Source: Gilvimarinus polysaccharolyticus
Lineage (GTDB): Bacteria > Pseudomonadota > Gammaproteobacteria > Pseudomonadales > Cellvibrionaceae
Assembly: GCF_001187555.1 (NCBI RefSeq)
Contig: NZ_LFIJ01000002.1
Location: forward strand, 1,054,545-1,118,544
Reading direction: 5' to 3'
Length of the DNA stretch: 64,000 nucleotides
Below, piece by piece: positions 1-64,000 of this stretch (position 1 is its first letter; each line of letters starts with the position of its first letter). The notes beneath the pieces were generated by a model. It was not told the DNA's origin. It did not search any database and saw only the letters and a program-made list of their open reading frames with translations. The position numbers and the translations under genes were made by a program.

Positions 1-1270
<1,270 letters not shown>

Positions 1271-1272
<2 letters not shown>

Positions 1273-1302
1273 TAAGCCTTAGCTTATAAGCTAAGGCTTA
1301 TT
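1271..1302. repeat. Perfect 32-bp palindrome overlapping the gdhA stop
   Basis: The segment beginning AATAAGCCTTAGC reads identically on both strands over 32 bases and includes the last bases of the gdhA stop codon. It would form a 3' hairpin in the mRNA directly before the intrinsic terminator, possibly protecting the transcript end. Confidence 0.7.
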
Positions 1303-1338
1303 AACATAACCGGCACGTTTAACGCCGGTTATGTTTTT
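1303..1338 (+). terminator. Intrinsic terminator of gdhA
   Basis: The arms AACATAACCGGC and GCCGGTTATGTT pair perfectly over 12 bp around a short loop, and the 3' arm runs into TTTTT. Confidence 0.88.
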
Positions 1339-1374
1339 CCAGAGCTTTTGGCGTATAAAGCACGTGCCATACAC

Positions 1375-1414
1375 AAAAAGCCCACCACACAATGACAGTG
1401 CGGTGGGCTTTTTT
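1375..1414. terminator. Bidirectional terminator-like hairpin
   Basis: AAAAAGCCCACC followed by CAC pairs with GTG followed by GGTGGGCTTTTTT, with one mismatch. It has an A-run on the left and a T-run on the right, so it could stop transcription from either side. No gene lies between it and the gdhA terminator. Confidence 0.75.
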
Positions 1415-1771
1415 ATTATTACCATCTAATTCGATGGGTTTCGGTATTTTTTAGCTGTATTGACACTCCGTGCTCGAGCATTTCTGTGTAATACACCGGT
1501 TTATTTCAGCATAAATGACGGCACTTCTTGACCGGCCAACATTCGTTGTGCAACCCATGTTGACTTTAATTTTTAACTAGGTAGTCTATAGCCATTGGTC
1601 TTACTTTAAGTTTTAAAAAGAGAGCTAAAAAGTGCATAACTTAATTCGTTTTATCACATGGAGAATTTCTCTTACCTTCCCCTTCTAAAAGTGCATTCGC
1701 ACTTAGCACCTCGTGTGCAAAAATTAATTACTTAAAAAATTTAATGTAAACATTGCAGATAGGATAAACCT
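1415..1771. other. Intergenic, no gene recognised
   Basis: This AT-rich stretch has no credible ORF. It presumably carries the promoter of the Rnk-like gene. A TTGACT at about 1559 and a small GTGC...GCAC hairpin near 1690 are visible, but nothing is decisive. Confidence 0.5.
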
Positions 1772-2152
1772 ATGTGTTCCGTTCAACAGGTCGAATCTAA
1801 ACGATCGGTGCTTCGTCGCGCCCAAAGTTATTACCTTACCCGACCTTGGGGCCTAGGTATTGAACCACTTATGTTATCTAAAATATTTGAGCGAATTGAG
1901 CTGCATAATGGCGATATTAGTCAAAAATATAACCGAGTATCTATTAATAGCAGCGTAACGTTAATGGATTACCAAGAGAACCAGTTGGTTAAGTTGCAAA
2001 TAGTATCCCCAGCTTTAAGTAACCCCGAAGCGGGCTTAGTGTCATATTTGTCTCCGCTGGGTGCACAGCTGATAGACACTAAAAAAGGTGATGTGGTTAA
2101 TGTGGATTTTTTAGGTGCTCATATGCAATTTCAAGTAGTGGAGGTGCATTAA
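1772..2152 (+). CDS. Rnk / GreA C-terminal-like protein
   Basis: This 126-residue protein resembles Rnk (regulator of nucleoside diphosphate kinase) and the C-terminal FKBP-like domain of GreA/GreB. Rnk-type proteins bind RNA polymerase. The diagnostic part is residues 58-126: VSINSSVTLMDYQ, then a strand-rich stretch with YLSPLGAQLIDTKKGD, matching Rnk's PVGAALLGLRVGD block. The first ~55 residues are not clearly related to the Rnk helical hairpin. An AGGA ribosome site sits 7 bases before the ATG. The gene stands alone after the gdhA terminators and may be cotranscribed with the tiny basic ORF downstream. Family assignment is good; the exact role is inferred. Confidence 0.8.
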   Translation: MCSVQQVESKRSVLRRAQSYYLTRPWGLGIEPLMLSKIFERIELHNGDISQKYNRVSINSSVTLMDYQENQLVKLQIVSPALSNPEAGLVSYLSPLGAQLIDTKKGDVVNVDFLGAHMQFQVVEVH

Positions 2153-2227
2153 TGAAGAAAGGTCGCTCTACATAAATGTAGGGCTTTGGTTGTAATATTA
2201 ATTTTTTATTAATTAAAGGTGAATATC

Positions 2228-2320
2228 ATGGCTAAACTTGAGAAAAAAGCGGCAAAACGATCATTAAAAGAAAAACGTGCGGATAAAAAAGAAAAGCGTG
2301 AAATCGCTAAAAAAGAATAA
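2228..2320 (+). CDS. 30-residue Lys/Arg-rich small protein
   Basis: The ORF begins MAKLEKKAAKRSLKEKRADK and continues with a similar Lys/Glu-rich tail. Roughly half the residues are Lys or Arg and the rest mostly Ala or Glu, predicting one long charged helix. It starts with ATG after AAAGGTGAATATC, a reasonable ribosome site, and its stop is followed 20 bases later by a strong intrinsic terminator, which frames it as a real transcript end. It lies 75 bases after the Rnk-like gene. It has no recognised family; RNA or ribosome association is only a guess from composition. Confidence 0.6.
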   Translation: MAKLEKKAAKRSLKEKRADKKEKREIAKKE

Positions 2321-2339
2321 CTTTAACATTGCCTAATAG

Positions 2340-2378
2340 GCCCCACACCGCACTCAGCTGCAGTGTGGGGCTTTTTGT
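2340..2378 (+). terminator. Intrinsic terminator
   Basis: GCCCCACAC pairs with GTGTGGGGC over 9 bp and is followed by TTTTTGTTTTT. It ends the Rnk-like/small-protein unit. Confidence 0.88.
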
Positions 2379-2799
2379 TTTTGACTGTTTTTATTTTCAG
2401 TGTTAAAGAATAGATTGTGTTAGGTGTTATCTGGTGCAACTAAGTACGAGATTTTTAATGAGTGCTTCTCTTCGGGACCGAGCTGTGATCTCGCTCGAAT
2501 ATAAAAGGCAATCAAGCCCTTTGGCCTAAAGACGATCGATGCTATTTTGCAATAGGAATGCAGAATTGCTTGGGGTGCTGACGGTTAAGTGCGACGGTCC
2601 CAAGGGGCTGGTCGCCGAATTTGGTTTGGGGCTAAATTTAGATCAATGGCCTGTTTAGATTCTTGTCTTTTACGCGATAACGGTAAAAACTGAGCTACTA
2701 GTCTGTACATTGGGGCGTGTGATGGTTAGTCTGCCCAACCCATATAGACGCACTCCCTTTTGGGAGATTATATTAGTACCGGTTAGCGCAGGAGAATCT
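2379..2799. other. Intergenic region before the glutaredoxin gene
   Basis: No credible ORF is seen. A longer frame leading into the glutaredoxin from 2710 lacks homology and a ribosome site. A short CTCCC/GGGAG inverted repeat lies near 2754-2766. The promoter was not identified. Confidence 0.45.
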
Positions 2800-3171
2800 A
2801 TGAAGTTATTGCTTAAAGTTTTACGCGAAGGCCTTGGTCGCCTTATTGCTTTTGTCAGCTGGATACTGCCACCCAAAAAAGTCAAACGCAGCCCCGATGC
2901 CCAATCTCGGGTCGAGCACGAGCTAAAAAATCTGGCGTTATATCAGTTTTCGGCTTGTCCCTTTTGCATCAAAACTCGGCGCGCAATGCGGCGTTTAAAT
3001 TTGCCCATTGAGTTGCGTAATGCTCAGCTCGGTAGCCCTTATCGCGACGAATTAGAGCAAGGTGGTGGCCGTATAAAAGTGCCCTGCTTACGGATTGATG
3101 AAAACGGCGCAACAACGTGGATGTATGAGTCTGGCGATATCATTCAGTATTTAGAGCAGCGCTTTAGTTAG
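2800..3171 (+). CDS. Glutaredoxin-like protein with N-terminal hydrophobic helix
   Basis: This 123-residue thiol-disulfide protein has a thioredoxin fold. The active site is CPFC at residues 53-56 in LYQFSACPFCIKTRR. The cis-proline segment is KVPCLRI and the C-terminal block is YESGDIIQYLEQRF, as in glutaredoxin and GST N-terminal domains. Residues 1-25 (LLLKVLREGLGRLIAFVSWIL) form an amphipathic or hydrophobic helix that may attach it to the membrane. The start is the ATG preceded by AGGAG at 6 bases; the longer frame upstream has no homology. It is probably monocistronic. The exact substrate is unknown. Confidence 0.85.
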   Translation: MKLLLKVLREGLGRLIAFVSWILPPKKVKRSPDAQSRVEHELKNLALYQFSACPFCIKTRRAMRRLNLPIELRNAQLGSPYRDELEQGGGRIKVPCLRIDENGATTWMYESGDIIQYLEQRFS

Positions 3172-3362
3172 CGCGGTACAACCCAAGTGCGTAGGCCTTA
3201 AGCGATTTGGCCTGCGCTGAGCAATCACATCTCCTCCCCCCCCGGTATTATTTGCTGTTCTTTATACGGTTTCTTATGCCTAGCGCCAAGTAGGCTTCTT
3301 ATTTGTGTATTTTGAGCTTTACCGGCGGTCGGTACCGGCCGTAAGTTTTTGCTGAAATATAA

Positions 3363-3381
3363 GATGCATTATATTTACATC
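3363..3381. promoter_or_regulatory. NsrR-type operator 1
   Basis: GATGCATTATATTTACATC is an imperfect 19-bp inverted repeat matching the known gammaproteobacterial NsrR form GATGYATTTNAAATRCATC. It is centred about 100 bp before ytfE. NsrR is a Fe-S repressor that releases DNA on NO. The match is read by eye. Confidence 0.75.
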
Positions 3382-3411
3382 TATTTCGCGTGGGTGTAGC
3401 ATCACGATTAA

Positions 3412-3430
3412 GATGCATAAATTATGAATC
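3412..3430. promoter_or_regulatory. NsrR-type operator 2
   Basis: GATGCATAAATTATGAATC is a second 19-bp inverted repeat of the same pattern, its centre 49 bp from the first. It lies about 40 bp before the ytfE start, where it would overlap a promoter. Confidence 0.7.
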
Positions 3431-3471
3431 TTTTGTGCGTTGCATAGTACAACCATACATAAGGAGGGCTT

Positions 3472-4140
3472 ATGAGCCTGTTAACGCAAGCGGTTGGGGA
3501 GGTTGCTCGTGATATTCCAGGGGCTACCGAGGTGTTTAGGCGCTACGGCATTAATTTTTGTTGCGCCGGTGATAGGCCTTTATGGCAAGCCGCAGATGAT
3601 AAGCAGTTGGCGCAAGAGGATTTAGAGCAGGCGTTGTTGGCACTTAACCATCATCCTAGGGCAGATAGCAGCGTGTGGACAGAAAAAAACGATATCGAGT
3701 TAATTGAGCATATTTTGACCCGTTACCACGATGTTCACCGACGCCAATTACCCGAGTTAATACGTTTAAGCGGACGGGTAGAGTTGGTGCACGGTGGGCA
3801 CCCCAACTGTCCAGTTACCTTAACCGCACATTTAGAGCAGATACAAGCTGAGCTAGAAGCTCACATGGGCAAAGAAGAGCAAGTACTGTTTCCAATGATT
3901 AGCCGCGGAATGCATGGCGTAGCTGCAGGCCCTGTGCAAGTAATGCGACACGAGCATAACGACCACGGCAAAGCGTTAGAGATGGTCCGGACGTTAACTC
4001 ATGATCTAACACTGCCCGAGCAGGCATGTAACACCTGGCAAGCGTTGTACCGTGGGTTAGAAGAGTTTGAGATCGATATGGTTGAGCATATTCATCTTGA
4101 AAACAATGTTTTATTCGATCGTATCGATAACAGAGGCTAA
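3472..4140 (+). CDS. ytfE: Iron-sulfur cluster repair di-iron protein YtfE/DnrN (RIC)
   Basis: RIC proteins repair Fe-S clusters damaged by NO or oxidants, using a non-heme di-iron centre in a hemerythrin-like bundle. At 222 residues it has the family length. The N-terminal ScdA domain carries the paired cysteines C30-C31 in YGINFCCAGDRPLW. Candidate iron ligands are H86, H131 and E135 (HMGKEE), H162 in RHEHNDHG, and H206/E210 in EHIHLENNVLF, matching the E. coli YtfE spacing. AAGGAGGG lies a few bases before the ATG. It is the first gene of a unit with norZ (6-base gap), behind two NsrR-type boxes, which fits NO-induced expression. Confidence 0.95.
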   Translation: MSLLTQAVGEVARDIPGATEVFRRYGINFCCAGDRPLWQAADDKQLAQEDLEQALLALNHHPRADSSVWTEKNDIELIEHILTRYHDVHRRQLPELIRLSGRVELVHGGHPNCPVTLTAHLEQIQAELEAHMGKEEQVLFPMISRGMHGVAAGPVQVMRHEHNDHGKALEMVRTLTHDLTLPEQACNTWQALYRGLEEFEIDMVEHIHLENNVLFDRIDNRG

Positions 4141-4146
4141 ATAGGT

Positions 4147-6423
4147 ATGGGACAGTATCGCAAATTGTGGTGGGGTTTAATTGCTGTAGTCGCTATTACT
4201 TTTGGGCTGCTAGGTTACTTTGGTGCCGAGGTATACCGCAAAGCTCCACCAATACCTGGGTGGGTGGTAACCGATCAGGGTGAAGTGTTGATGACCGAGG
4301 AGAGTATCCTCGACGGCCAGACAGCCTGGCAATCGGTAGGTGGGATGCAGTTGGGTTCTATTTGGGGGCACGGTGCGTATCAGGCACCCGATTGGACCGC
4401 CGATTGGTTGCATCGGGAGCTGTTAGCCTGGCTTGAGATTGCCGCGCAAGAGCAGTTTGGCCGAGCGTATAGTGCGTTAGATGGGCGTCAGCAAAATGCC
4501 TTGAAGTACGATTTAACCCAAGCTTACCGTGTTAATACATACAATGCAGAAGCCGACTCTCTGGTTGTTAGCCAGCGGCGGGCACAGGCGATTGCGCACA
4601 CCGCTGATTATTACAATCGTTTGTTTGGTGGCGAGGCATCACTGCAGCCGACCCGTGAAAGCTATGCGATGAAAGAAGTAACGCTGCCCGATGATGAGCG
4701 TCGCGCTAAGCTTACTCAATTTTTCTTTTGGACCGCGTGGGCGGCCAGTACTGAGCGTTACCCCGATGGCGCAACTTACACCAACAACTGGCCTCACGAA
4801 CCGCTGATTAACAACGTGCCAACGGCCGAGAATATTGTATGGTCGGTAGTGAGCGTTATTTTGTTAATTGCCGGTGTGGGCAGTTTGGTTTGGGCGTGGG
4901 CTTTTTTACGTAAAGAGGAGGAAGAGGTTGCCCCTCCTACACACGATCCTATTGTCAGCTTTGTTCTGACGCCTTCGCAAAAATCGCTGGCAAAATATTT
5001 ACTGGTAGTTGTTGGGTTGTTTGTGGCCCAAGTATTTTTGGGCGGTGCAGTGGCGCACTACACCATTGAAGGTCAAAGCTTTTACGGTATCGAGCTGTCC
5101 AACTGGTTTCCTTATTCGTTATTAAGAACTTGGCATATTCAAGCCGCGATGTTTTGGATTGCCACAGGTTTTCTGGCTGCTGGTCTATTTTTAGCGCCTA
5201 TCATTAACGGCGGTAAAGACCCTAAATTTCAAAAGCTTGGAGTAGATATTCTGTTTTGGGCGTTGATCTTAGTAGTGGTCGGCTCATTTACCGGCAATTA
5301 CTTTGCTATTAACCAGCTTATGCCACACCAGTGGAGCTTTTGGCTTGGGCATCAAGGCTACGAATACGTCGATCTAGGTCGCCTGTGGCATATTCTTAAA
5401 TTTCTGGGGATCGTGTTTTGGTTGCTGTTAATGTTGCGTGCTATTGCTCCGGCACTGCGCCAAGACGGTGATAAAAACTTATTAGCGTTGTTTACCGCAT
5501 CGGTGATCGCCATTGGTTTGTTTTACGGCGCGGGCCTGGCTTATGGTGAAAGAACCAACTTATCGGTGATGGAATACTGGCGCTGGTGGGTTGTGCATTT
5601 ATGGGTTGAAGGCTTTTTTGAGGTGTTTGCCACCACGGCCTTGGCGTTTATATTTTTTAATATGGGCTTAACTTCACGCACAACTGCAACTGCCGCCTCG
5701 CTCGCTTCGGCATCGTTGTTTATGCTTGGCGGTGTACCTGGTACGTTTCATCACCTGTACTTTTCAGGTACTACCACACCGGTTATGGCGGTGGGTGCAA
5801 CGTTTAGTGCCCTTGAGGTGGTGCCACTGGTGGTACTGGGCTATGAGGCGTGGGAGAACTGGAGACTTAAATTCAAAGCACCTTGGATGCGCAACATTAA
5901 ATGGCCCCTGTACTTTTTTGTGGCGGTAGCGTTTTGGAACATGCTGGGCGCAGGGGTAATGGGCTTTATGATCAATCCTCCGATCTCGCTGTATTATATT
6001 CAGGGGCTTAATACCACAGCAAGCCATGCTCATGCGGCACTGTTTGGGGTTTACGGATTTTTAGCGCTAGGTTTTAGTCTGTTGGTGTTGCGTTATATTC
6101 GGCCGCAGTTAGTGTTTAGCGAACGTTTAATGAGAACAGCATTTTGGACGCTGAATGGGGGCTTGGTGTTAATGCTGTTTACCAGTTTATTGCCCATTGG
6201 CTTTATTCAGTTTGTCGCCAGTGCCTCTGAAGGGTTATGGTACGCCCGCAGTGAGGGCTTTATGCAGCAACCATTGCTGGAAACATTGCGCTGGGTACGC
6301 ACTATTGGCGATGTGGTCTTTATTGTCGGTGCGCTCGCCGTTGCTTGGCAGGTCGTAAAAGGCGTATTTAGCGGCTATGGCCAAAGCAATCCCCCTGCGG
6401 CTGATCCCAATACACCCGTATAA
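4147..6423 (+). CDS. norZ: Quinol-dependent nitric oxide reductase (qNOR)
   Basis: This single-subunit membrane enzyme reduces NO to N2O using quinol. Its 758 residues match qNOR: one N-terminal membrane helix (about 9-29), a periplasmic cytochrome-c-like domain without a CXXCH heme site (about 35-225), then a 12-13-helix NorB-type catalytic core. Core histidines are visible in LLRTWHIQAA, RLWHILKFLG, WWVVHLWVEGFFEVFATT, GTFHHLYFSG and ASHAHAALFG, covering the heme b, heme b3 and FeB ligands. WVEGFFEV carries the glutamates typical of NOR. It follows ytfE in one unit, so the pair removes NO and repairs its damage. No nirS/K or nosZ is present in the window, so detoxification is at least as likely as full denitrification. 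Confidence 0.96.
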   Translation: MGQYRKLWWGLIAVVAITFGLLGYFGAEVYRKAPPIPGWVVTDQGEVLMTEESILDGQTAWQSVGGMQLGSIWGHGAYQAPDWTADWLHRELLAWLEIAAQEQFGRAYSALDGRQQNALKYDLTQAYRVNTYNAEADSLVVSQRRAQAIAHTADYYNRLFGGEASLQPTRESYAMKEVTLPDDERRAKLTQFFFWTAWAASTERYPDGATYTNNWPHEPLINNVPTAENIVWSVVSVILLIAGVGSLVWAWAFLRKEEEEVAPPTHDPIVSFVLTPSQKSLAKYLLVVVGLFVAQVFLGGAVAHYTIEGQSFYGIELSNWFPYSLLRTWHIQAAMFWIATGFLAAGLFLAPIINGGKDPKFQKLGVDILFWALILVVVGSFTGNYFAINQLMPHQWSFWLGHQGYEYVDLGRLWHILKFLGIVFWLLLMLRAIAPALRQDGDKNLLALFTASVIAIGLFYGAGLAYGERTNLSVMEYWRWWVVHLWVEGFFEVFATTALAFIFFNMGLTSRTTATAASLASASLFMLGGVPGTFHHLYFSGTTTPVMAVGATFSALEVVPLVVLGYEAWENWRLKFKAPWMRNIKWPLYFFVAVAFWNMLGAGVMGFMINPPISLYYIQGLNTTASHAHAALFGVYGFLALGFSLLVLRYIRPQLVFSERLMRTAFWTLNGGLVLMLFTSLLPIGFIQFVASASEGLWYARSEGFMQQPLLETLRWVRTIGDVVFIVGALAVAWQVVKGVFSGYGQSNPPAADPNTPV

Positions 6424-6432
6424 TTTGGCTAC

Positions 6433-6456
6433 GCTGGCCGTGTTAACGGCGGCCAG
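6433..6456 (+). terminator. Hairpin after norZ, weak terminator
   Basis: GCTGGCCG pairs with CGGCCAGC around an 8-base loop just after the norZ stop. No T-run follows, so it may stabilise the mRNA end rather than terminate. Confidence 0.5.
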
Positions 6457-6673
6457 CTTGATCTGCTTGGTGTAAGTCGAAGTAAATTTGGCTCCAGCAG
6501 CACTGGTGATATTGCTGATTAACAGCCAATACCATTAAACTGTCCGACAGATAAGCATGTAAAAAGCACAGGGAATGCGCTTTAAGGCTCAAGCGCAAAT
6601 GGTTTGCGAGCGTGTCTAAATACTCAAAAGATCATGGATGATAGCCGCTCATAACGTTTAGGTAAGGGTTACT

Positions 6674-7507
6674 ATGATTTCTGGCATTACCGTCTCTAGC
6701 GCCGCGCTACAACATTTGAAAAAGCTTCTGCAAGAAAAAGAGGTGGCGGCGGTACGAATATTTGTGGTCGAAGCTGGTACCCCACGCGCAGAAACGTGTT
6801 TGGGTTATTGCCAGCCGAGTGATGCAAAAGAGTCTGATTTAACTGTATTTGAAGAAGGTTTAAAATTTTACATTGATAAAGCCAGCTTGCCCTATCTAAA
6901 AAATTTAGAGGTGGGGCTAAGTGAACAAAAGCTATTAACCATTCGTGCACCCAATGCCAAAGTACCGCACAGTGCACAAGGCAGTGAGGTAGAGTTTACC
7001 CGTGAATGTCCCTCTAAAATGGTGCCGTCGGGCGAGGATTTACTGATACCCAAGGGCGCCGAGGCAACCGTGACGCAAGCGTTAGGCGCCAGCTACACAT
7101 TGTTATATCACGGCAATTTAATCCGCATAGACGGTAAAGATGCGGATGCGATCGGCTTGGTGTCTAATGGCTTAAGTTTTGATGCGCCGGCCGATGGGAA
7201 TATTTCGGTCGATCAAGTTTGGCATGCGCTGTCGATGGTGTACGACCCTGAAATTCCGACCAATATTGTTAGTTTAGGGCTTGTGTACGAGGTGACAGTT
7301 GATAATGATGCCGGATCGGTTAACGTAGATATGACACTGACCGCGCCCGGTTGTGGTATGGGTGATGTACTGGTCGATGATGTTAAGCGTCGCTTAGCCG
7401 AGGTGCCTTTTGTGCGCTCGAGTAACGTTAATATGGTGTTTAACCCTCCGTGGCATTACAACATGATGAGCGAAGAGGCGCAGTTGGAAACAGGTATGTT
7501 TTTTTAG
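6674..7507 (+). CDS. NfuA N-terminal-type domain fused to SufT (DUF59) Fe-S assembly protein
   Basis: The 277-residue protein joins two Fe-S biogenesis modules. Residues 1-100 match the degenerate A-type domain at the N terminus of NfuA: RIFVVEAGTPRAE parallels RVFVINPGTPNAE, with C42 and C46 in ETCLGYCQP, and RAPNAK parallels KAPNAK. Residues 105-277 are SufT: FTRECPSKMVPSG, GNLIRIDGKDADAIG, then the MIP18/DUF59 domain with MVYDPEIPTNIVSLGLVYEV (188-207) and TLTAPGCGMGDV containing C227, ending in FNPPWHYNMMSEEA. The NfuA C-terminal scaffold domain (CxxC) is absent. The ATG follows AAGGGTTACT. The position behind norZ suggests cluster delivery or repair under NO stress, which is inference. 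Confidence 0.88.
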   Translation: MISGITVSSAALQHLKKLLQEKEVAAVRIFVVEAGTPRAETCLGYCQPSDAKESDLTVFEEGLKFYIDKASLPYLKNLEVGLSEQKLLTIRAPNAKVPHSAQGSEVEFTRECPSKMVPSGEDLLIPKGAEATVTQALGASYTLLYHGNLIRIDGKDADAIGLVSNGLSFDAPADGNISVDQVWHALSMVYDPEIPTNIVSLGLVYEVTVDNDAGSVNVDMTLTAPGCGMGDVLVDDVKRRLAEVPFVRSSNVNMVFNPPWHYNMMSEEAQLETGMFF

Positions 7508-7535
7508 TGTCCTTTTTAACCCTTAAACGCTCACA

Positions 7536-8717
7536 TTAATCGTTAAAATCCAACCATAAAGCACTGTATCCGCTGGCGGGATAATGTGCGCTTATTGGTT
7601 TTTTGTGTTTGGTCAGCGTAAATCTACCACTGTGATCTAACACTGCCTGAAGCATGGTTTGCAGCTCGAGTCGCGCCAATGGCGCGCCTGGACAAACATG
7701 TACTCCTGCGCCATACAGTAAGCTTTGATGTTGATCCCGGCCCCATTTAAATTCGTTAGCATCGGCAAAGACACCGTCATCGCGGTTGGCTGCCACCCAG
7801 TTTACCGTTATTAGCTCACCGGCTTTAATTGTGCGCCCACCTAACGTTACGTCGCGGGTTGCTTTACGGCGGTTGGTTACGAGTGGCCCATGGCGTCTTA
7901 GCATTTCTTCAATCGCTTCGGGTACATCTTGGCGGTTGTCTCGCAAGTGTTGCTGTAGGGCCGGATTAATAGCTAAAAAGTGCAACATAATACCCATAGC
8001 CGCGGCTATAGTGCCAATCTCGCCCATGGTCCAATTGCGCATAATACTAACGATATCAGCATCGCTAATGGGTTGTTGGCGACCCTCAATATTAACCGTA
8101 GCGCTTAATATTTCATTGGTAACATCATCTTCGACTTGTGCTAAATTGGCGCGTCGCGCGGTTAATAATGTATCAATATAACCGCTAAAACGCTGTGCTA
8201 TTTCGTCCATGGCGGGGCGGTTTCCTGCCAAGGTAGCTGCATGGTTGTCGTGTGCCCAGCGGCGCAATGGCTCATGCAGATCGTCTGGCCAACCTAAAAA
8301 CTCACATTGCACTTGTACCGAGAACTGCTCCGCCATATTAGCTATAACATTTACGTTTTTTTGATTCTTTACGGTTAACGCTAAGCGCTTGGCAATGCGT
8401 TGGCACTGTGGGGTAAAAGCTTTTATATGTGCTTTATTAAAAAAAGGCTCTATGAGTTTTCGATAGCGGCTGTGCTCCGGGTGGTCTAGTCCATTAGGTA
8501 CACTGCGGTGAGTTGATACAATATTACTAAAGGTTTTCTCATCGCTAATCACCTGCTTAACCTCGGCGTGACTAAATGCCCACCAGCCTTTATTGAGGTT
8601 ATTGTCGGGGCTATGAGCTATCGGGCAGCGCTGGCGCATATCGTCAAATGTTTCGAGTGGGTGCGTGAGTAGATTGTTATGATCGATAAAGTCGTCTGTG
8701 GTTTTTTTGTCGCACAT
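7536..8717 (-). CDS. Cytochrome P450, soluble bacterial type
   Basis: This 393-residue P450 has the heme-thiolate loop LLYGAGVHVCPGAPLARLEL (cysteine near residue 342), with Tyr replacing the usual Phe. It has the K-helix ExxR in EEMLRRHGP and the C-helix-region motif HSRYRKLIEPFF. The I helix reads NWTMGEIGTIAAAMG rather than AGxxTT with an acid-alcohol pair, similar to what I recall for CYP116-like enzymes. The start is the second ATG, 8 bases after GGAGG; a frame extending to 8732 exists but lacks a ribosome site. No ferredoxin or reductase partner is nearby. The substrate is unknown. It is convergent with the SufT-fusion gene. Confidence 0.9.
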   Translation of the reverse strand: MCDKKTTDDFIDHNNLLTHPLETFDDMRQRCPIAHSPDNNLNKGWWAFSHAEVKQVISDEKTFSNIVSTHRSVPNGLDHPEHSRYRKLIEPFFNKAHIKAFTPQCQRIAKRLALTVKNQKNVNVIANMAEQFSVQVQCEFLGWPDDLHEPLRRWAHDNHAATLAGNRPAMDEIAQRFSGYIDTLLTARRANLAQVEDDVTNEILSATVNIEGRQQPISDADIVSIMRNWTMGEIGTIAAAMGIMLHFLAINPALQQHLRDNRQDVPEAIEEMLRRHGPLVTNRRKATRDVTLGGRTIKAGELITVNWVAANRDDGVFADANEFKWGRDQHQSLLYGAGVHVCPGAPLARLELQTMLQAVLDHSGRFTLTKHKKPISAHYPASGYSALWLDFND

Positions 8718-9102
8718 ATGACCGGCCTCCAAAAGAGTCGTGAGCGTAAAAAAGTCGCCGTAAAAACCATATCGTCACCAGAAATATCGATGCCAGATTT
8801 ATAGAAAATGGTTGATCGGTATTTTTTTATGGACGAGATTCGCATGGCTTTTGCTATCGCTAATAGCGAGGCGTCTTATCATCCTACCTTAAAAAAATAC
8901 TCATAATCCGCCATTAACTCTTATGTGTCCGTAGCTACCTCAGTATAGGTAATGACTGAGGAGTTGGCGTAAGTGTATGGTAGTAGATGTGTTTAAAGCT
9001 AAAGATACGCTGTTAAATTCTCGGCTTTCATTTCGGCATTCGATACATAAATGGCACTAAATATTTTGTCCGCGAATGATCAAACAACTCAGTAAAAATA
9101 TG
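8718..9102. other. Intergenic region upstream of the P450 gene
   Basis: No credible gene is seen. An inverted repeat CCTCAGT...ACTGAGG lies at 8938-8961 and a small CGCT-AAT-AGCG hairpin near 8866. The P450 promoter must be here but was not identified. Confidence 0.45.
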
Positions 9103-9519
9103 TCAGCCGTGCTCAAGAGTCAGTGGAGTGCCTTTTTTATCAAAAGTAAGAAATTTTCCCACCAGACCTATGCGTATATCATCGACCATCTTTTCTAATA
9201 GCTTGTCAATCTTCTTAACGATTGCGTCATCCTCAGGCTGATCCAGCGCCGCTACAAACACAGCGTCCCATTGCTCGGTTACTTGAGTGGCTTCGTGGGC
9301 TAAGTCGGCAAAGCTATTTAAAGTTTGTGCTTGTTTGGCAATGCTACCTAATGGTGCTAGGTGTCCGCCGTTACCTGCTTGATATTGTTTTTCTTGCTCG
9401 GCTGTATGGCCGTGTGGAAGCTCTCGTTGGGCGAGTACCAATAGCAGTGTTTGAGGTTTAGGTTGTTGCTTGGCGATGGCTAAGAAGTCATCAAAATGTT
9501 CTAACGTAAATTCATTCAT
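9103..9519 (-). CDS. Conserved protein often annotated 'ribonucleotide reductase subunit alpha'
   Basis: This 138-residue cytoplasmic protein belongs to a small conserved family in gammaproteobacteria that databases commonly label ribonucleotide reductase subunit alpha, although it has no RNR catalytic motifs. Visible features are FDDFLAIAKQQPKPQTLLLV, a Gly-rich GNGGHLAPLG, WDAVFVAALDQPED and a C-terminal region MVDDIRIGLVGKFLTFDKKG. The start is taken at the ATG giving MNEFTLEHF, where homology begins; a frame extending to 9579 has no ribosome site. Upstream on the same strand is ubiT. The real function is not known to me. Confidence 0.75.
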   Translation of the reverse strand: MNEFTLEHFDDFLAIAKQQPKPQTLLLVLAQRELPHGHTAEQEKQYQAGNGGHLAPLGSIAKQAQTLNSFADLAHEATQVTEQWDAVFVAALDQPEDDAIVKKIDKLLEKMVDDIRIGLVGKFLTFDKKGTPLTLEHG

Positions 9520-9642
9520 AGGTAGCACTCGGTAGTTAATGATTGGGGTGGCGATGTGTAAACGCCGGCATTGCCCCATAGGAGGTATGCCTTCGGAGGA
9601 ATGTCAAAAACTTTGCCTTGCCATTAGGCTGGTGGCTGTTCA

Positions 9643-10137
9643 TTAAGGCTGAGCCGCCAAGGACTGCACCTCTAGGTAGCGCGCCAATGCTTGGTACAAC
9701 GGCTTAGGAATAACCTCTTGTGGTTCGCAGGTGTCTAAAAAGTTTTTCAGCTGTACGCCCAGTTCGGTGTTGCCGCTAATAGCTAATTGACGCCGAAAGA
9801 ACAAAGTATCTGGATCTGTTTGGCCCATGATGATCTCGAGCAAAGCTGCCGATTGCGCGCGTAAGGTTACGTCCTCGGAGTCGTTGGCCGTGGTGATCTG
9901 TAACTGATGGTCTGCTGCGGTTAGTGACAAGTCCACGGCAATATCGCTCACTGTAATTCGCACTGTGCGGCCCTGTAAAAACTCCAGATCGCCGGCTTTA
10001 AGGGCCGTATTAAACAGCCGGTTAAGGGCTGCTTGAGCGATTTTATTAAGGGCAGCTGCAGGAATAATGTTAGGCGCAAGGCGAATGGCAATACGCGGGT
10101 CGGGGCAAAGTCGTAATAAGTTAAAAATAGCAGTCAT
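9643..10137 (-). CDS. ubiT: UbiT, SCP2-domain factor for anaerobic ubiquinone synthesis
   Basis: UbiT (YhbT) is a lipid-binding SCP2-fold accessory protein needed with UbiU-UbiV for O2-independent ubiquinone synthesis. The 164-residue protein has an N-terminal helical segment (LCPDPRIAIRLAPNIIPAAAL), an SCP2 core with GRTVRITVSDIAVDLSLTA, and RAQSAALLEIIMGQTDPDTLFFRRQL split over the conserved turn and helix. The ATG lies 8 bases after GGAGG, so the N-terminal extension to 10167 is rejected. It is divergent from ubiU with only 71 bases between starts, so the two sets probably share a control region. Confidence 0.92.
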   Translation of the reverse strand: MTAIFNLLRLCPDPRIAIRLAPNIIPAAALNKIAQAALNRLFNTALKAGDLEFLQGRTVRITVSDIAVDLSLTAADHQLQITTANDSEDVTLRAQSAALLEIIMGQTDPDTLFFRRQLAISGNTELGVQLKNFLDTCEPQEVIPKPLYQALARYLEVQSLAAQP

Positions 10138-10208
10138 GGTAGTTACCTCCAGCGGGGATACTAACAAAACTTACAGCTCTCGCCATCTACACTAAATAGG
10201 TATAAGCG

Positions 10209-11204
10209 ATGGAATTACTATGCCCAGCTGGCAGCCGGCCAGCGGTAAAAGCAGCACTAAAAGCCGGTGCTGATGCGATTTATGTGGGGTTGCGTGGCGA
10301 CACCAATGCGCGGCATTTTGCCGGCCTTAACTTTGATGCCGAGGGCTTGGCCGAGGTGGCAGCACTAGTGCATCGACAGGGCCGACGTTTGCATGTGGCG
10401 ATTAACACATTTGCCCACCCGTGTGATTATGCTGTGTGGCAACGCGCAGTCGACGATGCTGTAAAAGCCGGCACTGATGTACTTATTCTTGCCGATATGG
10501 CGGTGTTGGCCTATGCCGCCGAGCGTTACCCCTCGGTAGAGCGTCATTTGTCGGTGCAGGCGTCGGCCACCAATGCCGCCGCCGTTGAGTTTTATCAAAA
10601 AACCTATGGTGTGACGCGTGTGATATTGCCTCGGGTTTTATCGCTAAAGCAAGTTAGTGCGCTGGCTCATACCGTGAGTGCCGAGCTTGAAGTGTTTGCC
10701 TTTGGCAGTTTGTGCATTATGGCTGAGGGGCGATGTTATTTAAGTTCGTATATGACGGGAGAATCGCCTAATAATTCTGGCGCTTGCTCGCCTGCGCCGT
10801 TCGTGCGCTGGCAAGAGCAAGAGGGTGTACTTGAAGCGCGACTCAATGGTTATTTAATCGACCGGTTTGAGCCGCAAGAAAACGCCGGTTACCCCACCTT
10901 GTGCAAGGGACGCTTTGAGGTTGATGGCGAACCGTTTCACGCGTTAGAGGAACCCACAAGTTTGAATACTTTAAGCTTGCTACCTGCATTGCAGCGCGAT
11001 GGCATAAAAGCGGTAAAGATTGAGGGGCGACAACGCAGTCCCGCTTACGTTGCACAAATTACCCGCGTGTGGCGAGCGGCGATTGATCAGCTGTTGGATA
11101 ACCCCGAAGGTTATAACGTTAGTGGTGCGTGGAATGCACAACTGGCGCGCTTATCCGAGGGCGCGCAAACAACCCTAGGCGCTTATCACCGGAGCTGGCG
11201 ATAA
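10209..11204 (+). CDS. ubiU: UbiU, U32-family O2-independent ubiquinone hydroxylation protein
   Basis: With UbiV, UbiU hydroxylates the ubiquinone ring without oxygen (prephenate is the reported donor) and carries a [4Fe-4S] cluster. The 331-residue protein begins MELLCPAGSRPAVKAALKAG and has the U32 motif EVFAFGSLCIMAEGRCYLSS. The four cluster cysteines C169, C176, C193 and C232 fall at the E. coli UbiU positions. KIEGRQRSPAYVAQ is the C-terminal U32 signature. Its stop overlaps the ubiV start as TAATG, implying translational coupling. Confidence 0.96.
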   Translation: MELLCPAGSRPAVKAALKAGADAIYVGLRGDTNARHFAGLNFDAEGLAEVAALVHRQGRRLHVAINTFAHPCDYAVWQRAVDDAVKAGTDVLILADMAVLAYAAERYPSVERHLSVQASATNAAAVEFYQKTYGVTRVILPRVLSLKQVSALAHTVSAELEVFAFGSLCIMAEGRCYLSSYMTGESPNNSGACSPAPFVRWQEQEGVLEARLNGYLIDRFEPQENAGYPTLCKGRFEVDGEPFHALEEPTSLNTLSLLPALQRDGIKAVKIEGRQRSPAYVAQITRVWRAAIDQLLDNPEGYNVSGAWNAQLARLSEGAQTTLGAYHRSWR

Positions 11205-12115
11205 TGTTTGCTAAAGTAAAAGATTCTATGTCTCATATTAAGCTTTCGGTTGGGCCAATATTGTATTATTGGCCGGCAGAATACGTGCGTGAGTTTTATC
11301 ATCGCGTGGCAGGTTCGCCCGCCGATATTGTTTATCTAGGAGAGACAGTTTGCCCTAAAAGACGTGAGCTGGACCTGCCAGATTATCTGCAGTTAGCCCA
11401 TCAATTACGCGAGGCAGGCAAAGAGGTGGTGTTGTCTACCATGACGCTGCTGGAGTCGCCGGCGGATTTGCGTATGTTACGGCGTTATTGCGATAACGGC
11501 GAGTTTACCATCGAGGCCAATGATATAGGCGCAGTCGGTTTGCTGCGCGAGCAGGGATTACCGTTTACCGTAGGCGCCGCTATTAATTGTTATAACGCTC
11601 AAACTCTCCATCAATTAGTACAGTTTGGTATGACCCGTTGGCTAGTGCCGGTCGAGCTATCACGCGAGTGGTTACAGCAACTACTGAGTCAGCCAGAGGT
11701 GGCCGATATTCGCAGCGCCTTTGCTGTAGAGCTGTTTGCGTTTGGCCATTTACCGTTGGCTTGGTCGGCGCGGTGTTTTACGGCGCGCTCGGAAAACCGG
11801 GCCAAAGATGAATGTGATTTGTGTTGCATTAAATACCCAGATGGCCGACCCGTTTACAGTCAAGAGCGGGATAAGCTGTTTACCCTTAACGGTATTCAGA
11901 CGCAGTCCGGGCAACGTTACAATTTGATTGATGATCTTCCCAGTATGGCGGGTCTGATAGACGCCGTGCGGCTTAGTCCGCAGGCACAGGAAACCCCTAA
12001 TTGGATTTATGAGTTCCACGCCGCGCGCTCTAGCAACACGTATCGCTCCCGCGAGCCCGACGATAGCAACGGTTATTGGCACCGTTTGGCGGGTATTAAA
12101 ACTTTATCGGTCTAG
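11204..12115 (+). CDS. ubiV: UbiV, U32-family partner of UbiU
   Basis: UbiV forms the heterodimer with UbiU for anaerobic ubiquinone synthesis. The 303-residue protein has SVGPILYYWPAEYVREFY, GETVCPKRRELDLPDYL, AINCYNAQTL and ARCFTARSENRAKDEC. Cluster cysteines are C50, C191, C204 and C208, equivalent to E. coli UbiV C39, C180, C193 and C197 with an 11-residue N-terminal offset. The start used is the ATG overlapping the ubiU stop, with GGAG upstream; an ATG eight codons later (SHIKLSVG follows) is an alternative nearer the E. coli N terminus. The end GYWHRLAGIKTL matches E. coli. Confidence 0.95.
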   Translation: MFAKVKDSMSHIKLSVGPILYYWPAEYVREFYHRVAGSPADIVYLGETVCPKRRELDLPDYLQLAHQLREAGKEVVLSTMTLLESPADLRMLRRYCDNGEFTIEANDIGAVGLLREQGLPFTVGAAINCYNAQTLHQLVQFGMTRWLVPVELSREWLQQLLSQPEVADIRSAFAVELFAFGHLPLAWSARCFTARSENRAKDECDLCCIKYPDGRPVYSQERDKLFTLNGIQTQSGQRYNLIDDLPSMAGLIDAVRLSPQAQETPNWIYEFHAARSSNTYRSREPDDSNGYWHRLAGIKTLSV

Positions 12116-12203
12116 GCCTTATTATTTTTTCCTTTTAAATTTTGTGATCTAAGCGCCAATGGCGTTCAGCAACAAAGCATTTCCCCGCACAAAGGAATCA
12201 TTT

Positions 12204-14351
12204 ATGTCGCAAGATACAGAGTCATCAGCTACAGCACTATCAGACCAATTTAATTTGCAACCAGCCTCGGAGGATATCTGGGATCAAAAGTACCGACTTA
12301 AAGATCACAATGAGAATCCGCTAGATCAAAGCATAAATGATACTTGGGCGCGGGTGGCGACTGCACTCGCCAAGGTAGAGCCTAAGCGTCGTGACTATTG
12401 GCATAAAGAGTTTATTTGGGCTCTAAAAAATGGCGCAATACCTGCCGGGCGCATCATATCCAACGCTGGCGCCGAAGCTTATAAACCTGCCACCTCGACC
12501 ATCAACTGTACCGTGTCGGGCACCATCAGCGACTCGATGGAAGATATTTTACAAAAAAATCTTGAAGCGGGGTTAACTCTAAAAGCCGGCTGTGGCATTG
12601 GTTATGAGTTTTCTACTTTAAGGCCCAAAGGTGCGTATGTGGCCGGCGCCGGTGCTAATACCTCGGGGCCTTTGTCCTTTATGGATATATTCGACAAGAT
12701 GTGTTTTACCATTTCATCGGCCGGTGGTCGGCGCGGCGCTCAGATGGCGACCTTTGATGTGCATCACCCGGATGTTAGCGAGTTTATTCGTGCCAAGCGC
12801 GAGGCCGGTCGACTGCGTCAATTTAACTTATCATTGCTGATTACCGATGATTTTATTCAGGCGGTAAAAGCCGATGCTATTTGGTCGCTGAGCTTTCCTG
12901 TTACCGATAAAGACAAACAGCGTGAAGGTTTAGCTGCCGATAACCCCGAGCAACTTGTTTGGCGTCGGCTTGATCACTTGGCGTCACATTATTTGCGTAA
13001 TGAACGTGGTGAGGTTGCCTGTAAGATCGTTAAAAAAATACCAGCACGCCAGTTGTGGAATCAAATAATGAGCTCGACTTACGATTTTGCCGAGCCCGGT
13101 TTTATTTTAATTGACCGCGTTAATAAATATAACAACAACTGGTTTTGTGAAGAAATACGGGCAACCAACCCTTGCGGCGAACAACCTTTGCCCCCCTACG
13201 GTAGCTGTTTGTTGGGCTCTGTTAATTTAACCCAGTGTGTCAACAACCCATTTACTGAGCAGGCCGAATTTGATTGGCAGAAATTTCGCAAATTGGTACA
13301 AGTATTTACCCGAATGCTAGATAACGTCGTCGAGATGAATGGTTTGGCACTTGAGGGGCAACGCAATGAAATCGTACGCAAACGCCGTCACGGCATGGGA
13401 TTTCTTGGTTTAGGATCGGCGTTATCTATGTTAACGATTGCCTATGGTAGTCCAGCATCGGTGGCTTTTACCGAGCAGGTGAGCAAAGAGTTGGCGTTGG
13501 CTGGCTGGCGAGAGGGGCTGGCACTGGCCAAAGAGAAAGGCTCGGCTCCCATTATGGATGAGTTGTTTGAAATCACCCCCGAGCTACTTGCTAAACAGCC
13601 TACGCTGGGGGACGAGTACGCGCTGGGCGATAAAGTGCCGGGTAAGGTCTTGCTGATTAAATACAGCCGTTATATGCAACAGTTGGCCGATGAAGACCCA
13701 GAGCTAATAGCGCAGCTGCTAGAGACTGGCGCGCGCTTTACTCACCACAGCTCGATTGCCCCAACCGGAACCATCTCTTTATCGTTGGCCAATAACGCCA
13801 GCAATGGCATTGAGCCTAGTTTTGCTCATCACTATGCGCGCAATGTAATTCGCGCGGGTCGTAAAAGTAAAGAAAAGGTCGATGTTTTCTCTTATGAGCT
13901 ATTGCGCTATCGGCAGTTGATCGATCCCAGCGCCAAGCCCTACCCAGAAGATGGCGAGACAGGGCTGCCCGAGTATTTTGTGGTGTCTGATCAAATAACA
14001 CCAGAGCAACATGTGGATGTACAGGCGGCGGCGCAAAAGTGGGTTGACTCATCAATCTCCAAAACCATTAATGTACCTACCGATATTGCCTACGATCGTT
14101 TTAAAGATATTTATATGTATGCCTATGAGAAAGGCTTAAAAGGTTGCACTACCTTTCGCTTTAATCCCGAAGCTTTTCAAGGGGTTCTCGTCAAAGAGCA
14201 AGACCTTGAAAGCACAGTGTATGAGTTTGAGCTAGAAGACGGCTCACGTATTGCCTGCAAAGGCAACGAAGAAATAGTGTACGACGGTGAGACACACACG
14301 GCCGCCAACCTTTTTGATGCCATAAAAGAAGGCTACTACGGTAAGTTTTAA
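12204..14351 (+). CDS. nrdJ: Class II (B12-dependent) ribonucleotide reductase catalytic subunit NrdJa
   Basis: This adenosylcobalamin-dependent RNR makes deoxyribonucleotides with or without oxygen. The 715-residue protein carries the RNR radical-site motif ATNPCGEQPLPPYGSC, STINCTVSGTI with a likely redox cysteine, GCGIGYEFSTLRPKGA, and HHSSIAPTGTISL, with CTTFRFNPE near the end. AAAGGA lies 7 bases before the ATG; the extra frame from 12159 has no ribosome site. The C-terminal part of the enzyme is encoded separately as nrdJb 43 bases downstream, like the split NrdJab of Pseudomonas aeruginosa. No NrdR-box pair or cobalamin riboswitch was recognised upstream. Confidence 0.95.
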   Translation: MSQDTESSATALSDQFNLQPASEDIWDQKYRLKDHNENPLDQSINDTWARVATALAKVEPKRRDYWHKEFIWALKNGAIPAGRIISNAGAEAYKPATSTINCTVSGTISDSMEDILQKNLEAGLTLKAGCGIGYEFSTLRPKGAYVAGAGANTSGPLSFMDIFDKMCFTISSAGGRRGAQMATFDVHHPDVSEFIRAKREAGRLRQFNLSLLITDDFIQAVKADAIWSLSFPVTDKDKQREGLAADNPEQLVWRRLDHLASHYLRNERGEVACKIVKKIPARQLWNQIMSSTYDFAEPGFILIDRVNKYNNNWFCEEIRATNPCGEQPLPPYGSCLLGSVNLTQCVNNPFTEQAEFDWQKFRKLVQVFTRMLDNVVEMNGLALEGQRNEIVRKRRHGMGFLGLGSALSMLTIAYGSPASVAFTEQVSKELALAGWREGLALAKEKGSAPIMDELFEITPELLAKQPTLGDEYALGDKVPGKVLLIKYSRYMQQLADEDPELIAQLLETGARFTHHSSIAPTGTISLSLANNASNGIEPSFAHHYARNVIRAGRKSKEKVDVFSYELLRYRQLIDPSAKPYPEDGETGLPEYFVVSDQITPEQHVDVQAAAQKWVDSSISKTINVPTDIAYDRFKDIYMYAYEKGLKGCTTFRFNPEAFQGVLVKEQDLESTVYEFELEDGSRIACKGNEEIVYDGETHTAANLFDAIKEGYYGKF

Positions 14352-14394
14352 GGCTTATGAAAAATTAACCAGATGATTCATTAGGGTGTTTAGT

Positions 14395-15057
14395 ATGAAC
14401 GCTATTGTGATTGATAAAAAAATTGTGGCTGTTTCAATTAAAGCCGAAGAAGAGTCAAAAGTTCCAGATATAGAGAAAATGAACGAGAAGTTTGATCGGC
14501 CAGAATCATTAGAGGGCAGTACGTATAAAATAAAAACGCCGCTGTCCGACCATGCGCTTTACATCACAATTAACGATGTGGTGTTAAACCCCGGCACCGA
14601 TCACGAGATGCGCCGACCATTTGAGGTATTTATCAACTCAAAAAACCTAGAGCATTTTCAGTGGGTGGTAGCACTTACCCGTGTAATCTCGGCGGTTTTT
14701 AGAAAAGGCGGCGATGTGACGTTTTTGGTCGAAGAGCTAAAGGCGGTGTTCGATCCGCAAGGCGGTTACTTTAAGTCGGGCGGACGCTTTATGCCATCGT
14801 TAGTGGCTGAGATAGGCGATGCTATTGAAACCCACATGAAACGCATCGGTTTGATAGAGGGCGAGTCTTTATCGGATATACAAAAAGAAATTCTGGCAGA
14901 AAAACAGGAAGAATTTGAAAAGAAACATAAAATAAAACCCGGCTCGGGTGATTTTCCACCCACGGCAACTTTATGTCTTAAGTGCCATACTAAAGCCGTG
15001 ATTATTTTAGATGGCTGTAAAACGTGTTTAAGTTGTGGCGCCTCTAAGTGTGGTTAG
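14395..15057 (+). CDS. nrdJb: NrdJb, TSCPD/Cys-rich C-terminal component of the class II RNR
   Basis: This 220-residue partner supplies the C-terminal portion of the split class II RNR. A TSCPD-like region spans about residues 40-150 (YITINDVVLNPGTDHEMRRP, EHFQWVVALTRVISAVFRKG). A Cys-rich tail follows, LCLKCHTKAVIILDGCKTCL ending SCGASKCG, with three CxxC-like pairs suitable for zinc binding or thiol relay. The start is the ATG at 14395 after AGGGTG; a GTG three codons upstream is possible. It is cotranscribed with nrdJa and converges on moaB. Confidence 0.9.
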   Translation: MNAIVIDKKIVAVSIKAEEESKVPDIEKMNEKFDRPESLEGSTYKIKTPLSDHALYITINDVVLNPGTDHEMRRPFEVFINSKNLEHFQWVVALTRVISAVFRKGGDVTFLVEELKAVFDPQGGYFKSGGRFMPSLVAEIGDAIETHMKRIGLIEGESLSDIQKEILAEKQEEFEKKHKIKPGSGDFPPTATLCLKCHTKAVIILDGCKTCLSCGASKCG

Positions 15058-15094
15058 TTTTTAAATGTTGCTGCTAGTACCAAGGGCTCGATAA

Positions 15095-15119
15095 TAATGG
15101 CCGCCTGGTGCGGCCATTA
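15095..15119. terminator. Hairpin between convergent nrdJb and moaB
   Basis: TAATGGCCGC pairs perfectly with GCGGCCATTA around CTGGT. There is no clean T-run, but its place between convergent genes suggests a shared terminator. Confidence 0.6.
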
Positions 15120-15139
15120 GAGTTTGCTGTAAAGTGCGT

Positions 15140-15655
15140 TTAACGCGTTAAATGGCCAACAAAATTACACGGTCCTTGGCGAGCATCGAGCTGCGGTTGC
15201 AGTATCTTGCTCCATCCGGTACGGCAAGCGCCAGTAGATCCGGGTAAACAGGCGATCAAGGTTTTGTTGGCAAAGCCTGCAAGCGCCCTAGATTGTATGG
15301 TCGATGTGCCGATCTCTTGCCACGATATATGTCTAAACAACTCGCCAAAACCTTCGACATCTTTGTCCAATAATGGCTTGATTGCCTCGGGTGTAGAGTC
15401 TCGGTCGGTAAAGCCGGTGCCGCCGGTAATCAAAATAACCTGCACGTCAGCGCGCGCGATCCAGCTTGATACTTGCGCGCGAATATCATAAACGTCATCT
15501 TTTAGCAGTGCGCGATCGGCCAGTAGGTGGCCTTCCTCGGTCAATGCGTCAACGAGGTATTGGCCAGAAGTGTCAGTGGCGTAATCGCGGGTGTCCGATA
15601 CAGTTAATACCGCAATATTAAGCGGCTGTTTTTCTGTAGGTAGTGTGTGTGCCAT
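15140..15655 (-). CDS. moaB: MoaB, molybdopterin adenylyltransferase family
   Basis: MoaB/Mog-family proteins adenylylate molybdopterin before metal insertion. The 171-residue protein has the MoCF-binding fold: IAVLTVSDTRDYATDTSGQY, VQVILITGGTGFTDRDSTPE with the catalytic-type TGGTG and D-D/E residues, FRHISWQEIGTSTIQSRA, and the C-terminal CLPGSTGACRTGWSKIL. In some species MoaB is not essential because Mog does the job; here it is the only such gene visible. It lies 31 bases after moaA, in the same operon behind the Moco riboswitch. Confidence 0.95.
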   Translation of the reverse strand: MAHTLPTEKQPLNIAVLTVSDTRDYATDTSGQYLVDALTEEGHLLADRALLKDDVYDIRAQVSSWIARADVQVILITGGTGFTDRDSTPEAIKPLLDKDVEGFGELFRHISWQEIGTSTIQSRALAGFANKTLIACLPGSTGACRTGWSKILQPQLDARQGPCNFVGHLTR

Positions 15656-15686
15656 AACGGTTCTCGTAAAAAAGGTGTGTTGTCAC

Positions 15687-16664
15687 TTAGCCGCCAATCA
15701 TGGCTAGCTGCCGAGTAGAGCCCGGATTTTGTTGATGTAAGTTGTGGCTAATGGTTTTGCCTTTTATCGCTTGCTGTAAAAAATCCATGACCGGTTGCGA
15801 ATCATCCGATTGCAATAAGTGCCGTAGACTTTGATGCTGGTCGACAAACAAACACAAAAACAATGCCCCTTGGCTCGAGACTCGCAAGCGATTGCAGGTG
15901 TTACAGAAATCTTTACTGTAAGGCATAATCAAGCCAATGCCACCGCTGTAATCTGGATGCCAAAATTCTCGAGCCGGGCCCGCATGGGTGCCGGGTAAGC
16001 GCTCTTGCCAGTGATTGGCTTTAAGCTGGTTAATAATCGCCTGGCCACTTAAATGGTGACGATTAAAAAAAGCTTCGTTATCGCCGGTCCGCATCAGCTC
16101 AATCAGGCGCAAAGTAATAGGCCGTGCTTTAACAAAGTCAAAAAAGTCATCCATGGCATCGTCGTTATAATGCTTCATAAGTACGGCGTTGACTTTAATG
16201 TTGTTAATGCCTAACTCGGCGGCACGCGCTAAACCTTGCAGTATTTGTTGCAGTTTGTTGTGGCCGGTAATTAATTCAAACTTGGCGTGGTCGAGGCTAT
16301 CAATGCTCACGTTAAGCGCATCTAGTCCTGCTTCGTGCCAAGCATCTATATCTTTAGCCAAACGGTAACCATTGGTGGTTAGCGCGACGGTCTCGATGCC
16401 GGGAGTCGCTTTGCAAATGCGGATGATATCCACTAAATCTTTGCGCAGCGATGGTTCGCCGCCAGTGATTCGCACTTTGCGTGTGCCGAGCTTGGCAAAA
16501 GCGGCGACGAGGCGACGAATTTCATCGAGAGTTAAATCTTGGGCGCGGGCTTCGGCGCCGCAATCGGTACCATCTGGCAAGCAATAATCGCAGCGAAAAT
16601 TGCATACCTCGGTAACCGACAGGCGCAAATAACTAAAGCGCCGGTCAAACGAGTCGGTCAGCAT
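15687..16664 (-). CDS. moaA: MoaA, GTP 3',8-cyclase (radical SAM)
   Basis: MoaA catalyses the first step of molybdenum cofactor synthesis from GTP. The 325-residue protein has the radical-SAM cluster motif CNFRCDYCLPDG, the RITGGEPSLRKDL motif, and the second cluster motif CNTCNRLRVSSQGALFLCL, and ends in the family's GlyGly tail (MIGG). The start is the ATG giving MLTDSFDRRFSYLRLS, which follows the GGAAAGG of the riboswitch; the frame continuing to 16757 runs through the riboswitch and is not coding. The gene supplies cofactor for narG. Confidence 0.96.
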   Translation of the reverse strand: MLTDSFDRRFSYLRLSVTEVCNFRCDYCLPDGTDCGAEARAQDLTLDEIRRLVAAFAKLGTRKVRITGGEPSLRKDLVDIIRICKATPGIETVALTTNGYRLAKDIDAWHEAGLDALNVSIDSLDHAKFELITGHNKLQQILQGLARAAELGINNIKVNAVLMKHYNDDAMDDFFDFVKARPITLRLIELMRTGDNEAFFNRHHLSGQAIINQLKANHWQERLPGTHAGPAREFWHPDYSGGIGLIMPYSKDFCNTCNRLRVSSQGALFLCLFVDQHQSLRHLLQSDDSQPVMDFLQQAIKGKTISHNLHQQNPGSTRQLAMIGG

Positions 16665-16790
16665 ATAACACCTTTCCAAATAAGGGAGGCAAGCCGGTTT
16701 CCCGTATTGCCCTGGCGCATTTGCAGGGTATCCGTAAATGCGCGGCCAGCGCGCCATAACCAGAAGGTGTTAGGCGGGTAGGCTCGGTGT
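16665..16790 (-). ncRNA. Moco RNA motif (molybdenum cofactor riboswitch) in the moaA leader
   Basis: On the minus strand the leader opens ACACCGAGCCTACCCG and ends GCCTCCC-TTATTT-GGAAAGGTGTTAT just before the moaA ATG. This matches the E. coli moaA riboswitch end as I recall it (GCCTCCC, six bases, then GGAAAGGTGT). Internal pairing supports a structured RNA: GCGCATTT with AAATGCGC (8 bp), CTGGTT with AACCGG, and AACACCTT with AAGGTGTT, the last covering the ribosome site. In E. coli the element lowers moaA expression when Moco is plentiful. A covariance-model search against RF01055 would confirm it. Confidence 0.85.
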
Positions 16791-16911
16791 GAATTAAGTA
16801 AGCGCGTAGATGTTGCTGTGGGCGCTTAACGTAAAGGTAGTTTATCGTATTTTAGGTTGAGATGTTATGGCTTGATCGTAGCACTCGTAATACCTCGTAG
16901 TAGGTAGTTTT

Positions 16912-16941
16912 TTGCCCGGAAATAAGCAAATTAGATATAAT
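16912..16941 (+). promoter_or_regulatory. Candidate sigma-70 promoter of trhP
   Basis: TTGCCC, an 18-base spacer and a perfect TATAAT lie about 80 bases before the trhP start. Confidence 0.5.
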
Positions 16942-17018
16942 CACTGGCCTTTAGTGGCAGGCGCTCAAGCAACGATTAAAAATTTGGTAATGTCCTGCCT
17001 TTTTACGTGAGGTTCATA

Positions 17019-18317
17019 ATGAATACACCGATAATTGCCCCAGAGTTGTTGTCTCCGGCGGGCAGCTTGCGCGCTATGCGATTGGCTTTTGCATACGGTG
17101 CCGATGCCGTTTACGCCGGTTTGCCACGGTTTAGTTTACGGGTGCGCAACAACAGTTTTGATGTGCCTACTTTAGCGCTAGGAATTGCCGAAGCACATAA
17201 ATTAGGCAAAGCTTTTTATGTGGTGGTTAATGTGGCGCCGCACAATAATAAAGTTCGCACCATAATAGAGCGCTTGGCTCCTATTGTGGCATTGGAGCCG
17301 GACGCCTTAATTGTTTCGGACCCAGGTGTCGTGTGGTTGTTACGCCAACACTTTCCGAATATGACGTTGCATTTGTCGGTACAGGCAAATACGGTTAATT
17401 GGGCCGCTGTGCGGTTTTGGCAAGAACAGGGTATTACGCGAGTTATTTTATCGCGTGAACTGGGCATAGAGGAGATCGCCGAGATTCGTCAACAGGTACC
17501 TGATATGGAAATCGAGGTGTTTGTTCACGGCGCTTTGTGCATGGCTTACTCTGGGCGCTGTATGTTGTCGGGCTATATTAACCACCGCGATCCTAATCAA
17601 GGTGCCTGCACTAATGCTTGCCGTTGGAAGTACCAAGCGCAACCTGCGCTCGAGGATGAAGTCGGTCAGTGGCAACCGGTACTGCTAGAGGATAAAACTC
17701 GGCCCGGTGAGTTAATGCCCATCGATGAGGACGAACACGGCAGCTATATTCTTAACTCTAAAGACTTGCGTGCACTCGAGTATGTCGAACAGCTAACGCA
17801 GATGGGTGTGCATTCATTAAAAATAGAAGGACGTACTAAATCGCCTTATTACGTCGCCCGCACCGCGCAGGTGTACCGTCGCGCGATAGACGATGCCAGC
17901 GCCGGCCGGCCGTTCGATTTAGCTTTGTTGCAAGATTTAGAGGGACTGGCTAACCGTGGCTATACGGCAGGCTTGCTGGATCGTCATGCAAAGCCCGAGC
18001 AACTACAAAACCTAGCGCGGGCTCACGGTAGTGGTGAGCAGCAATGGGTGGCCGAGCCGGTCGCCAAATACGGTGAATGGTGTGAGGTAGATGTTAAAAA
18101 TGCCTTTGCGGTGGGCGATGAGCTAACCCTGCTGACGCCCGAGAAAAACTATACTTTTGTACTGCCAGAGTTGCGGGATAAGCACGATATGAGCATTGCT
18201 CGGGCGCCGGGTTCGGGGCATTTAGTGCGTTTAAAGTTGCCTGTCGAATGCGAGCTAACAACGGCGTTACTCGTTAAAAGCTTGAGTGATAACAGGCAAC
18301 GTTTAGCTCAAGGCTAG
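17019..18317 (+). CDS. trhP: TrhP/YegQ, U32-family tRNA uridine hydroxylation protein
   Basis: TrhP (YegQ) takes part in O2-independent 5-hydroxyuridine formation at the tRNA wobble position. The 432-residue protein follows E. coli YegQ closely: PELLSPAGSLRAMRLAFAYG, YSLR-type FSLRVRNN, HLSVQANTVNWAAVRFWQ, IEVFVHGALCMAYSGRCMLS with the cluster cysteines, GACTNACRW and SLKIEGRTKSPYYVARTA. The start is the ATG after GAGG, not the GTG four codons earlier. It stands alone, between moaA (divergent) and moeA (convergent). With UbiU and UbiV it makes three U32 proteins in 8 kb. Confidence 0.94.
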   Translation: MNTPIIAPELLSPAGSLRAMRLAFAYGADAVYAGLPRFSLRVRNNSFDVPTLALGIAEAHKLGKAFYVVVNVAPHNNKVRTIIERLAPIVALEPDALIVSDPGVVWLLRQHFPNMTLHLSVQANTVNWAAVRFWQEQGITRVILSRELGIEEIAEIRQQVPDMEIEVFVHGALCMAYSGRCMLSGYINHRDPNQGACTNACRWKYQAQPALEDEVGQWQPVLLEDKTRPGELMPIDEDEHGSYILNSKDLRALEYVEQLTQMGVHSLKIEGRTKSPYYVARTAQVYRRAIDDASAGRPFDLALLQDLEGLANRGYTAGLLDRHAKPEQLQNLARAHGSGEQQWVAEPVAKYGEWCEVDVKNAFAVGDELTLLTPEKNYTFVLPELRDKHDMSIARAPGSGHLVRLKLPVECELTTALLVKSLSDNRQRLAQG

Positions 18318-18339
18318 CACCGGCCTCGAGTGTGCAGCG

Positions 18340-19563
18340 TCACTGTAAAAAGCGATCAAAAGCGATGGCTGTTATCAGCTCGCCGGTTGCCACCGAGCCG
18401 CGCTCGGCCTCGAGCACGGCGTAGGCGTTAGCACCGACAAACGAGGTGAGCACTCCCGAGCCTTGTGCGCCGGTGCTGGTAATGTAATTTTGTTGGCCGT
18501 CGCTATAAAGTCGCGCACGTTGAAAATCGCAGCGCCCGGGGCGTTTTTTGTAGCCATTTACGGCGCTGGCTGTAAGTTGCAAAACGGGCTCGGGTTGTGC
18601 GCCGCTCATTACTTGCAAGACGGGTAAGGCGAGTTGATGCAAGGTCACCATGGCTGAGACCGGATTGCCGGGCAAGCCAAAAAACATTGCCGAGCCAATG
18701 CGGCCAAACGCAAACGGTTTGCCCGGCTTGATGGCGACTTTCCAAAAAGATATCTCTCCCAGCTCGGTTAAGATATCTTTTACATAATCGGCGTCGCCTA
18801 CCGATACGCCACCACTAGAGATAATGGCGTCGGCTTCTGTGGCAGCGCGGGTAAAGGCGCTGCGTATTAAATCGGGTTGGTCGGCTATTAGCCCTATATC
18901 TATCACCTCGACGTTTAGCCGATTAAGCATGGCAATAATACCGTAGCGGTTACTGTCATAAATATGACCTTCTGCAAGCGTCTCACCTGGCGGTGTCAGC
19001 TCGTCGCCGGTCGAGAGCACGGCGATTTTTAAACGACGCTTTACCTCGACCTGGGCTAAGCCTAGCGAGGCGAGTAACGCAATATCTACCGGGCCAAATC
19101 GGTGGCCGGCCGCAAACACCATTTGTCCTTTGCTTAAATCCTCGCCGGCGCGACGAATATTGTCCGAGGGTTTGGGGCTGCTTAACAGTTGCACCTGAGT
19201 GCCCTGTACTTGAGTGTTTTCTTGCATGATTACCGAGTTGGCGCCTTGGGGTATGGTGGCGCCGGTGGTAATGCGTACGCACTCGCCGGGCTTTAGTGTG
19301 TCGGTAAATTTGTGTCCGGCTAAAGATTGCCCCACCAGCGTAAAATTACGGCTGACGCCATCGGCATACAAAGCGTATCCATCCATGGCCGAGTTGTCGT
19401 AGCCGGGGACGTTAAAGTTGGCGTATAAAGGCGCGGCATTAATCCGGTCAAGCAGCTGCGTCAGGGGTAGTGTTTCGGTCTGGGTAACAGCGTTCACCGC
19501 TGTTTGCATCTGGGCGATGGCGTGAGCCACCGGTAACAGTTTAGGTTCGTCACAACAGGCCAT
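18340..19563 (-). CDS. moeA: MoeA, molybdopterin molybdotransferase
   Basis: MoeA inserts molybdate into adenylylated molybdopterin. The 407-residue protein has NVPGYDNSAMDGYAL, VRITTGATIPQGANSVIMQE, IAVLSTGDELTPPGE, ADAIISSGGVSVGDADYVKD, the molybdate-site region VAIKPGKPFAFGR and FFGLPGNPVSAMVT, in the standard MoeA order. The last gene of the unit, it starts 6 bases after narL ends, so it is cotranscribed with the nitrate regulator. Mog is not present separately in the window. Confidence 0.96.
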   Translation of the reverse strand: MACCDEPKLLPVAHAIAQMQTAVNAVTQTETLPLTQLLDRINAAPLYANFNVPGYDNSAMDGYALYADGVSRNFTLVGQSLAGHKFTDTLKPGECVRITTGATIPQGANSVIMQENTQVQGTQVQLLSSPKPSDNIRRAGEDLSKGQMVFAAGHRFGPVDIALLASLGLAQVEVKRRLKIAVLSTGDELTPPGETLAEGHIYDSNRYGIIAMLNRLNVEVIDIGLIADQPDLIRSAFTRAATEADAIISSGGVSVGDADYVKDILTELGEISFWKVAIKPGKPFAFGRIGSAMFFGLPGNPVSAMVTLHQLALPVLQVMSGAQPEPVLQLTASAVNGYKKRPGRCDFQRARLYSDGQQNYITSTGAQGSGVLTSFVGANAYAVLEAERGSVATGELITAIAFDRFLQ

Positions 19564-19569
19564 GATGGG

Positions 19570-20220
19570 TTACTCGCTTTTTTCTTGGTTAATCATCCAC
19601 ACCGCCGCTTCTACTCGCGAGCGTAATCCCAGTTTTTTTAATAGATGCTTAACGTGCACCTTAACGGTGCCATCCGATATGTCTAGCTCGCGGGCGATCA
19701 GTTTATTGCTTAGGCCTTTAGCGATGAGCTTTAAAATCTCAAGCTCGCGACCGGTCAAGTTCTCAAGCTTTGCCTGATGACTATGTTGTGGCCGGCGTAT
19801 CGCGGTGGCCAGTGCTTGAGTGACGGCCTCGCTCATGACCATCTTGCCCTGTAACGCTCGCTCGATTTGGGTGAGTAACTCCTCCGGCTCCATGTCTTTT
19901 AGTAGGTAACCATCGGCACCGCGTGATATAGCGCCAATAACATCCGAGTCAGAGTCAGATACCGTCAGCATAACGATACGCGAAGTCACTCCCGCAGTCC
20001 GGAGTTTTTCTAAGGTTTCTAGGCCGTCCATACCTTGCATATTTAAGTCCAGCAAGATCAAGTCGGGGTCTAATTGGCTGCCAAGCTCTAACGCCTCGGC
20101 ACCGCTGCTGGCCTGTGCAACTAGTACTAGGTCGTCCGACAGCTCGATAAGCTGTTGCAGACCCTTGCGTAACAAAGGGTGATCGTCAACCAACATAATG
20201 CTGGATTTGTCTTGGTTCAT
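19570..20220 (-). CDS. narL: NarL-type nitrate response regulator
   Basis: This two-component response regulator is partnered with NarX. The 216-residue protein has a receiver domain (residues 8-125) with the acidic pair VDDHP, phospho-acceptor D58 in LILLDLNMQG, and K at LLKDMEPEEL. A LuxR-type helix-turn-helix follows (about 150-210: LTGRELEILKLIAKGLSNKL, TVKVHVKHLLKKLGLRSR). It is the upstream gene of a unit with moeA. NarX is encoded 4.8 kb away, and both flank the two narK genes, with possible target sites before the double narK and narG. Confidence 0.93.
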   Translation of the reverse strand: MNQDKSSIMLVDDHPLLRKGLQQLIELSDDLVLVAQASSGAEALELGSQLDPDLILLDLNMQGMDGLETLEKLRTAGVTSRIVMLTVSDSDSDVIGAISRGADGYLLKDMEPEELLTQIERALQGKMVMSEAVTQALATAIRRPQHSHQAKLENLTGRELEILKLIAKGLSNKLIARELDISDGTVKVHVKHLLKKLGLRSRVEAAVWMINQEKSE

Positions 20221-20618
20221 GAAAAAGTCCTTGTATCGCGGTTGTGCTTTACGTTACTTGCGCTGAACTAGACATACAGCCGAGTGGATAAGTGTTAAGT
20301 CCGGTGGCGCAGCAGAAATCTGATTTAACCATTGTCGGGGTAGGTGGGCTTTTGCGCAAGAGGGCTAAGTTATCGCGTGTCTTAGTTAATAGCGTAGCTT
20401 GGGCTTTGTGGGTAACCCTAAGTGGGCAGTTAACGAGGCGGTCTTAACCATAATGGTTAATTGAGGCGCTGATCTTAACAGGCCATAGTGTGCTCGTGAT
20501 TTTGTTTTAGGTGCTAAGAGTTTTAACCGCAGGCATATGCTATTTAATAAAAACCTTCTGTTTTTAGCTGCATTTTTAGCCCGTATCGTCGCTAGCCACA
20601 TTTTAATCGGTAGTCATT
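20221..20618. other. Intergenic region between narL and the NarK-like gene
   Basis: This divergent control region has no credible ORF. The clearest signal is the 17-bp palindrome at 20444-20460. No FNR box of TTGATNNNNATCAA type was found by eye. Confidence 0.5.
20444..20460. promoter_or_regulatory. Perfect palindrome TTAACCAT-A-ATGGTTAA
   Basis: A perfect 8-1-8 inverted repeat sits in the divergent narL/NarK-like region, 160 bases before the transporter start. It resembles NarL heptamers (TAACCAT/ATGGTTA) but with a one-base rather than two-base gap. It is a candidate operator; the regulator is unknown. Confidence 0.45.
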
Positions 20619-22148
20619 ATGTTTGGCTTTGGCGCCACCATTAAAAAAATAACATCATACAATGCCGCTGCAAAAGCACCGGCACCATTGCCTTTGAGCT
20701 TGGTGATGGTGGGGCTTTTGTGTGCTTTTGGTTTGTGGTCGGCGCCGGCGTTATTACTTACCTACATGGGACTGATCAACGATGCTTTAAGCACTAAAAC
20801 CTTGTTTGTGGCTATGGCATTAACCGGCCTATACGCCATGAGCTTGCGTTTGTTGTTGGGTTGTTTGCCGGCCTTGCGCGCAGAGCCGGGGTTGTTGTTG
20901 GCTCTGTTGTTGGTGTTGTTTGGGCTGAGTGTATTGCTTTTTTTTCTGGCAGATTTTGCGGCCGGCGCGGCCCTGCCTTGGCTGGCATTATTGGCCGGTG
21001 TGGGGGGCGGTTGTCATATGGTACACAGCGGCGCGGCTATTACCTCTGCACGGGTTTCAGCATATAGCTTAGAGGCCACCACCGCGGTTGGCCATTTGGG
21101 GATTATTGTCGGGCTATTGGTTTTGCCGTTATTGGTAACGGTTAGTTTTCCGGGACAGTCGGGGCAAGTTTTATTATTTAATGCCAGTCATTTTTTAGGA
21201 AAGGTCAGGGCTGACACATCGATTTGGTTAAGCTGGGTGGGTGTTTTTTGGGGCCTAGCCTGTGCCGTCACATTGCTTTTTTGGATGTTGCGTCCCAGCT
21301 GGTACCGGGCCGGCAGCTGGCGTCAAGCGGTTAACGTTCTGGGCGTTTTCGCTGTGGGGTTGGTCGTATCGGTGGTGGGGGCTGTTTTCTTGTTGCATGC
21401 GGTAAAGCAAAACTGGAGCTTATGGTTGTGGCTTGTACCGGTGTTATTAGTACTGGTATTGAGTGTCGCGATATTAAGGTTGTTTTTACCTGCCGCTCGC
21501 TGGCAACCTTTAGTGGCGCTTTGGTCGCACCGACATTTGTGGGTAATGAGTGCCTCATGGGTTGCATCTCTGGGGAGTTTTTTGGGTTTTACGTTGGTGT
21601 TTCCGTTGTTAACGGCTGTTTTGTTTCGCTCACCTACACCGCTATTAAATAACTCTGCAGACTCTAGAGTGTTTTTGTACGCCTGGATGTTGCCATTGGC
21701 GGCATTACTAATGCGCCCTCTGGGGCGTTGGGCGGCTCAGCGCTGGGGCGGTGTGTGGGTCGCGCAGGTGTGTTTTATCTTATTGGGGCTGGCCGCTGTC
21801 GTTACCGCTCGGTATATAGACTTGGCACTAGGCTCCGTTTATTCGTCGCGTTATTTTACCGGTTACTTAGTAAGTTTTGGCATGATGTTTACTGCCGCGG
21901 GATTAGCACATGCCGCATTAGTGCAAGCTCAGCCAGCTATTTTCCCACCCTGTTTACGCTTGGGAGCAAACGTTTGGTTAATGGCTATGGCAACTGTGGG
22001 AATGGCTTATATACCACTTATGTTGGCCTATTATAGCGAGGCGAATATGGCATCCGCTTTTATTGGCTTTGCCGTTTTTTATGCCATTTGTGCACTCTTA
22101 AACGGTTTGTTTTATCTGCGTCGTCGCTCATTTATTTATCAGCCATAA
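20619..22148 (+). CDS. Divergent NarK-like MFS transporter lacking the nitrate signature
   Basis: This 509-residue, roughly 12-helix membrane protein aligns with the NarK/NNP nitrate-nitrite family. The transmembrane arginines appear kept: YAMSLRLLLG parallels NarK TFRIFYSF, and LLMRPLGRWAAQRWGGVW parallels ALARPAGGVIADKLGG. The nitrate signature GGGNFASSMANISFF is replaced by GGGCHMVHSGAAITS, and the second-half signature is also changed (AGLAHAALVQAQPAIFPP). It lies directly before the double narK and beside narL, so a role with N-oxides is likely but substrate and competence are uncertain. The ribosome site before the ATG is weak. No frameshift or stop is seen. Confidence 0.75.
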   Translation: MFGFGATIKKITSYNAAAKAPAPLPLSLVMVGLLCAFGLWSAPALLLTYMGLINDALSTKTLFVAMALTGLYAMSLRLLLGCLPALRAEPGLLLALLLVLFGLSVLLFFLADFAAGAALPWLALLAGVGGGCHMVHSGAAITSARVSAYSLEATTAVGHLGIIVGLLVLPLLVTVSFPGQSGQVLLFNASHFLGKVRADTSIWLSWVGVFWGLACAVTLLFWMLRPSWYRAGSWRQAVNVLGVFAVGLVVSVVGAVFLLHAVKQNWSLWLWLVPVLLVLVLSVAILRLFLPAARWQPLVALWSHRHLWVMSASWVASLGSFLGFTLVFPLLTAVLFRSPTPLLNNSADSRVFLYAWMLPLAALLMRPLGRWAAQRWGGVWVAQVCFILLGLAAVVTARYIDLALGSVYSSRYFTGYLVSFGMMFTAAGLAHAALVQAQPAIFPPCLRLGANVWLMAMATVGMAYIPLMLAYYSEANMASAFIGFAVFYAICALLNGLFYLRRRSFIYQP

Positions 22149-22179
22149 TATAGTTTGTTAATTTTCGGGATGACTCAAT

Positions 22180-22195
22180 TACCCTTTTGTGGGTA
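22180..22195. promoter_or_regulatory. NarL/NarP-type 7-2-7 site upstream of narK
   Basis: TACCCTT-TT-GTGGGTA is an inverted pair of NarL-like heptamers with the two-base gap typical of NarL/NarP sites (TACYYMT-N2-AKRRGTA). It lies about 105 bases before the narK start. Confidence 0.65.
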
Positions 22196-22300
22196 GAAGG
22201 TGGTGCCTATAGGGCCCAATAGTTAGTTTTTTACTTAGGACTTACTATTGGTATGGCTATTGTTACGTGCCGTGCCTATTGCTACTACTGGAGATATCTC

Positions 22301-24964
22301 ATGCTCGATGCCAGCACTCTTCACCCGCGCGATCAGCGCCGTGCGCTGTTTCTATCGACCTTTGCTTTTACCCTATGTTTTGCCGTGTGGACGATTTTCT
22401 CAATCTTGGGTATTCGTATTAAACAAGAGCTCGGATTAAGCGATACCCAGTTGGGCTTGTTGATGGCAACGCCTATTTTATCGGGGTCGATAAGCCGTTT
22501 ATTTTTAGGGGTGTTAACTGATCGCTTTGACGGCCGCTGGGTGTTTGGCTTATTGATGATCGCCACCGGCGCTGCTGTGCTATTGGTGAGTATCGCCACC
22601 GATTACTACATATTATTGTTAGCGGCTCTCGGTTTAGGTTTAGCCGGTGGTGCGTTTATTGTGGGTGTGGCTTATACCTCGGCCTGGTATCCACCTAAAA
22701 AACAAGGCTTAGCTCTGGGGATTTTTGGCGCTGGTAATGTCGGTGCGGCGGTGACTAACTTTGGCGCTCCTTTTTTATTATTGGCGATGGGTTGGCAGGC
22801 CACAGCGCAAATATACGCCGTGGTTATCGCGTTGATGGGCGTGGCATTCATGGTTTTTGCCAAGGCCGACCCTGGGTTAACAAAACGCAGAGCACAAGGG
22901 GTATCGTTAAGTCAGCAATTAGAGCCGCTGGGTGATATCAGAGTATGGCGCTTTGCGTTGTATTACTTTTTTGTATTTGGTGGTTTTGTTGCACTGGCGT
23001 TGTGGTTGCCCCATTACTTAATGGAGGTGTACGGCTTAGGCATTGCGGCAGCCGGCGTTTTGACGGCGCTGTATACTATTCCGGCATCACTATTTAGAAT
23101 TTTAGGCGGTTGGTTGTCCGATCGTTACGGTGCCCGCCGCGTGATGTATTGGACGCTTATGGCATCGGTAATTTGCTGCTTTTTCCTCAGCTATCCGCCC
23201 ACCGAATACCGCATATTAGGGGTTGATCATACCCTAGAGTTTAGTTTTTCTTTGAGCCTTCCCATTTTTATTGTTTTGACCTTTGTGCTGGGCTTTTTTA
23301 TGTCGCTGGGCAAGGCGGCGGTGTTCAAACATATTCCCGTTTACTACCCCAATCATGTGGGCGTAGTGGGTGGCGCCGTGGGTATGATTGGTGGTTTAGG
23401 TGGGTTCTTCTTGCCCCTAACATTCGGCATGCTTAACGACGTGGTAGGTATTTGGCAAAGCGCGTTTATGCTGTTGTTTTTGGTTGCTGCGGCCGCATTG
23501 GCGTGGATGCATTACGCTATTCGTTTAGCCGAGCGGCGCGAGTGGGGGGCGGGCGAGTACAGCGTTCGCGATCTTCCTGAGCTTTCTACCCCAGATGCTT
23601 TTGTGTTGGATGATTGGCGTCCAGAAGACGCAGATTTTTGGCAAAATACAGGTAAAAAAATTGCCCGTAAAAACCTCTGGATATCGATACCGAATTTGTT
23701 TTTAGCATTTGCGGTGTGGTCAATATGGTCCATTTTAGTCGTAAAGATGCCGCAAATGGGGTTCTCGTATACTGCTAATCAGCTGTTTTGGTTGGCGGCT
23801 TTGCCCTCACTTTCTGGGGCAACTTTTCGTATTTTTTACAGCTTTATGGTGCCCATTTTTGGCGGCCGACGCTGGACGGCAATTTCAACTGCATCGTTAA
23901 TATTACCGTGCTTGTGGTTGGGGGTTGCGCTGCAAAATACCGAGACATCATATTTGGTGATGTTAATCTTGGCGCTGCTGTGTGGTTTTGGCGGTGGCAA
24001 CTTTGCCTCTAGCATGGCTAATATTAGCTTCTTTTACCCAAAAGCCGAAAAAGGCGGTGCCATGGGTTTAAATGCCGGTTTAGGTAATTTGGGGGTTTCG
24101 GCGATGCAGCTGATTGGCCCGTTGATTATTGCCTCATCAGCTTTGAGTGTTTTTTCTGGCGATCCATTAATCGTGCAACAAGGCGCGGCCGCAGGGCAAG
24201 CAGTTTGGATTCAAAATGCGGCGTTAATTTGGGTGCCCTTTATTGCCATAGGTGCGATTGTCGCTTGGTTTGGTATGAATGATATCGCCTCGGCAAAATC
24301 ATCGTTCAGTGATCAAGCGGTCATCTTCAAGCGTCAGCACACATGGCTTATGTGTTGGTTGTATTTAGGCGCTTTTGGTAGTTTTATTGGTTTTGCCGCA
24401 GGTTTTCCGCTGTTGTCAAAAATGTTGTTTACCGATGTCGACCCAACTAAGTACGCATTTATTGGGCCTTTATTGGGTGCCTTGGCGCGCCCTGCTGGCG
24501 GTGTTATCGCCGACAAGCTCGGTGGTGCGCGAGTCAGTTTGTGGGTTTTTGCGGCGATGATAGCAGGTGTACTGGGTGTGATTCACTTTTTACCCGACAG
24601 CAATAGTTCAGGTAATTTTTGGGGCTTTTTTGGTATGTTTTTAGTGCTCTTTATTGCCTCTGGAGTGCTAAATGGTTCTACCTTCCGGATGGTTCCTGTT
24701 ATTTTTATGACGTTGCGGCAGCGGGCGTTAGGCAGCGTGCCGCAAGCCGAGGTTGAGGGCAACCGCGAAGCGGCGGCGGTGTTGGGTTTTATATCGGCGA
24801 TTGCCGCTTACGGTGGTTTTTTTATCCCCAAAGCCTACGGTTCATCGTTTGAGTTTACCGGCGGTGTCGAGGCGGCACTTATCAGTTTTGTGCTGTTTTA
24901 TGTCAGCTGCCTATTGGTAACGTGGTGGTATTACGCGCGCAAGGGGGCCGAGGTTCCGTGCTAG
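22301..24964 (+). CDS. narK: Fused NarK1-NarK2 nitrate/nitrite transporter
   Basis: The 887-residue protein fuses two complete MFS carriers, as described for Paracoccus NarK. Residues 1-430 are a NarK1-type (proton/nitrate symport) half with GLAGGAFIVGVAYTSAWYP and FRILGGWLSDRYGARRVMYW. Residues about 450-887 are a NarK2-type (nitrate/nitrite antiport) half with SGATFRIFYSF, CGFGGGNFASSMANISFFYP, NAGLGNLGVSAMQLIGP, ARPAGGVIADKLGGARVS and GSTFRMVPVIF. A soluble linker joins them. The ATG follows GGAG at 7 bases; the frame extending upstream to 22253 has no ribosome site. It imports nitrate for NarG and exports nitrite. Confidence 0.95.
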   Translation: MLDASTLHPRDQRRALFLSTFAFTLCFAVWTIFSILGIRIKQELGLSDTQLGLLMATPILSGSISRLFLGVLTDRFDGRWVFGLLMIATGAAVLLVSIATDYYILLLAALGLGLAGGAFIVGVAYTSAWYPPKKQGLALGIFGAGNVGAAVTNFGAPFLLLAMGWQATAQIYAVVIALMGVAFMVFAKADPGLTKRRAQGVSLSQQLEPLGDIRVWRFALYYFFVFGGFVALALWLPHYLMEVYGLGIAAAGVLTALYTIPASLFRILGGWLSDRYGARRVMYWTLMASVICCFFLSYPPTEYRILGVDHTLEFSFSLSLPIFIVLTFVLGFFMSLGKAAVFKHIPVYYPNHVGVVGGAVGMIGGLGGFFLPLTFGMLNDVVGIWQSAFMLLFLVAAAALAWMHYAIRLAERREWGAGEYSVRDLPELSTPDAFVLDDWRPEDADFWQNTGKKIARKNLWISIPNLFLAFAVWSIWSILVVKMPQMGFSYTANQLFWLAALPSLSGATFRIFYSFMVPIFGGRRWTAISTASLILPCLWLGVALQNTETSYLVMLILALLCGFGGGNFASSMANISFFYPKAEKGGAMGLNAGLGNLGVSAMQLIGPLIIASSALSVFSGDPLIVQQGAAAGQAVWIQNAALIWVPFIAIGAIVAWFGMNDIASAKSSFSDQAVIFKRQHTWLMCWLYLGAFGSFIGFAAGFPLLSKMLFTDVDPTKYAFIGPLLGALARPAGGVIADKLGGARVSLWVFAAMIAGVLGVIHFLPDSNSSGNFWGFFGMFLVLFIASGVLNGSTFRMVPVIFMTLRQRALGSVPQAEVEGNREAAAVLGFISAIAAYGGFFIPKAYGSSFEFTGGVEAALISFVLFYVSCLLVTWWYYARKGAEVPC

Positions 24965-24997
24965 TGGTGGTAACAGTCAAAGCAAAGGCGATTGTTA

Positions 24998-26806
24998 TTA
25001 CTCCCGCGCAAACACATTGGCCAAGCTTAAACACACTGGAGTAAATACAAACGTGACACAGGTGCCGCCGGTGTCACGCCCGACGATTGTTAGCTCACCG
25101 TTTAGATTTTTTCCGCGCTCTTGCATAATGGTTAAGCCGTAATGGTTTAGCTTGTGAGGGTTCTCGTTAATACCTATACCGTCGTCTAAGATTTGGGCGA
25201 TTACTTGTTTTTCTGCCTGCTTTATAAAAATCTCTATGTTTTTGCCTCGGCTATGATGAATAGAGTTTTGCACCGCTTCACGCACTATCTGTAATAAATG
25301 AATCTCTTCGTTGGGGGTTAACGGTAGATTTTCTAACTGGTAATCCAGCTCAATATTCATCTCGGTTTGTTCGCTTAACTGCTTCACGCTGCCTTGCAGT
25401 GCGCCTAGTAACCCAGGGGCATCGATTTTTAAACGAAAGGTAGTGAGTAGCTCGCGCAATTGTTGGTAGGCGGAAGTTAATCCTTGATGCAGTTCAAACG
25501 ATACATCCTCAAGTGTTTTTTTATCGTCCTTTACCAGTGCGCGTTTAAGGCGTGTTACCTGAATTTTTAAGTAAGATAATGCTTGTGCCAATGAGTCGTG
25601 TAGTTCGCGAGCAATAACGGTACGTTCATGCGCCAGAGACAAGCGCCGAGCGTCGTCCTCTTGGATTTGTAAGCTTAACGCCATGGCTATTTGATCGGCG
25701 ACTGACTGCATCAGTTGTTGTTGCCAAGGTTCTGGAATTTGGCCGTGCTCGGTTCGTGCCACTAGCACGCCGTAATGATTCTGGTCGCGGTTCATCGGAA
25801 AGCTGTAACGATACACCGTTGTTTCAGCGTTAGGCTCGTTGACGGGATTACCGGCAAGACAGTGTTCGCAGTTGCGAATCATGCACAGCTCGGGAGGGCT
25901 GCTTTCGGGTTTAACTTGTCGATAGGGGCTGTCGCCTGCCTCGGTAATTAAGCACAGCTCAATATCATCTACTTCCACTAAACCTTGTAGCCGCTGCAAA
26001 ATGGGCTGGTAATCAATATTGTTGGGCTCTTGCTCGATAATCGCTTTAGCGGTGTCATACAAAAACTGTAAGGCGGTATTACTGCGCTTTAAGGCAAAGG
26101 TTTGCTGTTGTATTTTTTGTTCCATCTCTTTGTGCATATGAGAGATGGAGTCACTCATTTTATTAAACGTTTTTGCCAGTGAGCCAAGCTCATCAGTTTG
26201 CATAGAGGTAATTCGGTAATCAAAATCCCCTTGGCTAATCCGTCGGCTCATTTGCCCCAATTGCAGTAGTGGCAACTCCATACGAATACGCAGCCAGTAA
26301 ATAACCACCGCAGCTAACGTCAGTATAGAAAATAATGAAATCACCTGTACCAATCTAAGTTTTTGTGCATTGGCCTCGGTGTGTGACTGAATACCCTGTA
26401 CTAATTTATCTAATTTTTCTACCTGCTGCTCAAGGATGGGTAAGCCAGCTGTTAACGCTTGTGCATTGGGCTGTTGGCGGTGTTGCAGCCAAAAATCTCT
26501 CGCTTCAGTCCAGGCCGTATTTTGTGTCGAGCTTTGTTGTTGCAACGATTGTATCAGCGGGTGATTCCAAGTTTGCTCTAGGCTCTTGCGTGCTTGAGTT
26601 ATGGCCTCGGGGCTGACCGAATCGGTGTGTGTTAACAGCGCCAGCCGATATGTTTGCATGCGCAGTGAGCCGGCCAAGTTGATGGCGTAGGCGTCATTGT
26701 CCGAGCGATCGGAAATCCAGTAAGAGACCGCCATGGTCATCGCGGCCAGCGCGACAATGCCAGCTAAGGTCAGTTTGATGCTGATAACGAGTGAGCTTTG
26801 GCGCAT
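24998..26806 (-). CDS. narX: NarX, nitrate/nitrite sensor histidine kinase
   Basis: This membrane sensor phosphorylates NarL in response to nitrate. The 602-residue protein has an N-terminal helix (about 10-30), the nitrate-binding P-box AINLAGSLRMQTYRLAL (41-57), a second helix (152-172) and HAMP (about 173-225). A central domain with cysteines C285, C308, C313 and C316 follows, then a HisKA_3 domain with H403 in ARELHDSLAQAL and a HATPase domain (LLQIVREAVQNSIHHSRG, LDDGIGI). The start ATG opens directly on the first helix. It is divergent from narG and convergent with narK. Confidence 0.95.
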   Translation of the reverse strand: MRQSSLVISIKLTLAGIVALAAMTMAVSYWISDRSDNDAYAINLAGSLRMQTYRLALLTHTDSVSPEAITQARKSLEQTWNHPLIQSLQQQSSTQNTAWTEARDFWLQHRQQPNAQALTAGLPILEQQVEKLDKLVQGIQSHTEANAQKLRLVQVISLFSILTLAAVVIYWLRIRMELPLLQLGQMSRRISQGDFDYRITSMQTDELGSLAKTFNKMSDSISHMHKEMEQKIQQQTFALKRSNTALQFLYDTAKAIIEQEPNNIDYQPILQRLQGLVEVDDIELCLITEAGDSPYRQVKPESSPPELCMIRNCEHCLAGNPVNEPNAETTVYRYSFPMNRDQNHYGVLVARTEHGQIPEPWQQQLMQSVADQIAMALSLQIQEDDARRLSLAHERTVIARELHDSLAQALSYLKIQVTRLKRALVKDDKKTLEDVSFELHQGLTSAYQQLRELLTTFRLKIDAPGLLGALQGSVKQLSEQTEMNIELDYQLENLPLTPNEEIHLLQIVREAVQNSIHHSRGKNIEIFIKQAEKQVIAQILDDGIGINENPHKLNHYGLTIMQERGKNLNGELTIVGRDTGGTCVTFVFTPVCLSLANVFARE

Positions 26807-27186
26807 AAGAGATTATCTTTTTTGGCGAATATGATGCCCGAAAGCGGACTGGTAAAACGTTATTCTGCCACAGTCTGCCGGTTGGGTTTACTCGCGATGT
26901 GATTGCGCGCTTTAAGTTGTGTTTTTTGGCGAACCATTGAGGAATACCACCGATGAACTGTTTGACGTAAAAAATAGTATTTAATGAGCGGGTTGCTAAG
27001 TTATGGCCTTATAAATCAGTAGCTTATATTTTTTCTTACTACCACTTTGGTGGTAGCAGGGGGCATGAGTAGGCGGTTTTGGCACGTGGCGAAAAAAGCT
27101 TAGGAGGCGCACCATTAGCGGGTGAATTTATTACCGGCAAGAGCCCTAAGTGCTTATTGCTATAGCCTCTGTTCAGGAGTCCGCGA
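26807..27186. other. Divergent narX/narG control region
   Basis: No ORF lies in this region. It holds the NarL-type inverted repeat at 27040-27055, about 130 bases before narG. A possible FNR half-site (TTGAC at about 26970) is visible, but no full FNR box was recognised. CAGGAG precedes the narG ATG. Confidence 0.6.
27040..27055. promoter_or_regulatory. NarL/NarP-type 7-2-7 site upstream of narG
   Basis: TACCACT-TT-GGTGGTA has the same 7-2-7 geometry as the site before narK. It is extended by one further base pair on each side to a CTACCAC/GTGGTAG inverted repeat. Confidence 0.65.
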
Positions 27187-30100
27187 ATGAGTCATCTGCT
27201 CGATAAGTTGCGTTATTTTCAGGCGCAGCGAGAACCTTTTTCCGAAGGCCACGGCGTTACCACCACTGAGGATCGTCAATGGGAGCGCGGTTACCGCCAG
27301 CGCTGGCAGCACGATAAAATTGTCCGCTCGACCCACGGGGTTAACTGTACCGGCTCTTGCAGCTGGAAAATCTATGTTAAAAACGGTTTGGTTACCTGGG
27401 AGACGCAGCAAACGGATTACCCCCGCACCCGCCCCGATTTGCCGAACCACGAACCACGGGGTTGTCCTCGTGGTGCAAGTTACTCGTGGTATATCTACAG
27501 TGCTAACCGCTTAAAGTATCCTAAAGTTCGCCAGTCTTTAATGAAGCTGTGGCGCGAAGCGCGCGCGCAGTACGCCGACCCGGTAGATGCCTGGGCATCT
27601 ATTGTAGAAAATCCAGTAAAAGCCAAAAGCTATAAAGAGCGTCGCGGCTTGGGTGGTTTTATTCGCGCTCATTGGGATGAGGTGAATGAAATTATCGCCG
27701 CCTCCAATGTGTATACCACCAAAAGTTATGGCCCCGACCGCATCTCTGGCTTTTCGCCTATTCCTGCTATGTCGATGGTGTCTTACGCGGCGGGTGCGCG
27801 TTATTTATCGTTAATTGGCGGTAACTGCTTAAGCTTTTATGATTGGTATTGCGACTTGCCACCGGCATCGCCACAAGTGTGGGGCGAGCAAACCGATGTG
27901 CCCGAATCGGCCGATTGGTATAACTCGTCGTATATTATTTGTTGGGGTTCTAATGTGCCGCAAACGCGTACCCCCGACGCTCACTTTTTGACTGAGGTAC
28001 GCTACAAAGGCACCAAGGTTATCAGCATTACTCCCGACTATTCGGAGGTGGCCAAGCTTACCGATCAATGGCTGGCACCGCGCCAAGGCACCGATGCCGC
28101 TCTGGCGATGGCCTTTGGCCACGTAATTTTAAAAGAGTTTTATGTCGACTCGCAAAGTGATTACTTTATCCCCTACGTTAAGCGCTATACCGATTTTCCG
28201 CATTTAGTGATGCTGGAAAAAAGTGGTGACGTACTACAGCAAGGACGTTTTTTACGCGCCGCCGATTTAGTGGATAACTTGGGTGAAACCAATAACTCCG
28301 ATTGGAAAACTGTGGCTATTAATAGCGCGGATCAGCGCTTGGTTAGCCCTAACGGCTCTATTGGTTATCGCTGGGGCGAGCATGGTAAATGGAACTTAGA
28401 GGCGTGCGAAGGTGGCAAAGGCGATGAGGTTGATTTACAGCTGTCGTTGAAAGGCAACAGCGATGAAATCGCCGATGTCTCGTTCCCTTATTTTGGTTGT
28501 AAAGAGCACGACCACGGTTACTTTCAGCACACCAATCACACCGACGTGCAAGTGCATAAAGTTCCGGTAAAACGCGTTACTTTGGCCAATGGCGAACAAG
28601 TGTTAGTGGCGACGGTGTTTGATTTAACTCTAGCCAACTACGGGGTCGACAACGGCTTAAACGACGTTAATTGTGCGCAAAGCTTTGACGATGACAAACC
28701 CTACACGCCTAAATGGCAAGAGCGTATAACCGGCGTCAAGCCCGAGCACGTCATTAACGTTGCCCGCGAGTTTGCGCGCACAGCAGATAAAACCCATGGC
28801 CGGTCGATGATTATTGTCGGTGCCGGTATGAACCACTGGTTCAACATGGATATGAATTACCGTGGCCTAATTAACATGCTGATGATGTGCGGTTGTGTTG
28901 GCCAAAGCGGCGGCGGTTGGGCGCATTATGTGGGGCAAGAAAAGCTGCGCCCGCAAACCGGTTGGACACCCTTAGCCTTTGGTCTTGATTGGCAGCGTCC
29001 ACCACGACATATGAACGGAACCTCATTTTTTTACGCGCACTCCGATCAGTGGCGCTATGAAAAACTGAGCATGAGCGATCTGGTTTCGCCGCTGGCCAAT
29101 AAAGCTAAATGGCAATCGAGCATTCTAGATTACAACACCCGCGCCGAGCGTATGGGGTGGTTGCCATCGGCGCCGCAGTTAGGTGAAAACCCGCTTAATA
29201 TCGCCGCACAAGCTAAAGCTGCCGGTAAAGATGTTAAAGATTATGTTCAGCAACAGCTGGTTAACGGCGAGTTAACGTTTGCCTGCCAAGACCCAGACAG
29301 TCCTAAAAACTTTCCGCGCAATATGTTTGTTTGGCGCTCCAACTTGTTAGGCTCTAGCGGTAAAGGCCACGAGTATATGCTGCGTCACTTTTTGGGCACC
29401 AAACACGGCCTGATGAACAAAGATCTGGGTGAGTCGGACGAGACCAAACCCGAAGATGTGGTGTGGCACGAAGACGCCCCCGAGGGCAAAGTAGACCTGT
29501 GGGTGACTTTAGATTTCCGCATGTCGACCACTTGTTTGTACTCCGATATTGTATTGCCTACCGCTACTTGGTATGAAAAAGACGATATGAATACCTCGGA
29601 TATGCATCCGTTTATTCACCCGTTAACCGAGGCGATTGATCCGGTATGGGAGTCGCGCAGCGATTGGGAAATTTTTAAAGGCATTGCCAAAAAATTCTCC
29701 GAAGTATCGGTGGGGCATTTAGGGGTAGAGACCGATGTAGTCACTACACCTATTATGCATGACTCCCCCGGCGAGCTGGCACAACCTTACGGCGTTAAAG
29801 CTTGGTGGAAGGGCGAATGCGATGCCGTGCCTGGCGTTACTATGCCTAACATCAACCTAGTAGAGCGTGATTACCCCAACACTTATCATCGCTTTACCTC
29901 GGTTGGACCACTGCTAGAAACCTTGGGCAACGGTGGCAAAGGTATTAGCTGGGACACCAAAGAAGAGGTTGAGTTTTTAGGTAAACTTAACCAAGTGCAC
30001 CACGAAGAGGGCGCCAATCAAGGTCGGCCTAAAATCGAATCGGCGATTGATGCTTGCGAGGTTATTTTATCGCTGGCGCCAGAAACTAATGGTCAAGTGG

Positions 30101-30912
30101 CGGTTAAAGCCTGGCAGGCGTTGGGCAAACATACCGGGCGCGATCACACGCATTTGGCGCGACCTAAACAAGACGAAAAAATTCGCTTTCGCGATATTGT
30201 CGCCCAGCCGCGTAAAATCATTTCATCTCCTACTTGGTCGGGGCTGGAGGACGAACACGTGTCCTACAACGCCGGTTACACCAATGTGCATGAGCTAATA
30301 CCTTGGCGCACTATTACCGGCCGGCAACAATTTTATCAAGATCACGAATGGATGCTCGATTTTGGTGAGCAGCACTGTTTGTATAAACCACCGGTTAACC
30401 TAAAAGCCGTAGAACCGCTCTTGGGCAAAAGAGAAAACGGCCATAAAGAGTTGGTGCTTAATTGGGTAACACCACACCAAAAGTGGGGTATTCACAGTAC
30501 TTACTCCGATAACTTATTAATGCAAACGCTATCGCGCGGTGGGCCCATTGTGTGGCTCAGCGAAACCGATGCCAAAGCCGCTGGCATTGTCGATAACGAC
30601 TGGATTGATGTGTTTAACGTGAACGGTGCACTGGCTTGTCGGGCGGTTGTGTCGCAACGGGTGCCGCAAGGCTTAAGCATGATGTATCACGCTCAAGAGC
30701 GCATCATCAACACCCCGGGCTCAAACCTAACCAAAACGCGCGGAGGCATTCATAACTCCGTTACCAGAGTGGTGATGAAACCCACCCATATGATCGGTGG
30801 TTACGCGCAGCAAGCATACGGCTTCAACTATTACGGCACAGTGGGCTGTAACCGCGATGAGTTCGTCATTATCCGCAAAATGGATAAAGTCGATTGGCTC
30901 GATACCGAGTAA
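27187..30912 (+). CDS. narG: Respiratory nitrate reductase alpha subunit
   Basis: NarG is the molybdenum bis-MGD catalytic subunit of the membrane-bound, cytoplasm-facing nitrate reductase, which reduces nitrate to nitrite. The 1241-residue protein has the FS0 cluster ligands H50, C54, C58 and C93 (THGVNCTGSCSW, RGCPRGASYS). The TDVPESADWYNS segment should contain the aspartate molybdenum ligand. Further matches are GSNVPQTRTPDAHF, MNYRGLINMLMMCGC and, near the end, GYAQQAYGFNYYGTVG. No signal peptide is present, as in other NarG. It is first in narGHJI, 17 bases before narH. Confidence 0.98.
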   Translation: MSHLLDKLRYFQAQREPFSEGHGVTTTEDRQWERGYRQRWQHDKIVRSTHGVNCTGSCSWKIYVKNGLVTWETQQTDYPRTRPDLPNHEPRGCPRGASYSWYIYSANRLKYPKVRQSLMKLWREARAQYADPVDAWASIVENPVKAKSYKERRGLGGFIRAHWDEVNEIIAASNVYTTKSYGPDRISGFSPIPAMSMVSYAAGARYLSLIGGNCLSFYDWYCDLPPASPQVWGEQTDVPESADWYNSSYIICWGSNVPQTRTPDAHFLTEVRYKGTKVISITPDYSEVAKLTDQWLAPRQGTDAALAMAFGHVILKEFYVDSQSDYFIPYVKRYTDFPHLVMLEKSGDVLQQGRFLRAADLVDNLGETNNSDWKTVAINSADQRLVSPNGSIGYRWGEHGKWNLEACEGGKGDEVDLQLSLKGNSDEIADVSFPYFGCKEHDHGYFQHTNHTDVQVHKVPVKRVTLANGEQVLVATVFDLTLANYGVDNGLNDVNCAQSFDDDKPYTPKWQERITGVKPEHVINVAREFARTADKTHGRSMIIVGAGMNHWFNMDMNYRGLINMLMMCGCVGQSGGGWAHYVGQEKLRPQTGWTPLAFGLDWQRPPRHMNGTSFFYAHSDQWRYEKLSMSDLVSPLANKAKWQSSILDYNTRAERMGWLPSAPQLGENPLNIAAQAKAAGKDVKDYVQQQLVNGELTFACQDPDSPKNFPRNMFVWRSNLLGSSGKGHEYMLRHFLGTKHGLMNKDLGESDETKPEDVVWHEDAPEGKVDLWVTLDFRMSTTCLYSDIVLPTATWYEKDDMNTSDMHPFIHPLTEAIDPVWESRSDWEIFKGIAKKFSEVSVGHLGVETDVVTTPIMHDSPGELAQPYGVKAWWKGECDAVPGVTMPNINLVERDYPNTYHRFTSVGPLLETLGNGGKGISWDTKEEVEFLGKLNQVHHEEGANQGRPKIESAIDACEVILSLAPETNGQVAVKAWQALGKHTGRDHTHLARPKQDEKIRFRDIVAQPRKIISSPTWSGLEDEHVSYNAGYTNVHELIPWRTITGRQQFYQDHEWMLDFGEQHCLYKPPVNLKAVEPLLGKRENGHKELVLNWVTPHQKWGIHSTYSDNLLMQTLSRGGPIVWLSETDAKAAGIVDNDWIDVFNVNGALACRAVVSQRVPQGLSMMYHAQERIINTPGSNLTKTRGGIHNSVTRVVMKPTHMIGGYAQQAYGFNYYGTVGCNRDEFVIIRKMDKVDWLDTE

Positions 30913-30929
30913 GGCCCGGAGGTTTACGC

Positions 30930-32465
30930 ATGAAAGTAAGAGCACAAATAGGCATGGTATTAAATCTAGACAAGTGTATTGGTTGTCACACTTGCTCGAT
31001 TACCTGCAAAAACGTTTGGACATCTCGCGAAGGTGTCGAGTACGCGTGGTTTAACAATGTAGAAACAAAGCCGGGCATTGGTTACCCCAAAGAATGGGAA
31101 AATCAAAAAGTTTGGAACGGCGGTTGGACGCTTAATAAGAAAGGCAAAATAAAACCTCGCATCGGCGGCAAGCTGCGGGTATTGGCCAACTTGTTTGCCA
31201 ACCCCGACTTGCCCGAAATTGACGACTACTACGAGCCGTTTGAATTTGACTATCAGCACTTACACACGGTTGGCGATACCAAGCATCAGCCCACGGCACG
31301 GCCGCGCTCGTTAATTACCGGGCAGCGCATGGAGAAAATCGAGTGGGGCCCTAACTGGGAGGAAATCTTAGGCACCGAGTTTGAAAAACGTCGTAAAGAT
31401 ATTAACTTTGACAAAGTTCAAGCCGATATTTATGGCCAGTTTGAAAATACATTTATGATGTATTTGCCGCGTCTTTGCGAGCACTGCTTAAACCCAGCCT
31501 GTGTTTCTGCGTGTCCGTCGGGTGCCATCTACAAACGTGAAGAAGACGGCATTGTCCTGATCGACCAAGATAAGTGTCGCGGTTGGCGTATGTGTGTGTC
31601 GGCCTGCCCGTACAAAAAAATCTACTACAACTGGAAGAGCGGTAAGTCCGAGAAGTGTACCTTTTGTTACCCGCGCATCGAAGCCGGCCAGCCAACGGTT
31701 TGCTCCGAGACCTGTGTCGGCCGCATTCGCTACTTAGGCGTGCTGTTGTACGATGCCGACCGTATTGAAGAGGCCGCCAGCGTACCCAATGAAGCCGATT
31801 TGTATCAGGCGCAGTTGGATATCTTCTTGGATCCTAACGATCCAGAAGTTATTGCCGCCGCCGAAAAAGAAGGTATATCCCAGGGCTGGATTAAAGCCGC
31901 GCAGCGCTCACCCACTTATAAAATGGCGGTAGAGTGGAAGGTTGCATTGCCGCTGCACCCAGAGTATCGCACCTTGCCGATGGTTTGGTACGTGCCGCCG
32001 CTGTCGCCCATTCAAGGTGCCGCAGAGGCCGGCCATGTAGGCATGAATGGCGAAATTCCTGATCTTAAGTCACTGCGTATACCGCTGCGTTACTTGGCCA
32101 ATTTATTAACGGCAGGTGAAGAGCAACCGGTGATTGATGCGTTAGAAAAAATGATCGCGATGCGTGCTTACAACCGCTCTAAATACGTCGATGGGGTACA
32201 AGATTTAGACGTACTAAAACAAGTCGGCCTGAGCGTGGCGCAGGTAGAGGAGATGTACCGGTATATGGCGATCGCCAATTACGAAGATCGCTTTGTGATT
32301 CCGACCAGCCATCGGGCCTATGCCGAAGACGCCTACGATATGAAAGGCGAGTGCGGCTTTACCTTTGGTAATGGTTGCGGTGGTGGTAATGATGAAACCA
32401 GTCTTTTTGGTGGCAATCGTGCTGGTGTTAGGCAAATTATCCCCGCCGTCTTGCAAGAAGATTAG
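30930..32465 (+). CDS. narH: Respiratory nitrate reductase beta subunit
   Basis: NarH is the four-cluster electron-transfer subunit between NarI and NarG. The 511-residue protein has the N-terminal cluster motif C16-x2-C19-x2-C22-x3-C26. CEHCLNPACVSACPSGAIYK and CRGWRMCVSACPYKK follow, where Trp replaces one cysteine and makes the [3Fe-4S] site; CTFCYPRIEAGQPTVCSETC completes the set. GGAGG precedes the ATG; a longer frame overlapping narG is rejected. The end is GGGNDETSLFGG followed by a short tail. Confidence 0.98.
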   Translation: MKVRAQIGMVLNLDKCIGCHTCSITCKNVWTSREGVEYAWFNNVETKPGIGYPKEWENQKVWNGGWTLNKKGKIKPRIGGKLRVLANLFANPDLPEIDDYYEPFEFDYQHLHTVGDTKHQPTARPRSLITGQRMEKIEWGPNWEEILGTEFEKRRKDINFDKVQADIYGQFENTFMMYLPRLCEHCLNPACVSACPSGAIYKREEDGIVLIDQDKCRGWRMCVSACPYKKIYYNWKSGKSEKCTFCYPRIEAGQPTVCSETCVGRIRYLGVLLYDADRIEEAASVPNEADLYQAQLDIFLDPNDPEVIAAAEKEGISQGWIKAAQRSPTYKMAVEWKVALPLHPEYRTLPMVWYVPPLSPIQGAAEAGHVGMNGEIPDLKSLRIPLRYLANLLTAGEEQPVIDALEKMIAMRAYNRSKYVDGVQDLDVLKQVGLSVAQVEEMYRYMAIANYEDRFVIPTSHRAYAEDAYDMKGECGFTFGNGCGGGNDETSLFGGNRAGVRQIIPAVLQED

Positions 32466-32474
32466 GAGTAAAGC

Positions 32475-33191
32475 ATGGAAAGTTTGCGTTTAGTATCGCT
32501 GCTTATGGAGTACCCAACCCAAGAGTTAATGGATGGGCGAGACGAGCTGTTGGCGTTGGTGGCCAGCATTAATCTTAAGTCTAAGTTGCGTGGCGAGTTA
32601 ACAGAGTTTGTAGCGCAGCGCACCGGCGGCGATTTAATGGATTGGCAGTCCGAGTACGACTCTTTGTTCGAGCGCGGCCGGTCTTTATCGCTGTTGTTGT
32701 TTGAGCACGTGCACGGTGAATCGCGCGATCGTGGTCAGGCGATGGTCGATTTGATGGATCAGTATCGTCAAGCGGGGCTGGAGATAGACGCCAAAGAGCT
32801 GCCCGATTATTTGCCCCTGTACCTAGAGTTTTTATCGACTCAAGGGGCCGATAACGCCCGCGCCGGTCTGCAAGAGGTAGAGCATATTTTGGCGCTGTTG
32901 GCCGCCCGGTTAAAAGAGCGCGAATGCAATTATGCGGCTTTATTTGAGGCGTTGTTATATTGGTGTGGGGCACGCGTTAATTTAGACGAGATGCGCCAAA
33001 AAGTTGCAACAGAGGCGCGCGATGATACCCCCGAGGCACTGGATAAAGTATGGGAGGAGGAGATGGTGACCTTTGGCCCCGACTCTAAGTCAGATGCCTG
33101 TAACACTAACTACAAGCCAGAATCCGGTCAGCGCAGAGATCAAGAGCAAATACTTAATATTGTCGATCCACAACGCGCGCAAAAACATTAG
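32475..33191 (+). CDS. narJ: NarJ, nitrate reductase assembly chaperone
   Basis: NarJ is a dedicated TorD/DmsD-family chaperone that binds NarG during molybdenum cofactor insertion and membrane attachment; it is not part of the final enzyme. The 238-residue all-helical protein has MESLRLVSLLMEYPTQELMD, DLMDWQSEYDSLFERGRSLS, LLLFEHVHGESRDRGQAMVD and LPDYLPLYLEFLS, the conserved NarJ core. A polar Asp-rich tail follows. It lies between narH (9-base gap) and narI (8-base gap) with GGAG before its start. Confidence 0.96.
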   Translation: MESLRLVSLLMEYPTQELMDGRDELLALVASINLKSKLRGELTEFVAQRTGGDLMDWQSEYDSLFERGRSLSLLLFEHVHGESRDRGQAMVDLMDQYRQAGLEIDAKELPDYLPLYLEFLSTQGADNARAGLQEVEHILALLAARLKERECNYAALFEALLYWCGARVNLDEMRQKVATEARDDTPEALDKVWEEEMVTFGPDSKSDACNTNYKPESGQRRDQEQILNIVDPQRAQKH

Positions 33192-33199
33192 GAGCAACG

Positions 33200-33895
33200 A
33201 TGTCTACTTTTCATTTGTTTGCCTTTGGTATCTATCCGTATATCGCGATTGCTGTGATGTTTATCGGCACATGGATTCGTTACGACAGGGAGCAGTACAC
33301 CTGGAAGGCCGGCTCTAGCCAACTGTTAGAAAAAAAGTGGCTGCGCATTGGCAGCATTCCTTTTCATGTGGGCATTATTGGCATTTTCATGGGGCATTTT
33401 GTCGGCTTACTAACGCCATTAGCCGTTTGGCATTTTTTAGGTGTCACCGCCGAGGCAAAACAACTGTTGGCAATTATTGCCGGTGGTTTTTTTGGCCTAT
33501 TATGCCTGTTTGGTTTAGTGGTGTTGACAATTCGCCGCTTGTTTCACCCGCGTATTCGCGCCACCAGTAATGGCTCGGATGTGCTGGTGCTGCTACTTAT
33601 TTTAGCGCAACTAATGCTTGGGCTTTGCTCGATTTTTATCTCGGTAGGTCACTTAGATGGCAAGGTAATGCTCCAGTTAATGCATTGGGCCCAAAGCGTA
33701 TTTTTATTACGCGGGTTTAGCGGTGCCGAGGCGATTGTTAATGTATCGTGGGTGTTTAAAGCACACATTATTCTTGGCATGACAATATTCTTGGTATTTC
33801 CGTTCACCCGTTTGGTTCACATGCTGAGTGTGCCGGTTAAGTACCTTGGCAGAAACTACCAAGTTGTACGCCGCCGTAGTCGAGCATCTATGTAA
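33200..33895 (+). CDS. narI: NarI, nitrate reductase cytochrome b subunit
   Basis: NarI is the five-helix di-heme b membrane subunit that oxidises quinol for NarGH. The 231-residue protein has heme-ligand histidines H56 and H66 in helix 2 (IPFHVGIIGIFMGHFVGL) and H189 and H207 in the last helix (WVFKAHIILG, FTRLVHMLSVP), the standard NarI spacing. GGAG lies 6 bases before the ATG. The C-terminal tail is basic. It is the last of the narGHJI set before a GC-rich hairpin. Confidence 0.97.
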   Translation: MSTFHLFAFGIYPYIAIAVMFIGTWIRYDREQYTWKAGSSQLLEKKWLRIGSIPFHVGIIGIFMGHFVGLLTPLAVWHFLGVTAEAKQLLAIIAGGFFGLLCLFGLVVLTIRRLFHPRIRATSNGSDVLVLLLILAQLMLGLCSIFISVGHLDGKVMLQLMHWAQSVFLLRGFSGAEAIVNVSWVFKAHIILGMTIFLVFPFTRLVHMLSVPVKYLGRNYQVVRRRSRASM

Positions 33896-33899
33896 TTGT

Positions 33900-33923
33900 T
33901 GCGCGGCGCTAAGGCGCCGCGCA
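33900..33923 (+). terminator. GC-rich hairpin after narI
   Basis: TGCGCGGCGC pairs with GCGCCGCGCA around a TAAG loop. No T-run follows, so it may attenuate or protect narGHJI mRNA rather than fully terminate before the isomerase gene. Confidence 0.55.
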
Positions 33924-34005
33924 TTAACCAACGCTTAAGCATTACCATTCCCGACGACCAGTGTCGTCGCTATAAAAATGAGTTGTTTGCGAGGCCATCG
34001 CCACT

Positions 34006-34773
34006 ATGATTACCGTCAATGATGTTGTTATCGACGAAAATACTATTTCGCAAGAAGTGCAATACCACCGCGCCGATTCTAAGCGCGAAGCTATGTGTAA
34101 AGCGGCCGAATCTTTAGTCATTGCCGAGCTGTTTCGCCAGCGCGCTAAAGCGTTAGGCATAACCGTTACCGATGATTCGCTAGAGAGTTCGGATGAAGGT
34201 TTTATCGAAGCGCTAATCGAGCGAGAAGTTGCTACGCCAGAGGCGACCGAGGAAGATTGTAAAACCTATTTTTCTGCCAACCCAGAGCGATTTTTAACCT
34301 CGCCATTATTAGAAGTTAAGCATATTTTATTGGCGGTTAATAAAGACGACGATGCCGGCCGCGCCGAAACCAAAACCCGCGCCGATGCACTGCTCGAGAT
34401 GCTAAAAGGCGGCGCCGACTTTACCACTCTGGCAAGACGTGAGTCTGCTTGCCCATCGAAAGAAACCGGCGGTAGTTTGGGGCAAATTAGCCGAGGGCAA
34501 ACAGTTGCCGAATTTGAACGCCAAGTCTTTGTAGCCGATCTGGGCTTAATGCCGCGCCCAGTCGAGACCCGTTATGGATTTCATTTGGTCTATATCGAGC
34601 GGAAAATAGCCGGAGAAGCCATGCCGTACGAGTCAGTTAAAGATAAAATAGTGGAATATTTAACCGAAAAAGTACAGCGTAAAGCCGTGGCGCAGTATAT
34701 CCAAGTGCTTATTGCCGAGGCCGATATTAAAGGGTACGATTTCGACGTCAGCGGCTCGCCGTTGCTGCAATAA
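34006..34773 (+). CDS. PpiC/parvulin-type peptidyl-prolyl isomerase (NifM-like)
   Basis: This 255-residue parvulin-family isomerase commonly follows narGHJI in denitrifying gammaproteobacteria. The N-terminal helical half (1-100) is NifM/SurA-like. The rotamase domain (about 101-200) has EVKHILLAVN, GADFTTLARRESACPSKETG, GGSLGQISRGQTVAEFE and TRYGFHLVYIERK. There is no signal peptide, so it acts in the cytoplasm and may help fold nitrate reductase components. This partner is inferred from neighbourhood. hemN begins 46 bases later. Confidence 0.88.
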   Translation: MITVNDVVIDENTISQEVQYHRADSKREAMCKAAESLVIAELFRQRAKALGITVTDDSLESSDEGFIEALIEREVATPEATEEDCKTYFSANPERFLTSPLLEVKHILLAVNKDDDAGRAETKTRADALLEMLKGGADFTTLARRESACPSKETGGSLGQISRGQTVAEFERQVFVADLGLMPRPVETRYGFHLVYIERKIAGEAMPYESVKDKIVEYLTEKVQRKAVAQYIQVLIAEADIKGYDFDVSGSPLLQ

Positions 34774-34819
34774 TTAACCGTCAATTAAGCCCCCTTGATA
34801 CAGTTAAGGTTTTACCGTC

Positions 34820-36205
34820 ATGAGTTCAGTCAATGTCCCCTGGGATCCAGAGCTATTAAAACGCTACGATCTACAGGGGCCGCGCTACACCTCGTATCCC
34901 ACCGCGCCCCAATTTCTTGAGAGCTTTGACGCGCAAGATTTTGCCCAAGCGATTGCCAAATGTAATGCCTCAGAGCGCGACTTATCGCTCTATTTTCATA
35001 TCCCGTTTTGCGAAACTCTGTGTTACTACTGCGGCTGTAACAAAATTGTGACTCATCATAAAGAGCGCGCAATGCCGTACCTTGAAGCGTTAGAGCGTGA
35101 AATGTCGGCGATAGCGACACAACTGGATACGACCAAGCCGGTAGCTCAGCTCCATTGGGGCGGCGGCACACCTACTTATATTAGCGAATCAGAAATGCGC
35201 TGGCTGATGGCCGCCACACGGCGTCACTTTAACCTGCTGCCTGGCGATGCTCTAGAAGCTTCGGTAGAGGTTCATCCCGGTCGAATGTCGGTCGATAAAA
35301 TTTATTGCCTGCGTGATATTGGCTTTAATCGTTTGAGCATGGGTGTGCAAGATTTTGACCCCGACGTGCAAAAGGCGGTGAATCGCTATAACAGCGTCGA
35401 GCAAGTTAATGCCATTATGGCGGCAGCCAACGAATGTGGCTTCCAGTCGATTAGCATGGATATTATCTACGGCTTACCGCTGCAGTCGGTGGCATCGCTA
35501 AGTAAAACGCTGGATGAGGTGATCGCGCTGTCGCCCGACCGGATCTCGGCGTTTGGTTATGCGCATTTACCGCACTTGTTTAAAAGCCAAGGCTTAATTG
35601 ATGATGATCAATTACCCGCAGCGCAGCAAAAGCTCGACATGCTGCAACTTATTATCGAGCGGTTACAAGCGGCCGGCTACGTGTATGTGGGGATGGATCA
35701 TTTTGCTAAAACCAGTGACTCTTTAGTGAAAGCGCAAAACGAGCAAGCGCTGTATCGCAATTTTCAGGGTTATTCGACCCACAAGGGCTGTGAGCTATTA
35801 GCCTTTGGTGTGTCGGCGATTAGCTATTTTGGCGATACCTATATTAAAAACAGTAAAGACATTAATGAATACCAAAACCTGATAAACGCCAATACTCCGG
35901 CATTTGTCAGTGGCGTATCGCTAACTCGCGAAGATCTCATCCGCAAAGAATTAATTAGCCAACTTATTTGTCACTTTGAGCTAAATTTTGCAACGTTTAA
36001 CCAACAGTTTGATATTGATATGGCGCAACATTTTGCCCCAGAGCTACAGGCATTAACCCCGATGGTAGCAGACGGGTTAGTCACACTGACGCCAACGGGC
36101 ATTCAGGTTAATAGCGCTGGCCGCCTGCTAATTAGAAGAATCTGCATGGTGTTTGATCAGTACCTAAAAAGCTCGTCTACGGCTTTGTACTCTAAAGTGA
36201 TATAA
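34820..36205 (+). CDS. hemN: HemN, oxygen-independent coproporphyrinogen III oxidase
   Basis: HemN is a radical-SAM enzyme converting coproporphyrinogen III to protoporphyrinogen IX without O2. The 461-residue protein matches true HemN length. It has PRYTSYPTAPQF, the cluster motif YFHIPFCETLCYYCGCNKI, HWGGGTPTYIS and NRLSMGVQDFDPDVQKAVNR. MDHFAKTSD and the C-terminal HemN domain follow (LITRE-like SLTREDLIRKELISQLICHF). These distinguish it from the HemW paralogue. It probably shares transcription with the nar unit and feeds heme to NarI and NorZ. Confidence 0.96.
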   Translation: MSSVNVPWDPELLKRYDLQGPRYTSYPTAPQFLESFDAQDFAQAIAKCNASERDLSLYFHIPFCETLCYYCGCNKIVTHHKERAMPYLEALEREMSAIATQLDTTKPVAQLHWGGGTPTYISESEMRWLMAATRRHFNLLPGDALEASVEVHPGRMSVDKIYCLRDIGFNRLSMGVQDFDPDVQKAVNRYNSVEQVNAIMAAANECGFQSISMDIIYGLPLQSVASLSKTLDEVIALSPDRISAFGYAHLPHLFKSQGLIDDDQLPAAQQKLDMLQLIIERLQAAGYVYVGMDHFAKTSDSLVKAQNEQALYRNFQGYSTHKGCELLAFGVSAISYFGDTYIKNSKDINEYQNLINANTPAFVSGVSLTREDLIRKELISQLICHFELNFATFNQQFDIDMAQHFAPELQALTPMVADGLVTLTPTGIQVNSAGRLLIRRICMVFDQYLKSSSTALYSKVI

Positions 36206-36367
36206 GTTCCATTGATATATTGCTCCCCATAAGCTTACGCCTAAATGGCGTCAGCGCGACTATGTGTTTAGTGTGTTGATATCTCTATAGGGTATTGATA
36301 GGCTGCCCGATGCTTTTAGTGGCGTTCATTTATGACGCTTCAAAAATCATGAGTGTGGGGTGTAAAA

Positions 36368-37144
36368 ATGAAGACATTAGCTATTGTGGGTTGCGGCAAG
36401 CTCGCCGATATTGTTGTAAGTGCTCTTTTAGATGGATTGCTCCCCGATTATAAACTGGTGGGGGCGTTTTCTCGCACCAAAGAAAAAACTCGGAGTATTT
36501 CTAATAAGGTTCACGACTGCGTCGCGTGCGATAGTCTTGAGCAGTTGCTAGAGCTAAAGCCCGATTATATTGTCGAGACGGCCTCTCCGGCCGCCATGAA
36601 AGATCTGGCTTTGCCAGCACTTAAAAGTGGTGCATCCATTGTTACCTTATCTATTGGCGCTTTGGCCGATACTGCTTTTTACCAAGAAGTGGAGCAAGTA
36701 GCCCGTGAACACGGCACGCGTGTACACCTTGTGCCGGGCGCGATAGGCGGCTTTGATGTGTTGCGAACGGCATCTTTAATGGGGCCATGCGAGGCATCAT
36801 TTAAAACCGAGAAAGGCCCAAACTCTTTGCGTGGCATCTCGGTTTACGATGAATCTTTACAGACAGAAAAACGCCAAGTATTTGAAGGTAACGCGGTAGA
36901 GGCGATTGCGTTGTTTCCCACCCGAGTTAACGTGGCGGTAGCCGCCTCATTGGCATCGGTTGGACCTGAACAAATGCAAGTATCCATGACCTCAGTGCCC
37001 GGTTATGTCGGGGATGATCACCGGATAGAAATCAAAAGTGAACAGGTCCATGCCGTGATTGATGTTTACAGTAAAACAGCTCAAATAGCGGGCTGGAGCG
37101 TGGTAAACACCTTACGTAATATCACCTCGGCCATTGTATTTTAA
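36368..37144 (+). CDS. Aspartate-dehydrogenase-like NAD(P) oxidoreductase
   Basis: The 258-residue protein has an N-terminal Rossmann fold (TLAIVGCGKLADIVVSALLD), DYIVETASPAAMKDLALPAL and an AspDH/DUF108-type C-terminal domain with LVPGAIGGFDVLRTASLMG. This resembles NadX-type L-aspartate dehydrogenase, which makes iminoaspartate or deaminates aspartate. No nadA or nadC is adjacent, so the NAD-synthesis role is unproven. The ATG at 36368 has only a weak ribosome site. Its 3' end overlaps the convergent dehydrogenase by 33 bases. Confidence 0.75.
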   Translation: MKTLAIVGCGKLADIVVSALLDGLLPDYKLVGAFSRTKEKTRSISNKVHDCVACDSLEQLLELKPDYIVETASPAAMKDLALPALKSGASIVTLSIGALADTAFYQEVEQVAREHGTRVHLVPGAIGGFDVLRTASLMGPCEASFKTEKGPNSLRGISVYDESLQTEKRQVFEGNAVEAIALFPTRVNVAVAASLASVGPEQMQVSMTSVPGYVGDDHRIEIKSEQVHAVIDVYSKTAQIAGWSVVNTLRNITSAIVF

Positions 37145-38032
37145 AATATTCTGCAGCACTTTATCGCTAAGGCGCTGAAACGCTTGACGCGTCCGACCGG
37201 TAGAAGCATTCACGCTTCGGACGTTGGGGTGGCTCAAGTGTTTCTCGCCGCCGAGTGCGCCCAGCGAATCGCAATAGCACAGGTTGTCGCCGTCCAGCCA
37301 TTTTAAGAATGGTGCTTCATCCCAAGCGGGAGATAAACCCGTGTTAAACAAGATTTTGTTGTTGCCCAGTTGTTTAAACTCTTCTTCGTGCAACAGCACA
37401 ACGTTTCTGTTTAGGCTGCAAATAACCACTTCGCTTTTGGCCAAAAGTTCACCTAAAGGTAAAAATTGGTAACCTTTTTCGCGGGCGGCTTGTTTCTCGC
37501 TGCGGGCAAAGTAGGTGATGTTAGCGCCAAACATTGCTAAGGCATCGGCGATCATGCCGCCCAGCGTGCCCAAGCCAACAATTCCCACGTTAAGTCCGGT
37601 AATTTCACGGGCTACGCCATCCCAAGGTTTTGCTGGGCTGCCGTCGGGGTTGTTCCCAAAGCCGTGCAGGCAGCGCACAAGCTCGCTGACAACGTACTCG
37701 ACAACCCCTTCATCGCCATAATCGCGCACGCCGGTTACGGTAATGCCCTGCGCGTTAGCGTAATGAATATCAACGTTGGCCGACTCGGGTGAGTACAGCG
37801 AGCAGCACATGCCAATGTATTTAATGTTGGGGCACAGCTCTAAGGCCTCGCGGCCTAAATGTGTGGTGTGGCTCAGTAAAACAGCATCGGCGTCACCAAT
37901 GCGCGCCGCTATGGCGGCGGGGTTGCTAGGGATGTCTTGATATAACACCACCTCTTTGGCAAGTGTATAAAGTTGTTCTTCTACCGCTGGAACTAAACTC
38001 AACGGTTCAATTCCCACTAGCTTGTTAAACAT
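37112..38032 (-). CDS. 2-hydroxyacid-dehydrogenase-fold oxidoreductase lacking usual catalytic residues
   Basis: The 306-residue protein has the D-2-hydroxyacid dehydrogenase fold with NAD motif VGIVGLGTLGGMIADALAMF (G153-G158) and KYIGMCCSLYSPESANVDI. The usual arginine position in NxxRG reads FNTGLSPAWDE (Leu233) and the TPH histidine reads SVNAS (Asn), so Arg-Glu-His chemistry should be lost. I recall a family of this kind, sometimes labelled dihydrofolate reductase in databases. The start is the ATG after GGGAGAAAAAG; the longer frame to 38089 is unlikely. Its 3' end overlaps the aspartate-dehydrogenase-like gene. Confidence 0.8.
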   Translation of the reverse strand: MFNKLVGIEPLSLVPAVEEQLYTLAKEVVLYQDIPSNPAAIAARIGDADAVLLSHTTHLGREALELCPNIKYIGMCCSLYSPESANVDIHYANAQGITVTGVRDYGDEGVVEYVVSELVRCLHGFGNNPDGSPAKPWDGVAREITGLNVGIVGLGTLGGMIADALAMFGANITYFARSEKQAAREKGYQFLPLGELLAKSEVVICSLNRNVVLLHEEEFKQLGNNKILFNTGLSPAWDEAPFLKWLDGDNLCYCDSLGALGGEKHLSHPNVRSVNASTGRTRQAFQRLSDKVLQNILKYNGRGDIT

Positions 38033-38300
38033 CTTTTTCTCCCGATAAACGAAAACCAGAACCATAGACGTTATAATCTGTCGTTGCAATGGTGCCGCAT
38101 GTTTTTGCTTAGAACTCTTTAGCCTTTGCTTAACGCCTATTTTTATACCGATGTATTATTTTTTATAAGTAATCGTGCAGCAAAATTTTATAAAACTCAG
38201 ATAATACCGACGTTATTGCTAAAGGTGTTGTCGCGATAGCTTAGTTTCTGCTGATAGCGGCGCGCCGAATCTGCTAAAGTAGCCGCCTCATTCCCTGTTA

Positions 38301-38990
38301 ATGCGTATTGATATGATCCCTTGGAACCTACTAGGCACGGCAACGATCCCCAATAATGGCGGCGAGCTACGCCTTGCGCAGCGCGATAAAGAATTTTCTA
38401 TTGCGCTTAAAGGCGTGCGCGGCGAACTAATGAATAGCCGCGTACACTGCTCGGAGTTAGCATTAGCCGATTTAGGCTGCGCGCATCTAGAGGCAGTACC
38501 AAACGCTGCGGTTTTGGTGGGCGGCATGGGTATGGGCTTTACCTTAGCGGCGGCACTTAATGCCACAACCGCGACCACTAAAGTTACCGTTGCCGAGCTT
38601 GTGCCAGATGTTATTGAGTGGAATAAAGGCCCGCTAGGCGAATGCGCCGGTTACCCGTTAAATAATCCGCGCACAGTTGTGCATGTGGGCGATGTGGCGG
38701 AGTTTTTTGTAGCGCAGCAACCCACTTTTAACGCAATACTGCTCGATGTCGATAATGGCCCAGAGGGTTTTACTCACGCTGACAATAACAGCTTGTACTC
38801 GCTAGATAGCTTGCAGGCGATACGCAATACACTACATAAAGGCGGAGTGTTGGCGGTGTGGTCGGCTTGGCATGACCCGAGCTTTACCACACAGATTAAA
38901 AAGGCGAAGTTTAAGGTAGATGTAAAGACTGTGCGGGCGCATAAAGGCAAGGGCAGTAAGCATACGATTTATTTGGCGGTTAAGGGCTAA
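38301..38990 (+). CDS. Spermidine-synthase-like methyltransferase-fold protein
   Basis: The 229-residue protein has a Rossmann SAM-binding-type fold: AVLVGGMGMGFTLAAAL, VTVAELVPDVIEWNKGPLGE and FNAILLDVDNGPEGFTH, with GGVLAVWSAWHDPSF late in the domain. These match the spermine/spermidine-synthase-like family. No speD neighbour is present, so polyamine synthesis is not assured. No strong ribosome site is seen; an ATG four codons later (38313, IPWNLLG follows) is an alternative start. Confidence 0.8.
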   Translation: MRIDMIPWNLLGTATIPNNGGELRLAQRDKEFSIALKGVRGELMNSRVHCSELALADLGCAHLEAVPNAAVLVGGMGMGFTLAAALNATTATTKVTVAELVPDVIEWNKGPLGECAGYPLNNPRTVVHVGDVAEFFVAQQPTFNAILLDVDNGPEGFTHADNNSLYSLDSLQAIRNTLHKGGVLAVWSAWHDPSFTTQIKKAKFKVDVKTVRAHKGKGSKHTIYLAVKG

Positions 38991-39209
38991 CGGATAGATT
39001 TTTTACAGGATAAAGGCTCCGCCCATCCAGCCCACGGCAACTGCTCCTGCGCTGCTCTATTTAGCTACATCCATGTAGTGATTCGGGTTCCCTCGCCCTA
39101 GCCGATTTTAGATGGCACGCATTCATGCGTGCTTACCCCCTAAAATAGAATTGTGCTCGGCTGGCCGCTGGGGACCTAAAAGCGGCGCTTCGTAGCGTTT
39201 TTTTGGTGG
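38991..39209. repeat. Intergenic palindrome-rich element
   Basis: Two strong inverted repeats lie here: CTACAT-CC-ATGTAG (39065-39078) and GCACGCAT-TC-ATGCGTGC (39115-39132). The second is nested inside ATTTTAG (39105-39111) and CTAAAAT (39140-39146), so about 42 bases can fold into one stem-loop. Flanking GC-rich blocks give further imperfect pairing. It has the look of a dispersed genomic repeat, but only one copy was recognised in this window. Confidence 0.55.
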
Positions 39210-39452
39210 TTGCGTTTATTGCGGTGGCATAATATTCTACGGCTAACATACGCCTTCAGTGCGTTTTTCTCCGACAAGGAACTGTCAGTAAGTGTTATCT
39301 TTCTGTTTTTACTCAAAGATCTTCTGTTTTTTCCTAATCCAATCTCTACCAGAGATAGATGGGTTGCTACAGCAATAATCTATAGTATATTTTATTGGGC
39401 TTTTTATAGTGTAATTAGACGGATAAGAACTCTTTATAAGAACAGCGATTAA
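39210..39452 (+). CDS. Possible small membrane protein, doubtful
   Basis: This 80-codon frame with a TTG start predicts two hydrophobic segments (SVIFLFLLKDLLFF and WVATAIIYSIFYWAFYSVI) and a basic end (RRIRTLYKNSD). Composition is AT-rich like the next gene. No clear ribosome site is present, and the true start may be later. It may be a real small membrane protein or a remnant; no family is recognised. Confidence 0.35.
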   Translation: MRLLRWHNILRLTYAFSAFFSDKELSVSVIFLFLLKDLLFFPNPISTRDRWVATAIIYSIFYWAFYSVIRRIRTLYKNSD

Positions 39453-39523
39453 AATAACGCCTGTTGTCGCTCATTTGTCTGCCTATTTGTTGCAAGTGTT
39501 TAAATACATAAGGAATTTGTTTC

Positions 39524-39880
39524 ATGAAAGGAATCCATAATTTAATTCTTCTAACAATTACTGTTGTTGCTGCGGCATGCACGTATGTGAATATACAGTA
39601 TGGTCTCTCGGAAATGGATACCCCAGATCGAACCGAGTTTCTTTGGATGTTTGTCTTCGCCTTGCTGATATCGCTATGGGTAATCAAAGAGCCGCATAAA
39701 TCAAGTCAAATACCAGATTTCACTTTTGGTGCGTTGGTGTTCTTTGCGTGGCCGATTCTTCTGTTGAATCACCTAGTAAAAACTCGTGGTTTTGAAGGGG
39801 TAATTCTTTTTGTCGGTTTTGTCGCTATCTATAATCTACCGTTTTTGTCTGGCTTAATCGCCTATGTTTACTTTACGTAG
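39524..39880 (+). CDS. Hypothetical small membrane protein (118 aa)
   Basis: The protein has an N-terminal signal-like helix with a possible lipobox-like ending (TVVAAACTY). Three or four more hydrophobic helices follow (FLWMFVFALLISLWVI, FGALVFFAWPILLLNHL, GVILFVGFVAIYNLPFLSGL). AAGGAA lies about 9 bases before the ATG. Base composition is more AT-rich than the surrounding metabolic genes, suggesting acquired DNA. No family is recognised and the function is unknown. Confidence 0.6.
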   Translation: MKGIHNLILLTITVVAAACTYVNIQYGLSEMDTPDRTEFLWMFVFALLISLWVIKEPHKSSQIPDFTFGALVFFAWPILLLNHLVKTRGFEGVILFVGFVAIYNLPFLSGLIAYVYFT

Positions 39881-40205
39881 CGAGGCTTTGGGCGCTAGAG
39901 TTGAGGTGCTTGGATGTGCAGGAGCGGCCTTTCGATGGATTTTCTGGCCAAGCAGAAAAGCCATTCGCCGGTCCACGACAGGGGGCAAGAAAAGTGAAGG
40001 CGGTGCCAGTGTAAATCGTTTAGCACTTTGGGTATCGAGGTTTTTTAAGAATCACCAACTAAATTTCTGGTTACATGCCATTCAAAAATCCCGCTGATTG
40101 ACTCAGCCGCACCTCATGATTTCCATAGAAAATCAGTCACACATGATATAGATTAAGTCCGGCTATAGGTAAAACCTAAACTTAACCTCTCACATAGGAG
40201 CTCAA
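39881..40205. other. Intergenic, possible remnant DNA
   Basis: No convincing gene is seen. A 77-codon frame at 39864-40097 overlaps the previous gene and lacks a ribosome site, and a 32-codon GTG frame beginning VQERPFDGFSGQ is equally unsupported. A TTGACT near 40097 may be part of the promoter for the next gene. Confidence 0.4.
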
Positions 40206-40496
40206 ATGGCTTATAAAAAAATGGCGGGTACATCGGCGGTGTTTGTGGATGAAAACAACCCGAGCAGTTCGGCCCAAGAGCGCGATGGTTTGACGTGGTC
40301 GGCCGCAGAGCTGCATTTGAACGATATCCCCGCACAATTGGCCCGTAAAGCGCCAATGGCGAACAGTTTGTCGCTGGAGGGGCTGGAAGATTATGACCCG
40401 CCGCAGCATGGTGATTTACGTTTGATGCAATGTATTAACTCGGATTTTGTGTATGTGGCCTCGTCCAAAGCGTGGGTGCAATATAGTAATCAATAG
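40206..40496 (+). CDS. Orphan soluble protein (96 aa), function unknown
   Basis: AGGAG lies 5 bases before the ATG, a strong ribosome site. The protein is acidic and soluble with no signal peptide: MAYKKMAGTSAVFVDENNP, LTWSAAELHLNDIPAQLARK, DYDPPQHGDLRLMQCINSDF. There are no transmembrane segments and a single cysteine. It stands alone between AT-rich DNA and a convergent methyltransferase. No family is recognised. Confidence 0.65.
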   Translation: MAYKKMAGTSAVFVDENNPSSSAQERDGLTWSAAELHLNDIPAQLARKAPMANSLSLEGLEDYDPPQHGDLRLMQCINSDFVYVASSKAWVQYSNQ

Positions 40497-40577
40497 CGTT
40501 GGGCTTGGCCGCCGTGTGCCTAATGCCGTGGCGGCTTTGGCTAGTGCTTAAATATCAACACTACTTGTCATTGCCCA

Positions 40578-41276
40578 TTAAAAGCCTGCCCGACTCGCCA
40601 GCCAGCCGTGTATTAAGCCCGCTTGAAAAAACGGTATGGGTACATCAAAGCCGCCAGCTTTGATTAAGGTGGACACCTCGCTTGGTGGTAATACGCCGAC
40701 ATCGTTAGTGTAGGTGTTGCGCATGCGGGCCAACCCTTCTTCTGTTGTTTGGCCCGAGGTCATCTTCATCCAAGCGCGCAGTAACACATCGAACTCGGGC
40801 GAGGTGACTTGTGCGGCAAGATCGGCGCTGGCCAATAAGCCATTAGGTTTTAGCCTGTCGGCGATACTGCGAAAAAACTGTATGCGATCTGCGCGTTCTA
40901 GAATAAATTGCGACACTAAAAAACACGTGGCGGCATCGTATTGAGCGATACTGGACACCTCGTTTAAAAAGCCTTGGTAAAACTCGCAGCGCAAGATTAC
41001 GTCAGAATGTTCTGCTCTTTTTCGGCAAATAGCCAGCATAGCGCCTGAGGGCTCGACCGCAGTGAAACACCAGCCAGGATTTTTCCGAGCAAGGTGGAGT
41101 AGTTCATCGCCCGTACCAACACCAACGCACAGAATGTGCGCATCGTTTGGTAGCGACGCAAATAAACCGTCGACCAATAAATTTAAACAGTCACGAATCG
41201 CTGCGGTTTTGGCCCAATGGGTGTCGTAATGGGGGGCCTGTTGATCAAACAGAGCCGTTATTTCATCCTGCTGCAT
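40578..41276 (-). CDS. Class I SAM-dependent methyltransferase
   Basis: The 232-residue protein has the SAM-binding motif I ILCVGVGTGDELLHLARKNP, motif II FTAVEPSGAMLAICRKRAE, and a post-motif region DAATCFLVSQFILERADRIQ. An N-terminal FDQQAPHYDTHW typical of small-molecule methyltransferases is present. The C-terminal part resembles CmoA-like proteins in layout, but the substrate cannot be told. It is the upstream-strand neighbour of the broken flavoprotein, with 58 bases between them. Confidence 0.85.
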   Translation of the reverse strand: MQQDEITALFDQQAPHYDTHWAKTAAIRDCLNLLVDGLFASLPNDAHILCVGVGTGDELLHLARKNPGWCFTAVEPSGAMLAICRKRAEHSDVILRCEFYQGFLNEVSSIAQYDAATCFLVSQFILERADRIQFFRSIADRLKPNGLLASADLAAQVTSPEFDVLLRAWMKMTSGQTTEEGLARMRNTYTNDVGVLPPSEVSTLIKAGGFDVPIPFFQAGLIHGWLASRAGF

Positions 41277-41334
41277 TATGTTCTCGCTTTTGGTTGGTCG
41301 GTGCAGAACCCTTGAGATCTAATGTCGGTAAATC

Positions 41335-42226
41335 TTAATGATTAAACATTAATGCACGATGGGCCGCGACACCGGCCATGGTGCCCGATGCAATAGCGAA
41401 GGTGCCGTTTTGCATTGGGTTGGATAAATCTCCGGCAACAAATACACCCGCTGTAGAGCTTTCTTTAAATTCATCAACTTTGATATGAGTGCCCATGGGT
41501 GTCTCTACAGTTTCAAGCTTCAACTTGGCGACAATGGGCGAGGTTATGGTTACCTGGGGCGCAACGTACAGGCCTTGAATGGCTGTCTGGCGGCCATCTG
41601 CCAGCTCAACATGCTGAATGTGTTCTCCGTCGCCGACCACACGGACTATGGCCGATTCTTCTAAGCTGACGCCTCTTTGGTGAAGGTGATCGAGCACTTC
41701 TCCTTCAGGTTTGTATTGCCCTTGGGTAAACAGGGTTGTCGCGCCCCAATCTGGGATCATGGCGGCTTGATGAAAAGACATTTCGCTCGTCGCCAAGGAC
41801 GCGATCTTGCAGTTCGTAACCGTGGCAGTAAGGGCAATGGATAACGCTCTTGCCCCAGTGTTCTTTTACGCCGGGAATATCCGGCAGCTGATCGGTGATA
41901 CCGGTGGCGAGAATCAGTTTTTGTGCGTGGTGTTGGTTACCGCTTGCCAGAGTGACCAAAAACCCGTCTGTGGTTTGCGCTACGTCGACGGCGCTATCTT
42001 CAACCAACCGGAACGTTGGGTAAGACTGTAGTTGCGCTAATGCCGTTGCGCGAATCTCGGCCGGTGTTTTTCCATCGAGACAAAAAATGCCGTGAGATTC
42101 TTTTGAAAAACGATTTCGCGGTGAGTTAGCGTCCACCACGACAACATTGCGTCTGCCGCGAACCAACTGCATGGCCGCCGATAAGCCTGCAAAGCTGCCA
42201 CCTATAATTACTATTTCTGTTTTCAT
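41335..42226 (-). pseudogene. Thioredoxin-reductase-like flavoprotein, frameshifted
   Basis: Two minus-strand frames together give one NAD(P)/FAD oxidoreductase of the TrxB-like type. The N-terminal part (42226 to about 41790) has EIVIIGGSFAGLSAAMQLV, the redox CPYCHGYELQDR and ATGITDQLPDIPGV. The C-terminal part (about 41787 to 41335) has ATSEMSFHQAAMIPDWGA and VFVAGDLSNPMQNGTFAIAS. The frame breaks after YELQDRVLG, where relatives read LGVLAT. Eight bases appear missing: repeating GTCCTTGG once restores RVLGSLATSEM in frame. As given, the protein ends soon after the CxxC. It is divergent from an Rrf2 regulator. Confidence 0.85.
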
Positions 42227-42256
42227 GTGTATCGCCTCACTTAAAGAACATCAATA

Positions 42257-42293
42257 GTTACATGAAGGGTGGGCTTGTGGCAACCCACGTAAC
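42257..42293. promoter_or_regulatory. Candidate Rrf2 operator between the flavoprotein and its regulator
   Basis: GTTAC (42257) and GTAAC (42289) flank GTGGG/CCCAC arms in the divergent region, just before a TATAAT at 42295-42300 that would be the -10 of the Rrf2 gene. The symmetry is imperfect; the assignment is inference. Confidence 0.4.
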
Positions 42294-42340
42294 CTATAAT
42301 GTTTCGTGATATATTGAGGCTTTAAGCTCCAAGGTGACAC

Positions 42341-42775
42341 ATGCGCAAAGATAGCCGGCTCTCGCGAGTCCTACATGTACTGGTACATCTCAACAGGTTC
42401 GACTCCCCTGTTACTTCGGATACTTTGGCAAAAATGTTATCGACCAACGCCGTTGTTGTAAGGCGCACGATGGCGTTGTTGCGTGCTCAGGGTTATGTGC
42501 ATTCTGCCAAGGGGCATAACGGCGGTTGGACACTTGCAAAGCCCCTAGCCGAAATCTCTTTATTGGATATTCATAGCTCGTTAGGGGAGGGCTCTGTTTT
42601 TACCATTGGCTTAACCGATGAGCATAATAGCTGCCCGATAGAGATTGCGGTTAATAAGGCACTACAAGATGTGATGGGTGAGGCCGAACAGCTCATGCTG
42701 AAACGGTTTGCAGAGGTCACGCTTGATACGTTAGAGCTTGAGTCTATGAACCATCTAAAAGATTTAGGTATCTGA
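42341..42775 (+). CDS. Rrf2-family transcriptional regulator
   Basis: This 144-residue winged-helix regulator has LSRVLHVLVHLNRFDSPVTS, TLAKMLSTNAVVVRRTMALL and the wing AKGHNGGWTLAKPLAEISLL. It has only one cysteine (C98 in NSCPIEIAV), so it cannot carry the three-cysteine Fe-S centre of NsrR or IscR and resembles the YwnA-type subgroup. It is divergent from the broken flavoprotein, a common pairing, so it probably controls that gene. It is not the NsrR expected for the ytfE boxes. Confidence 0.88.
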   Translation: MRKDSRLSRVLHVLVHLNRFDSPVTSDTLAKMLSTNAVVVRRTMALLRAQGYVHSAKGHNGGWTLAKPLAEISLLDIHSSLGEGSVFTIGLTDEHNSCPIEIAVNKALQDVMGEAEQLMLKRFAEVTLDTLELESMNHLKDLGI

Positions 42776-42871
42776 CAATCCTCGTTTACATCAAGCTATT
42801 AAGCTGAATAGGATCAGAGCCCCAAGTGTTAGCCGCTCTGATCTCATTGCTGACCTTATGCTTCTGTACTT

Positions 42872-43270
42872 TTATGGCGTTGCTGGAATTCTCGCGATAA
42901 CTTTAATTTCAAAATCAAACCCCGCCAGCCAGGTTACGCCGACTGCTGTCCAGTTTGGGTAGGGGCGGGTATTGAATGTCTGTGCTTTCACGTCCATTAT
43001 CGCGGCAAACTGATTTTCGGGATCGGTATGAAAAGAGGTAACGTCGATAATATCGTCCAAGCTGCAATCGGCGGCGGCCAATACGGCTTTTAAATTTTCA
43101 AAGGCGAGTGCTACTTGTCGTTTAAAGTCCGGCTCTGGGGTGCCATCTTCGCGGCTCCCTACTTGGCCCGAGACAAACAGCAAGTCGCCGGACTTTATGG
43201 CAGCCGAATAGCCGTGGGCATCGTATAAGGCGTGTCTGTTGGTTGGGAATATGGCTTCGCGTTGCATCAT
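42872..43270 (-). CDS. RidA/YjgF-family protein
   Basis: RidA-family proteins hydrolyse reactive enamine/imine intermediates, though many subfamilies have other roles. The 132-residue protein has YSAAIKSGDLLFVSGQVGSR, FENLKAVLAAADCSLDDIID and RPYPNWTAVGVTWLAGFDFE. The usual catalytic arginine near the end (in the PxRxx region of RidA) is not evident, pointing to another subfamily. It is divergent from a TetR gene, with two matching operators between them. An ATG one codon downstream is an alternative start. Confidence 0.87.
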   Translation of the reverse strand: MMQREAIFPTNRHALYDAHGYSAAIKSGDLLFVSGQVGSREDGTPEPDFKRQVALAFENLKAVLAAADCSLDDIIDVTSFHTDPENQFAAIMDVKAQTFNTRPYPNWTAVGVTWLAGFDFEIKVIARIPATP

Positions 43271-43352
43271 AATTTACCTTTTGTATCCGTTAAATCGCTG
43301 TTAAGAGTAATGTTGCAGAATCGACTACGCATTTGAGGTGTCGGCCAACTCC

Positions 43353-43369
43353 ACATACGAGATGTATGT
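43353..43369. promoter_or_regulatory. TetR operator copy 1 (ACATAC-N5-GTATGT)
   Basis: ACATAC-GAGAT-GTATGT is a perfect 6-5-6 inverted repeat in the divergent ridA-like/tetR region. The adjoining TCA after the right arm is shared with copy 2. Confidence 0.8.
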
Positions 43370-43380
43370 CAAATTACTCT

Positions 43381-43397
43381 ACATACGGCGCGTATGT
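43381..43397. promoter_or_regulatory. TetR operator copy 2 (ACATAC-N5-GTATGT)
   Basis: ACATAC-GGCGC-GTATGT is a second perfect copy, 28 bases centre to centre from the first and 29 bases before the tetR start. Two identical half-site pairs with different spacers suggest that one regulator binds both. Confidence 0.8.
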
Positions 43398-43425
43398 CAA
43401 TTGCTTTGTGAGATAACGAAAAACG

Positions 43426-44007
43426 ATGAATAAACGTGATGAAAGTGCCCGGGAAAATAAAACCAAATTGATTGCGACCGCTCGCCAAGCTTTTGCCGAG
43501 CATGGTTATGCTGCTGCATCCATGGATGAATTAACGGCAGCAGCGGGGCTTACTCGCGGCGCTCTTTACCACAGCTTTGGCAATAAGCGCGGGTTGTTTG
43601 CAGCGGTTGTAGAGCAAATGGATTCAGAGATGGCGCAATATGCACAAGCTGTAGGCGATAAATCCGCAGGCGATTGGGAGGGTTTATTGGCCGAGGGGAC
43701 TGCGTATATCGAGAAAGCCCTCGACCCTGAATTTCAGCGTATCGTTTTGCTGGATGGCCCTGCGGTACTGGGTGACCCCTCTCAATGGCCAAGCCAGAGC
43801 AGTTGTTTGCAGGCAACTATTGCGATTGTCGAAAAGTTGATTAACGAGCAAGCCCTTAAGCCGGTGGACACCGAAGCGGCGGCAAGGCTGCTAAATGGCG
43901 CGGCCTTGAATGCAGCGCTGTGGGTTGCAGCCAGCGACACGCCGAAAAAGGTGTTGCCAAAAGCCATAGAGGCTTTTCGGATACTGGCGGCGGGCTTGTT
44001 GAAATAA
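43426..44007 (+). CDS. TetR/AcrR-family regulator
   Basis: The 193-residue protein has an N-terminal TetR helix-turn-helix (about 12-58: KLIATARQAFAEHGYAAASM, ELTAAAGLTRGALYHSFGNK) and a helical ligand domain with WEGLLAEGTAYIEKALDPEF and RIVLLDGPAVLGDPSQWP, typical of a TetR C-terminal subgroup. It is divergent from the RidA-family gene and preceded by two matching palindromes, so it probably represses both itself and that gene. The ligand is unknown. Confidence 0.92.
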   Translation: MNKRDESARENKTKLIATARQAFAEHGYAAASMDELTAAAGLTRGALYHSFGNKRGLFAAVVEQMDSEMAQYAQAVGDKSAGDWEGLLAEGTAYIEKALDPEFQRIVLLDGPAVLGDPSQWPSQSSCLQATIAIVEKLINEQALKPVDTEAAARLLNGAALNAALWVAASDTPKKVLPKAIEAFRILAAGLLK

Positions 44008-44058
44008 CGGGTGCGAGTAAGCATTAGCTTTGTAGGCTTTTAATAAAAAAACCTAGGA

Positions 44059-44080
44059 GGCAAGTTAAAACTTGCCTTTA
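44059..44080. terminator. Hairpin between tetR and the kinase gene
   Basis: GGCAAGTT-AA-AACTTGCC is perfectly symmetric and followed by TTTA. It lies between convergent genes and may serve as a weak shared terminator. Confidence 0.5.
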
Positions 44081-44178
44081 GATGGTATTAAAGGCCGCCC
44101 TTGTTAAGGCCATGTCTTGTGTTGATTCGGTAATGCCATTCTCATTTTTATGGCGGCAGCTAAGCCGCCACATTGTGG

Positions 44179-46020
44179 CTATTGAGCCGCATCCCTTAAG
44201 TTTCTAGACAATTCATCAACCATTGCTTGGGCCGCCGTGTTGGTTTGTGTTTTGGCGTTGAGGTTGGTGTAGCGCACCGGCTCGCCCCAGGTGCCTAATT
44301 GCGTGCGTGCGACTAAGTCGTAGCCGGTTAGGTTTATTTGGCCGGTGTATAGCGTGTCTTGCTGGCCGTAATAACTTAATGGTTCTGAGTCGAGTGTTAC
44401 GGCGTTTACGACAACCAAGAAGCGTCCGCCGGCTTCCATGATTGGTGTGCGTACATCGGCAAGTGCCGGTAGTGGAGCGCTAGTGTCGCCGCCAAGCCCC
44501 GCGATAAAAGCGCTGTCTAATAGCGTTAAACCGTTGTTGCGAGCAGCTTGGTTCAGCATTTGCCGCAGTTCGTGGGCCAGCACTGGGTCTCCACGTACGA
44601 CGACTACGGTATCGGTGGGGGCAACAGCTGGAGTTGTTTTGTGGCTATGCTGGGCTGTCGTGTTATTAGTCGCAACAGGCGTTTCTGCAGCGGTGGTATC
44701 GACAGTGGCTGGCGCTAAAGTGGCGGCTGTTGTGTTGTTGCCGGTGGCGGTTACGGGTGTGTCGGCTGCCGCTGCGGCCGAGTATGATTGGCTGGCCGTG
44801 TGATCTTGATCGGTGGTGAGTTGTGGTTCGGTTGCGTCTGCGATGTTTGTGCTTTTAGGTGTGTTAGCGGCTGCGTTTTCTGCGGTATTTACGGCGTTTG
44901 TGGTGGCGGCTTCTGTTGTTTTAGTCGTTATTACCACCGCTGCTTTGGGTGCCGCTGCGGCCTCTTCTGGCAAAAGCTTGGGGGCGGGCGCGGTGCCGTT
45001 TAGTGCTTCGCTTAAGGGGGCGCGCCACCAGTAACCCGCCGCTCCCACGGCCAGCAATAATAACGGTAATGCCAGCCATGCCCGTCGCCGCGAAGGTGAT
45101 GTTTGGGTGCTAGCGGGGGATACGGGGGGCACGGTATTGCTCGTTGCGGTGCCCGCTAGATATAGGCGTATATCTGCGGCCAGTTGATCGCAGTTTTGGT
45201 AGCGCTCTTCGGGGTCTTTGGCAATCATCTTTGCCAGTATTTTTTGCAGCTCGGCATCAACGGCGGGGTTAAGGTCGTGAATGTTTGGTGCCGGGTGCTC
45301 GACGACTTGCAGCATTTGCCCCATGGGGCTGTCATCGTCAAAGGGTTTACGGCCCGCTAGCATTTCAAACAGTACTACCCCCAACGAAAAAATATCCGAG
45401 CGCGCATCAACCGTGTGGCCCTTAAAAATTTCCGGGCTAACGTAACCGGTGGTGCCCACAAAGTGCCCGGTGGCGGTGAGGTTGTCGCTTGAGTCTCGGG
45501 CGAGGGCAATGCCAAAATCGGCAATTTTAAGAGTGCCGGTGCTATCGACCATTAAGTTGGACGGTTTAATGTCGCGGTGAATAATGCCGCTTTGGTGGGC
45601 GGCGGCCAGCCCTTTGGCCGCTTGCAGTATCATTTTAGCGGCCTTGTCTGGGCTAAACACGCCGCGCTCGGCCAGTAGGTCGGTGATGGTGTCGCCTTCA
45701 ACGCACTCCATAACAAAAAAGGGTATGCGGTTATCGTCGCCGGTATAGTAAATATGCACAATGTTTGGGTGGTTGAGCGCAGCAACGCTTTTAGCCTCGC
45801 GGGCAAAGCGCAATACCAGCTCTTGGTCGTCGGCTAAATGGGGGGCTAATACTTTGATGGCGACGTAACGATTAAGCGAGCTTTCGTAAGCGCGGTAGAC
45901 GGTTCCCATACCGCCACGGCCCAGCTCAGAGACAACCTCGTAATGGCCAATCTTACGCCGCTCGGAGGGCTCTTTGCTGGGCGTATTGTTAATTTGCGTT
46001 TTATCGTTGTCGCCGGTCAT
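44179..46020 (-). CDS. Membrane-anchored Hanks-type Ser/Thr protein kinase
   Basis: This 613-residue kinase has a cytoplasmic kinase domain (about 27-290): Gly loop GRGGMGTVYRA, catalytic K56, HRDIKPSNLM with D150, DFG at 168-170, and SPE in place of APE. After an RRR stop-transfer start, a single helix (about 314-332) is followed by a Thr/Ala/Asn-rich low-complexity linker (about 345-475). A folded C-terminal domain of about 130 residues then contains VVVVRGDPVLAHELRQMLNQ. The C-terminal domain is probably periplasmic and could be a sensor; no PASTA repeats are seen. No phosphatase is adjacent. Targets are unknown. Confidence 0.92.
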   Translation of the reverse strand: MTGDNDKTQINNTPSKEPSERRKIGHYEVVSELGRGGMGTVYRAYESSLNRYVAIKVLAPHLADDQELVLRFAREAKSVAALNHPNIVHIYYTGDDNRIPFFVMECVEGDTITDLLAERGVFSPDKAAKMILQAAKGLAAAHQSGIIHRDIKPSNLMVDSTGTLKIADFGIALARDSSDNLTATGHFVGTTGYVSPEIFKGHTVDARSDIFSLGVVLFEMLAGRKPFDDDSPMGQMLQVVEHPAPNIHDLNPAVDAELQKILAKMIAKDPEERYQNCDQLAADIRLYLAGTATSNTVPPVSPASTQTSPSRRRAWLALPLLLLAVGAAGYWWRAPLSEALNGTAPAPKLLPEEAAAAPKAAVVITTKTTEAATTNAVNTAENAAANTPKSTNIADATEPQLTTDQDHTASQSYSAAAAADTPVTATGNNTTAATLAPATVDTTAAETPVATNNTTAQHSHKTTPAVAPTDTVVVVRGDPVLAHELRQMLNQAARNNGLTLLDSAFIAGLGGDTSAPLPALADVRTPIMEAGGRFLVVVNAVTLDSEPLSYYGQQDTLYTGQINLTGYDLVARTQLGTWGEPVRYTNLNAKTQTNTAAQAMVDELSRNLRDAAQ

Positions 46021-46173
46021 TGCCGTTTCCCTCGCATACCTGCTGTTATCTGTTTTAGCTTTATATATTAACGCCGTATCTTAGCGGCCGCATTAAAATA
46101 AAACGTAACGGTCGGGCGGTTGTCCTGAGTGGGCGCAACGCGGAGTCTCTGGCCGCCAGCTGGGTTGCTTGAG

Positions 46174-46206
46174 TTGTTAACCCCCGCGCGTCTTTTGGGT
46201 TGACAG
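46174..46206. promoter_or_regulatory. BirA operator of the biotin operon
   Basis: TTGTTAACC, a 15-base spacer and GGTTGACAG closely match the known BirA site (TTGTAAACC-N14-16-GGTTTACAA). It overlaps the -35 box of the bioB promoter, which fits repression by biotinyl-AMP-bound BirA. Confidence 0.85.
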
Positions 46207-46227
46207 TTCCATCGCACAGATTACTAT
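46200..46227 (+). promoter_or_regulatory. Sigma-70 promoter of bioBF-bioHC-bioD
   Basis: TTGACA, a 16-base spacer and TACTAT lie about 75 bases before bioB, with the -35 inside the BirA operator. Confidence 0.75.
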
Positions 46228-46300
46228 AGGCGCTTAATCGAGATCGGCCAGTGCCTGTGAGGCACTTTGCGGATCAATCAAAAAACACTCGGATGCTCCT

Positions 46301-47362
46301 ATGAACGCCTCTGTTATTGCTACTGCTGTACGTCACGATTGGACCCGCGCTGAAATTATGGCGCTGTTTACTCAGCCGTTTAACGATCTGTTGTTTCAGG
46401 CGCAAACGGTGCATCGTGCGCACTTTAATCCCAATGAGGTTCAGGTAAGCACCTTGTGCTCGATCAAAACAGGCGCTTGCCCAGAAGATTGCGCTTACTG
46501 CCCGCAAAGCGCCCGCTACGATACCGGCCTTGAGCGCGAGCGCTTGATGGCGGTAGAAAAGGTAGTCGAGGAAGCTCGCGCGGCTAAAGCCTCTGGCGCA
46601 ACCCGCTTTTGTATGGGCGCCGCTTGGCGCTCGCCCAAGGGTAAAGATATGCCTTATGTCACCAAAATGGTGCAAGAGGTTAAGTCGCTGGGTTTAGAAA
46701 CCTGCATGACTTTGGGCATGCTGGATGAGAAGCAAGCCGACGATTTAGCCGCCGCAGGGTTGGATTATTACAACCACAATTTGGATACATCGCCTGAGTA
46801 TTACGGCGAGGTGATTACTACGCGGACTTACCAAGACCGTTTAGAAACGTTGGGTAATGTTCGTGCAGCGGGTATGAAAGTCTGCTGTGGCGGTATTGTC
46901 GGTATGGGTGAAGAGGCCGAAGACCGCGCGGGCCTGCTGCAACAGTTGGCCAATATGCCTGAGCACCCCGAGTCTGTACCCATCAATATGTTGGTAAAAG
47001 TGGCCGGTACGCCGCTTGAGCAAGAGGCTGACCTCGACCCGCTGGAGTTTATCCGCACCATCGCGGTGGCGCGTATTTTGATGCCGCACTCTCACGTGCG
47101 CTTGTCGGCGGGGCGTGAAGAAATGAGCGATGAAATGCAGGCGATGACATTTTTTGCCGGTGCCAATTCGATTTTTTACGGCGAGAAGCTGCTGACTACG
47201 GCCAACCCTGAATCGAACAAAGATATGCAGCTGTTTAAGCGTTTGGGCATTAAGCCCGAGTCGCGCGAAGTGCACGAAGACGACGGTGAGGCCGAAGCGT
47301 CGATTGCCGCCTCGCTAGAAGCGGTGCACAACGACCAGTTCTTTTACGATGCGGCGCAATAA
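46301..47362 (+). CDS. bioB: Biotin synthase
   Basis: BioB is a radical-SAM enzyme that inserts sulfur into dethiobiotin. The 353-residue protein has the cluster motif C60-x3-C64-x2-C67 in [16 protein letters not shown], the N-terminal [27 protein letters not shown] and [14 protein letters not shown], where the arginine ligand of the [2Fe-2S] cluster lies. It is first in the biotin operon, under BirA control, with bioF 32 bases later. Confidence 0.97.
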
Positions 47363-47394
47363 CGCAACCTAGCTACGCAGCTTAAGCGAACCCC

Positions 47395-48558
47395 ATGAAT
47401 CCCTTTGATCAACACCTGCAGGCGGTGCTCGATGAGCGCCGCCTGCAGCACCGCTATCGTCAGCGCCGCGAAATTGGCTCGGCCCAAGGGCCCGTGTTAA
47501 ACGTTGATGGCCGCAAGGTTATCGGCTTTTGCAGTAACGACTACCTAGGCCTGGCGGCGCACCCCGAGTTAATTGATGCCATGAGCCAAGCCGCCCGCGA
47601 GCTGGGCGTAGGCAGTGGCGCCTCGCATTTGGTGTGCGGCCACTCGCGCGAGCATCATGAGCTTGAGCGTGAAATTGCCGAGTACACCGGCCGCGAGCGA
47701 GCCTTGTTGTTCTCTACCGGTTATATGGCAAATCTAGGGGCTATTACGGCGCTGGTAGGCAAGGGCGACGCTATTTGGCAGGACCGCCTTAACCATGCCT
47801 CTATGCTGGATGCCGGTGCTCTCTCGGGCGCGCGCTTTGGTCGTTTTTTACATAATAGCCCAGCCAGCTTAAAGGCCAAATTAGCTGGTTTTTCTGGCGC
47901 CCGTCAGTTGGTGGCGGTAGATGGTGTGTTTAGTATGGATGGTGATTTAGCGCCACTGCCCGAGCTTGCCAGCACCGTGCGCGAACACAGTGGTTGGCTG
48001 ATGGTCGATGACGCCCACGGTTTTGGTTGCCTGGGTAAGACCGGTGCCGGAATTTGCGAGCACTTTGGTTTAAGCCAGCTTGATGTGCCGGTACTGATGG
48101 GTACATTGGGTAAAGCGATGGGCAGCTTTGGGGCGTTTATTGCCGGCTCCGAGCGTTTGATCGAGGCGCTTATTCAGTTATCGCGCAGTTATATTTATAC
48201 CACCGCTATGCCGCCCGCCGTTGCCGCGGCTACCCGCGTCAGCTTGCGCTTGGCGCAGGCCGAGTCTTGGCGCCGGACCCATTTGGAGGAGCTGATTGTG
48301 CGCTTTCGCCAGGGTGCGAGTGAACTGGGCTACCAGTTGATGGATTCGCCCACGGCCATCCAACCGATAATGATTGGCGCCGATGCTGATGCAATGGCCT
48401 TGTCCGAGGCGCTGTATCAACGCGGTTATTGGGTGAGCGCGATTCGTCCACCCACTGTTCCCGCCGGCAGTGCTCGGTTGCGCGTCACCTTAACCGCCGC
48501 TCATAGCCACGCCCAGCTCGATGGGCTGTTGGCCGCTTTAAAGGATGTGCGTCAGTAA
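47395..48558 (+). CDS. bioF: 8-amino-7-oxononanoate synthase
   Basis: BioF condenses pimeloyl-ACP with alanine using pyridoxal phosphate. The 387-residue protein has [52 protein letters not shown] and the PLP-lysine segment [35 protein letters not shown] near the end is a BioF hallmark. Its 3' end overlaps or abuts the BioHC start region. Confidence 0.96.
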
Positions 48559-48559
48559 C

Positions 48560-50155
48560 ATGTCCCTCTCTGTTGAACGTTTATCCTCTGGCGCTAATCG
48601 CGGACGCGACCCTATCGTCCTGTTGCACGGCTGGGGTTTTGATTCGCGTGCGATGGCTCCTTTAGCTTGGGCGTTACAACCGTTGGCGGATGTGTGGCTG
48701 GTCGATTTACCCAGCTTTGGCGGTTCTGCGTCACTGCCCGCGTGGCGTTGTGAGCAAGTGCTAGAGCAGCTTGCGGCATCCTTGCCTAAGCGCTGTCAGT
48801 TAGTGGGTTGGTCGTTGGGTGGAATGCTGGCGACACAGTTTGCCCACGCTTATCCCGCGCGCGTCAGTCGCTTAGTGACGCTTGCGAGCAATGCTTGTTT
48901 TGTCGCTCAGCGAGACTGGCCCGATGCCATGACCTCAGCGGTTAACCGACAATTTAATACGGCTTTTACGGCGCAGCCGCTGGCAACTGCGCGACGTTTT
49001 GCGGCGCTGGTAGCGGCGGGCAGTAGTGCCGAGCGCGAGCGTTTAAAGCAATTGCGCCTGTGGCTGAGCAACCCGCTGGAAAGTGACGAGAGTGTCAATA
49101 ATTGGCGCGCCGCGCTTGATTACTTAGCCGCGAGTGACAATCGCGCCGCGTTGGCGCAACTGGCGTGCCCCGCGTTGCATTTGCTGGGCGAGCGGGATGC
49201 GTTGCTGCCGGTAGGTGTGGCTCCAGCGTTAACGGCGCTTAATGCGGGCCATAAGGTGACTGTGATTGCCGATGCGAGCCACGCTATGCATTTAGATCAG
49301 CCGCACGCGGTGGCGCAGGCGATAACCGATTTTTTAACGGCGGATCTTATCGGTGCTGCTCAGCGCGATAAACAACAGTTAAATAAACAGCAAGTTGCTC
49401 GATCGTTTAGTCGCGCCGCCACCACTTATGAATCTGCCGCCCGCTTGCAACGCGCGGTAGGTGAGCAGTTACTCTCTAGCATTGCGGGGCCGGCCTCGCG
49501 AGTGCTCGACCTAGGCTCGGGCACTGGGTTGTTTGGCGCAGGCTTGCGCCGCGTGACGGGTGCCGAGAATCACTGGGCGCTGGATTTGGCCGAGGGTATG
49601 TTGCGCTATGGCCGCGAGCATCACCCGGAGCCCGATGCTTGGCTGTGCGCCGACGCCGAGGCTTTACCGCTGGCGTCTGAGAGTATCGATTTAGTGTTTT
49701 CGAGCCTTGCGATTCAATGGTGCGAAAATCTTACGGCGCTATTTTCTGAGTTGTACCGAGTATTGGCCCCCGGCGGCTGTATTTATATTGCGACCTTGGG
49801 GCCCGGCACCTTAAACGAGCTGCAAAGTGCGTGGCGTGCAGTTGATGAGTATGTGCACGTTAATCATTTTATGCCGCCCGAGTTATTGTTGGCGGCAGCG
49901 CAAGCGGCAGGGTTTGTTGATGCGAGTCTGCGCGTGCATACCGAAACATTGTTTAGCGCTAATGTGCGTGAGCTCACGCGCGAGCTAAAAGGCTTGGGGG
50001 CTCATAATGTGAACCGTGGTCGACCTCAGGGGCTGACGGGGCGCAAGCAGCTACAGCTTTTGGAGGCCGCTTACGAGCAGTGTCGAGAGGCGCGTGGGCT
50101 GCCCGCGAGCTATGAGGTGGTGTATTTGTCTGCCCGCAAACCGGAGGGCGTGTAA
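48560..50155 (+). CDS. bioHC: Bifunctional BioH-BioC fusion (pimeloyl-ACP methyl ester esterase / malonyl-ACP methyltransferase)
   Basis: The protein joins the enzymes that open and close the methyl-ester pimeloyl pathway. The N-terminal half (about 1-265) is BioH, an alpha/beta hydrolase with IVLLHGWGFDSRAMAPLAWA, nucleophile S85 in GWSLGG, and DASHAMHLDQPHAV carrying the histidine. The C-terminal half (from about 280) is BioC, with RSFSRAATTYESAARLQRAV, SAM motif VLDLGSGTGLFGAGLR and FSSLAIQWCENL. A BioHC form is known in Saccharophagus and Teredinibacter relatives. The start used is the ATG at 48560; one at 48545 overlaps bioF but has no ribosome spacing. Confidence 0.95.
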   Translation: MSLSVERLSSGANRGRDPIVLLHGWGFDSRAMAPLAWALQPLADVWLVDLPSFGGSASLPAWRCEQVLEQLAASLPKRCQLVGWSLGGMLATQFAHAYPARVSRLVTLASNACFVAQRDWPDAMTSAVNRQFNTAFTAQPLATARRFAALVAAGSSAERERLKQLRLWLSNPLESDESVNNWRAALDYLAASDNRAALAQLACPALHLLGERDALLPVGVAPALTALNAGHKVTVIADASHAMHLDQPHAVAQAITDFLTADLIGAAQRDKQQLNKQQVARSFSRAATTYESAARLQRAVGEQLLSSIAGPASRVLDLGSGTGLFGAGLRRVTGAENHWALDLAEGMLRYGREHHPEPDAWLCADAEALPLASESIDLVFSSLAIQWCENLTALFSELYRVLAPGGCIYIATLGPGTLNELQSAWRAVDEYVHVNHFMPPELLLAAAQAAGFVDASLRVHTETLFSANVRELTRELKGLGAHNVNRGRPQGLTGRKQLQLLEAAYEQCREARGLPASYEVVYLSARKPEGV

Positions 50156-50841
50156 TGGCTCATTATTTTGTCACCGGCACGGATACCGATGTTGGTAAAA
50201 CTTGTGTCGCGGCGGCGCTGTTATCTTTAGCGCGGCAGGCGGGTTTAACGACGGCAGCGGTTAAGCCGGTGGCGGCGGGTTGTCAATTTGTCACCGGGCG
50301 CTGGGTTAATGATGATGCGTTGTGCTTGCAGGCGCAGTGCTGGCCGCCGCTGGAGTATGCGGCGGTTAACCCTGTGGCGTTTGAGGCGCCAATTGCGCCG
50401 CACATTGCAGCGGCCGAGCAGGGGGTTAGCTTGAGTGTTACCGCATTGGCCCAGGCAAGTCGCGCAGTGTTAGCGCAAGGAGCTGACTTTGCCGTGGTGG
50501 AGGGCGCCGGTGGTTGGCGGGTGCCTTTAAGCGATACCGAAACCTTGGCCGAGCTAGCCCAAGTCTTGGCACTGCCGGTGATTTTGGTGGTGGGGATGCG
50601 TCTGGGTTGTATTAATCACGCATTGTTAAGTGTCGAGGCGATTCGGCGCGACGGCTTGCACCTTGCCGGCTGGGTGGCCAATGTGGTCGACCCTGACACC
50701 GCGAGACTCGATGCCAATATCGATACCCTGCAACGCCAGATTGCAGCACCTTGTGTGGGGGTGGTGCCTTATTTGACGGAGCCGAGCCCTGCGGCGCTGA
50801 GTGCGTATCTTAGGCTTGAGTCTCTGGAGCCGCGTGTCTAG
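50155..50841 (+). CDS. bioD: Dethiobiotin synthetase
   Basis: BioD carboxylates and closes the ureido ring of DAPA using ATP. The 228-residue protein has the P-loop variant VTGTDTDVGKTCVAAALL, AAVKPVAAG, the catalytic-type EGAGGWRVPLSD and LVVGMRLGCINHALLSVEAI. Its ATG overlaps the bioHC stop as TAATG. It is the last gene of the operon; bioA is not in the window. Confidence 0.96.
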   Translation: MAHYFVTGTDTDVGKTCVAAALLSLARQAGLTTAAVKPVAAGCQFVTGRWVNDDALCLQAQCWPPLEYAAVNPVAFEAPIAPHIAAAEQGVSLSVTALAQASRAVLAQGADFAVVEGAGGWRVPLSDTETLAELAQVLALPVILVVGMRLGCINHALLSVEAIRRDGLHLAGWVANVVDPDTARLDANIDTLQRQIAAPCVGVVPYLTEPSPAALSAYLRLESLEPRV

Positions 50842-51078
50842 CCGATTGATTTGGCTATAACTCCGATCTTTTTAGCCCTAACTAATCTTAGTAAGTCGTA
50901 AATAATAGCTCGTTTGACTGTTTTTTGTTCGCCCTTGGCGTTAAAATGGGCAATGTTAATCGTGTTTTGTTGGCAGTTTGTCACGCGCGGCGAGTGTTAT
51001 TGTTGTTGGTTTAGCGTTATCATCGGCAACTGCGAATCAACATATGCAAATAGGCGTATGTAAATTAGGAGAGTCACT
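50842..51078. other. Intergenic after bioD
   Basis: There is no gene here. An AT-rich stretch with a CATATGCAAATAGGCGTATG imperfect inverted repeat (about 51040-51059) lies just before the ribosome site of the next gene; it is a possible operator. Confidence 0.4.
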
Positions 51079-51315
51079 GTGGATATCGGATCTGTCGTCA
51101 ACCAAAGTTTGATCGGGATGCAAAATTCGCGTGCAGAAATCACCCAGTCGGCACAGCAGATTGCTACAGCAACTACCAGCAGCGAGCCGGTCGATTTAGC
51201 CACCCCACTGATTAATATAAAACAGCAACAGCAACAGCAAGTGTTTGATAGCTCGGCCCGTGTCTTGGAAGTGGCGGATCAAGCTATTGGCGCATTGCTG
51301 GACGTTAAAGCTTAA
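51079..51315 (+). CDS. Small flagellar/motility-like helical protein (78 aa)
   Basis: The GTG start lies 7 bases after AGGAG. The protein is all-helical and lacks cysteine: MDIGSVVNQSLIGMQNSRAE, a polar middle with five consecutive glutamines, and DSSARVLEVADQAIGALLDV. The heptad-like ends resemble flagellar rod/filament terminal helices and YjfB-type putative motility proteins. It lies 8 bases before the SprA-like gene, in one unit. The assignment is tentative. Confidence 0.6.
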   Translation: MDIGSVVNQSLIGMQNSRAEITQSAQQIATATTSSEPVDLATPLINIKQQQQQQVFDSSARVLEVADQAIGALLDVKA

Positions 51316-51323
51316 CTGTTGCC

Positions 51324-52112
51324 ATGTTAAATACACTGCCCTCTAACTTTGCCAGCGCGGTAACCCCTTTTGCACCTTTGGGGCGCGCGCCTGTAGGGCA
51401 AGAGAGCGCGGAGCTAAAAGCTTCAAGCTTTAAGCCGTTAGAGGAGGGGGCCGAGTCTGCCCGAGGTGAAAACCGCCGGGCCACAGAAGATCGCCCTAGT
51501 GAGGTTGAAGAGCGTGAGCGCACCCGTGCTGACGCGGCGGCCAAAGCGGTCGAAGCCCAAGAATTAAAAGAGCGCCAAGGGCAAATAGCCGAGTTGGCTA
51601 AGCGCGATCGCGAAGTGCGCGCCCACGAACGCGCCCATGCGGCGGCTGGTGGCCAGTTTGCCGGCGCCCCCAGTTACGAAACAACCCGCGGCCCCGATGG
51701 CGTTAATTACGCAGTGGCGGGCGAGGTTAAGATTGATACCAGCCCAGTGGCCGGGGATCCTCAGGCTACGTTAGAAAAAGCGTTGCAGGTGCATGCGGCG
51801 GCCATGGCCCCCGCAGAGCCTTCGTCTCAAGATCGATTGGTGGCGGCCGATGCGTCCCGCATGGCGGCTGACGCCCGTGCTGAGCTGGCGCAATTGGTGC
51901 GTGAAGACTTAGCGCAAAGTCAGGCGCCCGCTGGCGATGAAGAGCAAGACGAGGCGTCACCGCAAGCGGCCGCGGCCGGTAGCGATGACGACACCGCCGC
52001 GCCTAAAGCGCCACTGCCTATTAACCCAGAGTTATTTCTTTACAGTAGTGGTGCTAACAATGCCGCCGAGCCAGCCGCAGGGCTTTACAGTGCGGTAGAT
52101 CTGCGCGCCTAA
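51324..52112 (+). CDS. SprA-like putative metalloprotease (CJM1_0395 family)
   Basis: The 262-residue protein has a charged, low-complexity N-terminal part (1-95) and a conserved core with the zinc-type motif HERAH (101-105) in REVRAHERAHAAAGGQFAG. YETTRGPDGVNYAVAGEVKI, TSPVAGDPQATLEKALQV and AMAPAEPSSQDRLVAADASR follow, the SprA-related family pattern. An acidic disordered C-terminal tail ends it. No signal peptide is present. Biological substrate is unknown; protease activity is inferred from the motif. Confidence 0.85.
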   Translation: MLNTLPSNFASAVTPFAPLGRAPVGQESAELKASSFKPLEEGAESARGENRRATEDRPSEVEERERTRADAAAKAVEAQELKERQGQIAELAKRDREVRAHERAHAAAGGQFAGAPSYETTRGPDGVNYAVAGEVKIDTSPVAGDPQATLEKALQVHAAAMAPAEPSSQDRLVAADASRMAADARAELAQLVREDLAQSQAPAGDEEQDEASPQAAAAGSDDDTAAPKAPLPINPELFLYSSGANNAAEPAAGLYSAVDLRA

Positions 52113-52271
52113 GCTGCCCACTATTTCCCGGTGTAACCCCGTCCGTTCTGAATTACCCGCTTAGTTACTCGCTTTTACTTTTATATTGCTTGCCGCTGGA
52201 CTACGACAAGGTTGGCCAAGCGACGGCAGCTTGCTATTCTCTGCTGCAATATCACAGTGAGGGATTTAAGT

Positions 52272-52451
52272 ATGCCGAGTAAGTTGTCGCCCGAAGATCA
52301 AGCGCGTGTAGACCGGGTTATTAACCGCGGCGTTCACAGTGTTGAGCGTCGCCCCTTTAAGCTCAAAACACTTTTCTTTGGGTTGATTATATTTTTGACC
52401 GCGCTAAGCCTGTTGAGCTACGTCATTGCCTGGTATCACGGGGTCGTCTAA
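52272..52451 (+). CDS. DUF3094 small membrane protein (59 aa)
   Basis: MPSKLSPEDQARVDRVINRG, VERRPFKLKTLF and a single C-terminal helix (LIIFLTALSLLSYVIAWYHG) match DUF3094, a short single-pass family of gammaproteobacteria. GAGGG lies 8 bases before the ATG; an extended frame from 52212 has no ribosome site. Function unknown. Confidence 0.82.
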   Translation: MPSKLSPEDQARVDRVINRGVHSVERRPFKLKTLFFGLIIFLTALSLLSYVIAWYHGVV

Positions 52452-52462
52452 CCGACCCCGTG
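52437..52462. terminator. Shared hairpin between convergent DUF3094 and DUF4399 genes
   Basis: CACGGGGTCG pairs perfectly with CGACCCCGTG around TCTAAC, covering the DUF3094 stop codon. A weak T-run follows. Confidence 0.6.
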
Positions 52463-52469
52463 GCACGGT

Positions 52470-52889
52470 TTACTTGACGGTAATGGTGATTTTGTCTGAC
52501 ATGACCGGTGAGCTGTGCGGGCGGTGTAGGTAATCGCCTAGCAACAGTTGCAGGGTATGTTCGCCGGGAGCCAACTCTAGGGTGGTTTCGGTTTGGCCGC
52601 CACCAAAGTGTATGTGGTTCTGGTCGGCGGCAATCGGTTGCGTTAGGTCGGGCATTTCTTTTACGTCGATCAGCAGGTGATGGTGTCCTGTGTTGTCGCG
52701 CTCGACGCCTGCGGGTGCGACTCCCATACCGCTAAGCCCAAACTTCACGGTCACAGGGTTAGATACGCTGGCGCCATCGGCGGGCGCAATAATATAGACG
52801 CTGGGCTCGGCCGCTAAAACAGTGCTGCAGAGTAAAGTGCTGGCCAGTGAGAGTCCGATCAGTTGGGTTTTTAGGTTTGGAAGTTTCAT
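52470..52889 (-). CDS. Exported DUF4399 protein
   Basis: The 139-residue protein has a Sec signal peptide (MKLPNLKTQLIGLSLASTLL, cleavage likely after TVLAAE) and a single beta-rich domain with VYIIAPADGASVSNPVTVKF, NTGHHHLLIDV, QNHIHFGGGQTETTLEL and GEHTLQLLLGDYLHRPHSSP. The histidine-rich HHH and HIHFGGGQTE features are the DUF4399 hallmark and could bind metal. AAAGGT lies 6 bases before the ATG; the frame upstream to 52937 is not needed. Confidence 0.88.
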   Translation of the reverse strand: MKLPNLKTQLIGLSLASTLLCSTVLAAEPSVYIIAPADGASVSNPVTVKFGLSGMGVAPAGVERDNTGHHHLLIDVKEMPDLTQPIAADQNHIHFGGGQTETTLELAPGEHTLQLLLGDYLHRPHSSPVMSDKITITVK

Positions 52890-53295
52890 AGGCGTACCTT
52901 TTGTCAGTTGCGTCAAATGATGGCGCGCAGAGTGCAATGCTAGTCGCCCTATGCGAACCGTTGTTTGTAAATTAGCGGCGCAGCTTGATTGGCACCGATT
53001 TGGCCTCGATTATAGGGGGGCTAAGGCGTTATGTCATATTGTGGTGTTAGCTAGGCTGCCGGAGTGGTTTAGTTTTGTGTTTGGCCTGCGCCGATGACTG
53101 TTAAAAAGTGATTATTCACCCGCGTACCACTTACTATATCCTCTTTAGTTAACGTCTTTGCTCGGTAATTTGCATTGTTACCCGCCTTGCCGAGCTGCAA
53201 TTTGGTGTTGTAGGTTGTTTTGCAGTCGTATTGGTTTGTATCTGAGCGCCCAGGCATCTAAGTTGCGGTAATTTAAAAGTATTTCGTAAACGGGG
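52890..53295. other. Intergenic before the initiator tRNA
   Basis: No supported gene lies in this stretch. It contains the promoter region of the DUF4399 gene at its left end and the tRNA promoter at its right. A GCCGGAGTGG string near 53059 briefly resembles a tRNA start but does not fold into one. Confidence 0.5.
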
Positions 53296-53324
53296 TTGAC
53301 CGATACTCAAGTGCTCCCTATAAT
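53296..53324 (+). promoter_or_regulatory. Strong promoter of tRNA-fMet, GC-rich discriminator
   Basis: TTGACC, a 17-base spacer and a perfect TATAAT are followed by GCGCCACC, the GC-rich discriminator typical of stringently controlled stable-RNA promoters. Confidence 0.88.
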
Positions 53325-53366
53325 GCGCCACCTCGGTTCAGGGAAATCCCAGAAGCGAGTTGATGA

Positions 53367-53443
<77 letters not shown>

Positions 53444-53642
53444 AATTACAGTTTAATGTTTTGATTTGAGCTTCGGCTCATTAAAGACAGTTAAGCTAAT
53501 ATGGATACTTTAAGTGTCCGTCGGTGCGCATAGTTTGTGCGTGCAGGCAGCTTACCGGGGCTGCTAGTTACACAGGTCATTGGGTTTTTGCAGGTGTGTG
53601 TGCAAGTCTCTAATGATTGTTGCGTGAACGTGCGCAATCTTT

Positions 53643-53666
53643 AAAGCCCCTGTTAGGGGCTTTTTT
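53643..53666 (+). terminator. Intrinsic terminator downstream of tRNA-fMet
   Basis: AAGCCCC pairs with GGGGCTT around TGTTA, followed by a T-run. The 200 bases between the tRNA and this site show no gene. Confidence 0.85.
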
Positions 53667-53721
53667 GTATCTGAAAATCAGTGGTTCGCCGCTGCCACTT
53701 ATCGGTGGTGCAGATGTAAAG

Positions 53722-53744
53722 ATGGGCCTAGGGCCCATTTTTTG
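53722..53744 (+). terminator. Second terminator before rimP
   Basis: ATGGGCC pairs with GGCCCAT around TAG, followed by TTTTTT. It lies 169 bases before rimP, so read-through from the tRNA must pass two terminators. Confidence 0.75.
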
Positions 53745-53748
53745 TTTT

Positions 53749-53912
53749 TGGGCTGAATCGTGCGTCAAGTGCAAAGGCTGGACGCGCAACGATTGAGTTT
53801 ATCTGCATCATTCGGCTTGCGGGTTGATCCGCTGTCATTTTGGAGCTGTACATTGGTGCGGCTCCTTGTTCGTTTAAACCGTTTTGTGTAATCAGTTTGT
53901 CGGGGGCAATGT
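53749..53912. other. rimP leader region
   Basis: This region contains no ORF with support. The rimP promoter is expected here but was not identified with confidence. Confidence 0.4.
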
Positions 53913-54368
53913 ATGGCGTCGAAAGAAGAGCAGTTGGTTGCGATGTTTGCCCCTGCGGTTACTGCATTGGAGTGCGAACTTTGGGGGCTTGAATACGTCA
54001 CCAGTGGCCCGAGCAAGGTATTGCGTGTTTATATCGATAAAGCCGATGGTGTGGCGCTGGAAGATTGCGAAAAAGTCAGTCGCCAGCTTAGCAGCTTGAT
54101 GGACGTTGAAGATCCTATCGCAGGCGAGTACAGCCTAGAGGTGTCATCACCCGGCATGGATCGTCCGCTTTATACGCTTGAGCAGTTCCAGCGCTATATC
54201 GGCAATGTTATTACAGTTAAGTTGCGAGTCCCCTTTGATGGGCGGCGTAACTTTAAAGGAAAAATGATCGGCATCGAAGATGGAGATGTCGTGGTGGTGG
54301 TAGATAATGAAGAATATCTGCTGCCGGTAGACTCGATTGAGAAAGCGAATATTGTCCCCCAGTTTTAA
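53913..54368 (+). CDS. rimP: Ribosome maturation factor RimP
   Basis: RimP helps 30S subunit maturation. The 151-residue protein has ALECELWGLEYVTSGPSKVL, LRVYIDKADGVALEDCEKVS and EYSLEVSSPGMDRPLYT, the RimP core, followed by the SH3-like C-terminal domain. It is the first gene of the rimP-nusA-infB-rbfA-truB operon. The ATG has only a GGGG-type ribosome site. Confidence 0.96.
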   Translation: MASKEEQLVAMFAPAVTALECELWGLEYVTSGPSKVLRVYIDKADGVALEDCEKVSRQLSSLMDVEDPIAGEYSLEVSSPGMDRPLYTLEQFQRYIGNVITVKLRVPFDGRRNFKGKMIGIEDGDVVVVVDNEEYLLPVDSIEKANIVPQF

Positions 54369-54410
54369 TCAGACGATTTGATTGGCCCAGGAGTTGAACG
54401 AGGCAAACTC

Positions 54411-55892
54411 ATGAACAAAGAAATTTTGCTTGTCGCCGACGCGGTATCCCACGAAAAAGGCGTAGAAAAAGACGTAATTTTTGAGGCGATTGAAAGTGCT
54501 TTGGCGATGGCCAGTAAAAAGCGTTTTGATGAAGACTCAACTATTGAGGTGACCATTGATCGCGCCACTGGTGATTACGATACATATCGTAGTTGGGAAG
54601 TGGTTGCCGATGATGTGTTGGCTGAGCTGGGTACGCAACTAACCACTCAAGAAGCCGAAGAGGCAGACCCTAACTTAAAGGTCGGCGATATTCACCGTGA
54701 AAAAATTGAAAACGTAGAATTTGGTCGCATTGCGGCACAAACCGCCAAGCAAGTTATTGTGCAAAAAGTTCGTGAAGCCGAACGTGCGCAAATGGTCGAC
54801 GAGTATTTGGACCGTGTTGGCGAGCTGGTAAGCGGTACCGTTAAAAAGGTAACCCGCGATAGCGTTATTGTTGATTTGGGTAATAATGCCGAGGCGTTGT
54901 TGCCGCGCGATCAGTTGGTCGGGCGTGAGATTTTTCGCATGGGCGACCGTGTGCGTGCGTTGTTGCAGGATGTTCGCTCGGAAGCGCGTGGCCCGCAATT
55001 GTTTTTGAGCCGCGCAAGCTCTGAGATGTTGGTTGAGCTGTTTAAAATCGAAGTGCCAGAAATATCTGAAGGCATTATCGAAATGAAAGGCGCTGCACGC
55101 GACCCTGGGTTGCGCGCTAAAATTGCGGTAAACACTAATGATGGTCGTATCGATCCCGTAGGTGCCTGTGTTGGTATGCGCGGTTCGCGAGTGCAAGCAG
55201 TATCTAATGAACTGGGTAATGAGCGCGTTGATATTGTGTTGTGGGACGATAACCCTGCGCAGTTTGTTATCAATGCTATGTCTCCGGCCGAAATAGAATC
55301 TATTGTTGTCGACGAAGAAAGCAACACGATGGACGTTGCGGTAGCCGAAGAGAATCTCGCGATGGCTATTGGTCGTGGCGGTCAGAACGTACGTTTGGCC
55401 TGTGAACTGACCGGCTGGAACATCAACGTGATGAGCGTTGCTGACTGGCAAGAGAAACAGCAAGCCGAAACCGGCGGTTACATTCAGGTGTTTATGAACG
55501 CGCTGGATGTGGATGAAGATATTGCTGAGGTGTTGGTTGAAGAAGGTTTCACCACCATCGAAGAAGTGGCCTACGTGCCATTAGAAGAAATCGCCTCTAT
55601 TGAAGGCTTTGATGAAGACGTAGCAGAGCAGCTACGTGCGCGCGCTAAAGATGCGCTTCTGACTCAAGCATTGGCATCAGAGGAGCAGCTTGAAGGAGCG
55701 GCTCCGGCAGATGACCTACTGAATATGGAAGGCATGGACAAAGAACTGGCTGTTGTGTTGGCCGGCCGTGGCATCGTCACCATGGAAGATCTTGCCGAAC
55801 AGGCGATGGATGATCTTGTAGGGATTGACGGCTTGGATGAAGAGCGCGCCGCGGCATTGATTATGAAAGCCCGAGAGCCCTGGTTTGCCTAA
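54411..55892 (+). CDS. nusA: Transcription termination/antitermination factor NusA
   Basis: NusA binds RNA polymerase and modulates pausing, termination and antitermination. The 493-residue protein has the N-terminal RNAP-binding domain (1-130), S1 domain (LVSGTVKKVTRDSVIVDLGN), two KH domains (RDPGLRAKIAVNTNDGRIDP, AMAIGRGGQNVRLACELTGW), and two acidic helix-hairpin-helix repeats at the end (from about 365 and 440). Its ATG lies 7 bases after GAGG; a GTG frame upstream is not used. It lies 42 bases after rimP. Confidence 0.97.
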   Translation: MNKEILLVADAVSHEKGVEKDVIFEAIESALAMASKKRFDEDSTIEVTIDRATGDYDTYRSWEVVADDVLAELGTQLTTQEAEEADPNLKVGDIHREKIENVEFGRIAAQTAKQVIVQKVREAERAQMVDEYLDRVGELVSGTVKKVTRDSVIVDLGNNAEALLPRDQLVGREIFRMGDRVRALLQDVRSEARGPQLFLSRASSEMLVELFKIEVPEISEGIIEMKGAARDPGLRAKIAVNTNDGRIDPVGACVGMRGSRVQAVSNELGNERVDIVLWDDNPAQFVINAMSPAEIESIVVDEESNTMDVAVAEENLAMAIGRGGQNVRLACELTGWNINVMSVADWQEKQQAETGGYIQVFMNALDVDEDIAEVLVEEGFTTIEEVAYVPLEEIASIEGFDEDVAEQLRARAKDALLTQALASEEQLEGAAPADDLLNMEGMDKELAVVLAGRGIVTMEDLAEQAMDDLVGIDGLDEERAAALIMKAREPWFA

Positions 55893-55946
55893 GCGCCAGT
55901 AGCAATGATTGGTGTTGTGGGCAATATACGAAACTGAGGATATGAA

Positions 55947-58634
55947 ATGGCAGAAGTAAAAGTTAGCGAACTCGCCAAATCAGTGGGTACTCCCGTTGAG
56001 CGACTGCTGAAGCAAATGCAGGAAGCTGGGCTGAAGCATACCGCTGAGGATGCATTGGTCTCTGATGAAGAAAAGCAGCAGCTGTTGGCTTATTTAAAGA
56101 CTAGCCACGGCGAGTCGGCGTCAGAAGAGCCGAGCAAAATTACTCTCAAGCGTAAAACCACTACGACCCTAAAAACGGGTAGTGGCAGTGGACGCAAGAC
56201 GGTAAATGTTGAAGTGCGTAAAAAGCGCACCTACGTCAAGCGTACGCCCACCGAACTGCCAGAAGATGAAGTGGTAGAGGATGTGGTGGATGCTCCGCTA
56301 GAGGTGCCCGAAGTAGTGGTAGCGCCCGAGCCTATCGTTGAGCCTGAGCCTATCGTTGAGCCGGAAGCACCGGTGGTTGAAGTGCCAGCCGCAGAAGAGG
56401 CGGTAACGCCGCCACAGCGCAGCTCATTTGTGGATGACATAGAAGAAAAACGTCAAGCCGCACAAGGCCGTCGCAAAGCCGAAGAGGCGGCGCGTGAAGC
56501 CCAGTTGCGTGAACAAGAGGAAGCCAAAGCTGCCGAGAAGGTCGCCGCTGAAGCTAAGCCTGCCGCAAAAGTAAGCAAGCCTGCAGCCGCTAAGCCTGCA
56601 GCACCGGCTCCGCAAGTGGCTCCTGCCGCCGATAAGCCAGACACTAAGCACGGTCGTAAGAAAGATCGTCGCAGCGGTGGCCCGGATGATGAGGATAACC
56701 CACGCGCAAAACGTGCGGGCAAAGCCGGTAAAAAAGGCATGGGTCCTAAAAAATCATCTAAAGCCGACTTGTACGAGCTGGCAAATGATGATGTCGATCA
56801 AGCGTTTTTGGCTCGTCGTAAAGCCGCACGCGCGGCCCACAAAGCATCTAACCAGCACGGTTTTAAGAGACCCTCGCAGAAAATAACTCACGAGGTGGAA
56901 GTGCCTGAAACGATTCTTGTGTCTGAGCTTGCTCAGCGTATGAACGTTAAGGCGGGCGATGTGATTAAGCAGTTGATGAAGCTTGGCGTTATGGCCAACA
57001 TTAATCAGCCGCTCGATCAAGAAACCGCTCAGCTAGTGGTCGAAGAAATGGGTCACAGCGTTAAGCTGGTGACTGAAAATGACATCGAAATTCATCTTGA
57101 AGAGCAAATCAAGGTAGAGGGTGAAGAGGTATCACGTGCTCCTGTTGTGACCGTTATGGGTCACGTCGATCACGGTAAGACCTCGTTACTCGATTATATT
57201 CGTAAAGCGAAAGTTGCCTCTGGCGAAGCCGGTGGTATTACTCAGCATATTGGTGCTTACCGGGTTAAAACCAGCCAGGGCGAAATTGCCTTCTTGGATA
57301 CTCCCGGTCACGCTGCCTTTACCGCAATGCGTGCTCGCGGTGCTCAGTGTACCGATGTGGTGATCTTAGTAGTTGCAGCCGATGACGGTGTAATGCCGCA
57401 AACGGAAGAAGCTATTAACCACGCCAAGGCCGCTGGTGTACCAATGGTTGTTGCGATTAACAAATGCGACAAAGAAAGTGCCGATCCAGATCGCGTTAAA
57501 AACGAGTTGGTTGCCAAAGGCGTTGTGCCAGAAGATTGGGGTGGTGACACTCAGTTTGTACAAGTTTCTGCGCACACAGGTGCGGGCGTTGATGAGTTGC
57601 TTGAAGCGATTTCATTGCAAGCTGAACTGCTTGAGCTAAAAGCGGTTGTTGATGCTCCAGCGCGTGGTGTTGTGGTCGAGTCGCGAATTGATAAGGGCCG
57701 CGGTGTTGTGGCGACCTTATTGGTACAGCAAGGCACGCTTAAGCACGGCGATTTAGTGTTGGCGGGTCAAAGCTACGGCCGTGTACGCGCCGCTACCAAT
57801 GAGCTGGGCCAACAAGTTAAAAACGTCGGGCCATCATCGCCGGTAGAGATTCTTGGTTTGGACGCAGCGCCAAGCGCCGGTGACGATTTTGTCGTCTTGG
57901 ATGATGAGCGTAAAGCGCGTGAAATGGCTGAGTACCGCCAAGAGAAAGAGCGCTCTGACCGAATGAAGCGTCAGCAAGCTGCCAAGCTTGAAAACATGTT
58001 TGCCGGTATGGACGGCGCCGAGACAAAAGTCTTGCCGGTGGTTGTTAAAACCGACGTGCGCGGTTCGCTCGAAGCAATTTTGGCTTCATTGGCCGATATC
58101 GGCAACGAAGAAGTTGAAGTTCGAGTGGTGTCATCTGGTGTTGGTGGTATTACCGACAGCGATATCAACTTGGCGTTAACCGCTAACGCGATTGTGCTTG
58201 GCTTTAATGTTCGTGCAGGTAGTGCTACGCGCCGCATGGCCGAACAAGAAAGCGTTGAAATTCGCTACTACAGCATTATTTATCAGTTGCTGGATGAAGT
58301 GAAAAGCGCATTGTCGGGTATGCTTGATCCTGAGCGTGTCGAAGAGATTATTGGTATTGCTGACGTACGTGAAGTGTTTAGTTCGCCTAAGTTTGGCCAA
58401 GTGGCCGGCTGTATGGTGACCGAAGGCACCGTGTACCGTAACAAGCCTATTCGTGTTCTGCGCGATAACGTGGTTATTTTTGAAGGCGAGCTCGAGTCAT
58501 TGCGCCGCTTTAAAGACGACGTTAACGATGTCCGCAACGGTGTAGAGTGTGGTATCGGCGTGAAGAACTACGACGTAAAAGTCGGCGATCAGATCGAAGT
58601 CTTTGACGTTAAAGAGGTGGCTCGCGAACTGTAA
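55947..58634 (+). CDS. infB: Translation initiation factor IF-2
   Basis: IF-2 brings fMet-tRNA to the 30S subunit. The 895-residue protein has an N-terminal IF2N domain (1-50), a long charged and Ala/Pro-rich linker (about 60-300) with PEPIVE repeats and KPAAAK-like runs, and a second IF2N near 320. The G domain has [22 protein letters not shown] and NKCDKE, and domains II-IV follow. It shares the operon with nusA (54-base gap). A terminator-like hairpin follows before rbfA. Confidence 0.97.
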
Positions 58635-58652
58635 TGGTTGCGTGATCCTCTC

Positions 58653-58684
58653 GCCCCGGCATCGTGAGGTGCCGGGGCTTTATT
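58653..58684 (+). terminator. Hairpin between infB and rbfA
   Basis: GCCCCGGCA pairs with TGCCGGGGC around an 8-base loop, followed by a short T-rich run (TTTATTG). It may be a partial terminator within the operon. Confidence 0.65.
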
Positions 58685-58729
58685 GTTTTATGGCGACGCA
58701 TCTGTCGCACTCATTGAGCAGGTGTATCC

Positions 58730-59113
58730 ATGCCTAGAGAATTTACTCGTTCCGACCGCGTCGGTGATGCTATTCAGCGTTACTTGGCTAATATGATCCA
58801 GCAAGAAATTCGCGACCCCCGCGTGGGAATGGTCAATATTAACGAGGTAAAAGTTACTCGTGATATGGCTTACGCTAAAGTTTATGTCACCTTGGTAGGT
58901 GCTGATGAAGACGAGAGCCGTATCAGTGTTGGTGTGCTTAATAAGGCCTCGGGCTTTTTACGCACTATGTTGGCCAAAGAGTTAAACATGCGCACTGTGC
59001 CTAAGCTGCAGTTTCATTACGATCATACTTCCGTGCGTGGTCAAGAGCTGTCATCTCTGATTGATCGTGCGGTAGCCGCCGATAAAGCTAGGCCGAGCGA
59101 CGAGGACGAATAA
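58730..59113 (+). CDS. rbfA: 30S ribosome-binding factor RbfA
   Basis: RbfA is a KH-fold factor for late 16S rRNA processing and cold adaptation. The 127-residue protein has MPREFTRSDRVGDAIQRYLA, QQEIRDPRVGMVNINEVKVT, DMAYAKVYVTL and LRTMLAKELNMRTVPKLQFH. Its stop overlaps the truB start (TAATG). Confidence 0.96.
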   Translation: MPREFTRSDRVGDAIQRYLANMIQQEIRDPRVGMVNINEVKVTRDMAYAKVYVTLVGADEDESRISVGVLNKASGFLRTMLAKELNMRTVPKLQFHYDHTSVRGQELSSLIDRAVAADKARPSDEDE

Positions 59114-60060
59114 TGGCGCGTCGACGTAAAGGTCGCGCCGTTGATGGCGTACTGTTGTTGGATAAACCCCTAGGTTTGAGCTCTAACCACGCGTTGCAGC
59201 GTGCTAAGCGTTTATTTTTTGCTGCTAAAGCTGGTCATACCGGTAGCTTAGATCCATTGGCAACCGGTGTGCTGCCCGTGTGCTTTGGTGAGGCAACCAA
59301 GTTTAGCCAGTTTTTATTGGATGCCGATAAGCGCTATCGCTCGACCTTTGTGTTGGGTGAGAAAACTGCCACCGGTGATGCCGAAGGCGAAGTGCTAGAA
59401 ACCCTCAGTGCCGCTCAGGTTACCGAGGCTGCTGTACTTAAGGCAATACAAACGCTAAGTGGCGAGATCGATCAGGTCCCGCCTATGTATTCGGCGCTAA
59501 AGCAAAATGGCCAGCCTTTGTATAAGTTGGCGCGCCAGGGTATAGAGGTTGAGCGTAAAGCTCGCCAAGTGACGATCTATGAATTTGAACTGCTGACATT
59601 TCGACCGGGCGAGCGCGCTGAGGTCGAAGTCGATATTAAGTGCAGTAAAGGCACTTATATTCGCTCACTGGCCGAAGATTTAGGTGAAGCTCTTGGTTGT
59701 GGCGGGCATGTGAGTGCTTTGCGCCGTACCGCCACAGGGCCGTTTGATGAATCCCAGTGCGTGAGCATCGACGAGCTAAACGCCGAGCGCGGCGATGGTT
59801 TGTCGGAGTTGCTGGACCATCATTTACTGCCTACAGATACTCCTGTAGCGGCCTTGGCTGCCATCACCTTAGCTGAATCTAGTGCCTATTATTTTCGTTT
59901 GGGCAACCCGGTAATGGATGCTCAGGTCTACCGCGCAGGCGAAGAAGGTGATATGGTGCGAGTCTTTTGTGAAAGTGGCCAATTTTTAGGCGTTGCTAGC
60001 ATAGACGAGGGCCGAGTCGCTCCCAAGCGATTGGTTGCAAGCCCCGCTAGCGCTAGCTAA
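59113..60060 (+). CDS. truB: tRNA pseudouridine(55) synthase TruB
   Basis: TruB converts U55 to pseudouridine in nearly all tRNAs. The 315-residue protein has VDGVLLLDKPLGLSSNHALQ, the catalytic-Asp motif GHTGSLDPLATGVLPVC, VPPMYSALKQNGQPLYKLAR and CSKGTYIRSLAEDLGEALGC, with a C-terminal PUA-like region. It overlaps the rbfA stop, indicating coupling. Confidence 0.97.
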   Translation: MARRRKGRAVDGVLLLDKPLGLSSNHALQRAKRLFFAAKAGHTGSLDPLATGVLPVCFGEATKFSQFLLDADKRYRSTFVLGEKTATGDAEGEVLETLSAAQVTEAAVLKAIQTLSGEIDQVPPMYSALKQNGQPLYKLARQGIEVERKARQVTIYEFELLTFRPGERAEVEVDIKCSKGTYIRSLAEDLGEALGCGGHVSALRRTATGPFDESQCVSIDELNAERGDGLSELLDHHLLPTDTPVAALAAITLAESSAYYFRLGNPVMDAQVYRAGEEGDMVRVFCESGQFLGVASIDEGRVAPKRLVASPASAS

Positions 60061-60185
60061 GCGGTCTATTTGTTACCCATATGCCACAAATTCTAAAATT
60101 TATCGATACGTCGGTAAATCCTTAGCCTGCGGGCTGAGGGCAATACCTGCCTAGCGTTGCGGGCATTAACTTTGGCCTACCTGTA

Positions 60186-60220
60186 AATATGCACGGGTAC
60201 GGCTGTAAATCATGCATATT
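60186..60220 (+). promoter_or_regulatory. Leader inverted repeat before rpsO
   Basis: AATATGC and GCATATT can pair around a 21-base loop just upstream of the rpsO ribosome site. S15 autoregulates through a leader structure in other bacteria; whether this hairpin does so is inferred. Confidence 0.4.
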
Positions 60221-60236
60221 GAATGAGGATATGATT

Positions 60237-60506
60237 ATGGCACTAAGTGCTGCTGATAAAGCTGAAATTGTTAAAGAGTATCAACAAGCTGAAGGTGATA
60301 CCGGTTCTCCTGAAGTACAAGTTGCCTTGTTGACGCACAACATCAACAAGCTGCAAGGTCACTTCGCCGGCCACAAACAAGATCACCACTCCCGCCGCGG
60401 TTTGATCCGCATGGTAAACCAGCGTCGTAAATTGCTGGACTACCTGAAGGGTAAAGATCTCAGCCGTTATGCTGCACTGATTCAAAAATTGGGTCTGCGT
60501 CGCTAA
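60237..60506 (+). CDS. rpsO: 30S ribosomal protein S15
   Basis: S15 binds the central domain of 16S rRNA. The 89-residue protein begins [20 protein letters not shown], with [40 protein letters not shown] and [10 protein letters not shown]. The ATG lies 8 bases after GAGG; the upstream in-frame ATG (60231) is not needed. A strong terminator follows. Confidence 0.98.
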
Positions 60507-60513
60507 TTGCACT

Positions 60514-60541
60514 GTGCCCGCTTTATGCGGGCACTTTTTTG
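60514..60541 (+). terminator. Terminator after rpsO
   Basis: GTGCCCGC pairs with GCGGGCAC around TTTAT, followed by TTTTTT. It lies between rpsO and pnp, so pnp is transcribed by read-through or from its own promoter. Confidence 0.88.
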
Positions 60542-60603
60542 TTGTACACCATATTTGACCGACAAGCTGCGTAGAGCAAACAAACGCAAAAAAGGATAAA
60601 AGA

Positions 60604-62748
60604 GTGAATCCGATTATTAAGAAATTTCAGTATGGTGATCAAACCGTAACTCTAGAAACCGGACGCATCGCGCGTCAGGCTACTGGTGCGGTTATGGTGA
60701 CTATGGGCGAAACCGCAGTATTGGTTACTGTTGTTGGCGCCAAAGAAGCTAAGCCAGACCAGCCGTTCTTCCCGTTGTCTGTGCATTACATCGAAAAAGC
60801 TTACGCTGCCGGTAAAATCCCCGGTGGTTTCTTTAAGCGTGAAGGCCGTCCGACTGAAAAAGAGACCTTGACCTCACGTCTGATCGACCGCCCGATTCGT
60901 CCGCTGTTTCCAAACGGCTTTATGAACGAAATTCAGGTGGTTTGTACCGTTATGTCCACCTGTAAAACCACTGATCCTGATATTGCCGCATTGATCGGTA
61001 CCTCAGCGGCATTGGCGGTTTCTGGTATTCCGTTTAGTGGTCCAATTGGCGCTGCACGCGTGGGTTACACCACCGAGGGTGGCTATCTGTTAAACCCTAA
61101 CTACGAAGCGCAAAAAACTTCTGAGTTAGATATGGTTGTGGCCGGCACTAAAGACGCCGTATTGATGGTGGAATCGGAAGCCAGTGAGCTGCCAGAAGAC
61201 ACTATGTTGGGCGCTGTACTTTACGCTCACCAAGAAATGCAAGCGGTTGTGCAAGCCTGTGCCGAGCTCGCTCGTGATGCCGGTAAGCCGCAGTGGGAAT
61301 GGTCACCCGCCGCAGAAAAAACCGAATTACGCACGGCTCTTGAGCGCGATTTTGCTGACTCTATTGGGGTTGCTTACCGCATCACCGATAAAGCCAAGCG
61401 TTATGATCGTTTAGGTGAGTTACGCAACCAAGCAGTTGCCGAACTAGCCAAAGAAGGTTCTGAGTACAACAGCGATGATGTTAAAAAGGTCTTCGCTAAA
61501 GTTGAAAAATCTATTGTTCGCAGCCGCATCGTGGCCGGCGAGCCTCGTATTGATGGTCGTGACGCTAAAACAGTACGGGCTATTGATGTTGAGGTTGGCG
61601 TGCTGGGCAAATCTCACGGTTCTGCTCTGTTCACCCGTGGTGAAACTCAGGCTATCGTCGTTGCCACTTTGGGCAATGCGCGTGATGCACAGATCATCGA
61701 TGCCTTAGAAGGCGAGCGTAAAGATCCCTTTATGCTGCACTACAACTTCCCTCCTTACTCGGTAGGTGAGTGTGGTCGCATGGGCGGCACTGGCCGTCGC
61801 GAAGTGGGTCACGGTCGCTTGGCGCGTCGCGGTATTGCTGCTGTGTTGCCACCGCTGGAATCTTTCCCTTACACCTTGCGTGTTGTGAGTGAGATTACTG
61901 AATCTAACGGTTCAAGCTCTATGGCCTCTGTATGTGGTGCCTCTTTGGCGCTGATGGATGCCGGTGTACCGCTTAAGGCGCCTGTTGCAGGTATTGCCAT
62001 GGGTTTGGTTAAAGACGACGATAAATTCGCTGTTTTGACCGATATTCTGGGTGATGAAGATCACTTGGGCGATATGGACTTTAAAGTTGCCGGTACTTCT
62101 AGCGGTATTACCGCTCTGCAAATGGATATCAAAATTGAAGGTATCACTGAGCAGATCATGGAGATCGCACTCGAGCAGGCATTGCACGCACGTTTGCACA
62201 TTCTTGGCGAGATGAACAAAGTCTTATCTGTGTCGCGTGATACGGTTAGCGACAACGCACCACGTTTTGAAACCATCAAAGTTAACCCAGATAAAATCCG
62301 CGATATTATCGGTAAAGGCGGCGCTACTATCCGCTCTATCACCGAAGAGACCGGTGCGTCGGTAGACATTGACGACGATGGTACTGTTAAGATCTACGCG
62401 GTTGATAACACGGCGCTGCAAGCGGCTGTTAACATGATCGGAGGCATTATCGCCGAAGCCGAAATCGGCGCTACCTACGAAGGTATCGTGGTTCGGATCG
62501 TCGACTTTGGTGCTTTTGTTAACTTCTTACCTGGTAAAGATGGCCTTGTGCACATCTCGCAAATTGCCGACGAGCGCGTTAATGCCGTTAGCGATTACCT
62601 GAAAGAAGGCCAAGTGGTTAAGGTTAAGTGTCTGGATGTGGATCAGCGCGGTCGTATTAAGCTGTCCATTAAAGAGGCTATAGCCGACCAAAAAGCAGAG
62701 TCGGGCGAAGAAGTTCCTGCTGCTAGCGAGCAAGGCGAAGAGTCGTAA
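60604..62748 (+). CDS. pnp: Polyribonucleotide nucleotidyltransferase (PNPase)
   Basis: PNPase is a phosphorolytic 3'-to-5' exoribonuclease of the degradosome. The 714-residue protein has two RNase PH domains (from about 10 and 310: [40 protein letters not shown]), a KH domain ([20 protein letters not shown]) and a C-terminal S1 domain ([20 protein letters not shown]). It starts with GTG, 8 bases after AAGGA. A strong terminator follows. Confidence 0.98.
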
Positions 62749-62764
62749 GACACTTCCTCTGCCG

Positions 62765-62797
62765 AAAAAGCCGCCTCAATAGAGGCGGCTTTTTTTT
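62765..62797. terminator. Terminator after pnp
   Basis: AAAAAGCCGCCTC pairs with GAGGCGGCTTTTT around AATA, with T- and A-runs on both sides, so it may act in both directions. Confidence 0.9.
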
Positions 62798-62887
62798 GCT
62801 TAAAATTTAGTGTGATAGGTGTCCGAGGCTAGCTCGGCGCAACGGGTCGGCTTTAAGTAGCGGTTATTGTGCAATCTTTATAAATAT

Positions 62888-62916
62888 TTGACAACGTTGT
62901 CTTTAGCGGATATTGT
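62888..62916 (+). promoter_or_regulatory. Sigma-70 promoter overlapping a LacI-type operator
   Basis: TTGACA, a 17-base spacer and TATTGT make a good promoter. The perfect 12-bp palindrome GACAACGTTGTC (62890-62901) covers the -35 box and matches the usual LacI-family operator core, as found in sugar regulons of marine bacteria. Confidence 0.75.
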
Positions 62917-63034
62917 CACTCTAGTAAGGCCGCTAGTCGCTATACTGAAGGGGCTAGTCAGGCTAGGTCATAATTAAAAAAACTAAAGCATCCGGCGTTT
63001 AATACGACGGTAAAGGAAGGCGTAGGTAATCCTT

Positions 63035-64000
63035 ATGAGTAATGAAGCTACCGCAGCTGCTGGCGCAGCCCCCCAAGTAAAGCACAGCGTAATTGTGCCT
63101 ATGGCTATTGTCGCAGGCCTGTTTTTTATCTTTGGTTTTGTTACTTGGCTCAATGGCGCCTTGATTCCATTTTTGCAAACAATTTGTAACTTAAGCGCCT
63201 TTGAGGCGATGTTGGTTACCTCGGCTTTTTATATTGCGTATACGGTTATGGCGCTGCCGATGGCCTACATTATTGAGCGCACCGGCTATAAAAATGGTAT
63301 GGCGATTGGTTTGTTTATTGTTGCCGCGGGTGCTTTGATCTTTATACCCGCCGCTTATGGCCGGCATTTTAGTATTTTCTTGTTGGCGCAGTTCGTTGTC
63401 GGCACCGGCTTAACAATTTTGCAAACCGCCTCTAACCCCTACGTGGTTAAGCTTGGCCCGCCAGAGTCTGCCGCTGTGCGTATCTGTGTGATGGGTTTAC
63501 TTAATAAGGGTGCGGGGGTGGTGGCACCTATTGTGTTTACGGCGTTGGTGCTTTCTGGCATTACTGGTGTTTCGGAAGTTGAGCTTGCGGCATTGACCGA
63601 GGTTGCTCGCGACGCCAAGTTGCATGAATTGGCAGCCCAGCTGGTGAACCCTTATGTGGGTATGGCAATTGTTTTGGCCGTTTTAGGTGTGGCAATGATA
63701 TTTGCCCCCATCCCGAATATTGAAGATGAGGTTTTGGACGGCCAAGAAGATGGCGATATTCGTTTGTCCGGTGTGTTCCAGTTTCCTCATTTAGTGCTGG
63801 GTGCTCTGGCGTTGTTTTTTTACGTCGGTGTCGAGGTGATTGCGGGTGACGCTATTGGCTTACTGGGTAAACAGGCCGGACTCGATGGCTCGATAAGCTC
63901 CATGCTGACTTCCTACACTATGATCTTTATGGTGATTGGATACTTAGTCGGTGTTGTTGTGATCCCACGTTTTATTAGTCAGCAAACGGCATTAATGAGC
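63035..64000 (+). CDS. Sugar MFS transporter (FucP/NagP-type), 3' end outside window
   Basis: The frame is open from the ATG to the last base, so 322 residues of a larger transporter (usually about 410-440) are visible. It has a hydrophobic start (HSVIVPMAIVAGLFFIFGFV), TWLNGALIPFLQTICNLSAF, MALPMAYIIERTGYKNGMAI and LTILQTASNPYVVKLGPPES, the FGHS (fucose/galactose/N-acetylglucosamine) proton symporter pattern. A LacI-type operator precedes it. The exact sugar cannot be told from sequence alone. It has no stop within the window. Confidence 0.88.
   Translation, partial: MSNEATAAAGAAPQVKHSVIVPMAIVAGLFFIFGFVTWLNGALIPFLQTICNLSAFEAMLVTSAFYIAYTVMALPMAYIIERTGYKNGMAIGLFIVAAGALIFIPAAYGRHFSIFLLAQFVVGTGLTILQTASNPYVVKLGPPESAAVRICVMGLLNKGAGVVAPIVFTALVLSGITGVSEVELAALTEVARDAKLHELAAQLVNPYVGMAIVLAVLGVAMIFAPIPNIEDEVLDGQEDGDIRLSGVFQFPHLVLGALALFFYVGVEVIAGDAIGLLGKQAGLDGSISSMLTSYTMIFMVIGYLVGVVVIPRFISQQTALMS

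Follow-up and report, generated by a model that had tools for sequence, protein, structure and literature searches.

An NfuA-type A-domain joined to long-form SufT, and its nitric oxide-related gene neighbourhood in Gilvimarinus polysaccharolyticus and related gammaproteobacteria

The window described here is a stretch of 64,000 nucleotides from contig NZ_LFIJ01000002.1 of Gilvimarinus polysaccharolyticus, a member of the Cellvibrionaceae. It carries ytfE, norZ and a third gene in that order on one strand (Table 1). The gap between norZ and the third gene is 250 bp, with no terminator-like or promoter-like site on the + strand. The third gene is a single ORF for a 277-residue protein, in which the degenerate A-type half of NfuA is joined to a complete long-form SufT with its DUF59 core. 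Its neighbours are ytfE, norZ, a cytochrome P450-like gene and ubiTUV, and it does not lie beside suf genes. A preliminary description of this DNA had already read the ORF as such a fusion standing directly behind ytfE and norZ, and both the domain content and the arrangement hold.

Table 1. Features of the window; the last two rows refer to fusion loci L161 and L045.
Feature	Position	Strand	Evidence or remark
Putative NsrR-like palindrome upstream of ytfE	3361..3383		18/22 specified positions, best in the 64 kb window
Second putative NsrR-like palindrome upstream of ytfE	3410..3432		17/22, tied second in the window
ytfE (RIC, iron-sulfur cluster repair di-iron protein)	3472..4140	+	NF008221 287.1 bits, TIGR03652 239.5 bits, both over cut-off
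norZ / qNor-type nitric oxide reductase	4147..6423	+	PF22085 and PF00115
NfuA-N::SufT fusion gene, 277 aa, ATG start	6674..7507	+	ORF, alignment, NCBIfam models
NfuA-N-like degenerate A-type domain, residues 5-105	6686..6988	+	TIGR03341, Pfam Fe-S_biosyn, alignment, fold match
A-domain cysteine C42	6797-6799	+
A-domain cysteine C46	6809-6811	+
Complete long-form SufT unit, residues 107-275, with long-SufT N-terminal extension	6992..7498	+	TIGR03406
DUF59 / FeS_assembly_P core, residues 180-252, with C227 and DPE (191-193)	7211..7429	+	Pfam, alignment, fold match
SufT-unit cysteine C227	7352-7354	+
ubiT (anaerobic ubiquinone synthesis accessory factor)	9643..10167	-	NF047962 over cut-off
ubiU (anaerobic ubiquinone synthesis), possible client	10209..11204	+	NF047963 over cut-off
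ubiV, possible client	11129..12115 (listed ORF)	+	NF047965 over cut-off; family match starts near 11240
SdhB/FrdB-like ORF, L161	11082-11843		similar ORFs in L162, L163, L164
SdhB/FrdB-like ORF, L045	3137-3853

The layout of the fusion is confirmed by model scans. In NCBIfam, the long SufT model TIGR03406 is covered whole by residues 107-275 (223.5 bits, cut-off 202.6), and the match to the NfuA model TIGR03341 is restricted to residues 5-105 (E 4e-22; 78.9 bits against 269.35 for full NfuA). Pfam places Fe-S_biosyn at residues 5-86 (29.8 bits, cut-off 26.3) and FeS_assembly_P at residues 180-252 (65.6 bits, cut-off 23.5). As the long SufT model includes an N-terminal extension of its own, the protein consists of three parts: the A-type domain, the SufT extension and DUF59. 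The first 100 or so residues are related to NfuA and the A-type proteins, as proposed from reading, and the NfuA model is preferred to the general A-type model TIGR00049 (2.6e-06). The alignment shows that AETCxxYC and APN(A/S)K are carried by both the N-domain and the NfuA of the same genome. The C-terminal CGC motif, present in the A-type protein of this genome, is absent from the N-domain. The Nfu CxxC scaffold domain is missing, as had been described: the Pfam scan finds none in the fusion, and the match to TIGR03341 stays below the full cut-off. Pfam and NCBIfam scans likewise find no DNA-binding or signalling domain. The same full-length arrangement is found at 17 loci, which rules out chance and a faulty assembly.

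An AlphaFold2 model built from the 17 sequences has a mean pLDDT of 81.8 and a pTM of 0.54, the latter leaving the orientation of the domains unsure. Against solved structures, the predicted model resembles DUF59 proteins, with TMt values reaching 0.86, and IscA/SufA, with values reaching 0.78. There is also a weak fold match to CIAO2B (E about 0.01).

In the alignment, C227 and the DPE motif are invariant in all 17 fusions. C42 is kept in 16 and C46 in 15, with both lost from the L165 fusion; C111 was considered as a further cysteine and ruled out, as it is not conserved among the 17. The preliminary description had placed C42, C46 and C227 correctly, but the two A-domain cysteines are not invariant. 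This makes docking a likelier role for the N-domain than cluster ligation, and the alignment indicates that it is probably not a ligand site. To judge from dN/dS values of 0.025-0.17 in six of eight pairs, the other two being saturated, the N-domain is under purifying selection. These observations bear on a first alternative, whereby the protein is a SufT paralogue in ordinary SufT work, its A-type domain a passenger or dimerisation aid and its NO neighbourhood incidental. The complete long SufT unit, over its cut-off, and the loss of both A-domain cysteines from L165 fit this alternative. Purifying selection on an N-domain that is kept in all 17 speaks against it, and the alternative is considered improbable.

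The fusion is an extra, paralogous protein, as a normal NfuA and a separate SufT are encoded in the same genome. The NfuA of G. polysaccharolyticus is complete, and its standalone sufT lies elsewhere, after sufS-like and A-type genes (named from reading). Of ten further fusion genomes asked, all ten have a standalone SufT, and so do fusion genomes G002, G006, G025, G026 and G031; an NfuA-type ORF is present in 16 of 16 checked, with the L045 genome outside this count. The presence of a separate SufT in every fusion genome asked also counts against ordinary SufT work as the role of the fusion.

Fusions were recognized by a profile of the first 163 positions, over the full span of which they score at least 147 bits, with all other matches at 130 bits or less. 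Non-fusion matches mostly end near position 105, and few reach about 147. In total, 17 fusions were found, and all were aligned. The profile search detects the fusion in 8 of 144 genomes of the window's family and in 12 of 390 genomes of the order sample, the latter including four of the family's eight. At strict thresholds, which are blind to fusions built on a very different SufT, it occurs in 1 of 340 genomes of the class sample (1e-75), namely the window's own, and in 3 of 388 of the phylum sample (1e-72), all three inside the order; no fusion beyond the order appears in either sample. An earlier single-query search of a class sample returned 1 of 369, again the window itself. Named carriers include at least Marinimicrobium agarilyticum, Marinimicrobium sp. 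ABcell2, M. alkaliphilum, Gilvimarinus agarilyticus, Saccharospirillum sp. MSK14-1 and Marinobacter fuscus, and the order-level carriers would fall in Saccharospirillaceae and Marinobacter. Among the matches listed in the search that gave these names, the other 74 of 80 loci align over about residues 1-107 only, like ordinary NfuA. M. agarilyticum carries norZ and ytfE close to its fusion, and Gilvimarinus agarilyticus gave no NorZ or YtfE match. On plasmids, a tblastn search matched 249 records, none of them with a place covering 80% of the fusion query. The survey that the preliminary description called for indicates that the fusion is rare and not the usual form of SufT.

In quick, unrooted trees, a branch with SH-aLRT 99 separates the 17 fusions from the standalone homologues, for the SufT half and for the N-domain alike. 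For the SufT tree, 109 matches gave 46 standalone rows once duplicates and fusions were removed; for the NfuA tree, 108 matches gave 103 distinct sequences, of which 78 were used. Long branches were flagged for L165 and L045 in the former and for L165, the window, L036, L037, L034, L035 and one NfuA in the latter. The grouping of both halves is compatible with a single fusion event. One origin is allowed and not proved, as the trees are unrooted and quick, and midpoint rooting of the SufT tree places standalone SufT within the fusion group. Local fusion of a neighbouring A-type gene with sufT was considered as the origin, but the N-domain matches NfuA far better than the general A-type model and is without the CGC motif, which makes such an origin less likely. 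Two fusion-like rows with one internal stop (G031:C26 and G006:C5) overlie adjacent A-type/sufT gene pairs and were left uncounted.

Flanks of 6-10 kb were read on each side of most of the 17 fusions (14 and 5 kb for L166). A NorZ gene lies near six and a YtfE-like gene near nine, with one or the other at 12, all within 7 kb. The flanks read at L035, L036, L037, L158 and L159 contain neither, a further point for ordinary SufT work. Five of the nine YtfE-like genes, those of the Marinobacter group, are distant hemerythrin-type relatives; the two of this group that were scored, in L161 and L045, fall below the YtfE cut-offs. With the same markers, no YtfE-like or NorZ gene occurs at 74 nfuA loci (1.34 Mb; all 74 pass the positive control), nor at 20 nfuA or sufT loci from 14 fusion genomes, where the one marker matched is SufT itself, at the sufT loci. 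The 74 loci were taken irrespective of whether their genomes have NorZ or YtfE, a weakness that the 20 same-genome loci offset in part. Pooled, the controls give 0 of 94 ordinary loci against 12 of 17 fusion loci, which again argues against an incidental neighbourhood around a protein in ordinary SufT work.

The neighbourhood recurs in different forms. norZ directly precedes the fusion in two lineages, the window and L160 (129 bp, from ORFs), and a divergent YtfE-like/fusion pair with a gap of 89-324 bp is seen in all five Marinobacter-group loci. Within the family, NorZ (E up to 1e-60) is encoded by 6 of 8 fusion genomes and 31 of 136 others (Fisher p = 0.004), and YtfE by 3 of 8 and 26 of 136 (p = 0.20, not significant); these tests ignore relatedness, and the 17 loci, which form three groups, are not independent. 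The frequent NO-gene neighbours suggest a dedicated helper for rebuilding Fe-S proteins under NO or oxygen-free conditions.

The published NsrR consensus is gATGyAT-N5-ATrCATc (PMC1274295), and an NsrR site, AAGATGCATTTAAAATGCATCTT, has been reported before ytfE of an E. coli strain (PMC5320621). The two putative NsrR-like palindromes before ytfE-norZ in the window have starts 49 bp apart. Directly before the window's fusion the best score is 13/22; its control would accordingly come by read-through from ytfE-norZ. Across the fusion set, 7 of 17 fusions have a score of at least 16/22 within the 350 bp upstream, as against 39 of 3000 random pieces drawn from the fetched loci, fusion loci included. 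Five of these seven come from a single group, and the site in L167 extends as far as the start codon. In L160 a 17/22 site lies before norZ, with the fusion next. The upstream regions of 8 of the 17 score 13 or less, and the NsrR-like protein of the window's genome reaches 128.7 bits against a cut-off of 182. The NO-stress neighbourhood that had been noticed in the window recurs at 12 of 17 loci, putative NsrR operators stand before several of these units, and the units may be under NsrR regulation. A further NsrR-like match in the window (12541-12563, 17/22) is probably due to chance, as it lies inside a ribonucleotide reductase-like ORF.

FNR/Dnr/Anr boxes were also considered as a shared control. 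The TTGATNNNNATCAA box, with up to one mismatch, occurs within 300 bp upstream of 1 of 17 fusions (L165), and so no general control of this class is seen. The L165 box is perfect, with 0.13 expected over all 17 by simple shuffling. It stands about 267 bp before that fusion together with an NsrR-like site (16/22), and the fusion concerned is the divergent one that has lost both A-domain cysteines. The whole window has 42 TTGATNNNNATCAA matches with up to two mismatches, where 25.7 are expected; 1 of 100 shuffles reached 42.

The proposal that the fusion serves cluster repair after NO damage agrees with the neighbourhood, but is too narrow, as two carriers lack NorZ and YtfE and genes of anaerobic life are also found nearby. 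Genome searches show that G002 and G006 carry the fusion without NorZ and without a TIGR03652-type YtfE, and no NO gene is near the fusion in L158 or L159. On these grounds, a broader role in anaerobic life is a serious rival. The fusion would then serve specifically in the maturation of a few anaerobic Fe-S enzymes (e.g., UbiU/UbiV, HemN, MoaA) and not in repair after NO damage, with NO genes near it only through the clustering of denitrification genes. Such a role accounts for the carriers without NorZ/YtfE. It also draws on ubiTUV-type genes near the fusion in the window, L036 and L166 (Ubi models scored for the window only), on UbiT-like SCP2 genes in the five Marinobacter-group loci, and on hemN-like and moeA-like genes in L035 (named from translation). 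UbiU is an Fe-S protein. Yet the gene immediately beside the fusion is norZ in two lineages and YtfE-like in another, ubiUV is directly adjacent at none of the loci read, and no client gene is common to the 17. A role confined to anaerobic enzymes is held to be rather unlikely. In the window, positions 9643-16757 form an oxygen-free-life cluster of ubiT, ubiU and ubiV, followed by a large ribonucleotide reductase-like ORF and moaB/moaA-like ORFs, the last three named from reading the translation.

A related layout has been reported from the alphaproteobacterium Oligotropha carboxidovorans, where the protein is OCA5_c02770. One sentence of a 2016 paper mentions an Nfu N-terminus fused to SufT in this organism, and takes it as support for linked Nfu and SufT function (PMC4982691). 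As in the window, an N-terminal part of Nfu is joined to SufT; the passage leaves the type of the N-terminal domain, A-type or other, unstated and gives no neighbourhood or regulation. The earlier impression that the layout was undescribed needs qualifying in view of this sentence. The fusion is real, conserved and rare, and its layout is not wholly new in print. A literature search, which covered few subscription journals, found no paper devoted to the fusion family or to its link with NO genes.

Several known systems share parts of the fusion. The degenerate A-type domain of NfuA (YhgI/GntY, TIGR03341) is matched by residues 5-105, but SufT takes the place of the Nfu CxxC cluster domain. The fusion covers the whole model of long-form SufT (TIGR03406), including DUF59 with its conserved cysteine; it differs in its extra N-terminal A-type domain, its position away from suf genes (a suf-operon location is usual, not obligatory) and the separate SufT also present. 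The A-type carriers IscA, SufA and ErpA share the predicted fold of the N-domain, whereas they have three conserved cysteines and the fusion has no C-terminal CGC and replaceable first cysteines. CIA2/CIAO2B and other DUF59 targeting factors use DUF59 for Fe-S client targeting, as proposed for the fusion, which is without CIA partners and without a P-loop NTPase. HCF101 is a further DUF59-containing targeting factor.

The explanation towards which the evidence leans, if only slightly, is that the fusion is a paralogous Fe-S maturation adaptor linked to NO or anaerobiosis, combining the docking A-type domain of NfuA with a long SufT. The A-type domain would dock Fe-S clients in the apo- or damaged state, and/or A-type partners, for example ErpA. 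Docking fits better than ligation, given the replaceable cysteines of this domain, and the A-type domain of E. coli NfuA is reported to target apo-proteins and not to bind a cluster (PMC8593673). The SufT unit, through DUF59 and C227, would connect to the assembly machinery and help to hand a cluster to the docked client. In Mycobacterium tuberculosis, C62 of SufT, which presumably equals C227 of the fusion, is reported to be needed for contact with SufS and SufU (PMC9045647). Cluster binding by SufT itself "remains elusive" in the account of PMC8593673. nfu and sufT mutations are described as synergistic in Staphylococcus aureus, with aconitase of the double mutant near 2% (PMC4982691). YtfE is presented as an NO-induced repair factor for damaged clusters that interacts with isc proteins (PMC8593673, PMC9268430). 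The adaptor would act beside the housekeeping NfuA and SufT when NO, or a switch to denitrification, destroys clusters or raises demand.

A protein that sequesters or senses has to be weighed against such an adaptor. Here the A-domain would bind an apo-client and the fusion would regulate Fe-S supply under NO with no cluster delivery. Having neither the Nfu cluster domain nor the A-type CGC, the fusion keeps C227 as its one sure cysteine, which would suit this arrangement. The Pfam and NCBIfam scans found no DNA-binding or signalling domain, however, and a sufT mutant elsewhere is reported to lose the activity of Fe-S enzymes (PMC4982691), as expected of a positive factor. Such a function is judged very improbable.

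The maturation adaptor may be put in a more specific form, offered tentatively and with somewhat less than even confidence. It would be a one-protein targeting module for NO-responsive Fe-S maturation, in which two client-facing domains, the NfuA A-type domain and SufT DUF59, fused once, came to lie next to the YtfE/NorZ response and spread across gammaproteobacteria of three families. If true, this would give a DUF59 protein a defined stress niche and show that the A-type domain works as a docking part that is movable and independent of its cysteines. What SufT/DUF59 does at the molecular level is unsettled, and a fusion with the NfuA docking domain by NO-defence genes hints at the partners and the timing of SufT. 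The fusion also offers a small system in which a clear phenotype can be sought. Should the NO link hold, a maturation factor would be added to a response that is usually described through NO removal and YtfE.

Two other neighbours recur. The P450-like gene of the window (7536-8732, - strand; named from reading) has counterparts in L156, L157, L162, L163 and L167, and this gene is found near the fusion in 6 of 17 loci for no evident reason. Each of the five Marinobacter-group loci also has, close to its fusion, a solitary gene for an SdhB/FrdB-like Fe-S subunit, with domains scanned for L161 only.
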